From: Candidatus Obscuribacter phosphatis | Lineage (GTDB): Bacteria > Cyanobacteriota > Vampirovibrionia > Obscuribacterales > Obscuribacteraceae | DNA: 64,000 nucleotides | Assembly: GCA_001899315.1 (NCBI GenBank) | Contig: MOYA01000001.1 | Coordinates: 1 to 64,000 of the forward strand | Direction of reading: 5' to 3' | Part shown: positions 1 through 64,000 of the stretch, piece after piece | Layout of the letters: every line of letters starts with the position of its first letter | How positions within the stretch are numbered: position 1 is the stretch's first letter | The notes under the pieces: model-generated | Told to the model about the DNA's origin: nothing | The model's input: the letters and a program-made list of their open reading frames with translations, nothing else | The model's database searches: none | Made by a program: the position numbers and the translations under genes

Positions 1-96
1 CTCTTCGGAGCAGCCGGTGTGACCGGTGGATTGGCAACACCCGGTTGTATCAACTGGCTCGTTGCATCTGCCCGCGACGCCGCTCTCTTCAACTAA
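1..96 (+). CDS. 3' end of a gene of unknown function (partial)
   Basis: The first 31 codons of the window are open in frame 1 and end at a TAA at 94-96. The visible C-terminus is rich in Gly and Ala and ends in ARDAALFN; it contains one Cys in the context PGCINWL. A strong intrinsic terminator follows 27 bp downstream, which supports this as the true end of a transcribed gene. Too little is visible to name a family. Confidence 0.55.
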   Translation, partial: LFGAAGVTGGLATPGCINWLVASARDAALFN

Positions 97-122
97 AAGT
101 TTTCCCCGCCAACGCCAGCCAG

Positions 123-155
123 AGACCTCCCGTAAGGGGGGTTTTTGGTCTTTTT
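123..155 (+). terminator. Rho-independent terminator
   Basis: CCTCCC (126-131), loop GTAA, GGGGGG (136-141), then TTTTT. A wider stem AGACC/GGTCT (123-127/147-151) is followed by a second T run. It ends the transcription unit of the partial gene at the window start. Confidence 0.85.
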
Positions 156-340
156 GAATTCTCACTTGCCGTAAACACTTGTGTCGACATGACTTGTTTT
201 GGCGGATTGTCCAGATGATTTATGGAATATTCCGCCTGTCTCAAGTAAGCTTAGAAACAACCGACTTAGACGAATCGGCTTGGAAGCAAGCCAGCTGCGG
301 CTGGAATTGCCCGCAGCGCATAAATTGAACGTCCCGAAAG

Positions 341-440
341 GTGCTGCTACTTTCAAGAAAGTACTGCTACTTTCAAGAAAGTACTGCTACTTTCAAGAAA
401 GTACTGCTACTCTCAAGAAAGTGCTGCTACTTTCCGGAAA
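341..440. repeat. Five tandem 20-bp repeats containing inverted repeats
   Basis: Five head-to-tail copies of GTACTGCTACTTTCAAGAAA with few substitutions. Together with the following G, each unit carries the inverted repeat CTTTC-AA-GAAAG; in the last copy this becomes the perfect palindrome CTTTCCGGAAAG. The 20-bp period is not a multiple of three and puts each palindrome about two helical turns apart on one DNA face. The array lies 23 bp upstream of the preferred ThiF-like start codon. Confidence 0.9.
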
Positions 441-462
441 GTGCTTGAAGAAGCAAGTGAAC

Positions 463-1212
463 ATGAGGAACTTTATGGTTAGTGAATCCGAAACTGATTC
501 TTCTGAACGGTTTTCGCGTTACCAGAGACAGATGCGCTTGCCAGGCTTTGGTCTGGTTGAGCAAGGGCGTCTTTTTTCTGGAGCGGTATTGATTCTTGGT
601 GCCTCCTTTCTCGCTCGCAGCATTGCTATATGTCTTTGTCAAAGTGGTGTCGGCAGCATAAAGATTGCATCGCAGTCCCTGAATGAGCTCAGTCAAGCCA
701 GGCAGTTCATTGGTCTAGTTGAAGCGCCCGATACCAAAATTTCTTTTCAGCTTTTATCCGATCCGATGATGCTGCAAATTGAAGAACTGACCGAGAACAT
801 TGATGTGGTGGTTGATGCCGACTCGACCTGGCAGGTAAAGTTGTTGGCTTCTGATGTGGCCATGCGCATGAGGAAACCCCTTATTCACAGTCATTCGACG
901 GCTTCGCGTTGCCATGTTTATAGTGTGGTGCCGGGGCGTTCTATGTGTTTGCGTTGCTTACTTACTGAACTCGAGATGGAAGATTATCCCAGGGAAGAAG
1001 CCGGATCCGTCAGTTCCATGCCGGCGCTTGAGAGCATACTAGCCGGCTTTCAGACTCTTGAAGTGGTGAAGCTGCTTTCTGGTTTTGGTGTCAGTCAAGG
1101 CAATGAATTATTGCGCATCGACGGATTGAGCGGTGAGCTAGAGGTGCTGCGCGGCCTCGATCCTTCGCCCGATTGTCCGGACTGCGGAATTCCCTTTCTA
1201 ATTGCCGGTTAA
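463..1212 (+). CDS. ThiF/MoeB/HesA family E1-like protein, degenerate nucleotide site
   Basis: The opening RYQRQMRLPGFGLVEQGRL matches the N-terminus of the ThiF/MoeB/HesA family, which adenylates the C-terminus of ubiquitin-like sulfur carriers. Zinc-ligand cysteine pairs CLRC and CPDC are kept, and the segment around ILAGFQTLEVVKLL matches the family crossover region. The usual GxGGLG loop reads GASFLA, the following Asp-rich strand is changed, and no cysteine lies between the two CxxC pairs. Adenylation may therefore be weak or lost. The open frame extends upstream to a TTG at 199, but that part is made of 20-bp repeats, so ATG 463 (249 aa) is preferred. The partner carrier protein is not visible nearby. 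Confidence 0.7.
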   Translation: MRNFMVSESETDSSERFSRYQRQMRLPGFGLVEQGRLFSGAVLILGASFLARSIAICLCQSGVGSIKIASQSLNELSQARQFIGLVEAPDTKISFQLLSDPMMLQIEELTENIDVVVDADSTWQVKLLASDVAMRMRKPLIHSHSTASRCHVYSVVPGRSMCLRCLLTELEMEDYPREEAGSVSSMPALESILAGFQTLEVVKLLSGFGVSQGNELLRIDGLSGELEVLRGLDPSPDCPDCGIPFLIAG

Positions 1213-2225
1213 TTGAAATCGAGCGAGTCCGGCTCTGGTGCTGAAGCCTCTCGCAGTGCTGTGAGGATAGTTATTGACTTGTCTTTGTATTTTCGTTTAA
1301 TCAAAACACAGAGCGAGTCCCATTGTCTTGCTGTTTCTCGCACTGCCAATTCACGTGCCGCTTTATAGTAAGTGGTGGCGCCGATTGAGGCGCTGCCCTC
1401 CTCCTCCGTCTCCATCGGTCTTGCGCCATCGTCGAGTCGGTTGCCATCCAGCGCTTTATATTCAGGGTCGTTAAGCTTCGACCAATCAACTAATTCGATT
1501 TGATACGGGTCAAAGGGTTTATCTTTTTTGCGCTTTAGGCGCTCGGCTTCTAGTTCCAAATATTTTGAATGGCTGTAAAAATCTTGCGCGGCCCGCAAAA
1601 GTGCGCCTAAATGTTTAAGGCAGCGGTAGCGATTGCGCGGGTCGCTGTCTGCATCGCCGGCATAATTGAGAATTAGCTTTTGCTCTCTTTCCACAAAACT
1701 GAGCGAGCTTTTCATTTTTCCGGCGCCGAAGAAAAATTGCCCAGAGCTTGGAATGGTTTCATCGCAGCTCTTAGTGATGATCGCTAAATTGGCTTTGGAG
1801 AATCTATTGCCCAGTGCTTCTCTCATTATTCCAGCGTGAATTGAATGTCCTTGGCTGTCCTTCAGTGCGAAAGCCATGCCAGGAATTGCTGGTCCAATAA
1901 AGAAGAGGCTAGACAGGCAAAGCAGTAAGAGCGCTCTGCTCTGTAATCTGGCGATGCCGTGCTGCAAACTGGCGATGCGGTGCTGTAATCTGGCGATGCC
2001 GTGCTGTAATCTGGCGATGCCGTGCTGCAAACTGACGGTGCGGTGCTGCATTCTGGCGCTGGCGTGCCGCAAACTGACAGTGCGGTGCTGTAATCTGGCG
2101 ATGCCGTGCTGCAAACTGACGATGCCGCGTTCCAAAATGACGGACACTAGCGGCGACCAGTGGTGATACGAACTGGTCGTTTTGTATATGCGTTTTTGCG
2201 ATTTAGGTCTAGTGTTGCCAATCAT
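1209..2225 (-). CDS. Secreted Het-C-like protein with repeat-encoded N-terminus
   Basis: A 338-residue frame overlaps the last bases of the convergent ThiF-like gene. A hydrophobic segment (ALLLLCLSSLFFIGPAI, about residues 95-120) looks like a signal peptide ending near AFA. The mature part contains LLRAAQDFYSHSKYLE, which resembles the motif of Het-C/phospholipase-C-like proteins. The enzymatic role is not established. Residues 33-95 are a basic Q/H/R-rich heptad repeat encoded by the 21-bp minisatellite at 1942-2130. A repeat in front of a signal peptide is unusual, so translation may instead start at a Met or TTG inside or after the repeat. The frame is open through all nine copies. Confidence 0.6.
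   Translation of the reverse strand: MIGNTRPKSQKRIYKTTSSYHHWSPLVSVILERGIVSLQHGIARLQHRTVSLRHASARMQHRTVSLQHGIARLQHGIARLQHRIASLQHGIARLQSRALLLLCLSSLFFIGPAIPGMAFALKDSQGHSIHAGIMREALGNRFSKANLAIITKSCDETIPSSGQFFFGAGKMKSSLSFVEREQKLILNYAGDADSDPRNRYRCLKHLGALLRAAQDFYSHSKYLELEAERLKRKKDKPFDPYQIELVDWSKLNDPEYKALDGNRLDDGARPMETEEEGSASIGATTYYKAARELAVRETARQWDSLCVLIKRKYKDKSITILTALREASAPEPDSLDFN
1942..2130. repeat. Nine tandem 21-bp repeats
   Basis: Nine consecutive 21-bp units begin with variants of TGTAATCTGGCGATGCCGTG (plus strand). They differ mainly at TAAT/CAAA and at single positions. The unit is exactly seven codons and lies inside the N-terminal part of the minus-strand Het-C-like frame. Confidence 0.92.
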
Positions 2226-2254
2226 ATCTGCATTCTAATACCTCGGGGAGCGCT

Positions 2255-3265
2255 TTGCTGTATCGTATATCTGCCATTTTCATGCCAGGCTCTGGTGTCG
2301 TTCAGAAAGTGAGCGAGGGAGAAGACTCATTGACAGGCTCAATCAATCTGGTGCAGCCGCCAGCGTCACCGACATCAAAAATACAGACCGACAGGGAGCG
2401 CGATAATTTGACCCTGCGCCCTGATACCTTGCTAAGCAAGCTTGATTTCTTGGCATTTGACGTGGAGACCACTGGTTTGTCGGCTATCGCTTGCCGAATC
2501 GTCGAGCTGTCGGGTGTTCGTTTCGGTCCTTGCATTCAGTCTGATGGACAGTTCAGCCGTCTCATCAATCCCGGCTGCGCCATTCCACCTGAAGTCTCCA
2601 AGATTCATGGTATTTCGGATGAGATGGTCAAAGATGCTCAGCCTGCCTGTGAGGTTTTGTCTGATTTTCTGCAATTTTCGGAAGGTCTAATTTGGATGGC
2701 TCACAACGCCGTCTTCGATGTTGAGTTCGTCAAGGTGGAGCTGACCCGAAATAAGCTGCCGCTGCCGCGAACCTTGGTTTTAGATACTCTCACTCTGGCG
2801 CAGAATGTTTTGTATTACCGTGAGCACGCACCTGCCAACTACAAGCTCAAGACATTGTCCGAGTTTTTCGGTTTTGCCGGTGATGAGTATCACCGCGCCC
2901 TTTCAGATAGCATTTATGTAGAGAAGCTCTTCAATTGTTTGCTGGCTACCGGTGGTATACACACAGTGGGCGAGCTCATGGCCACAGGGGCGGTGAAGGA
3001 ATTTTCTGAATGGTTGGCGCCGGTTTGCAGGAACTCGCTGCCTGCAGCTATTCAAGAAGTTTTGCAAACCCTTGAAGCCGCTATCGAGAAAGAGCATGAG
3101 CTGGAGATCAAATATCAAGGAGAATATGTCTACAAGCGTAAGATTAGACCGCAGGCTGTTCTTGAATCTCGGGGCAGTCTCTATTTGAGCGCACATTGTC
3201 ATAAAGCAAAAGCGGAGCGAACCTTCCGTGTCGATCGAATTGTCGAAGCAAGAACAATCAAATAG
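2255..3265 (+). CDS. DEDDh 3'-5' exonuclease fused to a WYL-like domain
   Basis: Residues about 62-232 form a DnaQ/epsilon-type exonuclease: FDVETTGL (D69, E71), HGISDEMV, AHNAVFDVEFV (D155) and HRALSD (H213, D218) supply all DEDDh residues. This family removes nucleotides from DNA 3' ends with two metal ions. Residues about 278-335 (IKYQG, RKIRPQ, GSLYLSAHCH, ERTFRVDRI) match the pattern of a WYL domain, a ligand- or nucleic-acid-sensing fold. There is no polymerase III alpha-binding tail. The TTG at 2255 has GGGGAG 4 bp upstream; ATG 2282 is an alternative. The gene overlaps the next one by 38 bp. Confidence 0.8.
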   Translation: MLYRISAIFMPGSGVVQKVSEGEDSLTGSINLVQPPASPTSKIQTDRERDNLTLRPDTLLSKLDFLAFDVETTGLSAIACRIVELSGVRFGPCIQSDGQFSRLINPGCAIPPEVSKIHGISDEMVKDAQPACEVLSDFLQFSEGLIWMAHNAVFDVEFVKVELTRNKLPLPRTLVLDTLTLAQNVLYYREHAPANYKLKTLSEFFGFAGDEYHRALSDSIYVEKLFNCLLATGGIHTVGELMATGAVKEFSEWLAPVCRNSLPAAIQEVLQTLEAAIEKEHELEIKYQGEYVYKRKIRPQAVLESRGSLYLSAHCHKAKAERTFRVDRIVEARTIK

Positions 3266-4718
3266 TCTATCTGCCGCTAGAACTGGTCGGGCCGCCCTTA
3301 CCCTTCTTTCCTTGTCCTTGGCGGTCTTGTCTTTCTTCTCTGTCTTATTAGGTCCTTTAGTTACTCTCCTGCTTTTTAGTCCGCAGGCTGATGCGGCACC
3401 CTTCTTTTTTCGTAAGCGCAGTTATCGCATCGACGAGAAGACAGTCCAAGAGGAAAGCGAGAAGCTTGGTAAAGACCTTGATTCAGTGGGGGCTTCGCGA
3501 TCGGGGGCTGGTGTCGCCGATGGTGCCGACTCGACTGACGGGGCGGAAGCAGGTGAGTCTGGGGAATCTAGCGAATCTGCCAAATACTCGAAAGACCCAA
3601 AAGACTCGAAAGACTCAAAAGACTCTAGAAATTCAAAAAGTGAAGCAGGGTCCGCTTCTAGAGCTAAAGGTGCGGGCGCAGATTCGGGGCAGGCTATTGA
3701 TGAGGCTCTTGAAGATGAGCGCAGCAATAGCGATCTGAACAAACAAATTGACAAGCATGTGCGGCTCGGTGATATGTTTTTTCATCGGCGCGACTATACC
3801 AATGCTTTGATTGAGTATGAAGAGGTGCTCAAGCTTTCGCCGGAGAATTTTAAGGCGCACTTTATGCTAGGTAAGGTTCTGATGAGCATCGCCGATTATG
3901 AAGAGGCTCTGAAAGAATTCGAGAAAGTTGTGGCAATTCGTCCAACTTCTTCCGATGGTCACTTTATGAAGGCCGAGTCTCTGCGCATGCTTTCTCGCTT
4001 TGAGGAAGCAAGACCAGAGTATTTGAAGTCTTTGCGCATTGATAGCGGCAATGCCTTGGCTCATGCTTATCTCGGCGAATGTTATCGCATGAAGGGGTCT
4101 TTCCGAGATGCCATTGCTGAATGCAAGGTTTCTTCTAGGCTCAAGAAAGACTTGGTAGTGCCTCATTTGATTATGGCTCAGTGTTATGCGGCGATTAGAT
4201 TGCCGGAAGAGTCATGGAAAGAGTACCAGACCGCCATTTCTCTCTCTCCCAAAGACGCCATCGTCAGGGCTCGTTATGGTCAGGCTCTAGGTAAGGCTGA
4301 TAAGTGGAAGGAAGCTTTATCACAGTTCTTGACCGCCACCGATCTAGACCCTTCTTATTCGGAGGGGCATGTCGGCTTGGCCTGGGCTTTTGCCAATGTC
4401 GGCAAAGTGGAAGAAGCTCTGAAAGAGGCACGTCTAGCAGTTTCGCTGGCGCCCAATGATCCCGATACTCATTCTAATCTGGCTTGGGTTTACAGCAAGA
4501 ATAAAGACCATCATTCAGCCGTTGTCGAATATAGATTAGCTTTGCAGATTGATCCAAAGAATGGACAGTTACACAAGGCTTTGGGGCTCGAATATAAAAG
4601 TATTGGCGACAATAATGCCGCCATTGCTCAACTATTGACGGCTCGACAGCTTTTGCCCGCAGATTATGAAGTGAAGTTGGCCCTAGACTCACTCATGCCC
4701 AAGAGCAAAGTTCATTAA
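3228..4718 (+). CDS. Exported tetratricopeptide-repeat protein
   Basis: GTG start at 3228, inside the end of the exonuclease gene. Residues about 20-57 are strongly hydrophobic (signal peptide or anchor, ending near ADAAPFFF). A low-complexity Ser/Lys/Asp/Gly linker follows (about 70-160, with four KDS/KDP repeats). From about residue 170 to the end there are some nine TPR units, for example GDMFFHRRDYTNALIEYEEV. TPR arrays scaffold protein complexes. The overlap suggests translational coupling to the exonuclease, but the functional link is unknown. Confidence 0.75.
   Translation: MSIELSKQEQSNSLSAARTGRAALTLLSLSLAVLSFFSVLLGPLVTLLLFSPQADAAPFFFRKRSYRIDEKTVQEESEKLGKDLDSVGASRSGAGVADGADSTDGAEAGESGESSESAKYSKDPKDSKDSKDSRNSKSEAGSASRAKGAGADSGQAIDEALEDERSNSDLNKQIDKHVRLGDMFFHRRDYTNALIEYEEVLKLSPENFKAHFMLGKVLMSIADYEEALKEFEKVVAIRPTSSDGHFMKAESLRMLSRFEEARPEYLKSLRIDSGNALAHAYLGECYRMKGSFRDAIAECKVSSRLKKDLVVPHLIMAQCYAAIRLPEESWKEYQTAISLSPKDAIVRARYGQALGKADKWKEALSQFLTATDLDPSYSEGHVGLAWAFANVGKVEEALKEARLAVSLAPNDPDTHSNLAWVYSKNKDHHSAVVEYRLALQIDPKNGQLHKALGLEYKSIGDNNAAIAQLLTARQLLPADYEVKLALDSLMPKSKVH
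3591..3626 (+). repeat. Four tandem 9-bp repeats (KDS/KDP codons)
   Basis: Four units of the type AAAGACTCG encode KDP-KDS-KDS-KDS in the linker of the TPR protein. The unit preserves the reading frame. Confidence 0.75.
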
Positions 4719-4742
4719 GGCAAAGTGCATAAAGAGAAAAGT

Positions 4743-5363
4743 TTAGGCGTTCCCAAACTTTGTACTACCGGGTTTGATTGGTTTGGAGCCGCTTAGACAA
4801 AGCGGGCAGTTCTTCTCTTCCCAGGTTTCAAGATTGAGTGAAATTAGGTTGAAGAAAGGCACCCCGAACTCCACTTTTCCCCCGCTTCTATCAATCAGGG
4901 CTGCCACCGCCACTGGTGTGGCTCCCAGTTCTTTCACAAGGTTCAAGACTTTCTTGGCTGAGCCACCGGTGGTGGTGACATCTTCCACGACTAGAACCTT
5001 TTCGCCCGGCACAAGTTCAATGCCGCGTCTTATGGAAAATTCGTTTGATCCGCCTTCGCGTTCGGCAAATATCGCTCTGATTTCAGCTGTCTTGGCGCTC
5101 TCTTTCATAACCTGATTGAGCGCCAGTGCTGTAAAGACTTCCATATGCACGGCACCTAAAGCTGGACCGACCACCACGTCTGGCATTATGCCGGACGATT
5201 TCATTTTCTCAGCCAAGAGTAATGCCAGAGTCATGCCGTGACTGGGGTACTGCAGTACCTTTTGGCATTGCATGTACTCGTTGGAGTGCAGTCCGCTCGA
5301 CAAGAGAAAATGACCTGTTTGCCAAGCTTTTACTGATTTTAAGATCGACTCTGGACTTTGCAC
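4743..5363 (-). CDS. pyrE: Orotate phosphoribosyltransferase
   Basis: Transfers phosphoribose from PRPP to orotate to give OMP in pyrimidine synthesis. The type I PRTase PRPP loop VLVVEDVTTTGGSAK lies near residues 118-132, and HFLLSSGLHSNEYMQC is typical of the PyrE N-terminus. Its 206 residues match the family. The GTG start is preceded by AAGGAG at a good distance. It is convergent with the TPR gene, with a 24-bp gap. A second ribbon-like segment NCPLCLSGSKPIKPGS near the C-terminus is somewhat unusual. Confidence 0.92.
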   Translation of the reverse strand: MQSPESILKSVKAWQTGHFLLSSGLHSNEYMQCQKVLQYPSHGMTLALLLAEKMKSSGIMPDVVVGPALGAVHMEVFTALALNQVMKESAKTAEIRAIFAEREGGSNEFSIRRGIELVPGEKVLVVEDVTTTGGSAKKVLNLVKELGATPVAVAALIDRSGGKVEFGVPFFNLISLNLETWEEKNCPLCLSGSKPIKPGSTKFGNA

Positions 5364-5642
5364 TGGATACTCCTTGTAGAACCGGCTGCCAAAAAGCTGC
5401 AGTTATTTTTGCATATCTCTAGTTGGAGAAAGGAGCCAACTGCCAACTGTAAAAGCTTTCAGCTGCTTGCGGTGATTAGGGCTTTTGTCAGTTTTTTTGT
5501 CATGGCTATTGGCTTTTCGGGTAAAATAAGCACTCGTGAGGCTGAATACACCGGGCTTGAGGCTTAATGACTTTTGGACTTGGGTCAATAGCTATGCTGT
5601 ACGGCAGGCTCACCTAGACTAGGAAACATCGGCAAATTAATC

Positions 5643-6434
5643 ATGGCTAAGCATACTGAAAGCAAATCTTCTCAAACTAATCAGTCTGAGAACAACAAAG
5701 ATAGCTTCCTGCCTTTGATAGGCATCAACTTGGATGTTAAGGGTGGTCCACCGGAAGAAGCGGCTATCCAAACCACATATACCGATTCGATTTTGCGCAG
5801 CGGTGGAGTGCCTGTCCTTCTGCCTCCCATGGGTGATGAGCAGTTGCAAGCTGTTTTGGCGCGCCTCGACGGCGTTATGCTCATCGGCGGCGCTGACTAC
5901 TGTCCTTCGCTCTATAACGAAGAAGCCGACGGCACTGTCGATTTGGCTCACGAAAGAAGACAAGACTTCGATTTTCGGCTAGCCCGGCAAGTCTTGGCCG
6001 TCCAGTCTATGCCTGTGCTTGGTGTATGCCTGGGGGCGCAACTGCTCAATATTTTGCAGGGTGGTTCTTTGATTCAAGACATCAAGACATCTCTGCCCGA
6101 ATCAAAGATCGAGCATGTGAGTAAGAATGGCTGGCAGGAAGGTTTTACTCGGCATGAAGTGCGGCTGGAGCCGGCTACTACTTTGGCGGCTGTATATGGA
6201 AGGGAGCGCTTCGAAGTCCCTACTTCGCATCACCAGTCTGTCAAGAGTTTGGGGCGCTCTCTCAAGGTTTCAGCCCTTGCCGATGATGGTGTTGTGGAAG
6301 CGATAGAGATGGTGGATCGCACTTTCGTTATTGGTGTGCAATGGCATCCTGAGCGCGATTACGAAACAAACAAGCCGCTCTTTGACCGCTTGGTGGCGGC
6401 AGCCAGAGAGTTTGCCGAGCAAAAGGGGCGATGA
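5643..6434 (+). CDS. Class I glutamine amidotransferase / gamma-glutamyl hydrolase (peptidase C26, PuuD-like)
   Basis: 263 residues with the catalytic triad of class I amidotransferases: Cys129 in LGVCLGAQLLN, and His235 and Glu237 in GVQWHPERD. The stand-alone form without a synthetase domain fits the PuuD-like C26 group, which hydrolyses gamma-glutamyl bonds. The substrate cannot be told from the sequence. Its stop codon lies 1 bp before the ATG of the following epimerase, so the two are likely co-translated. No clear Shine-Dalgarno sequence precedes ATG 5643. Confidence 0.82.
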   Translation: MAKHTESKSSQTNQSENNKDSFLPLIGINLDVKGGPPEEAAIQTTYTDSILRSGGVPVLLPPMGDEQLQAVLARLDGVMLIGGADYCPSLYNEEADGTVDLAHERRQDFDFRLARQVLAVQSMPVLGVCLGAQLLNILQGGSLIQDIKTSLPESKIEHVSKNGWQEGFTRHEVRLEPATTLAAVYGRERFEVPTSHHQSVKSLGRSLKVSALADDGVVEAIEMVDRTFVIGVQWHPERDYETNKPLFDRLVAAAREFAEQKGR

Positions 6435-6435
6435 T

Positions 6436-7422
6436 ATGCGCAGAATACTGATCACCGGCGGTGCTGGATTCATCGCCAGCCACTTGACCGAGCGCTTTCT
6501 CGCTCTCGGTGACAAGGTTGTCGCCATAGATAACTTCAATGATTTCTACAATCCGGCTCTTAAGCGCCTTAATGTCAAAGCTTTCTTGGCAGATCCTGCC
6601 CATCAAGATAGTTATCGACTTGTGGAAGGCGATATCAGAGATGCGCATGCCTTAGACGAGGCCTTTAGCGGCGGACCTTTCGATGTGGTCATTCATTTAG
6701 CGGCCATGGCTGGTGTGCGCCCCTCCCTAGAGTCTCCTGCCTATTATTTTGATGTAAATGTAAACGGCACCCAGCGCTTGGTGGATAGAATCGTGCCGAA
6801 TGCTGACCGCACTCGCCTCGTTTTTGCTTCTTCCAGTTCGGTCTACGGCGAGCGAGGCGGTGAAGCCTTCAAAGAGACCGATCGGGTTACTGAGCCAATT
6901 TCACCCTATGCGGCCAGTAAGGCGGCCAATGAACTGCAGCTTTATGCCTGCCATCATGCCACCGGGCTGAAAGTGGTTTGTCTTCGTTTCTTTACTGTTT
7001 TTGGACCAAGACAGAGACCCGACCTGGCTATTCATAAATTTTGCCATCTTATTGACCAAGGCAAGCCGGTTGAGCTTTTCGGCGATGGCTCCACCCGTCG
7101 CGACTATACCTATGTAGGCGATATTGTCAAAGGTATAGAAAGTGCTATGACTTACGATTTCGCTGGTTATGACATCATCAATCTGGGTCGCTCGGAGCCG
7201 GTCTTGCTGCTTGATATGGTGCGTTCGCTTGAAAAACATCTCGGGAAGAAAGCCGATTTGGTTTTCAAGCCTATGCAGGTTGGCGATGTTCCTTATACCT
7301 ATGCCGATATCAGCCATGCCAGAGAGGTTCTAGGCTATTCGCCGGCGACAAGTTTCGATGAAGGGGTCGGGCATTTTGTCGACTGGTACCGAAAACAGAA
7401 AGCCTTCAGCCTGACATCCTGA
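6436..7422 (+). CDS. NAD-dependent sugar-nucleotide epimerase (UDP-glucuronate 4-epimerase-like)
   Basis: Extended SDR of 328 residues: Rossmann motif TGGAGFIAS near the start, SSSSVYG, and the YxxxK pair Tyr158/Lys162 in SPYAASK. The segments AAMAGVRPSLESP and FFTVFGPRQRPDLAI are close to UDP-glucuronate and UDP-glucose epimerases that supply sugars for surface polysaccharides. The start is ATG 6436, just after the amidotransferase stop; upstream codons of the same frame overlap that gene and are not needed for the fold. Confidence 0.85.
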   Translation: MRRILITGGAGFIASHLTERFLALGDKVVAIDNFNDFYNPALKRLNVKAFLADPAHQDSYRLVEGDIRDAHALDEAFSGGPFDVVIHLAAMAGVRPSLESPAYYFDVNVNGTQRLVDRIVPNADRTRLVFASSSSVYGERGGEAFKETDRVTEPISPYAASKAANELQLYACHHATGLKVVCLRFFTVFGPRQRPDLAIHKFCHLIDQGKPVELFGDGSTRRDYTYVGDIVKGIESAMTYDFAGYDIINLGRSEPVLLLDMVRSLEKHLGKKADLVFKPMQVGDVPYTYADISHAREVLGYSPATSFDEGVGHFVDWYRKQKAFSLTS

Positions 7423-7458
7423 GAACATTTGCAAATATAAACGATTGTCTGTTTTGCC

Positions 7459-7488
7459 TTGACAGTGGCAACTCAGTCTCAGGATAAT
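7459..7488 (+). promoter_or_regulatory. Sigma70-type promoter of the CAU tRNA
   Basis: A perfect -35 TTGACA (7459-7464) and a -10 GATAAT (7483-7488) with 18-bp spacing. They lie 12 bp upstream of the mature tRNA 5' end. This is one of the best-matching promoters in the window. Confidence 0.8.
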
Positions 7489-7500
7489 CAATGATCACGT

Positions 7501-7574
7501 GGCACGGTAGCTCAGTAGGCTAGAGCGGGCGACTCATAACCGCCAGGTCGCGGGTTCGATTCCCGCCTGTGCCA
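7501..7574 (+). tRNA. tRNA with CAU anticodon (elongator Met or Ile2)
   Basis: Complete cloverleaf: acceptor GGCACGG/CTGTGCC, D-arm GCTC..GAGC, anticodon loop CTCATAA (anticodon CAT), T-arm GCGGGTTCGATTCCCGC, discriminator A. CCA is not encoded. G1-C72 pairs and the anticodon stem lacks the three G-C pairs of initiator tRNA, so it is not fMet. Elongator Met is likely; Ile2, whose C34 is modified by TilS, cannot be excluded. The A31-C39 position at the loop end is a mismatch. Confidence 0.93.
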
Positions 7575-7598
7575 TATTTTTGCAATAACAGCTTTGTC

Positions 7599-7630
7599 AG
7601 CAGCGCTCTTGCGGCGCTGCTATTGCTTTT
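7599..7630 (+). terminator. Rho-independent terminator after the tRNA
   Basis: Perfect 8-bp stem AGCAGCGC/GCGCTGCT (7599-7606/7614-7621) with a 7-nt loop, followed by ATTGCTTTT. It lies 25 bp after the tRNA and just before the end of the convergent TonB-like gene. Confidence 0.75.
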
Positions 7631-7648
7631 AAAGCGAGATTGGGCGGT

Positions 7649-8485
7649 TTAGCGCCCAGGCACAGTGTACTTTTCCACATCGCCGAACTTGAAAAATTCG
7701 CGGTCGCCGCGGTCTGAGGTGATGATCGTCGCTGTTTCGTTCACCCTCTGTCGCTTTGAGTTGCGGGGGAAACGAAGAATGGAGGTGCCGTCTAGGGCAT
7801 AGATGGCATCAAGCAGCGCTTTGTCATAGTCTGGATAGCCGGAAGGCTGCACTATTCGAGCCTTGACTATACGTTTATCGGCTGAGACCCTGACGAAAAA
7901 GGTGGCTTTGGTACCGAGGGGAATATTGGGACCCAAGACCACTCGCCCTCTTCTTGCATCCCACCGGGGTTCTACATTTTCAGGGCTATTGATTAACTCT
8001 TGCACTCCAGACTGTATAGACCAAAGCAGGCGGTTGTGCCATTTATCCCATTCCACCATCAGTTCTTGGTCTGCTGTATCGGGATCTTGAGCCTGTAGGT
8101 CTGATTCGCTCACTTGAGCCGAGCCTTTGAGCGGTCCGCCGTCCTGGTCGAGCTGCCCTTTCATAGGGTTCAGACCATCTTCTTCTGCTTGACCACTAAG
8201 TCCATTGCCTTGGTCTTCGATTCTGCCTTCTTTTGGCTTTTCTTTGACCACCGGTGCAAGCATCGGCACAGCCGGTCTGAAAGTCTGGCTCTCTGCCGCG
8301 CCGGTTTCTTCGACGCCACCTTTCAGGGTTTCTTGTGCCGATAGCGGCATCTCAGCCAATAAGCTCAAGCTCGCGGCCAGGGCCAGAAGCTTCAAGTTCG
8401 CCACTGGCTTGATTTTTTGGTCATACTCTGGTCTGCGATTCATCACTTGCCTGTATACTCTTGCCTTTGTAACTTTCTGCTTCAA
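7649..8485 (-). CDS. TonB C-terminal-domain-like exported protein
   Basis: 278 residues with a basic N-terminus and one hydrophobic segment (about 30-48, LKLLALAASLSLLAEM) reading as an anchor or signal. A Pro/Gly/acidic linker follows, then a C-terminal domain (about 190-265) with the TonB/TolA-like pattern KATFFVRVSADKRIVKARIV and SGYPDYDKALLDAI. TonB domains pass energy from the inner membrane to outer-membrane receptors, but many such proteins are not true TonB. No ExbB/ExbD genes lie nearby. ATGs at residues 1 and 15 are both possible starts. Confidence 0.6.
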   Translation of the reverse strand: MKQKVTKARVYRQVMNRRPEYDQKIKPVANLKLLALAASLSLLAEMPLSAQETLKGGVEETGAAESQTFRPAVPMLAPVVKEKPKEGRIEDQGNGLSGQAEEDGLNPMKGQLDQDGGPLKGSAQVSESDLQAQDPDTADQELMVEWDKWHNRLLWSIQSGVQELINSPENVEPRWDARRGRVVLGPNIPLGTKATFFVRVSADKRIVKARIVQPSGYPDYDKALLDAIYALDGTSILRFPRNSKRQRVNETATIITSDRGDREFFKFGDVEKYTVPGR

Positions 8486-8578
8486 TAGCCGCAGCGATTA
8501 TATACTGCTATCTTAAGGTGCTTGCGCCGATTTGCGCTTGAGTTTAGAGCAATTTCCAGAGAGTTTTTCAAGATTGGT

Positions 8579-10348
8579 ATGACTTTGCCGAAAGAACCGA
8601 CTGAAAAGCGCGCTGCATTACTCTCTCGGGTAAAGAGAGAATTAGTCTTGTTGCTCCAAGACTGCCAAGATTCAAATAGAAAAGTCTTAGGCGAGTTGGT
8701 CGCCTCTAAGATAGTGGTGGCACTTTCGGGCGGTCCCGACTCGGTATTTCTTTTAGAGGCGCTTCTTGCCATTTTGCAAGAAGAAGGACTTTCGACCGCC
8801 AACCTCAAGGCTTGTCATGTCAATCATGCAGTCAGGGCGGAGTCTCTTCAAGATGAGCAGTTTTGTCGAGAGCTTTGCCTTTCCTTGGGTGTAGAACTCT
8901 TGGTCGAGACTCTGCCCGCCGGTCCTTCTGATGAGGCACGTTTGCGAAAGCTGCGTTATCAGGCGCTGCAACGTGCTTGTCGGTATTTTGCCGCATCATA
9001 TTTGGTGGCAGCTCATCACCGCGATGACCAGATTGAAACTTTTCTCTTCAGGCTTTTTAGAGGTAGTGGACCGGACGGTCTTGCCGCTATGCCCGGCTTG
9101 TCTTCTCTCTGCCATTCATCTTCTGTTGCTCCCTCTCTCTCTGATGACAAGATTATTTTGCTTCGCCCTTTACTGTCCTTCAATAAAGACGAAATCTTGA
9201 GTTGGTTTGAAGATTGCAAGAGGGACCAGGCTTTTGTCACAGATCTAAGCAATAGTCAGTCGGCCTATCAGCGCAATTTTCTGCGCAATCAGGTATTACC
9301 CATGGTGCAAGGTCGTTTTCCCGGCGCCCTTGATCATATCGAGCAATTGCGCTCAATGTTGGCTTGCGACAAGCAATATTTTGAACTGGAAGTAGAGAAA
9401 CAATTGCCGCATCTGACCAGCCCCTCAGGCCATCTGCTCGTCGAGCCTTGGTTGGCGCTGCCGCCAGCCTTGCAAGGGCGGGTGCTCATTGCTTATTTGA
9501 GCCGCAATTTCCCCACTCTTGAAGTCGACTTTAAGCTCGTCGGGCGATTGCACGATGTAATGCACAGCCAGAGCAGCTTGGAAAGCTTGAAAAAAGGTCT
9601 CATCGCCCGCCTGGGTGTCGATTTGCCAAGCACAACCAAGACTAAGGTTCTTATAATTGAGTCGCAGAGCGAGAACTTTCTTGATAACGAAAGCAAAGCT
9701 AGGCTTGATCGATTAGTCAGTGCGGTGCCGATTTTTCCAGATCGGGGCCAGTTCACTGCGTTTGATGCCCAAGCGGTTGCTGTTTCGGCTCTTCAAGCGA
9801 ATCCCTCCTCTGCCGAGCTTTCTAGTCTGACGGCGCCTGGTCTGCGGCTGCTTCCTTGGCTTAATGCCGCGCTGCAGGTCGAGGTTGAATTTGAGAGATA
9901 TAAACAGATAGACCAAGCCGAACAGATAGACCAAGATGGCAAGCTTGCTTCTTTTACCTTTTACCTATCGAAAGAGCATTGCCAAGCTGCTTTGCGCGAG
10001 AACCAGCCTATTGTTTTGCGCAGCCGCTGCAGCGGAGATATCTTTGGCTCCGGCACTCTCAAGCATCGCTTGCACCGCCTAGGCGGGCGCAAGGCTGAAT
10101 TACTCAGCCGACTTGCCGAGTATTTTCCCGGTGCGGCGCTGGAATCCTCTTTACAGTGGCTGCGTTATCTGCCGGTGCTTGCCTTGGGGTCTCGGGTGCT
10201 CTGGCTGCCAGGAAGTTTGCTTAACGAAGCGGACTTTTTGCCTAAGTCTTGTACTGACGGTGTTTTTGAGCCGATTTATCGCCTCCGGCTGACACCTCTG
10301 GGTGACCATCTGCAACAGACTGGGGCGGACGGCTCTTTAACTTGCTAA
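8579..10348 (+). CDS. tilS: tRNA(Ile)-lysidine synthase
   Basis: Uses ATP to attach lysine to C34 of tRNA-Ile(CAU), changing it from Met to Ile decoding. The N-type ATP pyrophosphatase P-loop SGGPDS is at residues 50-55; AAHHRDDQIETFLFRLFRG is the next conserved block. The C-terminal part (LRSRCSGDIFGSG, LHRLGGRKAELLSR) fits the TilS C-terminal domains. At about 589 residues it is longer than most TilS. ATG 8579 is preferred over an upstream in-frame TTG (8522), as the fold does not need the extra residues. The tilS-ftsH order is common in bacteria. Confidence 0.88.
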   Translation: MTLPKEPTEKRAALLSRVKRELVLLLQDCQDSNRKVLGELVASKIVVALSGGPDSVFLLEALLAILQEEGLSTANLKACHVNHAVRAESLQDEQFCRELCLSLGVELLVETLPAGPSDEARLRKLRYQALQRACRYFAASYLVAAHHRDDQIETFLFRLFRGSGPDGLAAMPGLSSLCHSSSVAPSLSDDKIILLRPLLSFNKDEILSWFEDCKRDQAFVTDLSNSQSAYQRNFLRNQVLPMVQGRFPGALDHIEQLRSMLACDKQYFELEVEKQLPHLTSPSGHLLVEPWLALPPALQGRVLIAYLSRNFPTLEVDFKLVGRLHDVMHSQSSLESLKKGLIARLGVDLPSTTKTKVLIIESQSENFLDNESKARLDRLVSAVPIFPDRGQFTAFDAQAVAVSALQANPSSAELSSLTAPGLRLLPWLNAALQVEVEFERYKQIDQAEQIDQDGKLASFTFYLSKEHCQAALRENQPIVLRSRCSGDIFGSGTLKHRLHRLGGRKAELLSRLAEYFPGAALESSLQWLRYLPVLALGSRVLWLPGSLLNEADFLPKSCTDGVFEPIYRLRLTPLGDHLQQTGADGSLTC

Positions 10349-10434
10349 TATGAAAGTGTTACCAGACAGAGATTGACCGAAAGCTCAAATCCAAGTTTCA
10401 CAAGCCTTTTTGCGGCTCTTCGCACCTTCAATGG

Positions 10435-10443
10435 TGATATAAT
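10435..10443 (+). promoter_or_regulatory. Extended -10 promoter upstream of ftsH
   Basis: TGATATAAT combines a consensus -10 TATAAT (10438-10443) with the upstream TG of extended -10 promoters. There is no good -35. The predicted start would give ftsH a leader of about 47 nt. Confidence 0.6.
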
Positions 10444-10496
10444 CTCTGTTTTCAGTAATTTATTGCTCTTGCGGCGAGGCTAACATAGGCGAAAGT

Positions 10497-12488
10497 ATGA
10501 AGAAGTACGGTACTACCTGGGTAATATTGCTGGCTCTTTTGCTTCTGGTCATATTTACCCTCTCATTGGCCAATCTCGGCAAGCGAGACGAGAATCTCAC
10601 CTATTTCGGCTTCACCAGTCTTCTTCGAGAAGGCAAGGCTTCCGAAGTGAAAAAAGTCACCTACACCAATGGTGAGAATGTCATCTATGTGCAGCTCCAA
10701 AACCCTGAGTCTGAGCGGGAGCGCCCCGTTGTCGTACCCATGGAAGCCAAAGAAGAGCTGCTTAAAGAATTAGGCAAGGCCGGCGTCAATGTCGAAGTCA
10801 AGGATACCGAGAAGTCGCAGATGCTGCTTGGAATGCTCAGCACTTTCTTATTGCCTATTGTGCTTGTCATTGGCTTCTTGCTCATGGTTCGTTCTGCCCA
10901 GTCGGGCGGCAACCAGGCAATGAGTTTTGGTCGCAGCCGCGCCAAACTGATGATGGATAACAAAGTCAAGGTCTGCTTCAATGATGTGGCCGGCATTGAC
11001 GAAGCCAAGCAAGAGTTGCAAGAAATAGTCGATTTCCTTAAGTCGCCTGAGAAATTCACCGCTTTGGGCGCTCGCATTCCGCGAGGCGTGCTCTTGGTCG
11101 GTTCTCCTGGTACCGGTAAAACTCTTCTTGCTAAGGCCGTAGCCGGTGAAGCTGGAGTTCCTTTCTTCAGTATTTCTGGTTCAGACTTTGTCGAGATGTT
11201 TGTCGGCGTAGGTGCGTCGCGTGTGCGCGACCTCTTCGAGCAGGCTAAGAAACAGGCTCCTTGTATAGTCTTTGTCGATGAAATCGACGCGGTCGGACGT
11301 CAGCGTGGCGCCGGTCTCGGCGGTGGTCATGACGAGCGAGAGCAGACATTGAACCAGTTATTGGTCGAGATGGACGGCTTTGAAGGCAGTACCGGCATCA
11401 TCGTTGTTGCCGCCACCAACCGTCCCGACATCCTCGACTCGGCTCTGCTCAGACCAGGTCGCTTTGACAGGCAGGTTGTAATCGATCGCCCCGACGTCAA
11501 GGGACGCGAGCAAATATTGAACGTGCACGGCAAGGGCAAGCCGCTCGCCAAAGACGTCGATCTCAAGATCTTGGCAAGGCGTACTCCTGGCTTTACTGGT
11601 GCCGATTTGAGCAACTTGATCAACGAAGCGGCTTTGATTGCTGCTCGCGCCGATAAGCGTGAGATTGAGATGGGCGATTTAGAACTTGCTATTGATAAAG
11701 TGCAGGTCGGTGCAGAGAAGCGCTCCCGCGTCATACCTCCTAAAGAGAAAGAAATGACAGCCTTCCACGAGGTCGGTCATGCTTTGATGCACCTTTTGCT
11801 CAAGAATGTCAGTCCCTTGCACAAAGTGACTATTATTCCGCGTGGTTTTGCCCTGGGCATAACCTGGTCGGTTCCTGATGAAGACTTGCTCTCTATGACT
11901 TCAGCCATGATTTACGACCAGATTGGCGTACTGCTCGGCGGTCGTGTCGCCGAAGAAGTCGTCTACGGTGATGTCACCACTGGTGCGCAGAATGACTTGG
12001 AGCGCAGTACTGCTCTGGCTCGTCGCATGGTGACCGAGTATGGTATGAGCGAGCGTCTTGGACCGATGACTTTCGGCAAGCGCAATGGTCAGGTCTTTCT
12101 TGGTCGCGACTTTGGGCATGAGAGAGACTATAGTGAGAACATCGCCACTGCCATCGACGAAGAAGTTTCCGAGATAATCTCCAAGCAATACAGTCGAGTC
12201 AAGGAGCTTCTGCTCGCCCACCGTCCCCATCTCAATGCCATAGTCAAGGTTCTACTTGAAAAAGAAACTCTCGACCGTTCCGAAGTGGAAGCGATTATGG
12301 ACGAGGTCAATAGAAAGCTGGCAGCGGGCGAAGATCCCGACTCTAGTTCTCCCGACAATGATTCTAATTCGAACGAGCCTCCAGCCGTTATTGTCACTCG
12401 CGAAGAAGAAAAGGTGCCGGTAAAGGAAACTAAGCCAGAAAGAGACGGCGGCGATTCTTCGCCGGGGTTGACTCCTAAGTTCGCCTGA
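10497..12488 (+). CDS. ftsH: ATP-dependent zinc metalloprotease FtsH
   Basis: Membrane-bound AAA+ protease that degrades damaged membrane proteins and some regulators. Two membrane segments (about 8-26 and 111-131) flank a periplasmic part. Walker A GSPGTGKT 202-209, Walker B VFVDEID 258-264, second region of homology [19 protein letters not shown], zinc site HEVGH 424-428 with a third ligand at Asp500 in GAQND. The C-terminal tail is disordered, rich in Asp, Ser, Asn and Glu. Length 663 is normal. It has its own extended -10 promoter downstream of tilS. Confidence 0.96.
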
Positions 12489-12552
12489 TTTACGAATTTT
12501 TCACAGGTTCGGCCATAAACTCTTCTCACCCCCTGAAAAGAGAGCTTTAGCA

Positions 12553-13260
12553 ATGGACGGCACCAAAGAAGTACCGAAGACCAAGACCGTTTATGTCGAT
12601 ATCGGGCACTGCACAAGCGGAGAGAAGAATCCGCTTGGTGTGGGTGGTTCAGACCGTGGCTTTCAAGGTCCGGGCTATACAGAGTGCGACATTAATCAGG
12701 CGGTCGGTCGTAAGCTCATGAAAGAGCTTGACACTATGGGCTTCTATGTCGTTCCCACCTGGAATCCGGACAAGCCCCCGGCTCCGGTACCGAAAGCCGA
12801 TGATCTGCAAAGACGCATTGATACTGTAAACCGCGATGTGGCTAAGTATGGCGATGACTCCATCTATATTAGTGTGCATCATGATTCGGACAAGACCGGT
12901 CGCGGTGGGCAATGTGTCTATTTCGATGCCACCCGCCCGAACGACGCCCGAAAGCTAGCAGAGACAATACAAAAGAGTGCCTGGCAAACCAGAGAGCATG
13001 ACAAGTCGCCCCTCTGCATTTTGCCTGATACAGCCACAGGTAAGGGCTATCTCGATGGTTTGAGGAAGACCAATAGTATCGGCATCTTGGTAGAAGGCGC
13101 CAATGTCTTGAATAGTCGCGATCGTGCTCTTATGCCGATGAGCGAGTTTCAAGATAAAGAAGCAAAGGCGCTTGCCCAGGGGGTCTGGAACTATTTTAAG
13201 CTCAAGCCGGGTGTGGAAAGACCCTATTCTCCGGCAATCAGACAGAGATTCGGCCTATAG
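12553..13260 (+). CDS. N-acetylmuramoyl-L-alanine amidase (Amidase_3 fold)
   Basis: The motif set of zinc-dependent amidases is present: DIGHC (His19), TECDIN (Glu44), ISVHHDSD (His109) and the catalytic Glu181 in LVEGANVLN. These enzymes cut the bond between MurNAc and the stem peptide. The 235-residue protein has neither a signal peptide nor a targeting domain, so it may act in the cytoplasm, be released by lysis, or have an unrecognised export route. It follows ftsH by 64 bp in the same direction. Confidence 0.75.
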   Translation: MDGTKEVPKTKTVYVDIGHCTSGEKNPLGVGGSDRGFQGPGYTECDINQAVGRKLMKELDTMGFYVVPTWNPDKPPAPVPKADDLQRRIDTVNRDVAKYGDDSIYISVHHDSDKTGRGGQCVYFDATRPNDARKLAETIQKSAWQTREHDKSPLCILPDTATGKGYLDGLRKTNSIGILVEGANVLNSRDRALMPMSEFQDKEAKALAQGVWNYFKLKPGVERPYSPAIRQRFGL

Positions 13261-13275
13261 ACCTATAGATAGGTC
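13260..13275. repeat. Inverted repeat at the amidase stop codon
   Basis: GACCTAT-AG-ATAGGTC, a perfect 7-bp inverted repeat that begins on the last base of the stop codon. No T run follows, so it is not a standard terminator; it could be a processing or operator site. Confidence 0.5.
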
Positions 13276-13399
13276 GAGCGGCAGCGAGTACGCAGGCAAT
13301 AATTAGGCCATACTTAAGACTTAGCTGTGAATCAACGGTTGCTTTACCTTTCGTGATAATCTAAGCCCGTTCTATACGCAGTTTTCGGAGGGTCTTAGC

Positions 13400-14893
13400 G
13401 TGGCCGTTGTCCAAGAAAAAGAACTACTTTGTAAGGATTTCCTTTCCCGTCCCAAGCAACTCTTGATAGACGGAAAATGGGTAGATGCGGTATCCGGAAA
13501 AACTTTTGAAACAGTGAACCCGGCAACCGAAGAAGTACTTTGCCGTGTGGCTGAAGGTGGAAAGGAAGACGTAGATAAGGCTGTCAAAGCTGCTCGTCGC
13601 GCCTTTGAAGTTGGTCCCTGGCGCAAAATGAGCACTGCTGAGCGGGCTCGCCTCATGCTCAAGCTTGCCGACCTCATCGAAAAGCATGCCGATGAACTGG
13701 CTCAGATAGAGACCCTCGATAACGGTAAACCGATAACCGAATCCCGTTATGTCGATGTACCCCAGACTGTAGAAACCTTCCGCTATTACGCTGGTTGGGC
13801 TACCAAGCTGGAAGGCGAAACTATCAATGCCAACAGCAATTTCTTCACCTACACACTGAGAGAGCCTGTCGGTGTCGTTGGTCAGATCATTCCCTGGAAC
13901 TTCCCGATGCTGATGTTGGCTTGGAAGTGGGGACCAGCTCTGGCTGCCGGCAACACCATCGTGCTCAAGCCTGCTGAACAGACTCCTCTTTCGGCGCTCA
14001 GAATCGGTGAATTGGCTCTTGAAGCTGGTTTCCCTGAAGGCGTCATCAACATCGTTACCGGCTTTGGTGCCAATTCTGCTGGTGAAGCCATATCTCATCA
14101 TATGGACATCGACAAAGTTGCCTTCACTGGTGAAGACAAAACAGGCAAACTGATTGTGCAAGCTTCAACCACCAACCTCAAGAGAGTTTCGCTTGAATTG
14201 GGCGGTAAAGCTCCCAACATCGTTTTTGCTGATGCCGATATCGATGCCGCCGTTAAGGGCGCCATCACCGGCATCTTCTTTAACCAAGGACAAGTTTGCT
14301 GTGCTGGTTCCCGTCTATTTCTCGAGAAAAACATCCATGATGAATTCATGGCTAAGCTCACCGAGCGTGTAGCCAAACTGCGCCAAGGTGATGGTCTTGA
14401 TGATAAGACCCGCATCGGACCGCAGGTTTCAAAAGAGCAGCAAGAACGCGTTCTCAGCTATATCAATATTGCCAAAGGTGAAGGCGCCAGCCTCGCTTGC
14501 GGCGGCGAAGCGCCCGCCGAGCTCAAGAAAGGTTATTTCGTCAAACCGACAATCTTCACCGGTGTCAATAACGATATGCGTATCGCCCAAGAAGAGGTCT
14601 TTGGACCGGTTCTGGCTGTAATTCCTTTCTCCAACATGGAAGATGTCGCCGAGCAAGCCAACAAGACAACCTTCGGTCTTTCAGGCGCTGTCTGGACCCG
14701 CGACGTCAAGAAAGCCCATAAGTTCGCCTCTCACATCAAGGCTGGTACTGTTTGGGTCAACTGCTACAACGTCTTCGATCCGGCGGTTCCTTTCGGCGGC
14801 TACAAGATGTCCGGTTATGGTCGTGAACTCGGTAAGCATTCGATCGAGCTCTATACCAATATCAAATCGGTTTGGGTCAACATGCAAGATTGA
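13400..14893 (+). CDS. NAD(P)-dependent aldehyde dehydrogenase
   Basis: 497 residues, typical ALDH superfamily length. The catalytic cysteine is Cys300 in FNQGQVCCAGSR; the general base is Glu266 in LELGGK; the cofactor site includes IIPWNFPM and KPAEQTPLSA. It resembles the ALDH1/2-like broad-specificity enzymes that oxidise aldehydes to acids. The natural substrate is not determined by sequence. The GTG start at 13400 has CGGAGGG 8 bp upstream. A terminator follows directly, so it is probably monocistronic. Confidence 0.92.
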   Translation: MAVVQEKELLCKDFLSRPKQLLIDGKWVDAVSGKTFETVNPATEEVLCRVAEGGKEDVDKAVKAARRAFEVGPWRKMSTAERARLMLKLADLIEKHADELAQIETLDNGKPITESRYVDVPQTVETFRYYAGWATKLEGETINANSNFFTYTLREPVGVVGQIIPWNFPMLMLAWKWGPALAAGNTIVLKPAEQTPLSALRIGELALEAGFPEGVINIVTGFGANSAGEAISHHMDIDKVAFTGEDKTGKLIVQASTTNLKRVSLELGGKAPNIVFADADIDAAVKGAITGIFFNQGQVCCAGSRLFLEKNIHDEFMAKLTERVAKLRQGDGLDDKTRIGPQVSKEQQERVLSYINIAKGEGASLACGGEAPAELKKGYFVKPTIFTGVNNDMRIAQEEVFGPVLAVIPFSNMEDVAEQANKTTFGLSGAVWTRDVKKAHKFASHIKAGTVWVNCYNVFDPAVPFGGYKMSGYGRELGKHSIELYTNIKSVWVNMQD

Positions 14894-14934
14894 TTGTTCA
14901 GTTTGCTTGATTGCCACTAAGTCAGTTTCAAAAA

Positions 14935-14957
14935 GGGAGCCTTCGGGCTCCCTTTTT
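14935..14957 (+). terminator. Rho-independent terminator of the aldehyde dehydrogenase gene
   Basis: GGGAGCC, UUCG tetraloop, GGCTCCC, then TTTTT (14953-14957), with an upstream A run that makes it potentially bidirectional. Confidence 0.95.
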
Positions 14958-15079
14958 GATTAAATTAAGACGGTTTAACTTATTTTTGAGTCAATTAATT
15001 ATGAATTTCAGAGGGAAATGTTATGTTTTTCGGGGTTTTTTGATCTTAGTCTATTGAGAGATGTTCTCAGTAATCTGAC

Positions 15080-15095
15080 TCCCCCATTTGGGGGA
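15080..15095. promoter_or_regulatory. Perfect inverted repeat, possible operator
   Basis: TCCCCCA-TT-TGGGGGA, 7-bp arms around a 2-bp centre, 162 bp upstream of the -35 of the XRE-PAS gene. The symmetry fits a dimeric DNA-binding protein, such as the regulator itself, but nothing shows binding. Confidence 0.4.
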
Positions 15096-15256
15096 TGGTC
15101 GGCTGAAACTATTGCCCTGTAATGATTTTCGCTATTGCGGCCTATGCCGAAGTGATTCTTGCTCTAGTTCGAGTGATTGAAGAAAGGGTAGTTTAGGCTT
15201 CACGGCTGGCTTGAAAAAAGTGGCATTTTGCCTTTTCCTGCCTTGCTTTTTTCACC

Positions 15257-15286
15257 TTGATTAGGTTCCTACTGCTGACCTATACT
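15257..15286 (+). promoter_or_regulatory. Sigma70-like promoter of the XRE-PAS regulator
   Basis: -35 TTGATT (15257-15262), 18-bp spacer, -10 TATACT (15281-15286). Confidence 0.55.
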
Positions 15287-15434
15287 GGATAAACGTGGTT
15301 TTCATGTATCAGATTTTATTCTGCTCATGAAGTTTTGGTTGGTTGGTCCGGTTACTTACATCTAATTTTATAAAAGCCGCTGTTACAGGGTTTGGCGATG
15401 CACTGTGACGTTTGGATAGATTAGTGGAAGTGCC

Positions 15435-16121
15435 ATGAATAAGGCGGTCCCAGGAAATATGAGTATCAAAGAGTATATGGAGCCGGAAACCCTATTGAAG
15501 GGACTTTCCGAAACGATCAGATATCGCAGAAAGCTTCTAAAAATTAGTCAGGAAGACCTTTCTAAGAATGCCGGTTTTGCCCGGGGGTATTTGAGCGATA
15601 TTGAAAGAGGAGCCCGCAGCTTCAGCATTAAGAATCTGGCGCGTCTTTCAAACGTACTCAAGACAACTCCATCAGCCCTTTTAGCCACTACTGAGAAGCG
15701 AATAAAGGGAGGAAATGTCTATGCCGACTTTAGAGTCGACAGTCATCTGATTTTTGCCCTCCTGGGAAAGTCTGATAAGGCCTTAGTGATCATCGATACT
15801 AAAGAGGCCGACTTCCCAATTATCTATGTTTCCGACTCTTTTGCCGTAATATCGGGTTATTCCGGTGAAGAAGCCAAAGGGAGAAACTTTAGCTTCTTGC
15901 TCAGAGGCGAGCTTTATCAAGATGGGCTCAAGGCTATCTGTCTAGCGGTGGAAAACAAGACTTCTTGCGAGACCACTCTCAAGCTCTATCATAAAGATGG
16001 TAAAGAGGTTTTGTCTGTGGTGTCCACTTCGCCTGTGCTCGACGAGAATGGTGAAGTAACCCATGTGGTTTGTCTCTACCACGGCGCTCCGGTGGACCAA
16101 GGCGCTACAGCCGAGGCCTAA
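15435..16121 (+). CDS. XRE-family regulator with a LOV-like PAS domain
   Basis: 228 residues. Residues about 22-82 form a Cro/C1-type helix-turn-helix (LLKISQEDLSKNAGFARGYL). Residues about 105-218 are a PAS domain that aligns well with LOV photoreceptors, including NxxF-like context and GRNFSFLLRGEL at 149-160. The LOV signature is GRNCRFLQ; here the flavin-reactive Cys is Phe152, so the classical cysteinyl-flavin photocycle is not possible. It may still bind flavin or another ligand. It stands alone upstream of the purine operon, same strand, 286 bp apart; a role in purine control is only a guess. Confidence 0.8.
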   Translation: MNKAVPGNMSIKEYMEPETLLKGLSETIRYRRKLLKISQEDLSKNAGFARGYLSDIERGARSFSIKNLARLSNVLKTTPSALLATTEKRIKGGNVYADFRVDSHLIFALLGKSDKALVIIDTKEADFPIIYVSDSFAVISGYSGEEAKGRNFSFLLRGELYQDGLKAICLAVENKTSCETTLKLYHKDGKEVLSVVSTSPVLDENGEVTHVVCLYHGAPVDQGATAEA

Positions 16122-16329
16122 GCTCAGTCATTTATCTATTGAATATTGAATTTTTTGCCAAGCTGTCTCTGGCCTAGATTTTGGTTTTGGCTTGGTTTTC
16201 TTGCCCAAAATAAAATGTGCTCAAATTTAGCTGACAATCTTTTGCATTGGCTTGGAATTTCCTTCGCCTTCCCGTAACCTATTCGAATGAAAATAAAGAC
16301 GCTACAAACCTTGGATAAGAAAGTAGCGA

Positions 16330-16381
16330 TGACGGGAGTGGTGTGCCCCGTCAGATTCCTTTTACCGTCAGATTCCTTTTT
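16330..16381 (+). promoter_or_regulatory. purF leader: hairpin and two 17-bp direct repeats
   Basis: TGACGGG (16330-16336) pairs perfectly with CCCGTCA (16347-16353). A 17-bp sequence starting CCGTCAGATTCCTTTT is present twice in tandem (16348-16364, 16365-16381). The second copy offers an alternative partner for TGACGG, and T-rich DNA follows each. This could form alternative leader structures just before purF. It is not a match to the purine riboswitch pattern. Confidence 0.45.
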
Positions 16382-16407
16382 ATGGGTATGGAGATTCTAA
16401 AGAAGCT

Positions 16408-17922
16408 ATGTGCGGAATCGTGGCAATATCAGGCGGCTCTTGTGCTTCTTCAGAAGTTTTGTTGGGTCTGATGAATCTGCAGCATAGGGGGCAGGACGGG
16501 GCCGGAATTCTTTCTTTAGAAAAGAAAGAAAATGGTTCAGGCAATCATTTCCATCTAGACAAACAGTCAGGCCTTGTCTCTCTTGGTGACCTGGAAGATA
16601 AAGTCAGACATCGCAAAGACTCCTATGCTCTCGGTCATACCCGATATGCCACCGTCGGTGGTGATGCGGTTGAGATGCTGCAACCTTTTTTGATTGAGAA
16701 GTTCGGCATCGGGCTTGCTCATAATGGCAATATAGTAAATTTTCTTGATATGGAAGACGAACTATCGCGCGATTCGGCATTGCGCTTGTCTTCCGGGCGC
16801 TGGGTCCTCTCCGACTCCTTTATGTTGCTTGCTCAACTGGCTAGAACTCTAAGATGGCGCGACTGGAACAGTGGCGCCATTTTTGATGCTGTGCGTTCTG
16901 TGATGAGGAAAGCCTCGGGTAGCTTTTCGGTGGTCAGTCTGCTGGACAATGGCACTCTCTTTGGCTTTCGCGACCCCCATGGTATTAGACCGCTTTTCTG
17001 GGGCAGTCGTGCCGGAGAAGAGCGCACTGAGTACGGTATTGCCAGTGAGCCCGTGGCTCTTTCTTACTTGGGTTTTGATAGTATCACTGAAGTAAGAGCA
17101 GGTGAAGCTATCGTTGTCAGCCCTGATGGACAGTTCGAAGCTCGCATCATTGATGAGAAGCCAGTCAAGCAATGTATGTTCGAATGGGTTTATTTCTCAA
17201 GAGTAGAATCTGAGTTCGGCGGCAAATCTGTTTATGACGCGCGCTTTCGCCTTGGTGTAGAACTCGGCAAAAGAGTGAAAGAAATGGGCTTGGAAGCCGA
17301 CATAGTCGTGCCTGTGCCTGAGACCAGTCGGGTCTCGGCGATTGCGCTTGCTGAGTATCTCAATTTGCCTTTCCGCGAAGTTTTGGTGAAAAATCGCTAT
17401 GTCAACCGTACTTTCATATTAGATAGTCAGACCAGCAGGCAGGAAGCGATTAGACGCAAACTCTTTCCGATTGCTTCAGAATTTAGCGGCAAGCGCTGTA
17501 TGATTGTTGACGACAGTATTGTCAGAGGCAATACTGCTAGACAGATTACCCATCTGGTGCGCGAGTCCGGCGCCAGTGAAGTGACTTTGCTTTCGGCCTG
17601 TCCTTCTATTTCTTATCCTTGTTTTTATGGCATTGACTTTCCCGACAAAGCCGAACTCTTGGCCGGTCACCTCGACAACGAGGCAATTTGTACCGAACTT
17701 GGGGCCGATAGAGTTATCTTTCAGACTATCGAGGGTCTAAGCTCTGCCATTGGTTCAAATGATCTTTGCACCGGTTGCCTGACTGGTACTTATCCCACCG
17801 ACGTCGCTCTTGCCGATCGCTTCGCTGCTAAGCGCAAGGTCGATAGGCTTGCAGAGGGAGAAGCACCGTCGGTGGTGTCGAACGCATCAAAGTCTAAGTC
17901 GAAAGACAGCCGGAGGAGTTGA
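16408..17922 (+). CDS. purF: Amidophosphoribosyltransferase
   Basis: First step of purine synthesis: PRPP plus glutamine gives phosphoribosylamine. Cys2 (MCGIVAI) is the N-terminal glutamine-amidotransferase nucleophile, with no propeptide. The PRPP loop VDDSIVRGNT is at 367-376. Cysteines 256, 405, 454 and 457 (KQCMFE, YPCFYG, LCTGC) fall where the Bacillus-type enzyme binds a 4Fe-4S cluster, so this PurF is probably the oxygen-sensitive Fe-S type. 504 residues. First gene of the purine operon; the following purC start overlaps closely. The ribosome binding site is weak. Confidence 0.95.
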   Translation: MCGIVAISGGSCASSEVLLGLMNLQHRGQDGAGILSLEKKENGSGNHFHLDKQSGLVSLGDLEDKVRHRKDSYALGHTRYATVGGDAVEMLQPFLIEKFGIGLAHNGNIVNFLDMEDELSRDSALRLSSGRWVLSDSFMLLAQLARTLRWRDWNSGAIFDAVRSVMRKASGSFSVVSLLDNGTLFGFRDPHGIRPLFWGSRAGEERTEYGIASEPVALSYLGFDSITEVRAGEAIVVSPDGQFEARIIDEKPVKQCMFEWVYFSRVESEFGGKSVYDARFRLGVELGKRVKEMGLEADIVVPVPETSRVSAIALAEYLNLPFREVLVKNRYVNRTFILDSQTSRQEAIRRKLFPIASEFSGKRCMIVDDSIVRGNTARQITHLVRESGASEVTLLSACPSISYPCFYGIDFPDKAELLAGHLDNEAICTELGADRVIFQTIEGLSSAIGSNDLCTGCLTGTYPTDVALADRFAAKRKVDRLAEGEAPSVVSNASKSKSKDSRRS

Positions 17923-17924
17923 AG

Positions 17925-19148
17925 ATGGTGGTTGGAGAGGAAATCGCACCGATTTATCGAGGCTCGGTCAAAGATGTTTATGCCAGTGGCGAAAACTTAC
18001 TCTTTCATTTCTCTGATGATTTCTCGGTTTTCGACTGGGGCAAAATGCCAGATCGCATTGAGGGCAAAGGGCGCTCACTGGCTCTCTTTGCCGCTAGTGT
18101 ATTTGAGCAGCTTGATGGCAAATTGTTTGCCGACTTGCCCAATTCTCGTCATTTGAAGCATTTTGACAGCAAGTTTTTGCAAGACTTGTTTGGCGGCGAT
18201 TTGTATAAAAAAGAGCTGGCTGTAAACGGCATGAGCAGTCACTACCGGGGGTTGAACTGGGGCGGGCGACTGGGCAAAGTTTCGCAGTACTTGGAAGCAT
18301 TTCGCTCGGGTGAGACCGATAGCGAACCTTTGTATCTAGAGGTGGATAAGGCTCTGGTGCAGCGCCCTGAGCTCAGGCAGATTGGTGGTGAATCGGTCTA
18401 TTTTTATCCTGCAGCAGAGAATGCCCCCTTGCGCTTTATACCGCTTGAAATTGTTTTTCGCTTTGGTGTGCCGCAAGGCAGCTCATTGCTTAGCCGCTTA
18501 GCCCACGATCCTGCCCTACCGGCTCGCCTGGGCTTGTCCCTTCCTTCCTCTGAGATCAAAGCCGGTGTAGTGTTTGACAGACCGGTTATTGAGTTTTTTA
18601 CCAAATTAGAGTCTTCCGATCGGCTGCTTAGTTATCAGGAAGCATCTTTGATTTCAGGTCTTTCCGCCACTGCCTTTCATAGGCTTTATCAAACTGCCCA
18701 ATTTGTCTCTCTTGCTTTGTATCATCTCTTCGCCGAAGCCGGCGGACAGAACTTGCACCTATTAGATGGTAAGGTTGAGGCGGCTTATCGTCAGGCTGAC
18801 GGTGCCATTGTTCTTGCAGATAGTGTCGGACCAGACGAGCTTAGACTTTCATATAACGGGGTGCAACTTTCGAAGGAAGCTTTGCGTCTCTATTATCGCC
18901 AAACAGATTGGTTCAACAAAATTGAAGCGGCTAAGAAAGAAGTTCGCCCCCATGGCGTCACCTGGCAGAAAGTAATGAAAGAGCGCGGTGACAAGCCGCC
19001 AGCTTTGCCGGCTGATCTCAAGGAAACTATGGCATGCATGTACAAGAGTCTGGCTCTTGGGCTTGTTGGTATCGATGAAGCAGAGAAACAGAGCCGTTTC
19101 AGTTTGCCAAGCCTTTCTGCTATTGCTTCCAAACTGGAGAAGCTATGA
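17925..19148 (+). CDS. purC: Phosphoribosylaminoimidazole-succinocarboxamide (SAICAR) synthase
   Basis: Joins aspartate to CAIR. The N-terminal YRGSVKDVYASGENLLFHFSD and GKGRSLALFA correspond to the conserved nucleotide-binding start of PurC. Its 407 residues exceed the usual 240-300, with extra sequence in the C-terminal half. ATG 17925 has GGAGG upstream inside the purF end; an in-frame TTG at 17919 overlaps the purF stop. Its end overlaps purD by 4 bp (ATGA type). Confidence 0.85.
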   Translation: MVVGEEIAPIYRGSVKDVYASGENLLFHFSDDFSVFDWGKMPDRIEGKGRSLALFAASVFEQLDGKLFADLPNSRHLKHFDSKFLQDLFGGDLYKKELAVNGMSSHYRGLNWGGRLGKVSQYLEAFRSGETDSEPLYLEVDKALVQRPELRQIGGESVYFYPAAENAPLRFIPLEIVFRFGVPQGSSLLSRLAHDPALPARLGLSLPSSEIKAGVVFDRPVIEFFTKLESSDRLLSYQEASLISGLSATAFHRLYQTAQFVSLALYHLFAEAGGQNLHLLDGKVEAAYRQADGAIVLADSVGPDELRLSYNGVQLSKEALRLYYRQTDWFNKIEAAKKEVRPHGVTWQKVMKERGDKPPALPADLKETMACMYKSLALGLVGIDEAEKQSRFSLPSLSAIASKLEKL

Positions 19149-20542
19149 ATAGTGCAAAAGCTAGAGTGTTGGTGCTTGGCTCCGGCGGTAGGGAGCATGC
19201 CCTCGCCTGGAAGTTGGCGCAGAGCCCCCAAGTCTCCCATGTTTGGGTTAGCCCAGGCAATGCCGGCACAGCCGGCATTGCCGATCTAGATAAATCTGCC
19301 GGCACAGCCGGCATTGCCGATCTAGATAAATCTGCCGGCACAGCCGGCATTGCCGATCTAGATAAATCTGCCGGCACAGCCGATCTAGACAAATCCGCTC
19401 AGCTAGCCAATCTGCAGCTGCAATCTCATGATGAGATCGTTGCTTTTGCCAAGAACAACACTATCGATTTGGTGGTGGTGGGACCGGAAGGTTATTTGAA
19501 GGATGGCATTGTCGATAAGCTCAATGCCGCCGGTATTCTTGCTTTTGGACCGACCGCCGAGGAGTCGCGTCTAGAGTGGTCGAAAGCCCATGCCAAAGAA
19601 CTTATGCTCCAGCTCTCGGTGCCCACAGCAGCCTTCAAGGTAGCTGAAAGCCCAGAGCAGGCGATTGAGTTTTTAGAAAAAGACGAGCGGCTGCGAGTGG
19701 TTAAGTATGACGGACTGGCTGCCGGCAAGGGCGTTTTCGTTGTTGATAGCCTTGCTGAAGCAATCGATGCCGTCCATGAAATTAAGAAGGGTCAGAAAGA
19801 TTTCAAGGTTGTGCTGGAAGAGAAGTTGTTTGGCGAAGAGCTTTCACTTTTTTGTCTTTGCGACGGCAAAAAACTTTTACCGCTGGCGGTCAGTCAAGAT
19901 CACAAAAGAAGATTTGAAGGTGATCTGGGACCGAATACTGGGGGGATGGGCGCTTACTTACCGGTTGCTGCATATGATCAGAGTCTTGCCGATATTGTTC
20001 AAGAGAACATTATTGCCAGACTGGAACAAGGTCTGCGGCATGGTGTCTATACCTTTAAGGGACTGCTCTTTATTGGCTTATTGCTTGATGCCGAGAAAGG
20101 CGTCAATGTTTTGGAATTCAATACTCGCTTTGGCGACCCTGAGACTGAGGCTGTCTTGCCTCTTTTGCAAGATGACCTCTACGTTCTTCTTAGGGCCTGT
20201 GCCGAGGGGCGACTGGCGGAAGCGCCTCCTCGCCTAAGCAATAAGGCCAGTGTCACAGTCATTGCGGTCACCGAAAACTATCCGGCTCAGTCTTCTTACG
20301 GTGTGCCCATTAAGATAGGCACCATACCTGAGGGGGTCACACTCTTTCACTGCGGTACCGCCATAAAAGACGGTGTTGTGGTGACAAACGGTGGTCGTAT
20401 ATTAGCACCGACGGCGGTGGCTGATTCGGTGCCGGAAGCAAGGGCTCTGGCTTTGGCAGCCTTGAAAGAAATTGATTTTGCCGGGCTATCCTATCGGACC
20501 GATATAGCCAAGCGAGGTGGACTGTGCCGCTCAAACTCTTAG
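19145..20542 (+). CDS. purD: Phosphoribosylamine-glycine ligase with an internal minisatellite
   Basis: ATP-grasp ligase making GAR from phosphoribosylamine and glycine. VLGSGGREHALAWKL at the start and SPGNAGTAG belong to the N domain; KYDGLAAGKGVF and GPNTGGMGAY belong to the ATP-grasp core. Between SPGNAG and the next conserved strand lies a run of about 45 residues made of a 12-residue unit (GTAGIADLDKSA) repeated almost four times. The 36-bp unit keeps the frame. The insertion replaces a surface loop of normal PurD, so the enzyme should remain active. 465 residues against about 425 in the family. Confidence 0.93.
   Translation: MNSAKARVLVLGSGGREHALAWKLAQSPQVSHVWVSPGNAGTAGIADLDKSAGTAGIADLDKSAGTAGIADLDKSAGTADLDKSAQLANLQLQSHDEIVAFAKNNTIDLVVVGPEGYLKDGIVDKLNAAGILAFGPTAEESRLEWSKAHAKELMLQLSVPTAAFKVAESPEQAIEFLEKDERLRVVKYDGLAAGKGVFVVDSLAEAIDAVHEIKKGQKDFKVVLEEKLFGEELSLFCLCDGKKLLPLAVSQDHKRRFEGDLGPNTGGMGAYLPVAAYDQSLADIVQENIIARLEQGLRHGVYTFKGLLFIGLLLDAEKGVNVLEFNTRFGDPETEAVLPLLQDDLYVLLRACAEGRLAEAPPRLSNKASVTVIAVTENYPAQSSYGVPIKIGTIPEGVTLFHCGTAIKDGVVVTNGGRILAPTAVADSVPEARALALAALKEIDFAGLSYRTDIAKRGGLCRSNS
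19261..19398 (+). repeat. 36-bp tandem repeat inside purD (3.8 copies)
   Basis: Three identical 36-bp units (19261-19296, 19297-19332, 19333-19368) and a 30-bp partial unit lacking one GGCATT-like hexamer. Each begins TGCCGGCACAGCCGGC, itself rich in self-complementary GCCGGC. Confidence 0.95.
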
Positions 20543-21183
20543 TCTTAGCCTCAGGGCGTGGTTCTAATGTCGATAGAGTGGCCCGCAGTATCAAAGAAGG
20601 TAAGCTCGACTGCGAAATAGTGGCAGTGGTCACTAACGTAGAAGATGCTGGTGTGATTGATATCGCGGCTACGCATGGACTGCCTTGCTATGTGGTGCCC
20701 TCGCGCTCCCTGAAGCGACGTCAGCATGAAGAAGAGCTTCTGGCTTTCCTCGCAGAAAAGGGCTTGAACCGAGACTCTATCGACTTTGTTCTCCTTGCCG
20801 GCTATATGCGTATCCTGACTGGTCATTTTCTCTCGGCTTTCAAAGAAGATTCAGCTAAAGGTTCATACTACCGGGTGGTCAATATTCATCCCTCTCTTCT
20901 GCCTTCCTTTACCGGTGCCACCGCCTATGCCGATGCCTTTGCCGCCGGTGTAGCCGTATCCGGTGTGACCGTGCATCTGGTTGACGAAGAAGTAGATCAT
21001 GGTCCCATTCTTGCTCAAGCTCCCTTCTTTAGAAAGGCAGGCGATGATTTTGAAAGCTTCGCCTGCCGCGGTCTCGAACTTGAGCATATTCTCTTGCCCG
21101 CGGTTTTGTCTCGACTGGCAAAGCTCGGGACTGCTTTTGCACTTAGCAGTTTGCCTTTTGATATGGGAGGTCTGAGCGGCTGA
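20524..21183 (+). CDS. purN: Phosphoribosylglycinamide formyltransferase
   Basis: Transfers formyl from 10-formyl-THF to GAR. The N-terminal VLASGRGSN binds the phosphate; NIHPSLLPSFTG holds the catalytic Asn and His; the Asp lies in VDEEVDHGPIL. 219 residues. GTG start at 20524, overlapping purD by 19 bp; ends in a TGATG overlap with purL. This is the folate-dependent PurN rather than the formate-dependent PurT. Confidence 0.92.
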   Translation: MPLKLLVLASGRGSNVDRVARSIKEGKLDCEIVAVVTNVEDAGVIDIAATHGLPCYVVPSRSLKRRQHEEELLAFLAEKGLNRDSIDFVLLAGYMRILTGHFLSAFKEDSAKGSYYRVVNIHPSLLPSFTGATAYADAFAAGVAVSGVTVHLVDEEVDHGPILAQAPFFRKAGDDFESFACRGLELEHILLPAVLSRLAKLGTAFALSSLPFDMGGLSG

Positions 21184-24100
21184 TGGACAGGGCTTTCGTC
21201 GAAGAGAAACAATTTCTTGCTTGTGTCGCGGCCAGACGCGGGAAAAGGCAGCATCTGCCGGTTTATTGGTTGGCTTTTCCGAAAGATGCGGCGGTCCTGG
21301 CTGATTCAGCAAGTCTTGCGAAAGTCGAGGCCCTGCTTCGTGAATTGGTATGCGACACGGTTGACGAGGAATTTTACTTTACCGCTTTGCCGGTTGTCTC
21401 AAGCAGTAATGACAAAGCAACCAATAACGCTGGAGAATCTTTTGCTCTAATGCAAAAGCTAAAGGCAGATGGCTTTACCACAGCCAGCATCAAACATTTC
21501 AAAAGCGGTGTCACTGATAATACTGCCAATAGCTGCGCCAGTGCCTTGCATATAATGGGTCTTGATTGTCAGTTTCGTATTGGCTCTGGCTTTATCTTTG
21601 CCGGTTTGGCGCCAGAAGCTGTGCCTCATAACAATCTTACAGAGAGGGTTTTGGCTCTCGATTTAGAGCAACCTGAAAGTCTACCGCTCTTGCCCAGAAG
21701 GCAGTTGGAAGAGGCTGGTGGTTTTGAATATGTCAGTCTAGCCGGCGACGATGATTATTTAGAGAAGCTTTCTAAAGAAAGACTACTTTCGCTCACTCTA
21801 GATGAAATGAAGGCTGTGCAGGCACTTTATCTGGACGAAAGCTTTAGAGCACATCGCCAATCTTTGGGCTTAGAGCTTGCCCCTACCGACGTCGAATTGG
21901 AAGTAATTGCCCAGACCTGGTCAGAGCATTGCAAGCATAAGATATTTAGCGCCATTGTTGATCACAGCCAGTTTGACGAGAATGACGAGTTAGTGAAGCG
22001 AGAGACCATTGATAGTCTCTATAAGACCTATATAAAGGGCGCCACCGCCAAGCTTAAGCCTGTTAGACCAGACCTTCTTTCTGTTTTTGAAGACAATGCC
22101 GGGGTAGTGGCTTTCGACGCAGAAAATGCTGTTTGCTTCAAAGTAGAGACCCATAATTCGCCTTCTGCACTCGAACCTTATGGGGGTGCCTTAACCGGCA
22201 TCTTAGGTGTTAATCGAGATATTTTGGGCACCGGCCTTGGTGCTAAACCGATTTTCAACACTGATGTTTTCTGCCTCCCTCATCCTGATTCGCCTTTTGT
22301 GAAAGACCTAAAGCACGACAAACTTTTGCCGGCGCGAGATTTGGCTCGGGGCGTCAGGCAGGGGGTGCAAGATGGCGGCAATAAAAGCGGCATCCCTACT
22401 GTAAACGGGGCTGTTTTCTTTGACGATTCTTACCGGGCTAAGCCTTTGATTTACTGTGGCACTGGTGGGCTTTTGCCGCTTCAGGCGGCCGGGCGCGATG
22501 CCGTGAAGAAGCACACTACCGTCGGCGATGCCGTAGTCATGGCCGGGGGGCGGGTCGGCAGAGACGGTGTGCACGGCGCTACATTTTCAAGCTTGGCTCT
22601 TGACGATAGCATGGGCTCCGATGTTGTTCAAATAGGTGACCCGTTTACGCAGAAGCGCCTCACCGACTTGGTTTTGCAAGCCCGTGACGCCGGACTCATC
22701 ACCGGTCTAACTGATAACGGTGCCGGTGGTTTGTCGTCTTCGGTGGGTGAGATGGCTACTTTGACAAACGGTGCCGAGTTGGTATTAGATGCAGTGCCTC
22801 TTAAGTATCCTGGTTTGAAAGACTGGCAGATAGTTGTATCAGAGTCACAAGAAAGAATGACTTTCTCGACCGATAAGCCCGAAGAACTATTGGCTTTAGC
22901 CGCCCGTCTCGATGTGGAAGCCACTGTGATTGGGCGCTTCACCGATGACGGTTATTTCAGAATTTTGAGAGAAGGAAAAGTGGTAGCGCTTCTGCCTCTT
23001 TCCTTTTTGCATGGCGGTGCCCCTCGCCTCAAGTTGACCTCGCAATGGCGTAAAGAAGCTAAATTGGTCTCTCTTAAGGCGGCTTGCCGCAGCGAGCTTT
23101 CGCTCAAGCAGATCGTAGAAGGTTTGCTGTCTCATGCCAATATCTGCAGTCGCGAATCTATTGTCAGGCAGTATGACCATGAAGTACAGGGCGGCAGTGT
23201 GGTCAAGCCCCTCATGGGCAAGAGCCAAAAGTCTCCCTGTGATGCCGGCGTGGTCAAGCCGCTTGCCGAAAGCAAGAAAGCTGTGGCTGTGGCTAATGGG
23301 CTTGCCCCCAGGCTCTCTAAATACGACCCTGCTTTGATGGCTCAAGTCAGCGCCGATGAAGCGGTGCGCAGTGTGGTGGCCGTGGGTGCCGACCCGGCTA
23401 CAGTTACTTTGCTCGATAACTTTTGTTGGCCAGATCCGGTGACCAGTTTGCGCAATCCACAAGGTGCCCGCAAGATGGCTCAACTGGTTTTGGCTTGCCA
23501 GGGTCTCTATAAACTATGCTTGGCATACAAGAGCCCGCTTATCTCGGGCAAAGACAGTATGAAAAATGACTTTGACGACGGCAACCTTAGGCTTTCAGTC
23601 TTGCCTACTTTGCTTATGTCTTCGATGGCTTTCCTGCCTGATTTTCAGTTTGCTGTCACCTCCGATTTTAAAGAGTCCGGTGCTTTGATCTATTGGTTGA
23701 AAGCAGGGCGACCGGCATTGACCGCTTCCCATGCGGCTGAACTAGCCTTTCAAGATGGCGCCGCCCCAGAAGACGATCTGCCTTACTTTGATCTCGATTT
23801 AACCATCGAATCTTACCGCTGTTTGCATCAGGCCATGATGAAAGGGCTTGTTGATTCAGCCCACGATCTAGGTGATGGTGGTTTGGCCGTCACTCTTTTA
23901 GAGTCGGCCATGGGCGGTGACTTAGCCTTTGAGGTTAGTCTCAATGTCGCCGACGATTGGCAGGCTTTGCAGCAGTTATGTGGCGAAGGTGCCGGTATGT
24001 TGGTACTGACAGTCAAGCCCGAAAAGCAGTCTGAGTTTGAGCGTTGCTTTACTGCCTTGAATTTGCAGAGCACTGTTTTGCATTACTTGGGTAAGGTCCT

Positions 24101-24224
24101 TGCAAAAGATAAGCCCTGCAGATTTACGCTTGCTGAGAGTTCTTTCGAGATTGACTTGCAGCATGCCTCTAGCTTGTATAACCGTTCTTTGCCCTTTGAT
24201 GATGAGGTGCTTTATGTCGGCTAA
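21183..24224 (+). CDS. purL: FGAM synthase, PurS-PurL type fusion
   Basis: Converts FGAR to FGAM with ATP and ammonia from PurQ. The PurL core begins near residue 225 (APTDVELEVIAQTWSEHCKHK) and has the two AIR-synthase-like halves (THNSPSALEPYGGALTGILG; ISGKDSMKND). The first ~220 residues are extra and include a PurS-like region; no separate purS gene is present. At 1013 residues it lies between the small PurL (~740) and the large PurL (~1295) that carries its own glutaminase; here the glutaminase is the next gene, purQ. TGATG coupling to purN. Confidence 0.92.
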   Translation: MDRAFVEEKQFLACVAARRGKRQHLPVYWLAFPKDAAVLADSASLAKVEALLRELVCDTVDEEFYFTALPVVSSSNDKATNNAGESFALMQKLKADGFTTASIKHFKSGVTDNTANSCASALHIMGLDCQFRIGSGFIFAGLAPEAVPHNNLTERVLALDLEQPESLPLLPRRQLEEAGGFEYVSLAGDDDYLEKLSKERLLSLTLDEMKAVQALYLDESFRAHRQSLGLELAPTDVELEVIAQTWSEHCKHKIFSAIVDHSQFDENDELVKRETIDSLYKTYIKGATAKLKPVRPDLLSVFEDNAGVVAFDAENAVCFKVETHNSPSALEPYGGALTGILGVNRDILGTGLGAKPIFNTDVFCLPHPDSPFVKDLKHDKLLPARDLARGVRQGVQDGGNKSGIPTVNGAVFFDDSYRAKPLIYCGTGGLLPLQAAGRDAVKKHTTVGDAVVMAGGRVGRDGVHGATFSSLALDDSMGSDVVQIGDPFTQKRLTDLVLQARDAGLITGLTDNGAGGLSSSVGEMATLTNGAELVLDAVPLKYPGLKDWQIVVSESQERMTFSTDKPEELLALAARLDVEATVIGRFTDDGYFRILREGKVVALLPLSFLHGGAPRLKLTSQWRKEAKLVSLKAACRSELSLKQIVEGLLSHANICSRESIVRQYDHEVQGGSVVKPLMGKSQKSPCDAGVVKPLAESKKAVAVANGLAPRLSKYDPALMAQVSADEAVRSVVAVGADPATVTLLDNFCWPDPVTSLRNPQGARKMAQLVLACQGLYKLCLAYKSPLISGKDSMKNDFDDGNLRLSVLPTLLMSSMAFLPDFQFAVTSDFKESGALIYWLKAGRPALTASHAAELAFQDGAAPEDDLPYFDLDLTIESYRCLHQAMMKGLVDSAHDLGDGGLAVTLLESAMGGDLAFEVSLNVADDWQALQQLCGEGAGMLVLTVKPEKQSEFERCFTALNLQSTVLHYLGKVLAKDKPCRFTLAESSFEIDLQHASSLYNRSLPFDDEVLYVG

Positions 24225-25020
24225 GCAAGCTAATTTGGCGAAAGATTCAGGCTTGAACAATAAGACAAGACCAGTGGCGCTGGTCCTGAGAGGCGATGGC
24301 ATCAACTGTGAAGAAGAAACTGTGCAAGCCCTGGGGCTTGCTGGCTTTGAGGCCAAGCGGGTTACTTGTTTAGATTTAAAAGATAGTCCCAAGCTTTTGA
24401 GCCAAGCCTCTGCCCTTGTTTTACCGGGCGGCTTCAGCTTTGGTGATGAGGTGCGCAGCGGTAAGATTTTGGCTGTTAAATTGCGCGCTTATATTTTTGA
24501 TGCTCTGGCTGCCTATGCCGATCGTGGTGGTTTGATTTTAGGTATCTGCAATGGTTTTCAGGTTTTGGTGCAGCTAGGGATTTTGCCCGGTGGACAAGTA
24601 CTTAATTTAGACAGTGAACGGCCGCTCACTTTAGCCCACAATAGCGGTGGTAAGTTTATCGACCGCTGGGTAGAGTTGAAAGTCTCTAACGGCAGCGCCT
24701 TCACCCGTGGTTTGCCTGAAACAATATGGCTGCCTGTGCGACATGGTGAAGGTCGCTTGGTTTTGAGAGAGGAAGTAGCCGGTTTAGAAGATCTTGTTTC
24801 TTCACTTGCTTGTCTCAGTTATCTCGATGATTTGAACGGCTCTTTCCAAAAGATTGCCGGGTTGACCAGCAGTGCCGGCAAAGTCATGGGCTTGATGCCC
24901 CACCCGGAATGTTTTGTGCGAGCCAGTCAGCACCCGGCTTGGACTGCCTCTCGTAACGGTGATGGTGAAGTTATGCCGGGCTTGCAGATCTTTCAAAATA
25001 TGTTTGCCATGCTGCAATAA
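24214..25020 (+). CDS. purQ: FGAM synthase glutaminase subunit
   Basis: Class I glutamine amidotransferase supplying ammonia to PurL. GGFSFGDEVRSGKI is the PurQ signature, the nucleophile Cys lies in GICNGFQVLVQLG, and His/Glu lie in GLMPHPECF. ATG 24214 overlaps the purL end by 11 bp; the frame continues upstream but only inside purL. 268 residues, slightly longer than the usual 225-240. Confidence 0.93.
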   Translation: MSAKQANLAKDSGLNNKTRPVALVLRGDGINCEEETVQALGLAGFEAKRVTCLDLKDSPKLLSQASALVLPGGFSFGDEVRSGKILAVKLRAYIFDALAAYADRGGLILGICNGFQVLVQLGILPGGQVLNLDSERPLTLAHNSGGKFIDRWVELKVSNGSAFTRGLPETIWLPVRHGEGRLVLREEVAGLEDLVSSLACLSYLDDLNGSFQKIAGLTSSAGKVMGLMPHPECFVRASQHPAWTASRNGDGEVMPGLQIFQNMFAMLQ

Positions 25021-25037
25021 GGAGAGAGCTAAAGAAA

Positions 25038-26069
25038 ATGCCCGAGCCTTTAGGAAATTCAGGAAGCAAACCTTTAAGCTATCGCGATGCCGGGGTTGAT
25101 ATAGAAGCGGCAGATAAGTTCGTGGGCAAGATTAAGGCTATGACCGGCATTAGCGATGAAGCAGTTCTGCCTGGCGCCGGTGGTTATGCTGCCGTCTATA
25201 GGCGACCCTCTGGTGAAGCCGTGGCCTGCACCACTGATGGTGTAGGCTCTAAACTCTTGCTTTGTGAAGAGTTTAATCGATATGACACTATTGGCATAGA
25301 TTTGGTGGCCATGTGCGCCAACGATTTGATTTGTGTCGGGGCTAAGCCGGCTATATTTCTAGATTATTTTGCCTGCGGCGCCATCGATATAGAGCGCAGC
25401 ACCGAGATCATCAAAGGCATAGTGCATGGTTGTCGTGAGACCGACATGCTTTTACTTGGTGGCGAGACGGCTGAAATGCCCGATCTTTATGGTAAGAATC
25501 ATTTTGATTTGGCCGGCTTTGCCGTAGGCTTTGTGTCAGAAGAGGAACTCTTGACCGGTGCCCGTATCAAAGCCGGGCAGCGGGTTGTGGCTGTCGCCTC
25601 CAGCGGCTTGCATTCTAACGGTTATTCATTGGCTCGCAAAATAATCGGCATAGATTCGCCGTTTCGCCCTGACCTCTTGCTTCCCACCAATCTTTATGTC
25701 AGACCATTTCTAGAGGTGCGCAACGCCTTGGGCCCCGAACTAACCGGTGCCGCCAATATCACAGGGGGCGGTTGGACCAATATTTTACGCTTGAGCAAGA
25801 CTGTGAGCTATCGACTCAAGGCGGTTGAGCGCCACGCTCTCTTTGACCATATGCTTAAGGATGTCGCCCTTGCCGAGCTTTATCGCACTTTCAATATGGG
25901 TATGGGCTTGGCCTTGATTGTCGAGTCAAAGCAGTCGGCGGCTGTTGCCATTGAAATCTTTAACCGGGGCGGTTTTGCCGCCTGTGATATAGGTGAGGCG
26001 GTTGACTGCGCAAGCGGTAGCCCCGGGGTAGAAATTTTAGAGTCTAAAGAAAGTTTGTTTATCAGTTGA
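25038..26069 (+). CDS. purM: Phosphoribosylformylglycinamidine cyclo-ligase (AIR synthetase)
   Basis: Closes the imidazole ring to give AIR. The start YRDAGVDIEAADKFVGKIK is the PurM signature; TTDGVGSKLLL, GIDLVAMCANDL and GGETAEMPDLY belong to the ATP-binding face. 343 residues, normal. Preceded by GGAGAGAG; 17 bp after purQ. Confidence 0.95.
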   Translation: MPEPLGNSGSKPLSYRDAGVDIEAADKFVGKIKAMTGISDEAVLPGAGGYAAVYRRPSGEAVACTTDGVGSKLLLCEEFNRYDTIGIDLVAMCANDLICVGAKPAIFLDYFACGAIDIERSTEIIKGIVHGCRETDMLLLGGETAEMPDLYGKNHFDLAGFAVGFVSEEELLTGARIKAGQRVVAVASSGLHSNGYSLARKIIGIDSPFRPDLLLPTNLYVRPFLEVRNALGPELTGAANITGGGWTNILRLSKTVSYRLKAVERHALFDHMLKDVALAELYRTFNMGMGLALIVESKQSAAVAIEIFNRGGFAACDIGEAVDCASGSPGVEILESKESLFIS

Positions 26070-26078
26070 GGAGGAGCG

Positions 26079-27680
26079 ATGCCGACAGTTCTAGCCAGTG
26101 TTTTCGAGAAAAGTGGTTTGGTGGATTTACTTGGCCGGCTAAGAACTGCCGCCGAGCAAAAGGGTGAGGCTCTGAAAGTAATTGCCACCGGTTCGACCTG
26201 CGGCTATCTCATAGAGAATGGTTTTGATTGTGTGAAAGTAGAAGAGATGACCGGCTTCCCTGAGATTCTCGATGGTCGGGTCAAGACCCTTCATCCACGT
26301 GTCTTTGCTGGAGTCTTGTCGCGCAACAGCGAGAAAGACCGCGCCACGCTTAAGGAACACGGCATTAGTGAAATTGATGTCGTTATCGTCAATCTCTATC
26401 CATTTGAAGAGAAGATGAAGCTTGATTTGACTCTGGAGCAATTGATCGAGTTTATAGATATTGGCGGACCCAGTTTGCTTAGAGCCGGCAGCAAAAATTA
26501 TGATCGGGTGGCAGTGCTTTCATCCCCGTCGCAGTATGAAGACTTTGCCCGGGCCTACCAAGCCGGTGCCGTGGACAAGGCTTATAGACTGAAGCTGGCT
26601 GCTCAGGTTTTTGCTCAAACCAGTCGTTATGACTCATTGATTGAAGGTGTGCTCAGCCGCGCCCTTGGTACCGGGCAAGATGATAGAGAGAGTCATTTCC
26701 CCGAAGCCGCCAGTCTCAGTCTGAAACAGGTTTCTACCTTGCGCTATGGTGAAAATCCGCATCAAGCAGCCGCCTGGTATCAGCCTCCGGCTATCTCTGG
26801 TCTCAAGCACGATGTCTCTTTCCCGCCTTTCGAAAAACTAGCCGGCAAAGAGCTTTCGGCAAATAATATTCTCGATTGTTATGCCTTGGTGCGCATCTTG
26901 AAAGACATTCGCCCGGCTATCTCTGGTGAAGTGGCTTGTATCATCAAGCATAATAATCCCTGTGGTGTAGCTATCGGCAAGAATGCGGAGGAAGCCTTCG
27001 ACCGCGCCTATGCTACAGATCCTCTTTCGGCTTTTGGTGGCATATATGGTTTCTCGCAGAAAGTAGAAGAAGCCCTAGCCAAGAAAATTGTGCAAGGCTT
27101 TGTCGAAATTGTTGCGGCGCCTGATTTTTCCCCTGAAGCCTTGAAAGTTTTTGAAAGCAAGAAGAATATGCGGGTGCTCAAGTTGAAACCTTCCCTATTG
27201 GGTGGGGCTTTTGCCGGCGCCATTCGCATAAAAGACATGGGCGACTTTGGTCTCATTTTAGAGAAAGATGTTGAAAAGCCGGTTTCGGTTTCTGAATTTG
27301 AAACCGCCTGTGGTGACAAACAAACTGTTATTGAGCATAAGGACGACCTTGCCTTTGCCTGGAATGTGGTCAAACATCTCACTTCTAATGCCATAGTCGT
27401 GGTCAAAGACGGCAATGCTGTCGGCTTTGGCATCGGGCAAACCAGCCGAGTGGCATCGGTGAAGCTGGCCCTCGCTCAAGCTGGTGAAGCAGCTAAGGGG
27501 GCTATTCTTGCCAGTGATGCTTTCTTCCCCAATGTGGACAGTATCGAGGAGGCCTCAGCTTTTGGTATCAAAGTTATTGTGCAGCCCGGCGGTAGCATCA
27601 AAGATAAAGATGTAATCGCTAAGGCCGAAGAATTGGGCATGACCATGCTTCTCACCGGGCAGCGCTGCTTTAGGCACTGA
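26079..27680 (+). CDS. purH: Bifunctional AICAR transformylase / IMP cyclohydrolase
   Basis: Carries out the last two steps to IMP. The N-terminal MGS-like IMPCH domain includes SVFEKSGLVDL, TGSTCGYL and GRVKTLHPRVFAGVL; the AICARFT domain has RYGENPHQAA, IIKHNNPCGVA and ASDAFFP. 533 residues, normal. Ribosome binding site GAGGAG just upstream. Confidence 0.96.
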   Translation: MPTVLASVFEKSGLVDLLGRLRTAAEQKGEALKVIATGSTCGYLIENGFDCVKVEEMTGFPEILDGRVKTLHPRVFAGVLSRNSEKDRATLKEHGISEIDVVIVNLYPFEEKMKLDLTLEQLIEFIDIGGPSLLRAGSKNYDRVAVLSSPSQYEDFARAYQAGAVDKAYRLKLAAQVFAQTSRYDSLIEGVLSRALGTGQDDRESHFPEAASLSLKQVSTLRYGENPHQAAAWYQPPAISGLKHDVSFPPFEKLAGKELSANNILDCYALVRILKDIRPAISGEVACIIKHNNPCGVAIGKNAEEAFDRAYATDPLSAFGGIYGFSQKVEEALAKKIVQGFVEIVAAPDFSPEALKVFESKKNMRVLKLKPSLLGGAFAGAIRIKDMGDFGLILEKDVEKPVSVSEFETACGDKQTVIEHKDDLAFAWNVVKHLTSNAIVVVKDGNAVGFGIGQTSRVASVKLALAQAGEAAKGAILASDAFFPNVDSIEEASAFGIKVIVQPGGSIKDKDVIAKAEELGMTMLLTGQRCFRH

Positions 27681-27700
27681 TTATTTTAGGCACTGATTTT
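27669..27700 (+). repeat. Two 16-bp direct repeats after purH
   Basis: TTTAGGCACTGATTAT and TTTAGGCACTGATTTT in tandem, followed by a third partial copy TTAGGCAGT. The purH stop codon lies in the first copy. This is the only notable gap (64 bp) inside the pur operon after purF. Confidence 0.7.
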
Positions 27701-27744
27701 TTAGGCAGTAACAGAATTGCAGCAGCAGGAGAAATCTAAGAGAT

Positions 27745-28281
27745 ATGGAAGGTGAGAAGGCGGCAGCCCCACCCCTAGTGGGCTTGGTTATGGGTAGCAA
27801 GTCGGACTATAAGGTGCTTGTTCATGCCAGAGAGATTTTGGTGCGGGCAGAAGTGCCGCATGAGACTCGGGTGGTGAGCGCTCATCGCACCCCCGAGTTG
27901 ATGTTCGAATATGGCAAGAGCGCTGCCGAGCGCGGTCTCAAGGTGCTTATCGCCGGAGCGGGCGGGGCGGCCCACTTGCCCGGTATGTTGGCTAGTCTGA
28001 CTGCCTTGCCGGTTTTGGGGGTGCCCGTGCCCGGCAGCAATCTATCTGGTCTGGATAGTCTGCTTTCAATTGTGCAGATGCCTGGCGGAGTGCCGACTGC
28101 TACTTTTGCTGTGGGCAATGCCGGTGCCGTCAATGCTGCTCTTTTTGCCATAAAGATACTTGCTCTAGACGACAAAAGGCTTGCCGCCTTCCTGGCCACA
28201 GAAAGACAGCGCCGGGCCGATGAAGCGATCGCTTCTTCCAGTCAGCTGCTTGACTATGAAAGCGGAAAGCCTGTTTTATGA
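27745..28281 (+). CDS. purE: N5-carboxyaminoimidazole ribonucleotide mutase
   Basis: Moves the carboxyl of N5-CAIR to give CAIR. GLVMGSKSDYK, VVSAHRTPE, AGAGGAAHLPGMLA and PVPGSNLSGLDSLLS are the conserved PurE segments, including the active-site His of SAHRTP. 178 residues. ATGA overlap with purK. Works with PurK, so this is the class I (bacterial) route. Confidence 0.95.
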   Translation: MEGEKAAAPPLVGLVMGSKSDYKVLVHAREILVRAEVPHETRVVSAHRTPELMFEYGKSAAERGLKVLIAGAGGAAHLPGMLASLTALPVLGVPVPGSNLSGLDSLLSIVQMPGGVPTATFAVGNAGAVNAALFAIKILALDDKRLAAFLATERQRRADEAIASSSQLLDYESGKPVL

Positions 28282-29444
28282 GGGAACCTAAATTTGAGAA
28301 TGTTGTCGGCATTTTGGGTGGCGGGCAACTCGGTCTTTTCTTAGCTCAAAGCTTGGCGCGGCTCGGTGCCCATACTGCTGTATTTGATCCCGATAGCCAG
28401 GCACCGGCCCTGCGGCACACCGCCAAGCCTTTTTCGGCACCATTTAGTGACCATAAGCGGCTGCTTGAATTTGCCGAACAGGCTCAGGTAATTACTTATG
28501 AATTTGAGCACTTGCCGGTAAATTATCTCGCCGGGCTGGGCGAGCAGGTGGCAAAAATTCGCCCTTCACTGAGGGTGCTTGAAGTATCTCAAGACCGGCT
28601 CATAGAAAAGAATTTTCTCAAGGATATGGGCTTTCCCGTGGTGCCCTTCCTTGAATTGAAAGAGGGAGCTGAGCTCGACAAGCTGCTTGCTTTCCCCCTG
28701 CCCATTTTGGTCAAGACAGTACGCGGCGGTTATGACGGCAAGGGGCAGACTAGACTGAACACACCGGAGCAACTGGAGAGTTTTCTGCCCCGGCTTAAAG
28801 AGAAGCTCAGTGGCGGGGAGGTGCTTGTCGCTGAACAAGTGGTTGAACTTCACTGTGAATTGAGTTGTATTGTCGGTCGCAAGGCGAATAATTGCTATCT
28901 TATGCCTATTTTTGAGAATGTGCATAAAGATTCGATTCTAGATACGACCGTTTTTCCGGCTCAAATTTCAGAAGCGCTCAGGTCTGAGGTCGAGGAGTTA
29001 AGTCGGGCCATTGCCACCGCCCTTGATGTGCAGGGTTTGCTTACGGTGGAGTATTTCGTAGTCAAAGAAGCCTCGGGGCTCAAGGTCTATGTCAATGAAT
29101 TGGCACCACGTCCGCATAATTCAGGACATCTGTCTATGCAGGCTTTCAATATTAGTCAGTTCGATCTTTTGGCACGTCTCTTGCTTGACCTGCCGGTGGG
29201 CAAAATTGAGCCACTTTCAAATGCCTGCTTTGCCATGGCAAATATTTTGGGTGATTGTTATCATGATAAGCAATTGCATTGGCAAGCCCTGGCTGAGGCT
29301 GAGGGTCTTGTCGAGATCTTGCTCTACGGTAAAGAAGAACCTCGTCCGGCTAGAAAAATGGGTCACTTGGTCACTACCGGTGCCACTGTTGAACAGGCTC
29401 TCTCTAGAGCCCGAGCCCTTCGTCTCGCTTTGAGCGTCCGTTAG
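28278..29444 (+). CDS. purK: N5-carboxyaminoimidazole ribonucleotide synthase
   Basis: ATP-grasp enzyme carboxylating AIR with bicarbonate. GILGGGQLGLFLAQSLARLG is the PurK nucleotide-site signature; VKTVRGGYDGKGQ and NELAPRPHNSGHLSMQA are in the ATP-grasp core. 388 residues. Last gene of the purine operon, which then lacks only purB for IMP synthesis. Confidence 0.94.
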   Translation: MREPKFENVVGILGGGQLGLFLAQSLARLGAHTAVFDPDSQAPALRHTAKPFSAPFSDHKRLLEFAEQAQVITYEFEHLPVNYLAGLGEQVAKIRPSLRVLEVSQDRLIEKNFLKDMGFPVVPFLELKEGAELDKLLAFPLPILVKTVRGGYDGKGQTRLNTPEQLESFLPRLKEKLSGGEVLVAEQVVELHCELSCIVGRKANNCYLMPIFENVHKDSILDTTVFPAQISEALRSEVEELSRAIATALDVQGLLTVEYFVVKEASGLKVYVNELAPRPHNSGHLSMQAFNISQFDLLARLLLDLPVGKIEPLSNACFAMANILGDCYHDKQLHWQALAEAEGLVEILLYGKEEPRPARKMGHLVTTGATVEQALSRARALRLALSVR

Positions 29445-29483
29445 TCTGCCCATTAGTCTGATTAATATAAGGAAAAGAGAACA

Positions 29484-30428
29484 ATGAAAAGTAAAACGCA
29501 CTTGTTCATTCTCTCTGCTCTGTACTGTTTGGTGGGGCTGTTTTATTTTTGCTTTTTTTCAGGCAACTCTGTATCTGCCCAAGAGACCAGCGGCAAGAAA
29601 GGGTTGACGGCGGCATTGCAAAGTCTATCTGCCACTTTGCTGCCCGGCTGTCCCTTGCCGGTCTATACCTTCAACTATAAGTCTTGCCGGGCGGCTTTGG
29701 TGCTTGTCGATGCCTCTCGGTATCGGGTACAGCCCTTTTTTACAGGCAAGACCTCGACTACAGCCGAACAAGTGCAGAAATGCGGTGCTCTGGCTGGTAT
29801 CAATGGTGGTTACTTTAATCTCTCTGACGGCGAGTCGGCCAGTTTTCTTGTGCGCAGCGCCAAACTAGAACTTGACCCGCGCCTCAATAAGGCGCTGACT
29901 GAGAACGAAAAACTGAAGGACTTTTTGCCGGCTATTTTCAATCGCAGCGAGTTGAGAATTTTGCAGGGAATGGGCGGCACAATCGACTATGAAATCTGCG
30001 AGCATTCGGCACCGGTTGCCGGCGGTTTCAAGCTGCTCGATTCAATACAGGGCGGACCGCTTCTTTTGCCGACCTTGACGGCGCTTCCAGAAGCCTTTCT
30101 GCGTACCGCCAAAGATGGTTCGACTGTAGATGCCATAGGTGTGAAAAGACCGGCGGCCCGCACCGCTTTCGCCATAGTCGGGCAAGGCCCGGATAAAAGA
30201 CTTATCTTGCTTGCTATAGCCGGGCGCGGACAAGATGAGTTCAGCAGCGGGCTGACTCTGGAAGAATTAGCCGAGCTACTGCTCAGGCTTGGCGCAAAGC
30301 GGGCATTGAACTTTGATGGTGGAACCTCCACCACTATGGTTGTAAAAGCCGGCTCTAAGCTGAAGACACTTGTCGGCAAGGAACCTCAGACCAGGGTCAA
30401 ATCGACTTTGCTTGTTCTTCCCAAGTGA
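29484..30428 (+). CDS. Exported phosphodiester glycosidase (NAGPA domain) family protein
   Basis: An N-terminal hydrophobic segment (residues 7-32) reads as a signal peptide ending near SAQETS. The rest has the NAGPA/DUF2233-type pattern: [47 protein letters not shown] and NFDGGTSTTMVV. Members hydrolyse sugar phosphodiesters or act on the cell envelope; the substrate here is unknown. 314 residues; 39 bp after purK but not part of purine metabolism. Confidence 0.75.
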   Translation: MKSKTHLFILSALYCLVGLFYFCFFSGNSVSAQETSGKKGLTAALQSLSATLLPGCPLPVYTFNYKSCRAALVLVDASRYRVQPFFTGKTSTTAEQVQKCGALAGINGGYFNLSDGESASFLVRSAKLELDPRLNKALTENEKLKDFLPAIFNRSELRILQGMGGTIDYEICEHSAPVAGGFKLLDSIQGGPLLLPTLTALPEAFLRTAKDGSTVDAIGVKRPAARTAFAIVGQGPDKRLILLAIAGRGQDEFSSGLTLEELAELLLRLGAKRALNFDGGTSTTMVVKAGSKLKTLVGKEPQTRVKSTLLVLPK

Positions 30429-30515
30429 AACTAACTTGGTGATATGAGAATTATTCAATGGCTAGCTTTAAGTGCGCATAATTTCGCGCTGGTTATTTTG
30501 AGAATATATACAAAC

Positions 30516-30579
30516 GAGAACGGTCCCCCTGTCACTCGAACGAACTGCACCAAGTCGTTCGATTAGGAGAACCGCTCTC
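30516..30579. repeat. Nested inverted-repeat element (structured RNA or REP-like element)
   Basis: Outer arms GAGAACGGT (30516-30524) and ACCGCTCTC (30571-30579) pair with one mismatch; inner arms TCGAACGA (30536-30543) and TCGTTCGA (30555-30562) pair perfectly around an 11-nt loop. Short C-rich and G-rich tracts between them can pair in part. The whole folds as one long hairpin. Confidence 0.65.
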
Positions 30580-31175
30580 TACCCCAAAGTCGCCACAGTT
30601 GTATTCTTTAGTAAGCCACTATAGTAAGCAACTATGACTCGCGCGGTTCGGAGTCCACTTCTCTTCTGCCGCACTACAGTTAGTATCATAAGTGAAGATC
30701 TTCCTTGACAATAGAGTTTTTGCTTAAGGAGATAATTAGATCTGATTAGAGTTTAGACGGCACTGCCTGTGGTGGTTGCTCTGAAAACTGGCTCTCAGAC
30801 CGGCTTTTGTGCTGTGTCTTAACCCTACCTTTACCATTGAGAATTGAATGAAATTCCTACTAGATTTCTACGCGCTGCATGCGGCTCACCATCATGGTTT
30901 TGAAGATATATCTTTTCTATGTTGCCTGTAGATTTGTGAACAGGGGCTGGTTGCGATTACTTCATTAAGTCTGAAAAGCTATGTGTTGTAATGCTTATCA
31001 GTATTGTTGCGAAATATTTGTCACTGTTACTTTTGTATAGCAAAACTGCTTTATAACTAAATTGGTTGATATGTTGAATGCGGCATGGTGGGCGGCATCT
31101 GTTAGGTTATCGCCGCTATGCGCACCACAGGCAATGGCAGCATCGGCTGCGAATATATAGCCAATTGTGTTTGTA

Positions 31176-31181
31176 TATAAT
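31176..31181 (+). promoter_or_regulatory. -10 element upstream of the MFS gene
   Basis: TATAAT at 31176-31181 would start transcription near 31188. That rules out the far-upstream in-frame start at 31167 and leaves a leader of about 45 nt before TTG 31233. The -35 match is poor. Confidence 0.4.
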
Positions 31182-31232
31182 CAATCCCGGGAAGGTATCT
31201 ATATAGATGCGAGAAGGCGGATTAGGAGAAGC

Positions 31233-32492
31233 TTGGCAGAGTCCCCAGATAAAGAATTGGATCCGTATAGCGCCATAGCTATGCCGTCTTTTCGGTTGTT
31301 CTTGGCGGCGCGTCTCTTTGTAACGCTTTCCATCCAGATTCAGGGAATTTGCGTCGGTTGGCAGATCTATGAGCTGACCAAGAATCCCCTCATGTTGGGC
31401 TTTATCGGATTGGCCGAAGCCCTGCCCGCTATCGCTGTCTCTCTCTATGCCGGCCATGTGGCCGATATATCCAACCGTCGCCGACTGGCAGTTTATTCCA
31501 GTTTAGGTTTGTTTTCCGGTTTGCTTTTCCTTACGCTCGCCAATTTCTATCTGAAAGATAGAAGCCTGCTTTATTGCATCTTTGCGGCGATTGTCATGAC
31601 CGGTCTGGCTCGGGGCTTCTATGGTCCAGCCGTTTTTGGGCTCCTTTCCGATATTGTCCCCAGAGATAGGCTAAGCAACGCCGCCGCTTGGAATAGTGCC
31701 TTCTGGCAAGCCTCAGCCACCTTAGGACCGATTTTAGGAGGCTTCCTTTATAACCTCTTGGGCGCCACCGGCACCTATGCTCTTTCCAGCTTTCTTATCG
31801 CCCTATCATTAGTTTGCTTTATTCTTCTCAAATGCCGCTCGGTGATTGTGGCTAGTTCTCAGGGGGTGTTGGCCAATATCAAAGAGGGACTGGCCTTTGT
31901 CTTCAATAGCCAAATTATATTGGCGGCCATGGCTCTAGACTTGTTCGCCGTGCTCTTCGGTGGTGCTGTGGCCTTATTGCCTGTCTTTAGTGCCGAGATA
32001 TTTCACATGGGTCCGCAAGCCCTTGGTTTTCTGCGAGCCGCACCGCCGGTAGGGGCACTGCTGACCGCCTCCTATTTGACTCATTCGCCTATACAGGCCC
32101 ATGCTGGGCGCATACTTCTCACCGCTGTAGCCGGTTATGGACTTTGCATGATCGCCTTTGGCTTTTCCGGCAATTACTATTTGTCATTGTCGCTCTTGCT
32201 TTTGAGCGGTATGTTGGACGGCGTCAGCGTTTATATTCGGGGCTTGATTTACCAATTGTCCACCCCCGATGAACTGAAAGGGCGCGTTTCTTCGGTAAAC
32301 AATATCTTTATTGGTTCTTCCAATGAAATAGGCGAGTTTGAGTCGGGGGTGACGGCTAAACTAATGGGGCTGATACCATCGGTGGTGTTTGGTGGCAGTA
32401 TGACATTACTGGTCGTCTTAATTACAGCTTTGAAGGCGCCGGATTTGAGGCGCCTTGATATGAGAGAACTGTATACTCTCAAAACTAAATAG
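31233..32492 (+). CDS. Major facilitator superfamily transporter (EntS/MFS_3-like)
   Basis: Polytopic membrane protein with about 10-12 hydrophobic segments and the loop motif GHVADISNRRRLAVYSS between the second and third, typical of MFS exporters. LSIQIQGICVGWQIYELT and NNIFIGSSNEIGEFESG resemble the MFS_3/EntS-type group, which exports siderophores and other small molecules. The substrate is unknown. The TTG at 31233 has AGGAGA just upstream; ATG 31281 is a second choice, and a longer frame reaches 31167. Confidence 0.75.
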   Translation: MAESPDKELDPYSAIAMPSFRLFLAARLFVTLSIQIQGICVGWQIYELTKNPLMLGFIGLAEALPAIAVSLYAGHVADISNRRRLAVYSSLGLFSGLLFLTLANFYLKDRSLLYCIFAAIVMTGLARGFYGPAVFGLLSDIVPRDRLSNAAAWNSAFWQASATLGPILGGFLYNLLGATGTYALSSFLIALSLVCFILLKCRSVIVASSQGVLANIKEGLAFVFNSQIILAAMALDLFAVLFGGAVALLPVFSAEIFHMGPQALGFLRAAPPVGALLTASYLTHSPIQAHAGRILLTAVAGYGLCMIAFGFSGNYYLSLSLLLLSGMLDGVSVYIRGLIYQLSTPDELKGRVSSVNNIFIGSSNEIGEFESGVTAKLMGLIPSVVFGGSMTLLVVLITALKAPDLRRLDMRELYTLKTK

Positions 32493-32505
32493 CCGACCTC
32501 GGGCT

Positions 32506-33366
32506 TTAGCGCATGATTTCGAAGACTTCGGCGTCGTTGGCTGTTTGTCCGGCCAGGTCTCTAATATTCTTGGCTTTTTTCAGCCCGGGTGGGACATCGA
32601 AGAAGTCCGCTCTTACCTTGCGGTCCAGGACCTTGAGTAAGTTTACTTCTTCTTTGGGTGTGCCACCAAAATTGGTGGCGGTTAGTTGTAGCGGCAGTCC
32701 ATCTATTTGCGGCGTGCCGAGATAGCGGCATACTGCTGCCGTCACTTCTTTGGGGAACTGTCCTTTGGCGATGGTCCAGAGTTTGCCTTCCTTAAGCAAA
32801 AGCATCTGCCAGGTGCGGGCATCTTTGCCAACTTTCTGTTGTTCCCTTGCCTTTAGGCTGTAGAGCTTACAGGGAGTGTTCATCAAGGTAGTATCAATGG
32901 CGGTGCCGGGCACTAGGGTTTGTGGATCGCTTGGCCTAAAGGTGGCGATTGTTTTTACGTCTTCCGGCATCCATTTGGCGGCACTGGTTTCGTAGTATAG
33001 TCCGGCGCTGGGACTGTACATCTGTGCTTTCCATTGCGGCGCTTTGAAGAGCAAAATTATGCCTTTATCGACATTCTCTAGCTTGACTTTGTCTTTCTCA
33101 AAACTGATTTCGGCTAGACCTTGTACCCAAGTGCGCAGTCTGTAGATCTTTATGGTTTTGCCTAGCTCGTTCTTTCTTTTGTCTGTTAGCTTGGCGTCAA
33201 TTTTCGCGGGGGCGTGAGATTCTTTACTTGGCGACGCTATTGCCTCTGTAAAGCCTAAGCAATTGCTCAACAAAAGAAAAAGACAGATTCCATAGGGAAG
33301 CGAATCTGCCTTTTCCTTTTGATTCTTGAGCTCTTTCTGTTCTGAATTAGATTTGCAATTGAGCAA
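32506..33366 (-). CDS. Exported protein of unknown function
   Basis: 286 residues. After a charged start, residues 24-45 (LPYGICLFLLLSNCLGFTEA) form a signal-like hydrophobic segment. The mature part is soluble, has two widely spaced Cys (TPCKLY, AAVCRY), and ends with a segment (RADFFDVPPGLKKAKNI) like the closing strand of DUF4412-type envelope proteins. No catalytic motif was recognised. It lies 26 bp downstream of atpC on the same strand and may be transcribed from the atp operon. Confidence 0.55.
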   Translation of the reverse strand: MLNCKSNSEQKELKNQKEKADSLPYGICLFLLLSNCLGFTEAIASPSKESHAPAKIDAKLTDKRKNELGKTIKIYRLRTWVQGLAEISFEKDKVKLENVDKGIILLFKAPQWKAQMYSPSAGLYYETSAAKWMPEDVKTIATFRPSDPQTLVPGTAIDTTLMNTPCKLYSLKAREQQKVGKDARTWQMLLLKEGKLWTIAKGQFPKEVTAAVCRYLGTPQIDGLPLQLTATNFGGTPKEEVNLLKVLDRKVRADFFDVPPGLKKAKNIRDLAGQTANDAEVFEIMR

Positions 33367-33391
33367 TTTGAATCTTCATTTACCTTTTGTC

Positions 33392-33820
33392 TTAGCGATT
33401 GACTTTCTTGCGCAATTTACCGAGTTCGGCTGCTTTCAGGCGGGCCATCGCTCTAGAGAGCGCCAGTTCGCTGACATAAACATCCATTTTGTCGGTGCGT
33501 TGGGTTTTCTCTGCTTCTGCTCTTTCTTTGGCTTGCTTGGCTCTGGCTTCGTCGATTTCTACATCCATTTCAGCCACATCAGACATGACTGTTACTTCTG
33601 TCAAGCCGACTTCCATGATGCCGCCGATAATGGCAGCTATTTCTTCTTCGCCTTTGACTTTGAACTTCATGATGTCGATGGCGAGGGTGGTGACTAGGGG
33701 CTGGTGCCCCGGCAATATAGTCAATTCACCGTCTTTTGAAACAGCAGTTACTTGCTCTACCGGCTGATTATAGACAATTCTTTCGGGGGTGATAATTTTG
33801 AGATTGATAGTGCTGGCCAT
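33392..33820 (-). CDS. atpC: F1F0 ATP synthase epsilon subunit
   Basis: Regulatory rotor subunit of F1. The beta-sandwich start LKIITPERIVYNQPVEQVTA and TILPGHQPLVTTL are the conserved features; the C-terminal helices are Ala/Lys/Glu-rich (EARAKQAKERAEAEK). 142 residues. Normally adjacent to atpD, but here separated from it by a ClpP-like gene. Confidence 0.9.
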   Translation of the reverse strand: MASTINLKIITPERIVYNQPVEQVTAVSKDGELTILPGHQPLVTTLAIDIMKFKVKGEEEIAAIIGGIMEVGLTEVTVMSDVAEMDVEIDEARAKQAKERAEAEKTQRTDKMDVYVSELALSRAMARLKAAELGKLRKKVNR

Positions 33821-33830
33821 TTCTTAAATC

Positions 33831-34441
33831 CTATTTTTTCTCTCTCGGTTTCTTGACCTGTTTTGCAGCCCCCGAGCCTTTATGCACGATTAGCTCATCA
33901 ATCAGGTTATATTCAAGGGCTTCACTGGCGGAAAGATAGAAATCGCGTTCGATATCTTTGCGCAATCTATCTTTGGACTGACCGGTGGAACGGTGCAGCA
34001 GTTCTATCTGGGCGTCGCGAAAACGTCTGCCCTGCACTGCCTGGATCTCTAAATTAGTGATGTCACCTTCTGCTTCCCAGAGAGTCTGGTGAAACATCAA
34101 GGTGGCAAACTCATAAGACGATCTTTTGCCCGTTCCGGAAGCAAGAATTTCACACGCGCCGGAAAGCGCATGCCCAAGACAAATTGTATTTACCGGGGCG
34201 CTGATCTGATGCATTGCTGCAATGATGCAATCGGCGTTATAGCCGTTGCCGCCCGATGAATTGATATACAAATTGATTGGAGTCTTAGGGCAGCGCTTAT
34301 CGAGCTTGTAAAGCTTTTTGACCACAGGCAGGGCAACTTCGTTCTCTAGTCTGCCAAAGACATAGACATCGCGGTTGCCCGGCCCGGTTTCAACAGGCTT
34401 TTCACCGGCTTCGACTTTTTCCGTCTGGTGTTTTTTCTTCA

Positions 34442-34442
<1 letters not shown>
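33831..34442 (-). CDS. ClpP-family serine peptidase inserted in the atp operon
   Basis: 203 residues with the ClpP fold pattern INLYINSSGGNGYNADCI, the nucleophile Ser94 in GHALSGACEILASG, His118 in LMFHQTLW and Asp167 in DIERDFYLSASEALEYNLID. All three triad residues are therefore present. The nucleophile loop (ALSGACE rather than AASMGAF) and the N-terminus, which lacks the usual processing and axial-loop sequence, differ from housekeeping ClpP. It could be a ClpP paralogue or partner subunit. Its ATG overlaps the atpD stop by 1 bp (TAATG) and atpC starts 11 bp after it, so it is co-transcribed and probably co-translated with ATP synthase genes. Confidence 0.82.
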
Positions 34443-36231
<1,789 letters not shown>

Positions 36232-36582
36232 ATGAGCGAAGCCCAGGCTGCAGCCGGCGGTAATAGTGCGGGTACTGGCGAAAATACCACTATCTTTATT
36301 CTGGAAGGCGAGGACGGCAGTTCTTATAAGTGTCAGTTTCTGGATCGCTTTGAACTAGACGGCAACGACTATGCAGTACTGCTCAAGGTCGCTGAAGGCG
36401 AAGAAGATGAAGAAGAGCTGGACGAAGATGAACAGCCTCTAGTAATCATGAGAGTTAATGAAAGTGAGTCTCAGACAGTCTTTCAGGTTATCGAAAGCGA
36501 AGAAGAATTCAATAAAGTTGTTGCCTTCGTCGAAGAAATGGTCGAAGCCGAGAGCGGCGACATGGGCGACGACGAAGAATAA
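36232..36582 (+). CDS. DUF1292-family acidic protein
   Basis: 116 residues, highly acidic (many Glu/Asp in EGEEDEEELDEDEQ). The core DGSSYKCQFLDRFELDGNDYAVLLK, followed by VIMRVNESE and FQVIESEEEFNKVVAFVEEM, fits the DUF1292 (YrzB-like) pattern, a small conserved family of unknown role. ATG 36232 has a strong AAGGAGAT; upstream codons in frame are not needed. A terminator follows. Confidence 0.75.
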   Translation: MSEAQAAAGGNSAGTGENTTIFILEGEDGSSYKCQFLDRFELDGNDYAVLLKVAEGEEDEEELDEDEQPLVIMRVNESESQTVFQVIESEEEFNKVVAFVEEMVEAESGDMGDDEE

Positions 36583-36592
36583 GTGGAATCGG

Positions 36593-36632
36593 AAAACCTG
36601 CTGATAGGCTAGCCGCCTATCAGTAAGGTTTT
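36593..36632 (+). terminator. Terminator after the DUF1292 gene
   Basis: Arms AAAACCTGCTGATAGGC and GCCTATCAGTAAGGTTTT pair along about 16 bp with one bulge, then TTT. The right arm overlaps the 3' end of the convergent small gene, so it may serve both directions. Confidence 0.75.
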
Positions 36633-37085
36633 TGGTCTATCGATGGTTTCGGGATGACAAATGATGTCTTGAACGATGGCATCAACCACCATATCGATGG
36701 GCGTGCGGCTGTAGAACTTGCGTTCGGAGCTATTGGCGTGGGACCACATGCCATCTTCGCCCTTGCCGGTCGTATAGATTGAGATATAACGAGCCCCTTT
36801 GTGTACTGTGAAAAGGATGGCAGTTTTCTCAAATTCCGACCAAGAGTCTAGTTGTAGTTTCTCTAAAATAAGCGAACCCGGACCCTGGTCTTCCCCGGGG
36901 GTGGGAATCACTTGCATGCTGCGACTGAGCATTTCGCGCAGGTGCTTCTTCCATTTTTCCACTTGCACGGTGTCAAAAACCTTTAGCGGAGCCGTCTCTA
37001 CAAAGAAGCCGGCTTCTGTTTCTGCCATCGTGGGCAATATCACTTTCTTGCCCGGCGACCAGAGATAGACTTTGATCATGGTCAT
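36609..37085 (-). CDS. Small protein of unknown function coupled to lysS
   Basis: 158 residues, soluble, no signal peptide. Parts such as VDAIVQDIICHPETIDRPK and HKGARYISIYTTG give no recognised motif. Its ATG overlaps the lysS stop by 4 bp, so it is translated with lysyl-tRNA synthetase, and its end is convergent with the DUF1292 gene. Function unknown. Confidence 0.6.
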   Translation of the reverse strand: MTMIKVYLWSPGKKVILPTMAETEAGFFVETAPLKVFDTVQVEKWKKHLREMLSRSMQVIPTPGEDQGPGSLILEKLQLDSWSEFEKTAILFTVHKGARYISIYTTGKGEDGMWSHANSSERKFYSRTPIDMVVDAIVQDIICHPETIDRPKTLLIGG

Positions 37086-38623
37086 GCTTTGACAGGCCTC
37101 ATAGTCGGGAAGGCGATTACATCTCTTATCGAAGCAGAGTCGGTGAGGAGCATCACCAGTCGGTCGATGCCGATACCGATGCCCATGGTCGGCGGCATGC
37201 CGTATTCCATGGCCATGATGAAGTCGAGGTCGAGGGGCATGGCTTCTTCATTGCCGGCCGCCTTTTTCTTGGCCTGTTCTTCTAAGCGGCTTCTTTGATC
37301 TTGCGGATCACTAAGTTCGCTATAGCCATTGGCTAGTTCGCGTCCATAGACAAAGAGTTCGAAGCGTTCCACTTCACCTTGATTGACTCGGTGCACCTTG
37401 GTCAGGGGTGAAATTTCCACCGGGTGGTCCATAAGGAAGGTCGGCTCTATAAGGGTATGTTCCACCTTGGCTTCGAAGATGGCATTGATGATATGACCGC
37501 GACTGTCTTCTTTATCGAGGGGCACGCCTAGGCTTTGCGCCGCTGCTCTTGCCTCTTCGATTGTCTTGAGAGTATTTACATCTAAACCGGTAACTTCTTT
37601 GATGCCGTCGGCCATACGCAGTCTGCGGAAGGGCTTGGCGAAAGAGATAGTCTTACCTTGATATTCAAACTCAGCTTTGCCCAAGACTTTTTCGGCAATA
37701 TAGCGCAGCATTTTTTCAGTGAAATCCATCAGCTCGTTGTAGTCGCCATAAGCGCAATACATCTCGAGCATGGTGAATTCAGGATTATGCCTGGTGCTTA
37801 TGCCTTCATTGCGGAAAATTCGGCCAATTTCATAGACCCTTTCCATACCACCGATGATCATGCGCTTGAGGTGCAACTCTGTGGCAATACGCAGATAAAG
37901 GTCGATATCAAGGGCATTGTGGTGGGTGACGAAAGGACGGGCATCGGCGCCACCGGCTTCCACCTGTAAGGTAGGGGTCTCTACTTCAAAGAAACCATTG
38001 TCATCAAGAAAATTGCGCATATGTCTAATCGTCAGCGAGCGCTTCTTAAAGGTCTCTCTCACTTCCGGATTGGTGATCATGTCTACATAGCGATGGCGAT
38101 AACGCGCTTCCACATCATTGAAACCTTCCCAACTGTCGGGCAGAGGCAAAAGCGATTTGCTCAAGATTTCAATATCTTTGATGCGTACCGAAAGTTCACC
38201 GGCCGGGGTTCGTTTCATTGTGCCCCGAGCGCCTACATAATCGCCTTTGTCAAGCAGCTTGAGCAAGTTGAACTTATCTTCGGGCAGGCTGTCTTTGTGG
38301 CAGAAGAGCTGAATTTTGCCGGAGTCATCGTGGATGTCGGTGAAAAGCCAGTTATTGCGGCTATTCATAATGCGTCCGCAAACGACAACTTCGTCGCTGT
38401 TTTCGCTGCCCTTTTCCAGATCTTTATAGAGTTCGTGCAGTTGAGCTGCTTTGTGGCTACGCTCAAACTTATAAGGGTAAGGATTGATGCCAAGTTCTTT
38501 CAGCTGGGCCAGTTTCTTCAAGCGATCTGCCTTGAGCTTGCTGACATCTTCTGCGCTATTTGTTTTCGCTTCAGTTGGCGGCGTTTTTGCTTTATTCGAC
38601 GCCGGGTCGACAGCTTTCGACAT
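37082..38623 (-). CDS. lysS: Lysyl-tRNA synthetase, class II
   Basis: Attaches lysine to tRNA-Lys. An N-terminal OB-fold anticodon domain (about 70-190) precedes the class II core: motif 2 RIFRNEGISTRHNPEFTML, motif 3 GIGIGIDRLVMLLT. The first ~35 residues are a Lys/Thr/Ala-rich tail. 513 residues, normal. A putative minus-strand promoter lies about 50-75 bp upstream. Confidence 0.96.
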   Translation of the reverse strand: MSKAVDPASNKAKTPPTEAKTNSAEDVSKLKADRLKKLAQLKELGINPYPYKFERSHKAAQLHELYKDLEKGSENSDEVVVCGRIMNSRNNWLFTDIHDDSGKIQLFCHKDSLPEDKFNLLKLLDKGDYVGARGTMKRTPAGELSVRIKDIEILSKSLLPLPDSWEGFNDVEARYRHRYVDMITNPEVRETFKKRSLTIRHMRNFLDDNGFFEVETPTLQVEAGGADARPFVTHHNALDIDLYLRIATELHLKRMIIGGMERVYEIGRIFRNEGISTRHNPEFTMLEMYCAYGDYNELMDFTEKMLRYIAEKVLGKAEFEYQGKTISFAKPFRRLRMADGIKEVTGLDVNTLKTIEEARAAAQSLGVPLDKEDSRGHIINAIFEAKVEHTLIEPTFLMDHPVEISPLTKVHRVNQGEVERFELFVYGRELANGYSELSDPQDQRSRLEEQAKKKAAGNEEAMPLDLDFIMAMEYGMPPTMGIGIGIDRLVMLLTDSASIRDVIAFPTMRPVKA

Positions 38624-38670
38624 CTGTTACCTCACTAACTTCAAGAACTATCCTTAGATACAAAGTACAT

Positions 38671-38698
38671 ATTGTAAGGGTAAGGGCTCTTCTTCCAA
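38671..38698 (-). promoter_or_regulatory. Putative lysS promoter
   Basis: Read on the minus strand: -35 TTGGAA (38698-38693), 16-bp spacer, -10 TACAAT (38676-38671). Confidence 0.4.
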
Positions 38699-38807
38699 CT
38701 TCTTGAGCGGCCGAAAACCTCATTTTCTTAACCCTGCTCTCAAAATGCGGCTTTTGGCTGTAAGAGGCTTGGCTGAGCCCTTTGGCAGATTTTTAATTGA
38801 GCTTTAG

Positions 38808-38816
38808 TGCTATACT
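38808..38816 (+). promoter_or_regulatory. Extended -10 promoter of gyrA
   Basis: TGCTATACT: the TATACT -10 preceded by TG at the extended position. It gives a leader of about 88 nt before the gyrA GTG. Confidence 0.5.
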
Positions 38817-38910
38817 TTGTGGCTGTATAAAAGAAAGATGGTCCGGCTAATCAAGTGCCGGTATGTCTTTTGGATATCTCTGAATTTAGTTTTTCCATGG
38901 GGGACACACT

Positions 38911-41460
38911 GTGACGCAGTCAGGGGGCGGCTCAAGCGAGCGAATTATCTCTGTAGAACTTCAAGCGGAGATGAAGAAGTCTTTTATCGACTATGCCATG
39001 TCTGTTATCGTCAGCCGCGCCATACCTGATGTGAGAGACGGTATGAAGCCTGTGCATCGCCGCATCATCTACGGCATGTACGAGCTCAATTTGTCACCTA
39101 GTGAAAAGTTCAAGAAGTCGGCTAGGGTGGTCGGAGATGTGATGGGTAAATATCACCCTCACGGCGACTCGGCTATTTATGAGGCTTTGGTGCGTCTAGC
39201 CCAGCCTGGTTCCAGCCGCTATGTTTTGATCAACGGTCACGGTAACTTCGGCGATTTGGACAATCCTCCCGCTGCCATGCGTTATACCGAAGCCAAACTG
39301 GCTCCCTTAGCCATGGACACCTTGGCTGATATCGAAGCTGAAACCATCGATATGCGTCCTAACTTCGATGGTACGCAGATGGAGCCTTCGGTGCTTCCTT
39401 CTCGAGTGCCGGTACTGCTATTGAACGGTTCTTCCGGCATTGCCGTGGGCATGGCTACTAATATTCCGCCCCACAACCTCACCGAAGTAATCAACGGTAC
39501 TATCGCCAAAATAGACAATCCCGACCTGACATCTACCCAGCTTATGCAGTGGATTAAGGGTCCCGATTTCCCGTCGGGCGGCATCATCCTTGGCACCGAA
39601 GGCATTATCGAAGCTTATACCACCGGTCGCGGCAGTGTGCCTGTGCGCGGTGAAGCGACAATAGAGCAGATTCCAGGCTCGGGCGGTCGTCAATCACGCA
39701 TGGCCATCGTCGTTACATCTCTTCCTTATATGGTTGGTCCTGAAGCTTTCACCAAGCGCGTTGCCGACCTGGTTCGTGATGAGAAACTGACTGGTATCTC
39801 TGATGTAAATGATGAAACAGATCGCACCGGCATGAGGGTTGTGATCGAGCTGAAGCGTGATGCTCACCCTGAAGTTGTGCTCAACAATATCTATAAGCAC
39901 ACCCAATTGCAGTCATCTTTTGCCATCAACACTCTTGCTTTGGTGCGCGGTCGCCCAGCTACCTTGCAGCTTTCAGACATGTTGCAAGAGTTCATTGACC
40001 ACCGTATCGACGTGGTCACACGCCGAACCCGTTATTTCTTGCGCAAAGCAGAAGAACGCGCTCATATCTTGGAAGGTTATCTCATTGCCATGGGCAATAT
40101 AGATGAGGTAATCAGAATTATTCGCGCGTCCAATTCAACCGAAGAAGCAAGAGTCGAGCTGATTGGCAAGTTCAATCTCTCTGAAACGCAGGCCAACGCT
40201 ATTTTGGAATTGCAGTTGCGCCGTTTGACCGGAATGGAAAGAAGCAAGGTCGAGAAAGACCATGCTGAACTTTTGGTCAAAATCGCCGACTACAAAGATA
40301 TCTTGGAGAATAGACAGCGCGTCTTGAACATAATCAAGGACGAGCTTGTGGAAGTGCGCGACTCGTTCAAAGATATGGAAGGCAACAAAGACGAGCGCCG
40401 CACCAAGATAGAAGCCGGTGCCAGTGACACTGAGCTTTCCGCCAAAGACCTGACGCCTAACGAGCCGATGGCTATTTTCATCACCAAGCAAGACTATATC
40501 AAGCGTATTTCGCTCGACAGCTTCCGCAGGCAAAGACGCAATACACGCGGCGTCACCGGCATGAAGACTCGTGATGAAGATGACCTGCAGCACTTCTTTG
40601 TGGCTAATATGCATGATCGTTTATTGGTCTTCACCAACCGCGGTCAGGTTTATTCTCTAGAAGTAATGGACCTGCCCGAAGGCGGCAGATCTGCTAAAGG
40701 ACTGGCTTTAGTCAATCTCTTGCCGATTTCGCAGGACGAAACTGTCACTACTGTTATACCGGTAACAAGTTTTGATCCCGACAGCTACTTGATCATGCTC
40801 ACCCATCAGGCCTACATCAAGAAGGTGCAGATGTCTGAGTTTGCCAACATCAGACGGAGCGGCATTATCGCCATCACTCTCAATGACGGCGACCAACTCG
40901 GTTGGGTGAGACCTTCCACCGGCAAGTCGGATGTGATTATCGGTACCGGTGACGGTATGTGTATTCGTTACTCTGAAGAAGAGTTGAGACCGCTTGGTCG
41001 CTCGGCCAGGGGCGTGAGAGCTATAACCTTACGCGACGGCGATCGCATAGTCGGTTTCGATGCAATTGAAACGGCTGATGCCAACTATGTGCTTGTCGTG
41101 ACCAATGATGGTTATGGTAAGCGAGTACGCATGGACGAGTTTAGACAGCAGGGACGCGGCGGTATCGGTCTAATCGGTACTAAGTTCAAGTTCCCGCATT
41201 CGAGACTGGCCAGTTTGCGGGTCGTCCATGCCGGGGAAGAAATGATGATCGCCACCGCCAATGGTGTGGTTGTCCGTCAGAAGATAGACGATATCTCTAT
41301 TCAGGGCCGTATGGCTACTGGCGTCAGACTGCAGCAGTTGGCCGATGACGATAGCGTTGTATCGGTTACTCCCATCGTGGAACCTTCCCCTGAAGCCGAC
41401 AGTGCCGAAGAAGGCAAAGTCGATGAAGCTAAAGGTGGAGAAGAAAGCGGAGAAGCTTAA
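38911..41460 (+). CDS. gyrA: DNA gyrase subunit A
   Basis: Breakage-reunion subunit of gyrase. The active Tyr125 lies in [11 protein letters not shown]; the quinolone region [17 protein letters not shown] (Ser87, Glu91) has susceptible-type residues. The C-terminal beta-pinwheel blades repeat patterns such as [13 protein letters not shown]. The GyrA-box position reads [12 protein letters not shown] rather than QRRGGKG. This divergent form is what I recall from cyanobacterial GyrA; ParC is the alternative and cannot be excluded from the window alone. 849 residues, acidic tail. The GTG start has GGGGGA upstream; an overlapping ATG frame ends after five codons. Confidence 0.9.
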
Positions 41461-41497
41461 TCAGCTAATCGGCCCAAAGAAGTGCCCATTGCAAATA

Positions 41498-41530
41498 GAG
41501 CGCAGTCCTTAGGGGCTGCGCTCTCTGCTT
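41498..41530 (+). terminator. Rho-independent terminator of gyrA
   Basis: GAGCGCAG(TCC) pairs with (GGG)CTGCGCTC, then TCTGCTTT. It lies 37 bp after the gyrA stop and before the convergent small gene. Confidence 0.75.
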
Positions 41531-41561
41531 TAGACTGGGTAAATCTAGATCTATTTTGCTC

Positions 41562-41834
41562 TTAGCTCAATTCTTGCAGGCAGTGTTCTACCGACTGTCC
41601 GGTTTGTTTGCACTTAGAGATGCACCAGTTGATAGACATCTGTCTGGCCAGGGCGAGGTTGCCTTCCGACCGAGGGCGACCAGTAAAAACTCTGCCTAGA
41701 AGGGCTTCTAGTTCCATTTGGTGAGGCTTAAGCTGTGCCGGTAGGCTGACAACAAAGCCGCCGGTTTCAGAAACGGACAATAGTTGCATGGTGCCGTCAG
41801 TTGGCATTAAGGTGCTTGAAAATTGTCCAGCCAT
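41562..41834 (-). CDS. Small protein of unknown function with C-terminal cysteines
   Basis: 90 residues from the ATG (MAGQFSST) that has GAGGAGA upstream; an earlier ATG 33 bases further out lacks a site. It ends with a Cys-rich helix (NWCISKCKQTGQSVEHCLQELS). No family recognised; possibly metal-binding or disulphide-linked, but this is a guess. Confidence 0.55.
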   Translation of the reverse strand: MAGQFSSTLMPTDGTMQLLSVSETGGFVVSLPAQLKPHQMELEALLGRVFTGRPRSEGNLALARQMSINWCISKCKQTGQSVEHCLQELS

Positions 41835-41987
41835 AGTAAATGTCTCCTCGAATTCCAGAATATGCACTCAGTTGCTGAGATATACCTAAACTATATTCGT
41901 TATCATATCGTTACTACACGTTTTTTTACAACCCCGGTAATTCCCATTACTAGCTGATTTCAGCTCTTGATAAGGGGGGATATTCCC

Positions 41988-42041
41988 ATGTTTTTTGCCA
42001 AGTGGAAACTAAACAAGCAGAGACTAGGCACCAAAAAGTAA
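41988..42041 (+). CDS. Candidate 17-residue basic peptide
   Basis: ATG with a strong AAGGGGGGA ribosome binding site 8-9 bp upstream, encoding MFFAKWKLNKQRLGTKK and a TAA stop. Six of 17 residues are Lys or Arg behind a short hydrophobic start. It lies alone in the 300-bp gap between the Cys-rich small protein and the LRV gene. It may instead be a leader peptide of the downstream gene or chance. Confidence 0.3.
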   Translation: MFFAKWKLNKQRLGTKK

Positions 42042-42134
42042 TCAAAAGAATAGAAATATAGCTGGTTCGCAGGTACTCAGTCCCTTGAATTGGGCATATT
42101 CACATACCGACAAATAGAGTAGAGAGTAGGGAGA

Positions 42135-42605
42135 ATGGTAATGGGCGAAGATATTGATATCGGTAATGACGGGCTATCTCCGGTAAGTAGAATTCGCCGC
42201 ATTGTGGCGAGTAATCCTAATACTCCGGCAGTGGTGCTTGGGCGGCTGGCGCAAGACCATGATGCGATTGTACGTATGGCGGTGGCGGAGAATCCCCGCA
42301 CACCTTCGGACATATTGGCTATGCTTGCTCAAGATGCCAATAGTGATGTCAGGTTGACTGTGGTGGAAAATCGCAATACTTGGTTGGTGACTTTGTACAG
42401 ACTGGCGGCTGATGACAATGATGATGTGCGTTACGGTATGGCCGAATGCTGTCATATGCCTGTTGAGATATTGCTTTTGCTTTCTGAGGATGAGAATCCC
42501 TATGTCAGAGCCCGGGCTTCAAAAACAATGCGCAATACCGGCCATGCCGAGCGAGTCTGTCATCTTAGGAGCCGCCCGGTGAGCCATTTATTGGGTATCG
42601 CTTAG
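42135..42605 (+). CDS. Leucine-rich repeat variant (LRV) protein
   Basis: 156 residues made mostly of about five 24-residue units such as SNPNTPAVVLGRLAQDHDAI and ENPRTPSDILAMLAQDANSD: NPxTPxxxLxxLAxDxxxxVRxxVAxN. This is the LRV pattern (described from Azotobacter), an alpha-helical superhelix used for binding. No Fe-S cysteine cluster precedes the repeats. ATG 42135 is preferred; the next ATG (42141) is equivalent. Confidence 0.75.
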   Translation: MVMGEDIDIGNDGLSPVSRIRRIVASNPNTPAVVLGRLAQDHDAIVRMAVAENPRTPSDILAMLAQDANSDVRLTVVENRNTWLVTLYRLAADDNDDVRYGMAECCHMPVEILLLLSEDENPYVRARASKTMRNTGHAERVCHLRSRPVSHLLGIA

Positions 42606-42634
42606 GGACTATTTAATTGCCTATAGGCCGATTC

Positions 42635-42672
42635 AAAAAGGAGAGGCAACCTGGTGGTTGCCTCTCCTTTTT
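42635..42672. terminator. Bidirectional terminator
   Basis: AAAAAGGAGAGGCAACC, TGGT loop, GGTTGCCTCTCCTTTTT: a perfect 17-bp stem with A and T flanks, between the convergent LRV and response-regulator genes. Confidence 0.95.
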
Positions 42673-42691
42673 CTTTATCTCTTTGTTTTTA

Positions 42692-43366
42692 CTAGCGAGA
42701 AGGCTCTTCTTCTCTCAGTACATAGCCTTCGCCGCGTACTGTTTGAATAAGACGCTTAGAACTTGCATCTTCCAGCTTGGAACGCAAATAACGGATATAG
42801 ACTTCGATGACGTTTGATTCGCCGATAAAGTCATAACCCCATACTTTGTCGAAGATGAACTCTCTAGACAGTACCTGTTCGGGGTACTGCATAAACAATC
42901 TCAATAGGTCGAACTCTTTTGCTCTCAGATCGAGCTGACGCTCGCCTCTTTTGACGACACGGTTCAACTGGTCCATCCATAGGTCGGCATAGGTAAGAAT
43001 GCCTTCCTGCGGTTTGCGGCGCATTACGGCGCGGATTCTTGCAAGAAGCTCTTCGGTGGCGAAGGGCTTGGTCAGATAGTCATCGGCGCCGCTGTCTAGA
43101 CCGCTCACTCTATCTTGAACACCGTCTTTGGCGGTGAGCATGATGACGGGGACTTTGGACATGCCGCGCAGGCGTTTACAAACTTCTATACCGTCAAGAC
43201 CAGGAAGCATGACGTCGAGGAGGACAAGGTCAGGTTGGTCTTTCTTGAAAAGGTCGAGACCTTGATTACCATCGTGAGCTACGGATACTTGATAGCCTTC
43301 ATAACCCAGCTCTAGCTCGATGAGACGAGCGATATTTACGTCGTCTTCAATGATCAGGATTTTCAA
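42692..43366 (-). CDS. OmpR/PhoB-family response regulator
   Basis: 224 residues from a TTG start with GAGG upstream; the frame runs further upstream but the receiver begins exactly here (KILIIEDDVN). The receiver has Asp51 as phosphoacceptor in LVLLDVMLPG and the Lys of YLTKPF. The C-terminal winged helix includes LDLRAKEFDLLRLFMQYP and IQTVRGEGYVL. No kinase gene is adjacent, so the partner is elsewhere. Similar to cyanobacterial RpaB-like regulators, but this assignment is not secure. Confidence 0.88.
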   Translation of the reverse strand: MKILIIEDDVNIARLIELELGYEGYQVSVAHDGNQGLDLFKKDQPDLVLLDVMLPGLDGIEVCKRLRGMSKVPVIMLTAKDGVQDRVSGLDSGADDYLTKPFATEELLARIRAVMRRKPQEGILTYADLWMDQLNRVVKRGERQLDLRAKEFDLLRLFMQYPEQVLSREFIFDKVWGYDFIGESNVIEVYIRYLRSKLEDASSKRLIQTVRGEGYVLREEEPSR

Positions 43367-43536
43367 CGGACATACCTCACATGCACTTGCCACGGTTAAT
43401 ATTAACCCCCGTTCAATATGGCATGATCTAATCTTTTTGTCCAACCTTTTTAAATTTGTTACACGAAACCCCAAAAGGCAAACAGGGCAGGGAATAGCAA
43501 AATAAAACCGTTCCGCCCAGAAAAGAGAATTACCAA

Positions 43537-45333
43537 GTGGGGAAGACAAAAAAGAAAACGCGGAAATCAAGTACCCATGGCAACCAGCCAGAATTAAAGG
43601 GGGACTTGACCTGCCCTTACCGAGATCTTGCTGCTGAAGGTAAAGGGGAGGGCTTGCTTTTTCCCTTTGATGAAAAGGCTTTGGCACAACTTGCCAGAGG
43701 TACGGCTGTGGTGATTGCCACCTGCCTGGCCTTGCCTGATGCCATTGCCATCATTCCCACATCTACCTCTGCCGTTTCTTGGGGGCTTAGGCTGATTGGC
43801 ATTTGGACAATCGCTGCCGTCGCCTGGTTTGTCGGTTTTTTGTTTCTTACCGGTGTGTTCCGTTTGATCTCTGGTGGTGTCGTACTCACCGCCAAGGGAC
43901 TCAAGGTCTCGCGCTTCGACCGCCTCATACCCTATGAAACAATTCATAGCCTCAGTCTAGAACCAAATTATTTCTTCACTCGCATTTTTTCACTACCCGA
44001 GACGGCCAGGCGTCTCACTGTTCTATTCGATCTTGGTTTCGGTGGCAGTATCGTCAAAAAATTTCTTTTCCCCAATTTCCTCCCTTCATTCTTTTTTACT
44101 ACAGCTACTTTTGATAGCTTGGTTGTTCATTTAGTAGAAAGATGCGGCATGGTGCAACCGGCAGAGCCGGCCCTGCTTTCTGGCTTTTCTCTATCGCGAC
44201 CAGGCGAACTGAATCGTATAGCCGCTACCTTTAGGTTTATGGCTAAACAGCGAGTGCTTGTCACTGTCATTATTGCCATTTCGCTTGTCTCTTTCTTGGG
44301 GCGCAAAGCTGTGGTCAATTTTGCCTACAACCAGGGTAACAAGATCTACGCCCAAGGCAGATACGACAGCGCGCGCGAATATTTTGAATGGGCGGTTAAG
44401 ACTGATCCGACTTTTGCCGCCGGTTGGAATCTCTTGGGGCAGACCCATTATCGTCTGGCCGAGCGCAATTTGACTGATTTCAAAAAGGCGCGCAGCTGCT
44501 GGCGCACGGCTATTTTGTGTAAGCTTGATTTTGTCGAGCCGCGCATAAACCTGGCTCGAATTGCCTTAATCGATAGAGACTTCGATGAAGCCTTGCGTTT
44601 GCTTGTGCATGCCGGAAAACTTGCACCTTCTGATGCCTTGTCTAGGCTAATGGAAGCCGAGCTTTTGCTAAAGATGGGTCGGCTGGATGATTGTGCCGCT
44701 CAACTGGCTCAAGTAAGGAAAATGGCTGAAAGTAAGGCAGGCTTGACTCGCTCGCAGCGGATGCTTGCCGACTGCTTGAGCGCCCAGTGCAAGTTCTATA
44801 GCGGCGACAAGAAAGCTGCATCGGCGGCAATTGGCGGCTATAGTCTCGAACCGGCGAATTATCATAACGATGAGAATGTCACTTTGCTGCTCAGCAGTCG
44901 CGCTCTCATAGACGGTCGCCCAGACTTGGCTGAGGCTGCCGTGCAGAGACAGCCCAATAATCCTGATGTGCTCTTGCAGGCAGCTTTTGTTTATTTGCAG
45001 CAGCCGGCTCTAAAGTCGGCGCAATTGAAAGAAGATGCTAGATGCCGCTCTCTCTTGAATCTTGCCGCGGAGCGCAGCGGCGGGGTGAATCCCTGGGTGG
45101 GCACGCTTTATTGTCAGCTGGCTTTTCTTGGGCATGATAGGCCCGGAGCGTTAGCCTTTGCCAAAGAGGCATTGCTTGTGCCGGAACAAAATCAAGACGC
45201 AGTTGCCCTCTCTTACTTGAGTGAGATTTTGCAGAAAAATAACTGCTTTGAGCTTTCGAAAGAAGCCGAGGGGCGCGCTTTTGCCTTAAGGGCTCGGAAG
45301 CTCAATCGACAATTTTCTATTTTGCCCTCTTGA
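43537..45333 (+). CDS. Membrane protein with TPR-like repeats
   Basis: 598 residues from a GTG start. A Lys-rich start is followed by two membrane segments (about 50-75 and 85-110), a PH-like region (LTAKGLKVSRFDRLIPYETI), a third membrane segment (about 235-255), then TPR-like repeats (GNKIYAQGRYDSAREYFEWA and following) to the end. It probably exposes a protein-binding array at the membrane. No enzymatic motif was seen. Confidence 0.65.
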   Translation: MGKTKKKTRKSSTHGNQPELKGDLTCPYRDLAAEGKGEGLLFPFDEKALAQLARGTAVVIATCLALPDAIAIIPTSTSAVSWGLRLIGIWTIAAVAWFVGFLFLTGVFRLISGGVVLTAKGLKVSRFDRLIPYETIHSLSLEPNYFFTRIFSLPETARRLTVLFDLGFGGSIVKKFLFPNFLPSFFFTTATFDSLVVHLVERCGMVQPAEPALLSGFSLSRPGELNRIAATFRFMAKQRVLVTVIIAISLVSFLGRKAVVNFAYNQGNKIYAQGRYDSAREYFEWAVKTDPTFAAGWNLLGQTHYRLAERNLTDFKKARSCWRTAILCKLDFVEPRINLARIALIDRDFDEALRLLVHAGKLAPSDALSRLMEAELLLKMGRLDDCAAQLAQVRKMAESKAGLTRSQRMLADCLSAQCKFYSGDKKAASAAIGGYSLEPANYHNDENVTLLLSSRALIDGRPDLAEAAVQRQPNNPDVLLQAAFVYLQQPALKSAQLKEDARCRSLLNLAAERSGGVNPWVGTLYCQLAFLGHDRPGALAFAKEALLVPEQNQDAVALSYLSEILQKNNCFELSKEAEGRAFALRARKLNRQFSILPS

Positions 45334-45426
45334 GCTTTATCAGGGGACTTTTGCCACTAGGTTTTTATCACGAGACTTTCACTTGTTTCTACTTAAGCTT
45401 TAGCCATCCCCCTTCGGAACGAGGTA

Positions 45427-46068
45427 GTGAAAATGGCGATGGCGAAATCAATGACCTTAGAGGCAAGTACTGCGGCTAGGGACCTACCTCACAATAATAG
45501 ACCCGAAGGTGGCGCCGAGGATAACTTCGATCCTCTGGCTAGTTCGCGCGATGCTGCCTATGGTGCCGTCGGCGGTGGTAAAGCCGCCGCCGCCGCCGAC
45601 GCCACAGGCTCCGGTAAGAGCACAGATGGTTTTGAAATAGTCGATTCTCAAAAAAATGTTGGTGTCTATAACGACCTAATAAAAGAAGGTATGCCGCTCA
45701 GCAATGAAAATGGGCAGCAGGAAAAATTCATCGACGAAATGATCAGCGGTATGATGCTCGATGGAATCAGGAAGGAAGGCTTCTTGCTTGATGTAGACAA
45801 GCCGACTGATAGGCAGGTCGGTGATGCCTTGATTGACATAGGTCTGAAGAATAGAATTGGCCAGCTAGGCGATGCGGCAGTGAAGTCGGAGCTGAATCTG
45901 CCGGCTGATGCCGGTGCAGAAGCTGTCAAAGATGCTTATACAAAGCATGCTCTCAAAGAGATGGGCAGTCAGTTTGGGCAGGAATTGGAGAACCCGGAAC
46001 AAATGGCTAAAGCCGTGCGTGATTGGGCGGCCGGAACCATGAAAGATGCCATAGGCTTGAAGAAGTAA
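45427..46068 (+). CDS. Protein of unknown function
   Basis: 213 residues. Disordered N-terminus with an Ala/Gly-rich stretch (GGGKAAAAADATGSGKS), then a helical C-terminal part of acidic character (QQEKFIDEMISGMMLDGI). No signal peptide or known motif. GTG 45427 and ATG 45433 are both near CGAGG; the choice is uncertain. It is convergent with the MscS gene, only 1 bp apart. Confidence 0.5.
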   Translation: MKMAMAKSMTLEASTAARDLPHNNRPEGGAEDNFDPLASSRDAAYGAVGGGKAAAAADATGSGKSTDGFEIVDSQKNVGVYNDLIKEGMPLSNENGQQEKFIDEMISGMMLDGIRKEGFLLDVDKPTDRQVGDALIDIGLKNRIGQLGDAAVKSELNLPADAGAEAVKDAYTKHALKEMGSQFGQELENPEQMAKAVRDWAAGTMKDAIGLKK

Positions 46069-46069
46069 G

Positions 46070-47956
46070 CTATTTGGCTTTTACTGATTCTACTTTGAAG
46101 CCCGGTACACTATAGTCCTTACTTCTTTCTTTTGCCGGTATAGTGATCTCGTTTCCGTCTCTCAGGCTGGCGTAATGAGGCGACATGATCTCTACACCGG
46201 AGGCGTTGAAGCAGTCTTGAATAGCTGCATGTAGTTGCGAGTAAATGCCTACCATATTTTCGGCATGGCGGGTGTAGGCATTTAACTCGTACTCTACATA
46301 AAAGTCATTCAGGGCTCTTTGCAAAACAAATGGCTCGGGCTCTTGCATTATTTCTGGACATTCTTTAGCTGCCTTGATGAGCAGTTCGTGTACTTGCCGC
46401 CAGGGGGCGTCATAGCCGATGGTCACACTGGTGTGCAAAATCAAGCCTTGCTCTTTTGTTTTGGAAGAATAGTTAGTAATGTCTGTGGTCACTAGCTGAC
46501 CGTTATGAATGGTGATCATTTCATTCTTAATCGTCTTGATGCGGGTGGTAAATAGCGTCCTTTCCACCACATCACCTACATGGTCGCCAATCTTGACGCG
46601 ATCGCCAAGCTTAAAAGCGCGGGTATAGGTTAGCACCACCCCTGCTACCAAGTGTCCGATGGCACCTGTAGAGCCGAGCGAAATAAGTAAGCCGATAAAT
46701 AATCCGATTTGTTTGAAAGCTGGACTGTCCCAGCCAGGTAGATATGGCGCGGCCACTACTAGGGCCATAAAAATAGTCAAGGCCTTGATTAACTTGTAAG
46801 TCGGCTCTGCCCAATCGGGGTCAAAATCTTGCAGAGTTAAGTTGGATTTACTTACTTCATCAAAGAAAAAGCGCAGAACAACCAAGACCCCATAGGTAAG
46901 ATAGCCGATTACCATGAGCACAAAGAAATTAGGTATGTATTCGCTCAGGCTGTGCAATCCGCTGCTCAGCGGCGTGATTGTTTTGTTCATCAACTGCAAG
47001 CCGTAAATCTTGGTCCAGGGGAAGAAATTTAAGGCGGAGAAAATATAGAAGTGCAGAAGTGCTAGAAAGACAGCAAAAAAGAAAGTGCGGGTGAGAAAAG
47101 TAACCGACAATTCCAGCAAATCTTTGATAACGGCTCCCTTGGCTCTGGCATCTTTAAAGCTGGTTTGTACACGTAGAACGAGATATTTTGAAACTAGTTG
47201 GGAGAGATTAGAGAGATTGCTGACGAAAATAGTAAGCAAGAGTAGGCCGACAATAGCACCGGCTGCCCCTAGTGCCAGTCGTCCTGGGCGGCTATCTTGT
47301 TTGTATTGCTCGGCTACTGCCTTCAGTCTTTTGATATAGTCTGCTGCCAGTCCGGCGCTTGAAATCTTGATGCTTTGTGCTTCTTCATTGGAAACTAGCA
47401 TCACCACTTGGTCTTTGTAAAAGATACGGGTCCCGAATTCATCGGGTACGGCATGGAACTCTTCGGCATTGAAGTCATGAAGAGCATAGATATTGTCGAG
47501 GCGCGACTGAATGAGCTTGACCCTCTCGGTTTTAGTCAAGGGACCGTTTGAGCCAAAAACACCGATAACTCTTTGTCCATCTACATAGACATAACCGGGT
47601 TGTTCTTCGGCGCTGGCTTCCGAATCTTCCCTGGTTTCGGCAGAGGCGGCGTTAAAAAAGCCAAAGAGCAAGAGGACAAAGCTGAGGGCTAAGGTGATAA
47701 GTCGATAGCCTGTCGCTTTCTTTCGGGCTTTTTCTGATGAAATCTTCCGGAATTGCTCTGGTGAAATCTTTCGAGCTTGCCCTGATGGGGTATTGCGGGC
47801 TTGATCTAATGAACCTTTGCGGGCTTGCCCTGATGAACTTTTTCGAGCTTGCTCTGATGAGCTATTGCGGGCTTGCTCTGGCGCCCCTGCCCCAGATATG
47901 TCCAATGAAACTAGCCCTCTATTCCCCAGACCTGGTTTATGCATGCTTTGCCCCAT
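46070..47956 (-). CDS. MscS-family mechanosensitive channel with repeat-encoded N-terminus
   Basis: The C-terminal half has the MscS signature: a pore helix region GSTGAIGHLVAGVVLTYTRAF, then the beta domain KLGDRVKIGDHVGDVVER and KNEMITIHNGQLV. Earlier membrane segments lie near residues 225-245, 290-310, 350-370 and 395-412. A signal-like segment (LITLALSFVLLLFGFFNAASA) at about 82-104 is preceded by ~50 residues of an 8-residue Q-A-R-K/N-rich repeat from the 24-bp minisatellite. The channel opens under membrane tension to release solutes. A start after the repeats is possible. Confidence 0.85.
   Translation of the reverse strand: MGQSMHKPGLGNRGLVSLDISGAGAPEQARNSSSEQARKSSSGQARKGSLDQARNTPSGQARKISPEQFRKISSEKARKKATGYRLITLALSFVLLLFGFFNAASAETREDSEASAEEQPGYVYVDGQRVIGVFGSNGPLTKTERVKLIQSRLDNIYALHDFNAEEFHAVPDEFGTRIFYKDQVVMLVSNEEAQSIKISSAGLAADYIKRLKAVAEQYKQDSRPGRLALGAAGAIVGLLLLTIFVSNLSNLSQLVSKYLVLRVQTSFKDARAKGAVIKDLLELSVTFLTRTFFFAVFLALLHFYIFSALNFFPWTKIYGLQLMNKTITPLSSGLHSLSEYIPNFFVLMVIGYLTYGVLVVLRFFFDEVSKSNLTLQDFDPDWAEPTYKLIKALTIFMALVVAAPYLPGWDSPAFKQIGLFIGLLISLGSTGAIGHLVAGVVLTYTRAFKLGDRVKIGDHVGDVVERTLFTTRIKTIKNEMITIHNGQLVTTDITNYSSKTKEQGLILHTSVTIGYDAPWRQVHELLIKAAKECPEIMQEPEPFVLQRALNDFYVEYELNAYTRHAENMVGIYSQLHAAIQDCFNASGVEIMSPHYASLRDGNEITIPAKERSKDYSVPGFKVESVKAK
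47724..47891. repeat. Seven 24-bp tandem repeats
   Basis: Seven units beginning CGGGCTTGCCCTGATGAAC-like on the plus strand, with substitutions between copies. They code for eight-residue units (SGQARKGS-like) at the N-terminus of the MscS frame on the minus strand. Confidence 0.85.
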
Positions 47957-48085
47957 TGCCGTTTCTGCTCAAATTTTGCCTAATTATAGCGACAAAGTAT
48001 TGCACTTTTCTCTGACACAACTTTGACATCGGTCCCTGGAAATATGAAGGCATAGCAAATCACCCTTCTTTCTGGAGATAACTTT

Positions 48086-48898
48086 ATGACTGAGATTCTT
48101 GGCGGCAGAAAATGCAAAGATGGACAAGACAACAAGCAACATCAAAGTCCTGAGCCAAGCGGGCTCAATCTGGTCGATATCGCAAATGACAATAGAAACG
48201 AGCAGAAGCAGAAGCAAGGTCAAGAGCAAAGACAAGATCAAAGACAAGATCAAAGACAAGATCAAAGACAAGATCAAAGACAAGATCAAAGACAAGACCA
48301 GTCTCAGTCCCAGCGACTAGATAATATTGGTAATGTTTCTATTGGTGGTGGTAACTCTTCCACTTATATAGAGGGTGATTTCACGCCCTCTTACAACCCT
48401 TGCCGCGATGCCGAGGTCAATGCCGGTATCAGCATAGCCGGCAGCGGCGCTCATTTTGGTTTTGCCAATACCGATAGCAGTTGTCGCAATGCCTTGACTG
48501 GTCGCATGCAAGCCGATACTGCCGCTACACTCTCTCAAGGTACTGCCATCGCTGCCGATACTATGGTGAGAGTGCTGGGAAGCCTGAGTCCGGCTGAGCG
48601 AGCCTTGGTCTCTCAAGCCACAATCGATGTAATTGTGGGCAATGCCCGCAATCAAGGAGCTATCGGTGAGCAGGTAGTGCGCACCATTGGCGGTGAAAAA
48701 CTTAGACTTCAGGGTGGTGGCTCTGCTGGCGGTAGTGGCTCTTCCCTTTCCAGCCTGGAAACTCGCTTAAACCAGGTCGAGGAAAGGCAGAGCCACACCG
48801 AAGCTATCAGCGAGCAAGCCTCAAAAGATGCTTCTTTTGCCTACGATCATGCCAGGCAAGCCAATGAAAGGCTTTTTGAACTGCGAGCAAGAAAGTAA
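48086..48898 (+). CDS. Protein of unknown function with a (QDQR)n repeat
   Basis: 270 residues. A hydrophilic N-terminus carries KQKQGQEQ and six exact QDQR-type units (12-bp repeat), then a Gly/Ser/Asn-rich central part with two Cys (NPCRDAE, SSCRNAL), a small helical stretch (SLSPAERALVSQATIDVIV), and a C-terminal coiled-coil segment (LETRLNQVEERQSHTEAISE). No signal peptide. Function unknown; the Gln-rich repeat could be disordered or self-associating. Confidence 0.55.
   Translation: MTEILGGRKCKDGQDNKQHQSPEPSGLNLVDIANDNRNEQKQKQGQEQRQDQRQDQRQDQRQDQRQDQRQDQSQSQRLDNIGNVSIGGGNSSTYIEGDFTPSYNPCRDAEVNAGISIAGSGAHFGFANTDSSCRNALTGRMQADTAATLSQGTAIAADTMVRVLGSLSPAERALVSQATIDVIVGNARNQGAIGEQVVRTIGGEKLRLQGGGSAGGSGSSLSSLETRLNQVEERQSHTEAISEQASKDASFAYDHARQANERLFELRARK
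48227..48298 (+). repeat. Six 12-bp tandem repeats
   Basis: Six units of CAAAGACAAGAT, nearly identical, in frame as QRQD/QDQR. Confidence 0.95.
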
Positions 48899-48991
48899 GT
48901 GATCAAGAGCCGGTAGAGAAGACTAAGAAGCTTACCTTCAATAACAAGTCGAACTATCTATGTAGTCGAAACAAGAAATGGGAGAGGGGTC

Positions 48992-49753
48992 ATGGCATTT
49001 TCTAAGCATGTTGAAAGCGAGCAGGTCTCAGGCACGGCCTTTGAGATGCCTGACGGCTATCTGGCTGAATTGCCTGTTTACAGGCGCTTAGCTGATTCGT
49101 CCTTTATGAGCCCCGAAGAAGAAGCTCGTCTCAAACGCGAACCCTTTCGCTTCCCGCAAAATGTCGGGGTTGCGCAAGATAAGCTGACTGCTTTGGGTTT
49201 CGCTGCAGACAATGGCTTTTCCTTCTATTCATCTACACCTGAGAGTGATTGTGTAAAGTCTAGTTCTAGTTTCGGCTTTGGTTTCCTCGGTAAGTATTTT
49301 GGCGGTCGTAAGTTCGAGCTGGACCGCTCCTGTCAGCTTGCTGGTTTGGCAAGAGAGGCGGCGGCGCTGTCTCTGGTTGGTTTCACTGGGGGGAAGGGGG
49401 GAGAGGGCGGAGTGACTGCATCGGTTCTTGAGAATTCCTTGAATCGGGACAGTCACTCTGCTTCTCCTGCAACTAGAGTGTCTTTTGTCCAAAATGTTCA
49501 GATTACCCGCAGGGACGGACAAGCAGATTCTCACAGGGACTTCTCAGGCGTGGAGCTTTCTCGGCTGCTTGTCGACTTAGGCAAATTTGAAAACCGGTCT
49601 GGGTTGGCTCTGGATTTGGTGCGCCTGTCTGCCGATACAGCCGTTGTCAGCCGGGCTTATGATCAAGCTCTCAAGCAGATGACCAACAAACCGAACGCTT
49701 GTCTTATCGAGTCTCAAGCCTTGAAGCGCAATCTTATGCAATGCGATATCTAG
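48992..49753 (+). CDS. Protein of unknown function
   Basis: 253 residues, no signal peptide. Glycine-rich segment FTGGKGGEGGVT mid-way and a helical C-terminal part (VELSRLLVDLGKFENRSGLA). ATG 48992 has GGGAGAGGGG upstream. No family recognised. Same strand as and 93 bp after the QDQR protein; possibly a joint unit. Confidence 0.5.
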   Translation: MAFSKHVESEQVSGTAFEMPDGYLAELPVYRRLADSSFMSPEEEARLKREPFRFPQNVGVAQDKLTALGFAADNGFSFYSSTPESDCVKSSSSFGFGFLGKYFGGRKFELDRSCQLAGLAREAAALSLVGFTGGKGGEGGVTASVLENSLNRDSHSASPATRVSFVQNVQITRRDGQADSHRDFSGVELSRLLVDLGKFENRSGLALDLVRLSADTAVVSRAYDQALKQMTNKPNACLIESQALKRNLMQCDI

Positions 49754-49768
49754 AGATTAGGAGCCCAA

Positions 49769-51589
49769 TCAAGAGTTGGCTGGAAGAGTGAAGATGAAGC
49801 TTGTGCCGACTTCGTTATTGGCATTGTTCTCTGCCCAAATCGAGCCGCCATGCAGTTCTACCAGAGCTTTGCAGATAGTCAAGCCTAGACCACTACCACC
49901 TTTTTCTCTGGCATCTCTTTCTTCTACTTGGGCAAACTCTTTGAAAATCTCTTGCAACTTCTCCCGGGGGATTCCGCGACCCTGGTCTTTCACTCTAATT
50001 TTGACGAACTGTCCTGTCGCCTGGGCTTCTAAGATAATTGTGCTTTTCTCTGGAGAAAATTTGATGGCGTTGCCGATGAGATTGACCAATACCTGAGCGA
50101 TGCGTTCGGGATCGGCCAAAACTTCGACTTCAAGCTGTCCTTGCAGCCTGATTTCAATTTGTTTTTGTTGACTGAGGGCAAGCACAGAATCTAGGGCGAG
50201 ATCGAAGAGTTCTCCGGTCATGATTTGCGCTTTCTGAAGCTTGAGCTGCCCGGCTCTGATTTTTTCAATATCGAGCAAATCGTTTATGAGCAGAGACATG
50301 CGTGCGCTAGCCTTATCGGCGCGCTCAACCAGTTTCTTTGCCTCTTGGTCAAGCTTGCCGCTCATGCCCGAATCGAGCATCTCCAGTACATGCCTAACGG
50401 CTGTCAGTGGGGTGCGCAGGTCGTGCGTCACCATTTTTACTACTTCCTGACGCAGTCGCTCGGCGTCTTTTCTTTCGGTTATGTCATGTATGACGCAAAA
50501 CAGCGCGCCTTCTTCGCTCGACCAGTGTACCGACCAGAGAACATCAATCAGTTTTCCGTCAGCTCTGTACATTTGTACTTCAAATTGGGCACTGCTGTTT
50601 CTGGTGTTTTCTAAGGCAGTTGAAACTCGCTTTATATCGGCTTCGTGCATTAGATCTGTAAAGAAACGCCCTTGCAAGTCTTGCGCTTCGATGCCGAATA
50701 GATTGAAGGCAGCTTTGCTGACTGCTGTAAATTTGCCTTCTTTAGATATTGAACAAATCAAGTCGCGAGCGTTTTCTAGAATGGCGCGCTCTCTGTAGTT
50801 CGCTTCTTCAAGAGTTTCGACCATATTGGTGAACACTTTGTCGACTTTAGCAATTTCATCAGTGCCTTCAATCGGACCGCTGAGAGCTTCGCCTCTTGCC
50901 ACTGCTGATGCTTTCTCTGCTAGACGCGCCAATCTTTTCGTTAGTGAATTGGTCACTAGATAAGCCAGCAACAAACTAAAAGTCACTGATGAGAACAGCA
51001 ATACATTGATCAAGACTTTGACGATGCTGTTCTTTTCGCTTTGGGCTTGTGCGGCCGCACGACTTTCTTCTCGCACTTCTTTGTTTAATTCGAGCAGTTC
51101 CGGGCTGACCATTGCTCTCGCATAACGACCCAGGTGTTTCTTGATATAAGAAAACCTCTCTAGGTCTCCGGCGGCAAAGGCTTGAACACCGGTTTCTATT
51201 TCTTTAGAGGCCTGTTTGTAAGCTGTCTCGGTATCGGCAATCACTTGCCTTTGTTTGCTGTTCTCTGCTGTCAGCTCTTTTAGGCGATTCAATTCCTTTT
51301 CGACTTTTGCTCTTTCGACAATGCGAAATTCGCCGATATTGCCCTCCTTGACCAGGTCTCCCAATTTGTTGGTGGTGATGAGGGTATAAAGCTCTTTGAT
51401 TAGTGAATTTGTGCAGTCACTGATTTCAGCTTGCTTGATAGCTTCTCTTGCGGCGCCGTCGGCCTGCATGACCGCTTCTTGCAGCATGAGCACGGCGGCT
51501 ATCTCAAAGCCGAGCGGCACCAGCACAAGCAGCAAGCCCTTCTTTACTATAGAGATATTTGGGACTCGTAGTTCTTTTGCTTCGGGCAT
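49769..51589 (-). CDS. Membrane sensor histidine kinase with HAMP and PAS domains
   Basis: 606 residues: membrane segment (about 12-32), extracytoplasmic helical sensor (about 33-185, CHASE3-like), second membrane segment (about 188-212), HAMP (about 213-265), PAS (about 270-385), HisKA with the phospho-His in MVTHDLRTPLTAV, and HATPase_c with NLIGNAIKFSP, DQGRGIP and GGSGLGL. It senses an external or membrane signal and phosphorylates a regulator. It is divergent from the response regulator that starts 224 bp away, its probable partner. Confidence 0.93.
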   Translation of the reverse strand: MPEAKELRVPNISIVKKGLLLVLVPLGFEIAAVLMLQEAVMQADGAAREAIKQAEISDCTNSLIKELYTLITTNKLGDLVKEGNIGEFRIVERAKVEKELNRLKELTAENSKQRQVIADTETAYKQASKEIETGVQAFAAGDLERFSYIKKHLGRYARAMVSPELLELNKEVREESRAAAQAQSEKNSIVKVLINVLLFSSVTFSLLLAYLVTNSLTKRLARLAEKASAVARGEALSGPIEGTDEIAKVDKVFTNMVETLEEANYRERAILENARDLICSISKEGKFTAVSKAAFNLFGIEAQDLQGRFFTDLMHEADIKRVSTALENTRNSSAQFEVQMYRADGKLIDVLWSVHWSSEEGALFCVIHDITERKDAERLRQEVVKMVTHDLRTPLTAVRHVLEMLDSGMSGKLDQEAKKLVERADKASARMSLLINDLLDIEKIRAGQLKLQKAQIMTGELFDLALDSVLALSQQKQIEIRLQGQLEVEVLADPERIAQVLVNLIGNAIKFSPEKSTIILEAQATGQFVKIRVKDQGRGIPREKLQEIFKEFAQVEERDAREKGGSGLGLTICKALVELHGGSIWAENNANNEVGTSFIFTLPANS

Positions 51590-51812
51590 TTGCTTGCATC
51601 AGACAATGCTTTGGGGGATTGGGCGAAATCCTGGATATTTACTAGGATTTCCGTAGAGGCTCCGCTAGATTCACTCTGGCGGTCGCGCTGATAGTCACTC
51701 TTGAAGTCACTCTGGTAATTATCCATGATTTGCTTTGGATGAGGTATATTCTGCCTGGGATCGTGGAATATTTTTCGCAGTCGATGAGACCAAGAAAGGG
51801 GAGCGGCCGCTA

Positions 51813-52484
51813 ATGGCAAAGATTCTGTTGGTGGAAGATGATGCGGATATTCAGTTTACTGTATCCACTGTGCTGACAAAGGATATGCATACGGTTGAGT
51901 CCGTTGGAGACGGCATAGAAGCAAGCGACCGCCTTCTTGCCTGTACCTATGATTTGATTATTCTCGACCTCGATTTGCCTAGGCGTAATGGCTTGCAGGT
52001 CTGTCGCGAATTCAGAGAACAGGGCGGAAAGACCCCCATACTTATGCTTACGGCAAAGTCTACAATTGAAGAGAAAGCAGGCGGTCTAGACTGCGGTGCC
52101 GATGATTATTTGACCAAGCCCTTTGATACTCGCGAATTGCAAGCGCGTTTGAGGGCACTTTTGCGTCGCCCCTCGGACATTTTGCAGAACACTGTTTTGC
52201 GCTATGGACCGCTTGAGTTAAATACTAGTACGAGAAGATTGTCTCGTGATGGTGAGGATGTCTATCTCGTTCCTCGTGATTTTGAACTTCTGGAATTCTT
52301 TATGCGCCATCCTGGGCAAGTGTTTAGCACAGAAGCCCTTCTGGAGAGAGTTTGGCATACCGATAAAGATGTATCGCCGGACGCTTTGCGATCTTCTCTA
52401 AAGCGCGTGCGCCAGAAAATAGGTGATACTAATTGTAGTATCATCGAGAACTTACCGAAAGTAGGCTATCGATTCCAAGTCTAG
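51813..52484 (+). CDS. OmpR/PhoB-family response regulator, probable partner of the divergent kinase
   Basis: 223 residues. Receiver with acidic pocket VEDDAD, phosphoacceptor Asp52 in LIILDLDLP and Lys in DYLTKPF; winged helix with LVPRDFELLEFFMRHPGQVF and IENLPKVGYRFQV. ATG 51813 is chosen because the receiver begins there and AAAGGGGA lies upstream; the frame extends 26 codons further. Arranged head to head with the histidine kinase. Confidence 0.9.
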   Translation: MAKILLVEDDADIQFTVSTVLTKDMHTVESVGDGIEASDRLLACTYDLIILDLDLPRRNGLQVCREFREQGGKTPILMLTAKSTIEEKAGGLDCGADDYLTKPFDTRELQARLRALLRRPSDILQNTVLRYGPLELNTSTRRLSRDGEDVYLVPRDFELLEFFMRHPGQVFSTEALLERVWHTDKDVSPDALRSSLKRVRQKIGDTNCSIIENLPKVGYRFQV

Positions 52485-52687
52485 GTTGCACCTGCTACTT
52501 TAGATCTGCTTTTCTGTGTCGGGAAATGAAAATTTCGCTAAGGCGATCTTTGCTAGGCGCATTTCTTCTGTGCCTGGCTTAGAGATGTTCTCTATGCAGA
52601 AATTTGCTGAGCCTGGATCGAATCTCTCGAGTTGACGCAGGTGATTGAGTCTTGTTAGTCGCTGGGTTTAGAACTTGGATATGATCC

Positions 52688-53401
52688 TCAGCTCAGTGCA
52701 CCTGGTTTGGGCAGCATCTTTACCAATTCCGCTGTTGGATAGAGTGGAATCATTTCGCTCAACCATTGTGGAATCAGTTTTCTGTATCGCACGATAGAAA
52801 GCAGTTCTCTGTATGTAAAGCGCTGCAGCATGCACTGCACTTTGTCCGCGGTGCAGAGCGCTTCACCCAGAAGCCATAGATCGCGGAGCGCTCTACCAAG
52901 CCTGGTATCGCTTAATGCTAGTTTTCTTGGTGCCATCGCCAGTAGTTCTGCTTTTCGTTCGGAAGGCGTAAATAGAAGGCTGGTCGAATGCCCATCGCCA
53001 AAGTATTTGGAATCTAGGATGCGTGCTTTAGTCATTGATTTTTGACTATGTTTGCATGCTTTACAGGTGAAGTCGGTCGGTGCTTCCTTCTCAACTAGTT
53101 TGTTGGCAAAGGCTCGCCTTTTGGTTAGGTATATCTCTGTTTCTGATGGTCTAGCTATATCTATATACGGATGCAGCTTTCGGAAGACACCACGGGTTAG
53201 TCTCTCTAGATAGCCATTCTTTACTGATTGCGAGGTGAACTGATCGACCGAGCTTCTGCTGGCAAAAGGTAGAAGGTCTCGGCTTGTGAAGATGGCTTCG
53301 TATGAGAGTCTCTTGACATAGAGCTGCATTAGATCTGTTGTTTTGGGGGACTTCGGTGTGGATTTTGAGCGGTTTGGCTTTTGGGGTTTTTGTTCGTTCA
53401 T
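52688..53401 (-). CDS. AbiEi/DUF6088-like protein without an obvious toxin partner
   Basis: 237 residues. A basic, disordered start is followed by a winged-helix-like region (about 27-72: FTSRDLLPFASRSSVDQF, ERLTRGVFRK) that matches the N-terminal domain of AbiEi/DUF6088 antitoxins of type IV systems, which repress their own promoter and counter a nucleotidyltransferase toxin. The rest includes CKACKHSQ and RKLALSDTRLGRALRDLWLL. No nucleotidyltransferase gene lies on either side; 200 gene-free bp follow downstream. It may be an orphan or a plain regulator. Confidence 0.6.
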   Translation of the reverse strand: MNEQKPQKPNRSKSTPKSPKTTDLMQLYVKRLSYEAIFTSRDLLPFASRSSVDQFTSQSVKNGYLERLTRGVFRKLHPYIDIARPSETEIYLTKRRAFANKLVEKEAPTDFTCKACKHSQKSMTKARILDSKYFGDGHSTSLLFTPSERKAELLAMAPRKLALSDTRLGRALRDLWLLGEALCTADKVQCMLQRFTYRELLSIVRYRKLIPQWLSEMIPLYPTAELVKMLPKPGALS

Positions 53402-53541
53402 CGTCTTTTCCTTCTTGGTATGAGGAATGTAGAACTAGAGAAAAACGCAGAAATTTCTCAACATCTTCTCCAATTACAAAAACGAAAAATCCACACAAAA
53501 AGTTCAAAAAATCCAAATGATTTAATCTATCGTCCTAGAAA

Positions 53542-54912
53542 TTAATGAGGCAAGCCCCAAACGAAATACATAAGACAAAGCAATCCGAGCATTACAGAGC
53601 CGCCATTTAAATCTCGCGCTCTACCTGTGAAAAGCTTGAGAAACAGATAGAGAACGAGCCCAGCCGTCAAGCCATTTGCGATACTGTAAGTAAAGACCAT
53701 AATGGCGATAGTGGCAAAAGCTGGAAAGGCTTCTGTAAGGTCCTCTATGTCTATGAATTTGACAGAATTGAGCATCAATAGACCTACGCAGATTAGTGCT
53801 GGTCCGTACGCAAACTTGAGATTCTGTAGCGGTTCGATCAGCGGAATGAAAAAGGCAGATAGCATAAAGAGTCCAGCTGTAGTTATTGATGCGAGACCGG
53901 TTCTTGCGCCTTCTCTAATGCCTGCGGCAGATTCGATAAAGGCGCCGCTGGTAGATGAGCCTACCAGCGCCGAAAAGATACACGAGGTAGCGTCTACAAT
54001 CATTGGCTTCTCAACATCAGTAAGATTGCCCTTCTCGTCAAGCATGCCGCAGTTTGCGCCCACTCCGACGATGGTGGATAAGGTATCTAGAAAGCTCATA
54101 AGAAAGAGCGTGAGAAGTATTGGTAGAAAAGAAAGTTTCAGGCAGCTGAGGATATCGAGTTGAAGGAAAATCGGTGCGAGTGTGTAATCGCCGCTAAAGG
54201 GTAGAGAGAATATAGCTTTCGGCCCATGGCTGACGCCTAAGGCGAGACCGAGGCTGGCGCTTGCGATTATGCCGATGAGCATGGCGCCCTTGATTTTTCT
54301 GATCATTAGAACTGCTGTAAGTACGGTGCCGAAAATAGCTACTAAGACCTTAGGGTCATGCAGCGGCCCTAGTTTTAGCGGCACAGGTGGGTTGATTAGT
54401 GTTAAGCCGTCAGCTGATAGTAATGATTTGACTGGCATATTGGTTACCGCCGATTCGATGATGCCCGTCTCGTACAAGCCAATCATGGCCAGGAATAGTC
54501 CTATGCCCGCAGCAAAGCTATGTTTCATAGACAGTGATATGGAATTAGCCAGCCACGGGCGAATCTTTAATAGAGCCAGCAAAAGAAAAATGATGCCGCT
54601 GATAAATACGGCTCCTAGCCTTTGTTGCCAGCCTATACCGAGGGCTGTCAGTCCAAAGGCGATAAAGGCATTTTCTCCCATGTAAGGGGCAACAGCCAGC
54701 GGTCGATTGGCATAAAGTCCCATTAGCAAGCAACCAAAGACCGAGGTGAGGATAGTTGCCACTGTGGATGGTGCGGTCGGTATGCCTGCGAAGGCAAGAA
54801 TAGCAGGATTAACGACGATGATGTAGGCCATCGTGAGGAAAGTCGTCAGTCCACCGAGCATTTCGGTCTTGACTGAGGAGCCTCTTTCTTTGATCTTGAA
54901 ATAGTCTTGCAA
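53542..54912 (-). CDS. NCS2-family purine permease (AzgA/PbuG-like)
   Basis: 456 residues with about 12 hydrophobic segments. The start YFKIKERGSSVKTEMLGGLTTFLTMAYII, followed by AVAPYMGENAFIAF and GTSTSGAFIESAAGIREGARTG-like sequence, belongs to the guanine/hypoxanthine branch of the NCS2 permeases. It imports purine bases, complementing the de novo operon. TTG start at 54912, 19 bp after the SDR stop on the same strand. Confidence 0.88.
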   Translation of the reverse strand: MQDYFKIKERGSSVKTEMLGGLTTFLTMAYIIVVNPAILAFAGIPTAPSTVATILTSVFGCLLMGLYANRPLAVAPYMGENAFIAFGLTALGIGWQQRLGAVFISGIIFLLLALLKIRPWLANSISLSMKHSFAAGIGLFLAMIGLYETGIIESAVTNMPVKSLLSADGLTLINPPVPLKLGPLHDPKVLVAIFGTVLTAVLMIRKIKGAMLIGIIASASLGLALGVSHGPKAIFSLPFSGDYTLAPIFLQLDILSCLKLSFLPILLTLFLMSFLDTLSTIVGVGANCGMLDEKGNLTDVEKPMIVDATSCIFSALVGSSTSGAFIESAAGIREGARTGLASITTAGLFMLSAFFIPLIEPLQNLKFAYGPALICVGLLMLNSVKFIDIEDLTEAFPAFATIAIMVFTYSIANGLTAGLVLYLFLKLFTGRARDLNGGSVMLGLLCLMYFVWGLPH

Positions 54913-54931
54913 AAGCTTTTTCAGGATATTG

Positions 54932-55945
54932 CTATATCAATTGGTTCTCGCGCGCCCAGTTCACTTCTTTGCTGATGGCCGATTTTAGGTCGGTAGAAGG
55001 CTTGAAACCTGTGGCTTGAACGAATTTGCCTATCGAGCAGGTCGTTTCTGTTGCTAATTTCTCTATCTGTTCGGGTGTGACAGGTACCTTGCCTGGCATG
55101 AAGGTGCGAGCTATGCCTGCGCCTATCTTGAGCAGACCTTCCGGGACCGAAGGGAACTTTTTGGTGACACCCAGAACATCTGCGATTGTGTCTACGAGTT
55201 CTTTAGTCGACACCGGTTCGGGATTGGCAATGTTGTAAATGTTGAAGCCTTGCGGGGCGCGCGCCGCAGCCAGCAAAATGGCGTCAGCAAGGTCATTTGC
55301 ATAAATCAAGCTCTTGGGGGTGACGCCGCCTGAGACATGCACGTATTCTTCTTTCTGTACTTGCTTTATGAGCGACAGCATATTGCCGCGATCGCCTTCT
55401 CCAAAAACAAGAGATGGTCTTAGTATAACCAGTTTCGGAATGCGACCGCTTAGTGTTTGCAAGTAGTTTTCGCTTGTTGCCTTTGATACCGCATATGGTG
55501 TTTTGGGTTGGGGCGCGGTATCTTCCGCGATATTTTTGAATGGACCTTTGCCGTATACAGCCGATGTCGAGAGAAAGACTAGTGTCTGCACGCCGGTGGC
55601 TAGGCAGGCCTCTGCTAATAATTGTGTGGCGCGAACATTGACCACTTCGTACTCTTGATAAGCTGCTTGCTCGTTGTGTACCAGACCAGCGCAGTGAATG
55701 ACGATATCGCAATCTTTAGTAAGGGCTTGCATTTCTTGCATGCCGACTCTTGTAAAGTCAGCTTGTTCGAATTCTACAAGGGTAATATCCATATGGCGTC
55801 CGAGTTTGGCTCTAGCGGCCAGGCGGTCCCGTACCTGGGTTTTTATCAAGGCGCCCGGTCTAGCGAGTAGTTTTGCCAGGACTGCGGAGCCAATCATGCC
55901 GCTTCCGCCTGTTACCAGAATTTTTTTCAAGCCACCCGCACTCAT
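54932..55945 (-). CDS. NAD-dependent epimerase/dehydratase (extended SDR)
   Basis: 337 residues. Rossmann start LVTGGSGMIGS, active-site STSAVYG and the Tyr/Lys pair in TPYAVSKATSENYL. The substrate-binding half (LRPSLVFGEGDRGNMLSLI) is typical of sugar-nucleotide or hydroxysteroid-type extended SDRs; the substrate is not determined. It precedes the NCS2 gene and follows the GT2 gene on the same strand, so a role in surface glycan synthesis is plausible. Confidence 0.8.
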   Translation of the reverse strand: MSAGGLKKILVTGGSGMIGSAVLAKLLARPGALIKTQVRDRLAARAKLGRHMDITLVEFEQADFTRVGMQEMQALTKDCDIVIHCAGLVHNEQAAYQEYEVVNVRATQLLAEACLATGVQTLVFLSTSAVYGKGPFKNIAEDTAPQPKTPYAVSKATSENYLQTLSGRIPKLVILRPSLVFGEGDRGNMLSLIKQVQKEEYVHVSGGVTPKSLIYANDLADAILLAAARAPQGFNIYNIANPEPVSTKELVDTIADVLGVTKKFPSVPEGLLKIGAGIARTFMPGKVPVTPEQIEKLATETTCSIGKFVQATGFKPSTDLKSAISKEVNWARENQLI

Positions 55946-56058
55946 ATTTTGCCGCCAGTTACCTTTATGTGTATTCCTGTTTTGTTATTCCCTGATCTTT
56001 GTCTGTTCGAAGTCTATTCGAAAAAGATTTGTCTATACAAGAGCTTAATTTGCCGTGA

Positions 56059-56997
56059 TTAAATCACTTCTTCCCTCTTGATGAGCCCCTTGATAAAAGC
56101 TTTAAGCAAGTTGACAACAATAAAGATAGCCGCCCTCAGCCAGATGGCAGCATACACTAGCCAGTTGAACGGGGCCCAGTATTTTTTTGCCAAGTGTTTC
56201 CGGTAGAAAACTTCCATTCCTTTATGCAAATTGATGGTCGTGCCAATAACGCGTTTGCGGCTGGCGGCGCCATGTATGTGGTAAACGGCAGCGGTGGGAA
56301 TGTACATAACAGAGAAGCCTGCTTCTTTGACGCGCCAGCACCAGTCTATATCTTCGCCAAACATAAAGATGTCCTCATCCAGCAAGCCGATCTTGTCGAT
56401 AACAGTGTGGCGAACCATCATGCAAGAGCCCGATAGTGCGTCCACGTCGAGGAAATCATCGGGGTCGGCATAAGTGAGGTTGTAACGGGATACCGCCGGG
56501 TGATTGGGGAAAAGGTGGCTCAGATAGGTCAAGCGGAAAAAGGAAGCGGAAACTGAAGGAAAAGAGCGTCGGCAGGCAAGTTGTAAGGTGCCGTCTGGAT
56601 TCAAGACTTTCGGACCGACGGCTCCCACCGCTGGATTTTCATCTAGATAGCGACACATGGTCGAGATGGCGTCTTTGATGATTACCGAGTCGGGGTTGAG
56701 CAGCAAGATATGCCGACCTTTCGCCACCACGATTGCCTGATTGCAACCTTTGGAAAAGCCTGCATTCTCTTTGTTTTCAATGAGCCTGACAAAAGGGAAC
56801 TGCTCTTTGAGCATCGGCACTGATTCGTCGCCGGAATTATTGTCGACTACTATCAGTTCAAAACGCTCGTAGCCGGGATCTTCCTTAAGTGAGTCGAGGC
56901 AACGCGCCAAGAGTTTTGGCGTCTTCCAGTTGACAATCACTACGCTGACGTCAAAGTCAAAGACTCTTTCAGAATCACTCACCTGGGCTGCTTCCAT
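56059..56997 (-). CDS. Family 2 glycosyltransferase (rhamnosyltransferase-like)
   Basis: 312 residues from the ATG at 56997, 5 bp after the mutase stop. GT-A fold: VSVVIVNWKTPKLLARCLDSL, VDNNSGDES, NAGFSKGCNQAI and LLLNPDSVI (DxD-like), then FMFGEDIDWCWRVKEAGFS. It transfers a sugar from a nucleotide donor, probably in polysaccharide synthesis. A hydrophobic C-terminal segment (LVYAAIWLRAAIFIVVNLL) may sit at the membrane. Confidence 0.86.
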   Translation of the reverse strand: MEAAQVSDSERVFDFDVSVVIVNWKTPKLLARCLDSLKEDPGYERFELIVVDNNSGDESVPMLKEQFPFVRLIENKENAGFSKGCNQAIVVAKGRHILLLNPDSVIIKDAISTMCRYLDENPAVGAVGPKVLNPDGTLQLACRRSFPSVSASFFRLTYLSHLFPNHPAVSRYNLTYADPDDFLDVDALSGSCMMVRHTVIDKIGLLDEDIFMFGEDIDWCWRVKEAGFSVMYIPTAAVYHIHGAASRKRVIGTTINLHKGMEVFYRKHLAKKYWAPFNWLVYAAIWLRAAIFIVVNLLKAFIKGLIKREEVI

Positions 56998-57002
56998 CTT
57001 GT

Positions 57003-58679
57003 TCAAATGGTCACCATCGGTCTGAATTTGCCAAAAGATTTCTTCAAGGCGCCTGAAATTTCGCCGACCGATGCATAGGCTTCGACAGCATCGCAAATAA
57101 GGGGAATGAGATTGGGTCTAGAATCTAGGGGCGCTTGGCCTTGAACTGGCTGGCTATCCTGGGCTAATTCAATCGCCGCCGCCTCGGTCAACTCTTTAAG
57201 CAGGCGTTCTACCTTAGCGTTATCGCGCTCAGCACGCACTTTCTTAAGTGCTTCAACCTGCCTTGTCTCTAGCTCTGGGGCTATTCGCTGCACTGGAATC
57301 TGTTCTTCTTCTTCGTCGATGAAACAGTTGACGCCGACTACTTGCTTGCGACCGGCTTCCACTTCCTGGTGATATTCGTAGGCGGCGTCCTGTATTTCTT
57401 TTTGAATGAAACCGCTTTCTACTGCCTTGATGGCGCCGCCCATTTCTTCGATGCGCTTGAGGTAGTCTTCTACTTCGGCTTCAATTTTGCTGGTCAGGCT
57501 TTCTATATAGTAGGAGCCGCCCACCGGATCAACCACCGAGCCGACCCCTGATTCGAAGGCAATGATCTGCTGTGTGCGCAGTGCCGTTAGGGCGGACGCC
57601 TCGGTTGGCAGAGCTATTGCTTCGTCTTTGGAATTGGTGTGCAGGGACTGACAGCCGCCAAGAGCAGCGGCCAGTGCTTCTAAAGTGGTGCGTACTATGT
57701 TGTTGTCAGGTTGCTGCAGGGTGAGGCTGGAACCGGCTGTTTGCACATGGAAGCGCAGATTCATTGACTTTTCGCTTTTGGCATTGAACATGTTTTTCAT
57801 GATTTTTGCCCAGAGGCGACGCGCCGCCCTAAATTTAGCCACTTCTTCAAAGAAATTCATTTGGGCGACAAAGAAGAAAGAGAGCTGGGGTGCAAAATCG
57901 TCCACATCTAGCCCAGTCGAAATAGCGGCGCGTACATATTCGATGGCATTGGCGAAAGTAAATGCCAACTCCTGCACAGCCGTCGCTCCGGCTTCTCTAA
58001 TGTGATAGCCCGAAATTGAAATCGTGTTCCAGCGGGGCATTTCTTTTGAGCAATACTGAAAGATGTCGGTAATGAGGCGCATTGAGCCGCGGGGCGGGAA
58101 AATATAAGTGTTGCGAGCCTCATACTCTTTGAGGATGTCATTTTGAATTGTGCCGGCCAGTTGTCTGGGATTGACTCCTTGCTTCACACCCACCGCGCGG
58201 TACATGGCAAGCAAAATTGCCGATGTGGAATTGATGGTCATAGAAGTGGAGACTTTGCCTAGGTCTATCTGGTCAAAGAGTCTTTCCATGTCTTTGAGAG
58301 TATCTATGGCAACGCCGGTGCGACCGACCTCGCCAAGAGCCATGGCGTCGTCGCTATCCAGACCCATCTGGGTGGGCAGGTCAAAGGCTACTGAAAGACC
58401 AGTTTGTCCGTTGTCTAAGAGATATCTAAAGCGGCGATTGGTCGCATCGGCGTCTCCGAAGCCGGCATATTGGCGCATCGTCCAGAACCGGCTGCGGTAC
58501 ATGTCGCGGTAAATGCCCCGTGTAAACGGGTACCGGCCAGGCTCTCCCAGGTCTCGGTCATATTGGAAGTCGGCCAGATCTTGCGGTCGGAAGACGTTTT
58601 GACCGCTTTCTTTAGAGCTATCTTTGGATGGGTCTTTTGAGCTGTTCACGAGCGTATAATATTCCGTTACTTTATCCAT
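57003..58679 (-). CDS. Methylmalonyl-CoA mutase-type acyl-CoA mutase, large (catalytic) subunit
   Basis: 558 residues from ATG 58679. [59 protein letters not shown] and [11 protein letters not shown] are the MutB-type TIM-barrel motifs; [18 protein letters not shown] follows. It rearranges acyl-CoA carbon skeletons with coenzyme B12. The B12-binding domain (DxHxxG) is absent, so a separate small subunit is required, as in some bacterial and archaeal mutases; none is in the window. The frame extends 29 codons further upstream, but that would overlap the divergent gene. Linker near the start is Ser/Lys/Asp-rich ([13 protein letters not shown]). Confidence 0.85.
58655..58660 (+). promoter_or_regulatory. 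-10 element of the cystathionine beta-synthase gene
   Basis: TATAAT at 58655-58660, about 45 bp before the GTG, with no strong -35. It lies inside the start of the divergent mutase gene. Confidence 0.4.
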
Positions 58680-58704
58680 ATATTGTAAGGGAGGACCGCC
58701 CCTC

Positions 58705-60117
58705 GTGAAGTACTGCGAGAACATTCTTGAGACAATAGGTTCCACACCTCTTGTGAAGCTCAACAAAGTCTGTCAAGGCTTGAAACCCACCATCCTGGCA
58801 AAGGTTGAGGTCTTTAATCCGGGCGGTTCAATTAAAGATAGACCTTCTCTAAAGATGATTGAAGAAGCCGAAAAGGCAGGCTTGCTCAAGCCTGGCGGCA
58901 CAATCATCGAGCCCACTTCGGGCAATACCGGCTCGGCGCTGGCTCAGATTGCGGCAGTGAGAGGCTATCGCTGCATTCTCATTTGCCCCGACAAAGTCGC
59001 CCCTGAAAAAATAAATCTACTTAAGGCTTACGGAGCCGAAGTAGTCATGGTTCCTTCCACTGTTTCGGCCGGCTCTCCCGAAAGCTATTATTCGGTTGCC
59101 AATCGACTCACCATGGAAATCCCCGGCGCTTTTCAACCCAATCAGTTCGCCAATCCCAATAATCCGCTCGCCCATTATCAATCGACCGGTCCTGAAATCT
59201 GGGAAGCAACCGGTGGCAAAATTACTTGTTTGGTTGCCGGTGCCGGCACGGGTGGCACCATATCTGGTACTGCCAAATTTTTGAAGGAAAAGAATCCGAA
59301 TATCAAAATTGTCGGCGCTGATCCGGAAGGTTCAATTTATAGCGGCGATACACCGGGCTCGTATAAAGTAGAAGGTATCGGCGAAGATTTCATCCCTAGA
59401 AACGCCGACCTCAAAATTGTCGACCATTTTGAACGCGTTTCGGACAAAGAGTCTTTCAATATGGCTAGACGTCTAGCCCGTGAAGAAGGCTTGCTCATCG
59501 GTGGATCTTGTGGAACCGCGACGGTGGCTGCTTTGCGGGTTGCCGAAACGATGACCGAAAAAGACGTGATTGTGGTCATTCTGCCGGATGGCGGACGCGG
59601 CTATCTCTCCAAAGTTTATTCGGAAGATTGGATGCGCGAAAATGGCTTCCTGCCGGCTTCAGGTATGAGCTTCTATGCAAAAGATCTAATTGATGAGAAA
59701 GTGAAAGACGGCAGAGTGCCGCCTATGGTCACAGTTAGACCCGACGATACGGTGCAGCGCGCCATCGAGCTGATGGAGCAATATCAGATCGACCAGATTC
59801 CGGTAATAACCGAAGGTGGTCAGAGCGTCGGTCATATCAATGATTTAGTCGCCATGCAGATTGTCTTTGAGAGAAAGCACCCTGAGACTACTCATATCAG
59901 TTCGGTGATGGGTCGTCCTTATCCGCAAGTAGACGAAGGTGTGGAAATTGATGCGGTCTACAGGCAGTTCAAGCTGGGTACGCCGATGGTGATTCTCACT
60001 CGCGCCGGTAAAGCTAGTGGTGTTTTGACCAAGTTTGATATTGTCCAGCATCTTAAATCAGAGACCGGTGTAGAGCCCGGCAAGAAGCACAGCAAGAAAG
60101 AAAAAGCGACTGTTTGA
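58705..60117 (+). CDS. Cystathionine beta-synthase
   Basis: 470 residues. Fold type II PLP domain: Lys44 in [10 protein letters not shown] binds [13 protein letters not shown] binds the substrate carboxylate, and [12 protein letters not shown] binds the phosphate. Two CBS domains (about 340-460) at the C-terminus give the CBS rather than the cysteine-synthase architecture. Condenses serine with homocysteine. GTG start with GGGAGG upstream. Followed after 24 bp by its pathway partner. Confidence 0.9.
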
Positions 60118-60141
60118 GCGAAAGAAAATAGGAAGTAAGTC

Positions 60142-61326
60142 ATGGAAAACGAAATGAAGTTCTCGACTCTGGCTATTCATGCCGGTCAAGATCCCGACCC
60201 CACCACCGGTGCCATCATCACACCAATTTTTCAAACATCTACTTATGTGCAAGAGGGTTTGAACAAGCACAAAGGTTATGAGTATGCTCGTACCCAGAAC
60301 CCCACCAGAACAGCTCTGGAAGAGTGTCTAGCCGCCCTTGAAGGTGGGAAGTACGCTCTTTCCTTCGGCTCTGGTTTGGCTGCCGAAGGCAATATTATGA
60401 ATTTGCTTTCTTCCGGCGACCACGTCATTTGCGGCGATGATGTCTATGGCGGTACCTATAGACTCTTTGAGAAAGTTTGGAAGCGTTATGGTCTTACTTT
60501 CACTTTTGTCGATGCCAGCGACCCCGCCAAAATAAAGGCTGCCATCAAGCCTGAGACAAAGATGATCTGGGTGGAAACACCGACCAATCCTTTGCTTAGG
60601 CTTTGTGATTTGAAAGCAATCTCTACTCTTGCTAAAGAGCATAAGTTGATCACTGTTGTAGACAACACTTTCGCTAGCCCCTATCTGCAAAACCCCCTCA
60701 AGCTGGGTGCCGATATCGTAGTTCATTCGGTGACCAAGTATTTGGGCGGGCACTCAGATGTTGTCGGCGGTGCCGTCATAACCTCTTGCGATAAGCTCTA
60801 TGAAACCCTCAAGTTTCACCAGAATGCTGTCGGGGCGGTTCCTGGTCCTTTCGATTGTTGGCTTGTTTTGCGCGGTCTGAAGACTTTGGCGGTGCGCATG
60901 GAAGCGCATCAGAAGAATGCTATGGCCGTAGCTCGTTATCTAGAGAAGCATCCGGCGGTTGAGAAAGTGATGTATCCGGGTTTGGAAAGTCATCCTCAGC
61001 ATAAGTTAGCTAAAGAGCAAATGCGCGGCTTCGGCGGCATGGTCTCTTTCGTGCTTAAGGGTGGGCTGGAGAGTGCTCGCCAGTTTCTTGGCACCACCAA
61101 GCTCTTCGCCCTGGCCGAAAGTTTGGGCGGCGTGGAATCTTTGGTTTGTCATCCAGTGTCCATGACTCATGGTTCTATTCCCAAGGAAGAACGTGATGCC
61201 CGCGGCGTTGTTGATGCTCTTGTCCGTCTGTCTGTTGGTATAGAAGATGTCGATGATCTGATCAAAGATCTCGAAGCCGGACTTGCTAAAGTGCAAGTCT
61301 TAGCTGGCTCGGCCGGCGGCAAATAA
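60142..61326 (+). CDS. Cystathionine gamma-lyase/gamma-synthase (Cys/Met PLP enzyme)
   Basis: 394 residues of the fold type I Cys/Met metabolism family. PLP lysine Lys199 in HSVTKYLGGHSD; SFGSGLAAEGNI, VETPTNPLLRL and DNTFASPYLQNP are conserved. With the preceding CBS it most likely acts as cystathionine gamma-lyase in reverse transsulfuration, homocysteine to cysteine; gamma-synthase activity cannot be excluded from sequence. Confidence 0.9.
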   Translation: MENEMKFSTLAIHAGQDPDPTTGAIITPIFQTSTYVQEGLNKHKGYEYARTQNPTRTALEECLAALEGGKYALSFGSGLAAEGNIMNLLSSGDHVICGDDVYGGTYRLFEKVWKRYGLTFTFVDASDPAKIKAAIKPETKMIWVETPTNPLLRLCDLKAISTLAKEHKLITVVDNTFASPYLQNPLKLGADIVVHSVTKYLGGHSDVVGGAVITSCDKLYETLKFHQNAVGAVPGPFDCWLVLRGLKTLAVRMEAHQKNAMAVARYLEKHPAVEKVMYPGLESHPQHKLAKEQMRGFGGMVSFVLKGGLESARQFLGTTKLFALAESLGGVESLVCHPVSMTHGSIPKEERDARGVVDALVRLSVGIEDVDDLIKDLEAGLAKVQVLAGSAGGK

Positions 61327-61340
61327 AAGACGGCAAAAAA

Positions 61341-61393
61341 CAGGAACTAAAGCAAAAACAAGAACTAAAGCAAAGCAAGAACTAAAACAAAAA
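61341..61393 (+). repeat. Three tandem 17-18-bp repeats before the terminator
   Basis: CAGGAACTAAAGCAAAAA, CAAGAACTAAAGCAAAG and CAAGAACTAAAACAAAAA in a row, running into the terminator stem. Confidence 0.75.
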
Positions 61394-61420
61394 GACTGGA
61401 GTCACTGCTCCAGTCTTTTT
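61389..61420. terminator. Terminator between convergent genes
   Basis: AAAAAGACTGGAG, TCACTG loop, CTCCAGTCTTTTT. A perfect 13-bp stem with A and T runs, so it can act in both directions. Confidence 0.95.
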
Positions 61421-61467
61421 GTTTGCTAGGTTTTTATAGCTTAGAGGTCTAAATCACTCTAGTTTGC

Positions 61468-61525
61468 GTTTATAGCTTTAGTTGCCTGTTATAGCCTTAG
61501 TTTCCTGTTATAGCTTTAGTTTGCT
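61468..61525. repeat. Three 19-20-bp tandem repeats at the kinase 3' end
   Basis: Units of GTTATAGCTTTAGTTTGC type (61468-61487, 61488-61506, 61507-61525). The kinase stop codon (61516-61518, minus strand) lies inside the last unit. A partial copy (TTATAGCTTAG) occurs at about 61434. Confidence 0.75.
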
Positions 61526-63795
61526 TCGAGACCTTCCGGTTGATCCGGCAATTGCTTTATACTGTCGGCTCTGGCTCTGTAACTTTCGGCTTTGACCAGA
61601 TCTTTTTTCTGTCTTTCCAGATCGGCAATGGCGTTTAGTGTCTCAGCCAAGAGCTTACGCCCACGCCTGATTTCGCTAATTTGCGAAGGGGTTGTGCCGT
61701 TTTTCTTCTCATAGACTTCTAAATGGGAAAGAGCCTCATTTAGCTCGCTTTTGGCGTCGTCAAAAGAACTGCGGTCTCGGTCGAACTGTCCTAACTTGAG
61801 GAGCACTTCTGCTAGATCAATTGTGCGGGCTCCAGGCTTTTTGTTCTCGAGGGCAGCGCGCATAATCTTGAGACTTTGCTTTATGAGCGGACCGACAAAT
61901 TCTACTTCGTCGCGATTCCAGTGACTCAAAGCCAGCTCCAACTTTAGCTTTGCCAGTTGGGGATCATCCACTGCTGAAAACTTGGCATAGAGTGTACAGG
62001 CTTTGGTGAGAAGTAAGATCTGTTTGTCGTAAAGACCGTTGGCGGCCAGTCGCCGTCCCAAATCTACCAGACCGCCTACCACCGCCGAAAGATCGGCGTC
62101 GAGCTGTTTCGAAATGATCACTTCGTCGCCGTTGCCATGATCCAGCTTGGCTGCTTCTACCGCGATTCGATCTAGTTCGCGGTCGGCCATGGCATAGTCT
62201 TCCAACAATCTATCGGTCAAGATTTGATTGATTTCTTTGAGGGTGGCTTCTTTATTGGCATTGTCGTTAGCCTTTGTATAAAGCTCGAGCTTGGCTCTTA
62301 AAGCGGCCGCCTTCTTTGAGCCGCGGTCTGAGAAGAGGCGGGTAATATAGATGGCGTGATTGTAGAGAGCTTCTGCACCCTGGTAATTGCCCGAACTCTT
62401 CAGGCTATCGCCAATGCCCATGGCAATTAGATAGCGATTGCGATTGAAAAATGTCCCTTTGTCGGTCGCCGGTCCGTCCCAGAAAAAATAGATATAGCTT
62501 ATCGCCGATAAGAAGGAAGCAGAAAAAATCAGGCCGGTGAGAGTCTTGCCGCGTCGTTTGGGATCTTTGATGCCTGAAACTATGGCGGTCTTGCTCAGTC
62601 TTTCCAGAATTTTGTTTTTAGGTCCGCCTTTGGCATTTTTCCCTGCCGGTGTTCCCAAAGCTAAAGACTGATCGCCTGATGCCTGACCTCGACTATTGGT
62701 GACTATGGTACCGCCATCGGTGCTGACTGCCGTACCGGTATTATAATTATTGCTATTTTGACTCTTGACCTGCACTTGCAGGCTAAGGCTGGATGCTCCT
62801 TTGGAAGAGCCAGTCGATGAGCCGGCTTTGGGGATTTTCTCGCCGAAGAGAATGTTGTACAGTTCGGCTACGCTTTCAAATCTATCTTCCGGACGTTTCT
62901 CTAGGCAGTGCATGATTACTTGTTCAAGCTCTTGCGAGATAACTATACGCGGTGCAATTTCAGAGGGTTTGGTAGGTCTTTCGCGCAGATGCTTGTGCAT
63001 GGTGTCCAAAGCGGTCTGCCCAATTAGAGGGGTCTTGCCTGCCACAGTCTCGAACATGACGCAGCCAAAAGAATAGATGTCACTGCGGGCATCGAGTGAT
63101 TGTCCAGAGCATTGTTCCGGGCTCATATACAAAGGTGAGCCAAAGACCTCACCGGTTCTGGTGAGATTCTGCCCGCTTTCTGTTTCGCCAGGCGCGGTGC
63201 TGATTTTTGCTATGCCGAAATCGACCAACTTGACGATGATGGAGCCGTCATCTTGTGGTTCTAGAAATAGGTTGCTTGGTTTAAGATCGCGGTGAATGAC
63301 GCCTTTGCTATGGGCATGATCGAGACCGAGACAGGCTTGTCTAAAGATTTCTCTTGCCTGTGCTTCCGGCAAAATAACTTCTCTTTCTAAAATTGAAGCT
63401 AGATCTTCGCCCGACAAATAATCCATGACCAGATAGGCTCTGCCATCATTGGTAATACCAAAATCATGCACGCCCACCACATTAGGATGATTGAGGTTGG
63501 AAGCAGCCTTGGCCTCATATTGAAAGCGCTGAAACATCGAGGCATCGGCAACGAGGAAAGGATGGAGCAGTTTGACTGCGCAAAGTCTCTCCATATATTT
63601 GTGTCTGGCTTGATAAATAACACTCATGCCGCCCGAGCCAAGCACTTTCAAAATTTGGTACTTGTCGGCAAAGACTGTGCCGACCAAGGGATCGACCGCT
63701 ACAGGCACTAATTGTCCCCCATCCTTCGGGCAGGATTCATGTGCCGGTTCAAATTCTTCTTTGCAGCTAAGGCAGACTTTTTTAAAGTTAGTCAT
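61516..63795 (-). CDS. Membrane Ser/Thr protein kinase with zinc-ribbon start and TPR-like C-terminus
   Basis: 759 residues. The start has CLSCKEEFEPAHESCPKDGG, a short zinc-ribbon-like motif. Hanks-type kinase domain (about 45-320): Lys75 in CAVKLL, HRDLKPSN 168-175, DFG 192-194, SPLYMSPEQ. A disordered linker, one membrane segment (about 418-439) and a helical, TPR-like C-terminal region (about 450-750) follow. It probably senses outside signals through the C-terminal part and phosphorylates cytoplasmic Ser/Thr targets. Confidence 0.88.
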   Translation of the reverse strand: MTNFKKVCLSCKEEFEPAHESCPKDGGQLVPVAVDPLVGTVFADKYQILKVLGSGGMSVIYQARHKYMERLCAVKLLHPFLVADASMFQRFQYEAKAASNLNHPNVVGVHDFGITNDGRAYLVMDYLSGEDLASILEREVILPEAQAREIFRQACLGLDHAHSKGVIHRDLKPSNLFLEPQDDGSIIVKLVDFGIAKISTAPGETESGQNLTRTGEVFGSPLYMSPEQCSGQSLDARSDIYSFGCVMFETVAGKTPLIGQTALDTMHKHLRERPTKPSEIAPRIVISQELEQVIMHCLEKRPEDRFESVAELYNILFGEKIPKAGSSTGSSKGASSLSLQVQVKSQNSNNYNTGTAVSTDGGTIVTNSRGQASGDQSLALGTPAGKNAKGGPKNKILERLSKTAIVSGIKDPKRRGKTLTGLIFSASFLSAISYIYFFWDGPATDKGTFFNRNRYLIAMGIGDSLKSSGNYQGAEALYNHAIYITRLFSDRGSKKAAALRAKLELYTKANDNANKEATLKEINQILTDRLLEDYAMADRELDRIAVEAAKLDHGNGDEVIISKQLDADLSAVVGGLVDLGRRLAANGLYDKQILLLTKACTLYAKFSAVDDPQLAKLKLELALSHWNRDEVEFVGPLIKQSLKIMRAALENKKPGARTIDLAEVLLKLGQFDRDRSSFDDAKSELNEALSHLEVYEKKNGTTPSQISEIRRGRKLLAETLNAIADLERQKKDLVKAESYRARADSIKQLPDQPEGLEAN

Positions 63796-63827
63796 ATTTA
63801 GATAGTCTTGACTAACCTATGATACTA

Positions 63828-64000
63828 CTATTTGCCAAGTACCGGCAGAACCAAGCCCAAGAGAAAGAGCGCGGCGCCGAAAAGGGTCTCTTGCAAGATG
63901 GCTCGCGCGGCAGCCTGTGTCTCTATATCAGCTTGCAGCATGATCAGGGCGTTGCTTAAAGTATCGTGAAAAGGACCAAGAAAATAGCCCAAGAGAAAGC
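63828..64000 (-). CDS. C-terminal end of a membrane protein (partial)
   Basis: Read from the window end on the minus strand: two hydrophobic segments (FLLGYFLGPFHDTL and LFGAALFLLGLVLPVLG) around a helical stretch, ending in TAG at 63830-63828. It lies 32 bp upstream of the kinase start on the same strand. The rest is outside the window; no family can be named. Confidence 0.55.
   Translation of the reverse strand, partial: FLLGYFLGPFHDTLSNALIMLQADIETQAAARAILQETLFGAALFLLGLVLPVLGK

Follow-up and report, generated by a model that had tools for sequence, protein, structure and literature searches.

An XRE-type regulator with a LOV-type PAS domain and a replaced flavin site in Candidatus Obscuribacter phosphatis

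One-component regulators that couple a LOV sensor to a helix-turn-helix (HTH) domain are known in print, as an initial annotation of the locus described here had pointed out. Bacterial examples are few; the sections of a 2014 review available to us count eight (0.6%) (PMC4844311). In the same sections, EL222 appears as a photoactive one-component protein made of a LOV-type sensor and an HTH. Natural LOV-like domains that lack the adduct cysteine have been discussed, in the accessible part of another source, as flavin redox sensors and as models of LOV ancestry (PMC4682037). There, a list from Yee et al. 2015 defines natural Cys-less LOV domains by nine residues, and the filter demanded at least nine of the other conserved LOV residues (the text says 10, the list names 9). 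The halobacterial bacterio-opsin activator BAT carries a Cys-less LOV-like domain (BAT-LOV*) within an HTH regulator; by the same partial account, this domain passed the LOV-residue filter and binds flavin (PMC4682037). Finally, W619_1-LOV is described in excerpts of its report as a domain that was crystallised without flavin, with a LOV fold that is stable flavin-free, and that retains the flavin residues and binds flavins (PMC5314338).

Here, we analyse an HTH regulator from Candidatus Obscuribacter phosphatis whose LOV-type PAS domain, judged by its residues, fails the published criteria both for a LOV and for a Cys-less LOV*. The host order, Obscuribacterales, comprises non-photosynthetic sisters of cyanobacteria. 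The window is a stretch of 64,000 nucleotides (contig MOYA01000001.1, positions 1 to 64,000), and the genus comparison covers three genomes, G000 (the window genome), G001 and G002, in which two of the three orthologues are near-identical. The frame reported initially, 15435-16121 on the plus strand, is open and encodes 228 residues, but its start is doubtful. In G002, the frame begins 8 codons downstream of the equivalent of ATG 15435, giving 220 amino acids, and in G001 the residues ahead of the methionine equivalent to ATG 15459 are unrelated to the window frame. As ATG 15435 is supported by neither genome, and AGGAA precedes ATG 15459, the latter is probably the start, rather than the first in-frame ATG, and the gene would span 15459..16121 (+; 220 aa). 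The G001 frame is open up to its terminal stop. The Obscuribacterales MAG JAIETF010000049.1 is a near relative, at 95% identity.

Residues are numbered here along the 228-residue frame. The fusion of an XRE domain to a PAS domain, as first annotated, is borne out by Pfam, with both parts above their cut-offs. The Cro/C1-XRE DNA-binding domain (15516..15674, +; residues 28-80) matches HTH_3 (PF01381) with 47.6 bits against a cut-off of 23 (E 1.7e-12), and the AlphaFold2 model places helices over residues 17-90. The LOV-type PAS domain (15747..16082, +; residues 105-216) is supported by sequence and fold matches in the PDB and by PAS_9 (residues 124-214; 51.5 bits against a cut-off of 27, E 1.3e-13). 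The model has a mean pLDDT of 86.1 and a pTM of 0.60, and the blocks spanning residues 111-210 reach mean pLDDT values of 88-96. The N-terminal position of the XRE domain sets the protein apart from BAT, a long multi-domain protein with a C-terminal HTH, and from EL222, whose HTH is C-terminal and of the LuxR type.

By sequence comparison, the kinship of this PAS domain with LOV domains is far above chance, because its best matches in a PDB sequence search are LOV domains (8c05, E 7e-16, no gaps across the motif). Foldseek, run on the AlphaFold2 model, returned LOV chains first, and the 50 fold matches listed by VIA-align are all LOV domains (best Z 16.1, 122 residues, 3.3 A), so that no better match to a non-LOV PAS family emerged from either the sequence or the fold matches. 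The fold matches are not independent evidence, since the input alignment for AlphaFold2 contained many LOV sequences, which would favour a LOV-like model. In NCBIfam, the best partial match was to the equivalog YtvA_fam (NF052652), whose 58.3 bits lie well below the 250-bit whole-protein cut-off.

For closer comparison, 56 LOVs were chosen by similarity to a canonical LOV, and the Cys-less domains L004-L007 from other bacteria were not counted among them. One of these, L004:6001-6297, is a PAS domain in a Pseudoduganella aquatica GGDEF/EAL protein with GRSTRLLHG at the LOV motif and 4/9 residues retained, and is thus a further LOV-like domain without the cysteine and with an altered flavin site. 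From the 34 PAS_9 matches in the window genome, the query, L117, L121 and four without loci were dropped; 27 were read, and 26 served as non-LOV PAS domains, L092 being a canonical LOV kinase. The Abeta-Bbeta segment is 21 residues long in all 56 canonical LOVs and in the three orthologues, and 18 residues long in 25 of the 26 other PAS domains. The salt-bridge pair of YtvA-LOV is retained as E146 and K187, which are invariant in the alignment; the pair, E56-K97, is described as structural in the part of the YtvA study at hand (PMC4041573). The domain thus shares its fold, loop length, GRN and FL residues and the Glu-Lys salt-bridge residues with canonical LOVs such as YtvA, phototropin LOV2 and the short LOVs.

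In contrast, it differs from them in lacking the adduct cysteine and in the replacement of five of the nine diagnostic flavin residues. The initial annotation had the domain following the LOV pattern closely, which is true of the fold positions and fails at the flavin contacts. The motif GRNFSFL, correctly read there in place of the GRNCRFL of LOVs, lies at 15879..15899 (+; residues 149-155). Phe152 (codon 15888-15890, +) occupies the position of the adduct cysteine, which is Cys in 56/56 comparison LOVs, and its neighbour Ser153 that of Arg63 in YtvA. As had been suggested for checking, we asked whether Phe is common to all orthologues; it is present in all three genus genomes, and the sole other full-length XRE-LOV found has Cys.

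Among the nine residues (YtvA numbering), G59, N61, F64 and L65 are retained in the three orthologues; R63 is replaced by Ser, Q66 by Leu, N94 by Leu or Ile, N104 by Ser or Gly, and Q123 by Tyr, likewise in all three. Canonical LOVs keep nine of nine in 50 cases and eight in the other six. Outside this list, the flavin-phosphate arginine position is Cys169 (codon 15939..15941, +) in 3/3 orthologues and Arg, Lys or His in the 56 canonical LOVs. This position presumably corresponds to R467 of AsLOV2 and R79 of YtvA. In every genome of the genus, the changes thus affect the two isoalloxazine asparagines, the two glutamines and a pair of arginine sites. Beyond these, the asparagine of the DNP motif, present in 47/56 canonical LOVs, is Phe127 in the window protein. 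The XRE-LOV of G034, a genome of the same family, has a domain order identical to that of the window protein and keeps 9/9 flavin residues together with the cysteine.

Since the fold is retained and the cofactor site replaced, the simplest reading is that the domain most likely binds no flavin, though the substitutions might compensate one another. Such compensation is conceivable because the published mutations were tested singly and some were tolerated: in deep mutational scanning of YtvA-LOV C62A, the available text reports loss of flavin fluorescence for each of Q66L, N94I and N94S, whereas N104S and Q123L remain functional (PMC4041573). At the Gln123 position, the window protein has the large aromatic Tyr215; natural LOVs without this glutamine largely avoid large aromatics there, according to the portion of the source consulted (PMC9098866). 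Described systems differ from the window protein, as far as those partial sources reach: EL222 is photoactive (PMC4844311), with the flavin site gone in the window protein, BAT-LOV* passed the filter that the window PAS fails (PMC4682037), and W619_1-LOV retains residues that the window protein lacks (PMC5314338). Domains like this one would escape the published searches, because their filters, in the text accessible to us, demanded flavin-site residues (PMC4682037). A Cys-less LOV-like motif alone is therefore not evidence for a flavoprotein.

We propose that the gene encodes what is probably a light-blind one-component transcription regulator, in which a LOV-type PAS domain, most likely flavin-free, serves as dimerisation and sensing module. 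The N-terminal XRE domain would bind DNA, as a predicted dimer if it follows its family, and the PAS domain would shift the HTH geometry when a non-flavin agent occupies or modifies the old pocket. From sequence we infer light-independence, flavin absence, dimerisation and regulation of nearby genes alike. Light-independence, one of the suggestions made at the outset, gains support from Phe152 and from the replaced flavin contacts in all three orthologues. A ligand or thiol sensor is possible: the input might come from a small hydrophobic ligand or from thiol chemistry involving Cys169 and Cys213, or there may be none, with the PAS acting as a dimeriser. The domain offers a case for studying how a LOV-type domain may leave flavin use.

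Whether the domain ever used flavin depends on its position relative to the LOVs. A phylogeny of 90 domains contains a group (95/84) that unites the three orthologues with all LOVs, the XRE-LOV and one further domain lacking the cysteine; the stem of the orthologues measures 2.27 changes per site. The AU tests do not decide between a place inside and a place beside the LOV clade, and descent by loss from a working LOV is therefore not proven. If the PAS domain belonged to a lineage sister to the LOVs, it would never have bound flavin, its likeness would be due to descent only, and its ligand-sensing function would be as proposed above. This scenario is permitted by the AU test, in which canonical LOVs as a clade without the window domain are 0.39 lnL lower (p 0.478), and Cys-less L004-L007 sit just outside or beside the LOVs in the tree. 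The window PAS, however, has the 21-residue LOV loop, whereas L005-L007 have 18 residues and L004 has 20. Joining the domain to the XRE-LOV of G034 gave a tree 0.42 lnL above the free tree (p 0.552), and the two proteins have the rare XRE and LOV order in common. We consider the sister lineage an unlikely but serious contender.

PAS domains often dimerise, and in another alternative the domain has no sensing role and serves purely for constitutive dimerisation. The pocket positions are occupied by Phe127, Phe152, Leu156, Leu184 and Tyr215, which possibly leave little room; the strong conservation of the PAS is compatible with this reading as much as with sensing, and we hold pure dimerisation to be improbable, albeit worth keeping in mind.

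A more specific proposal is a thiol-redox sensor, in which the pocket cysteines Cys169 and Cys213, both new to the lineage, would act with Cys178 in place of flavin, through a disulfide or by binding either a metal or an electrophile. All three cysteines are present in 3/3 orthologues. The 56 canonical LOVs have Arg/Lys/His at position 169 and Gly/Ala at position 213; Cys178 also occurs in 24 of them. Against this, the sample comprises just three orthologues, of which two are near-identical, and cysteines can be structural. We rate the thiol sensor as doubtful. An evolutionary version, in which this genus converted an XRE-LOV light switch into a flavin-free sensor, retained by strong selection for a different input, and the old pocket, with its lineage-specific Cys169 and Cys213, serves as thiol switch or ligand site, is likewise tentative and on balance rather improbable. 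If true, it would document a photoreceptor domain that left photoreception while its regulator survived. An iron-sulfur cluster was set aside, as there are just three cysteines.

The initial annotation had suggested a light-independent redox or ligand sensor, or photoreduction without adduct formation. The flavin-based readings among these are disfavoured because the flavin contacts are largely missing, as the alignment it called for reveals at Q66, N94, N104, Q123, R63 and R79. If it were a natural LOV* flavoprotein without the cysteine, comparable to BAT-LOV*, the domain would bind FMN or FAD and signal via chemical reduction or photoreduction to the neutral semiquinone. The LOV fold and kinship speak for this, as do the retained GRN asparagine and two motif hydrophobics, and BAT-LOV* shows, in the text available, that an HTH regulator can carry a LOV without the cysteine (PMC4682037). 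But the domain keeps four of nine residues where that filter, as given there, asked for at least nine, and the glutamine that reads N5 protonation is Tyr. Furthermore, Q66L alone or N94I alone abolishes function in the YtvA-LOV scanning data cited above (PMC4041573, in part), and Ser and Cys stand at the two arginine positions. Altogether this makes a flavoprotein very unlikely.

PAS domains that bind heme have the same fold, and heme binding is conceivable for some XRE-PAS regulators, but a FixL-type heme sensor has a negligible chance and was rejected, as no PAS histidine is conserved among the three orthologues (G001 has P, C, Y and Q at positions 104, 186, 210 and 216).

The preferred reading, a light-blind regulator, presupposes a functional gene. 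Between G000 and G002, dN/dS is 0.015 for the PAS codons and 0.011 for the HTH codons, and neighbouring housekeeping genes range from 0.008 to 0.126; only this pair was used because synonymous sites between G000 and G001 are saturated for the PAS part. These ratios indicate strong purifying selection, which means that the gene is not decaying; a pseudogene is excluded by dN/dS and by its presence in all three genomes of the genus.

The gene stands singly between an aldehyde dehydrogenase gene and purF-purC-purD-purN-purL, and this gene order is maintained in the three genomes. Downstream of the aldehyde dehydrogenase gene lies a perfect inverted repeat with 14-nt arms and a 4-nt loop (14928..14959), a probable terminator separating the two genes; this reading rests on the repeat itself, as a terminator scan of the region reported none. 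Inverted repeats in the flanks of the XRE-PAS gene are few. A likely promoter, TTGATT-18-TATACT, is found at 15257..15286 (+). Its -10 element falls within CTGACCTATACTG, the sole upstream block of at least 7 bases that is identical in 3/3 genus genomes, and the region contains five promoter-like sites against a shuffled mean of 1.7. The gene therefore likely has its own conserved promoter region. A riboswitch search over 14850-16450 gave no match at the gathering score.

The gene precedes purF (16408..17922, +; TIGR01134), the first of the purine genes, in all three genomes. At the other 27 of the 30 purF loci examined, no XRE-PAS gene was found upstream, and the association is therefore genus-specific and weak; control of the purine genes was set aside as a weak lead. 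At 26 of these 27 loci, purC adjoins purF (L150 stops at a contig edge). A conserved block is present upstream of purF, and no tie to the regulator was made. Further along, the purD frame (19145-20542) contains, close to the N-terminus, a tandem run of AGTAGIADLDKS-type repeats that looks like an in-frame expansion.

Within the family, a search with the XRE-LOV of G034 (P0004, L068:8198-8830; G034:C262:91197-91826) at E <= 1e-20 gave matches in 33 of 50 genomes. Full-length proteins with XRE and a LOV-type PAS occur in four of the 50, the three of the genus and G034. Most other matches are LOV domains in frames of ~360-470 residues, and those read fully are histidine kinases. The window genome itself encodes a canonical LOV kinase (G000:C1:1731901-1732230), so the cell retains LOV sensing as such. 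G017 contains one XRE with an ordinary PAS. In 386 genomes of the phylum, where at most eight candidates were scored per genome and an XRE-LOV may be missed, the 24 matches listed at E <= 1e-28 all begin at query residue 83 or later and so cover the LOV only. Three plasmid records cover at least 80% of the XRE-LOV of G034; two plasmid loci were inspected, one of them belonging to these three, and both encode LOV kinases in which the N-terminal "HTH" match does not represent a domain. Viral contigs matched only the HTH part. Open-licence PMC literature yielded no XRE-LOV fusion, LOV domain and XRE co-occurring in one paper, as separate proteins, and no report joining Obscuribacter and LOV.

A shared origin of the window XRE-PAS and the XRE-LOV of G034, which are 34% identical over their length, is possible: the PAS tree allows it and the HTH tree leans against it. 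In the latter, the three orthologues join HTH-only proteins of G027 and G006 (94/82), and a four-protein clade with G034 is 4.90 lnL worse (AU p 0.09). With the HTH tree against it and no synteny between the two loci, orthology is unsupported. The HTH-only proteins (L122:7544-7816 in G027; L123 near 7465-7710 in G006) are the closest in the HTH, at 48-51% identity, and lie on contigs without purF.

The two proteins also differ in their surroundings. The window gene adjoins purine genes, whereas that of G034, with its intact flavin site, adjoins carotenoid, retinal and rhodopsin genes. A flavin-less XRE-PAS and an intact XRE-LOV from the same family would form a natural matched pair for biochemistry. 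The G034 neighbours are crtI, a Blh-type beta-carotene dioxygenase, lycopene cyclase, phytoene synthase and a microbial rhodopsin (L068:8914-14771, L166:593-3678), and the XRE-LOV is a candidate blue-light regulator of this retinal/rhodopsin cluster in non-photosynthetic relatives of cyanobacteria. The window genome yielded neither a beta-carotene dioxygenase nor a rhodopsin, and among the papers listed by a literature search none had both Melainabacteria and rhodopsin in its title or abstract. Three of the 50 family genomes, G013, G034 and G070, combine microbial rhodopsin with Blh genes (L163, L164, L165; L167, L168, L169).
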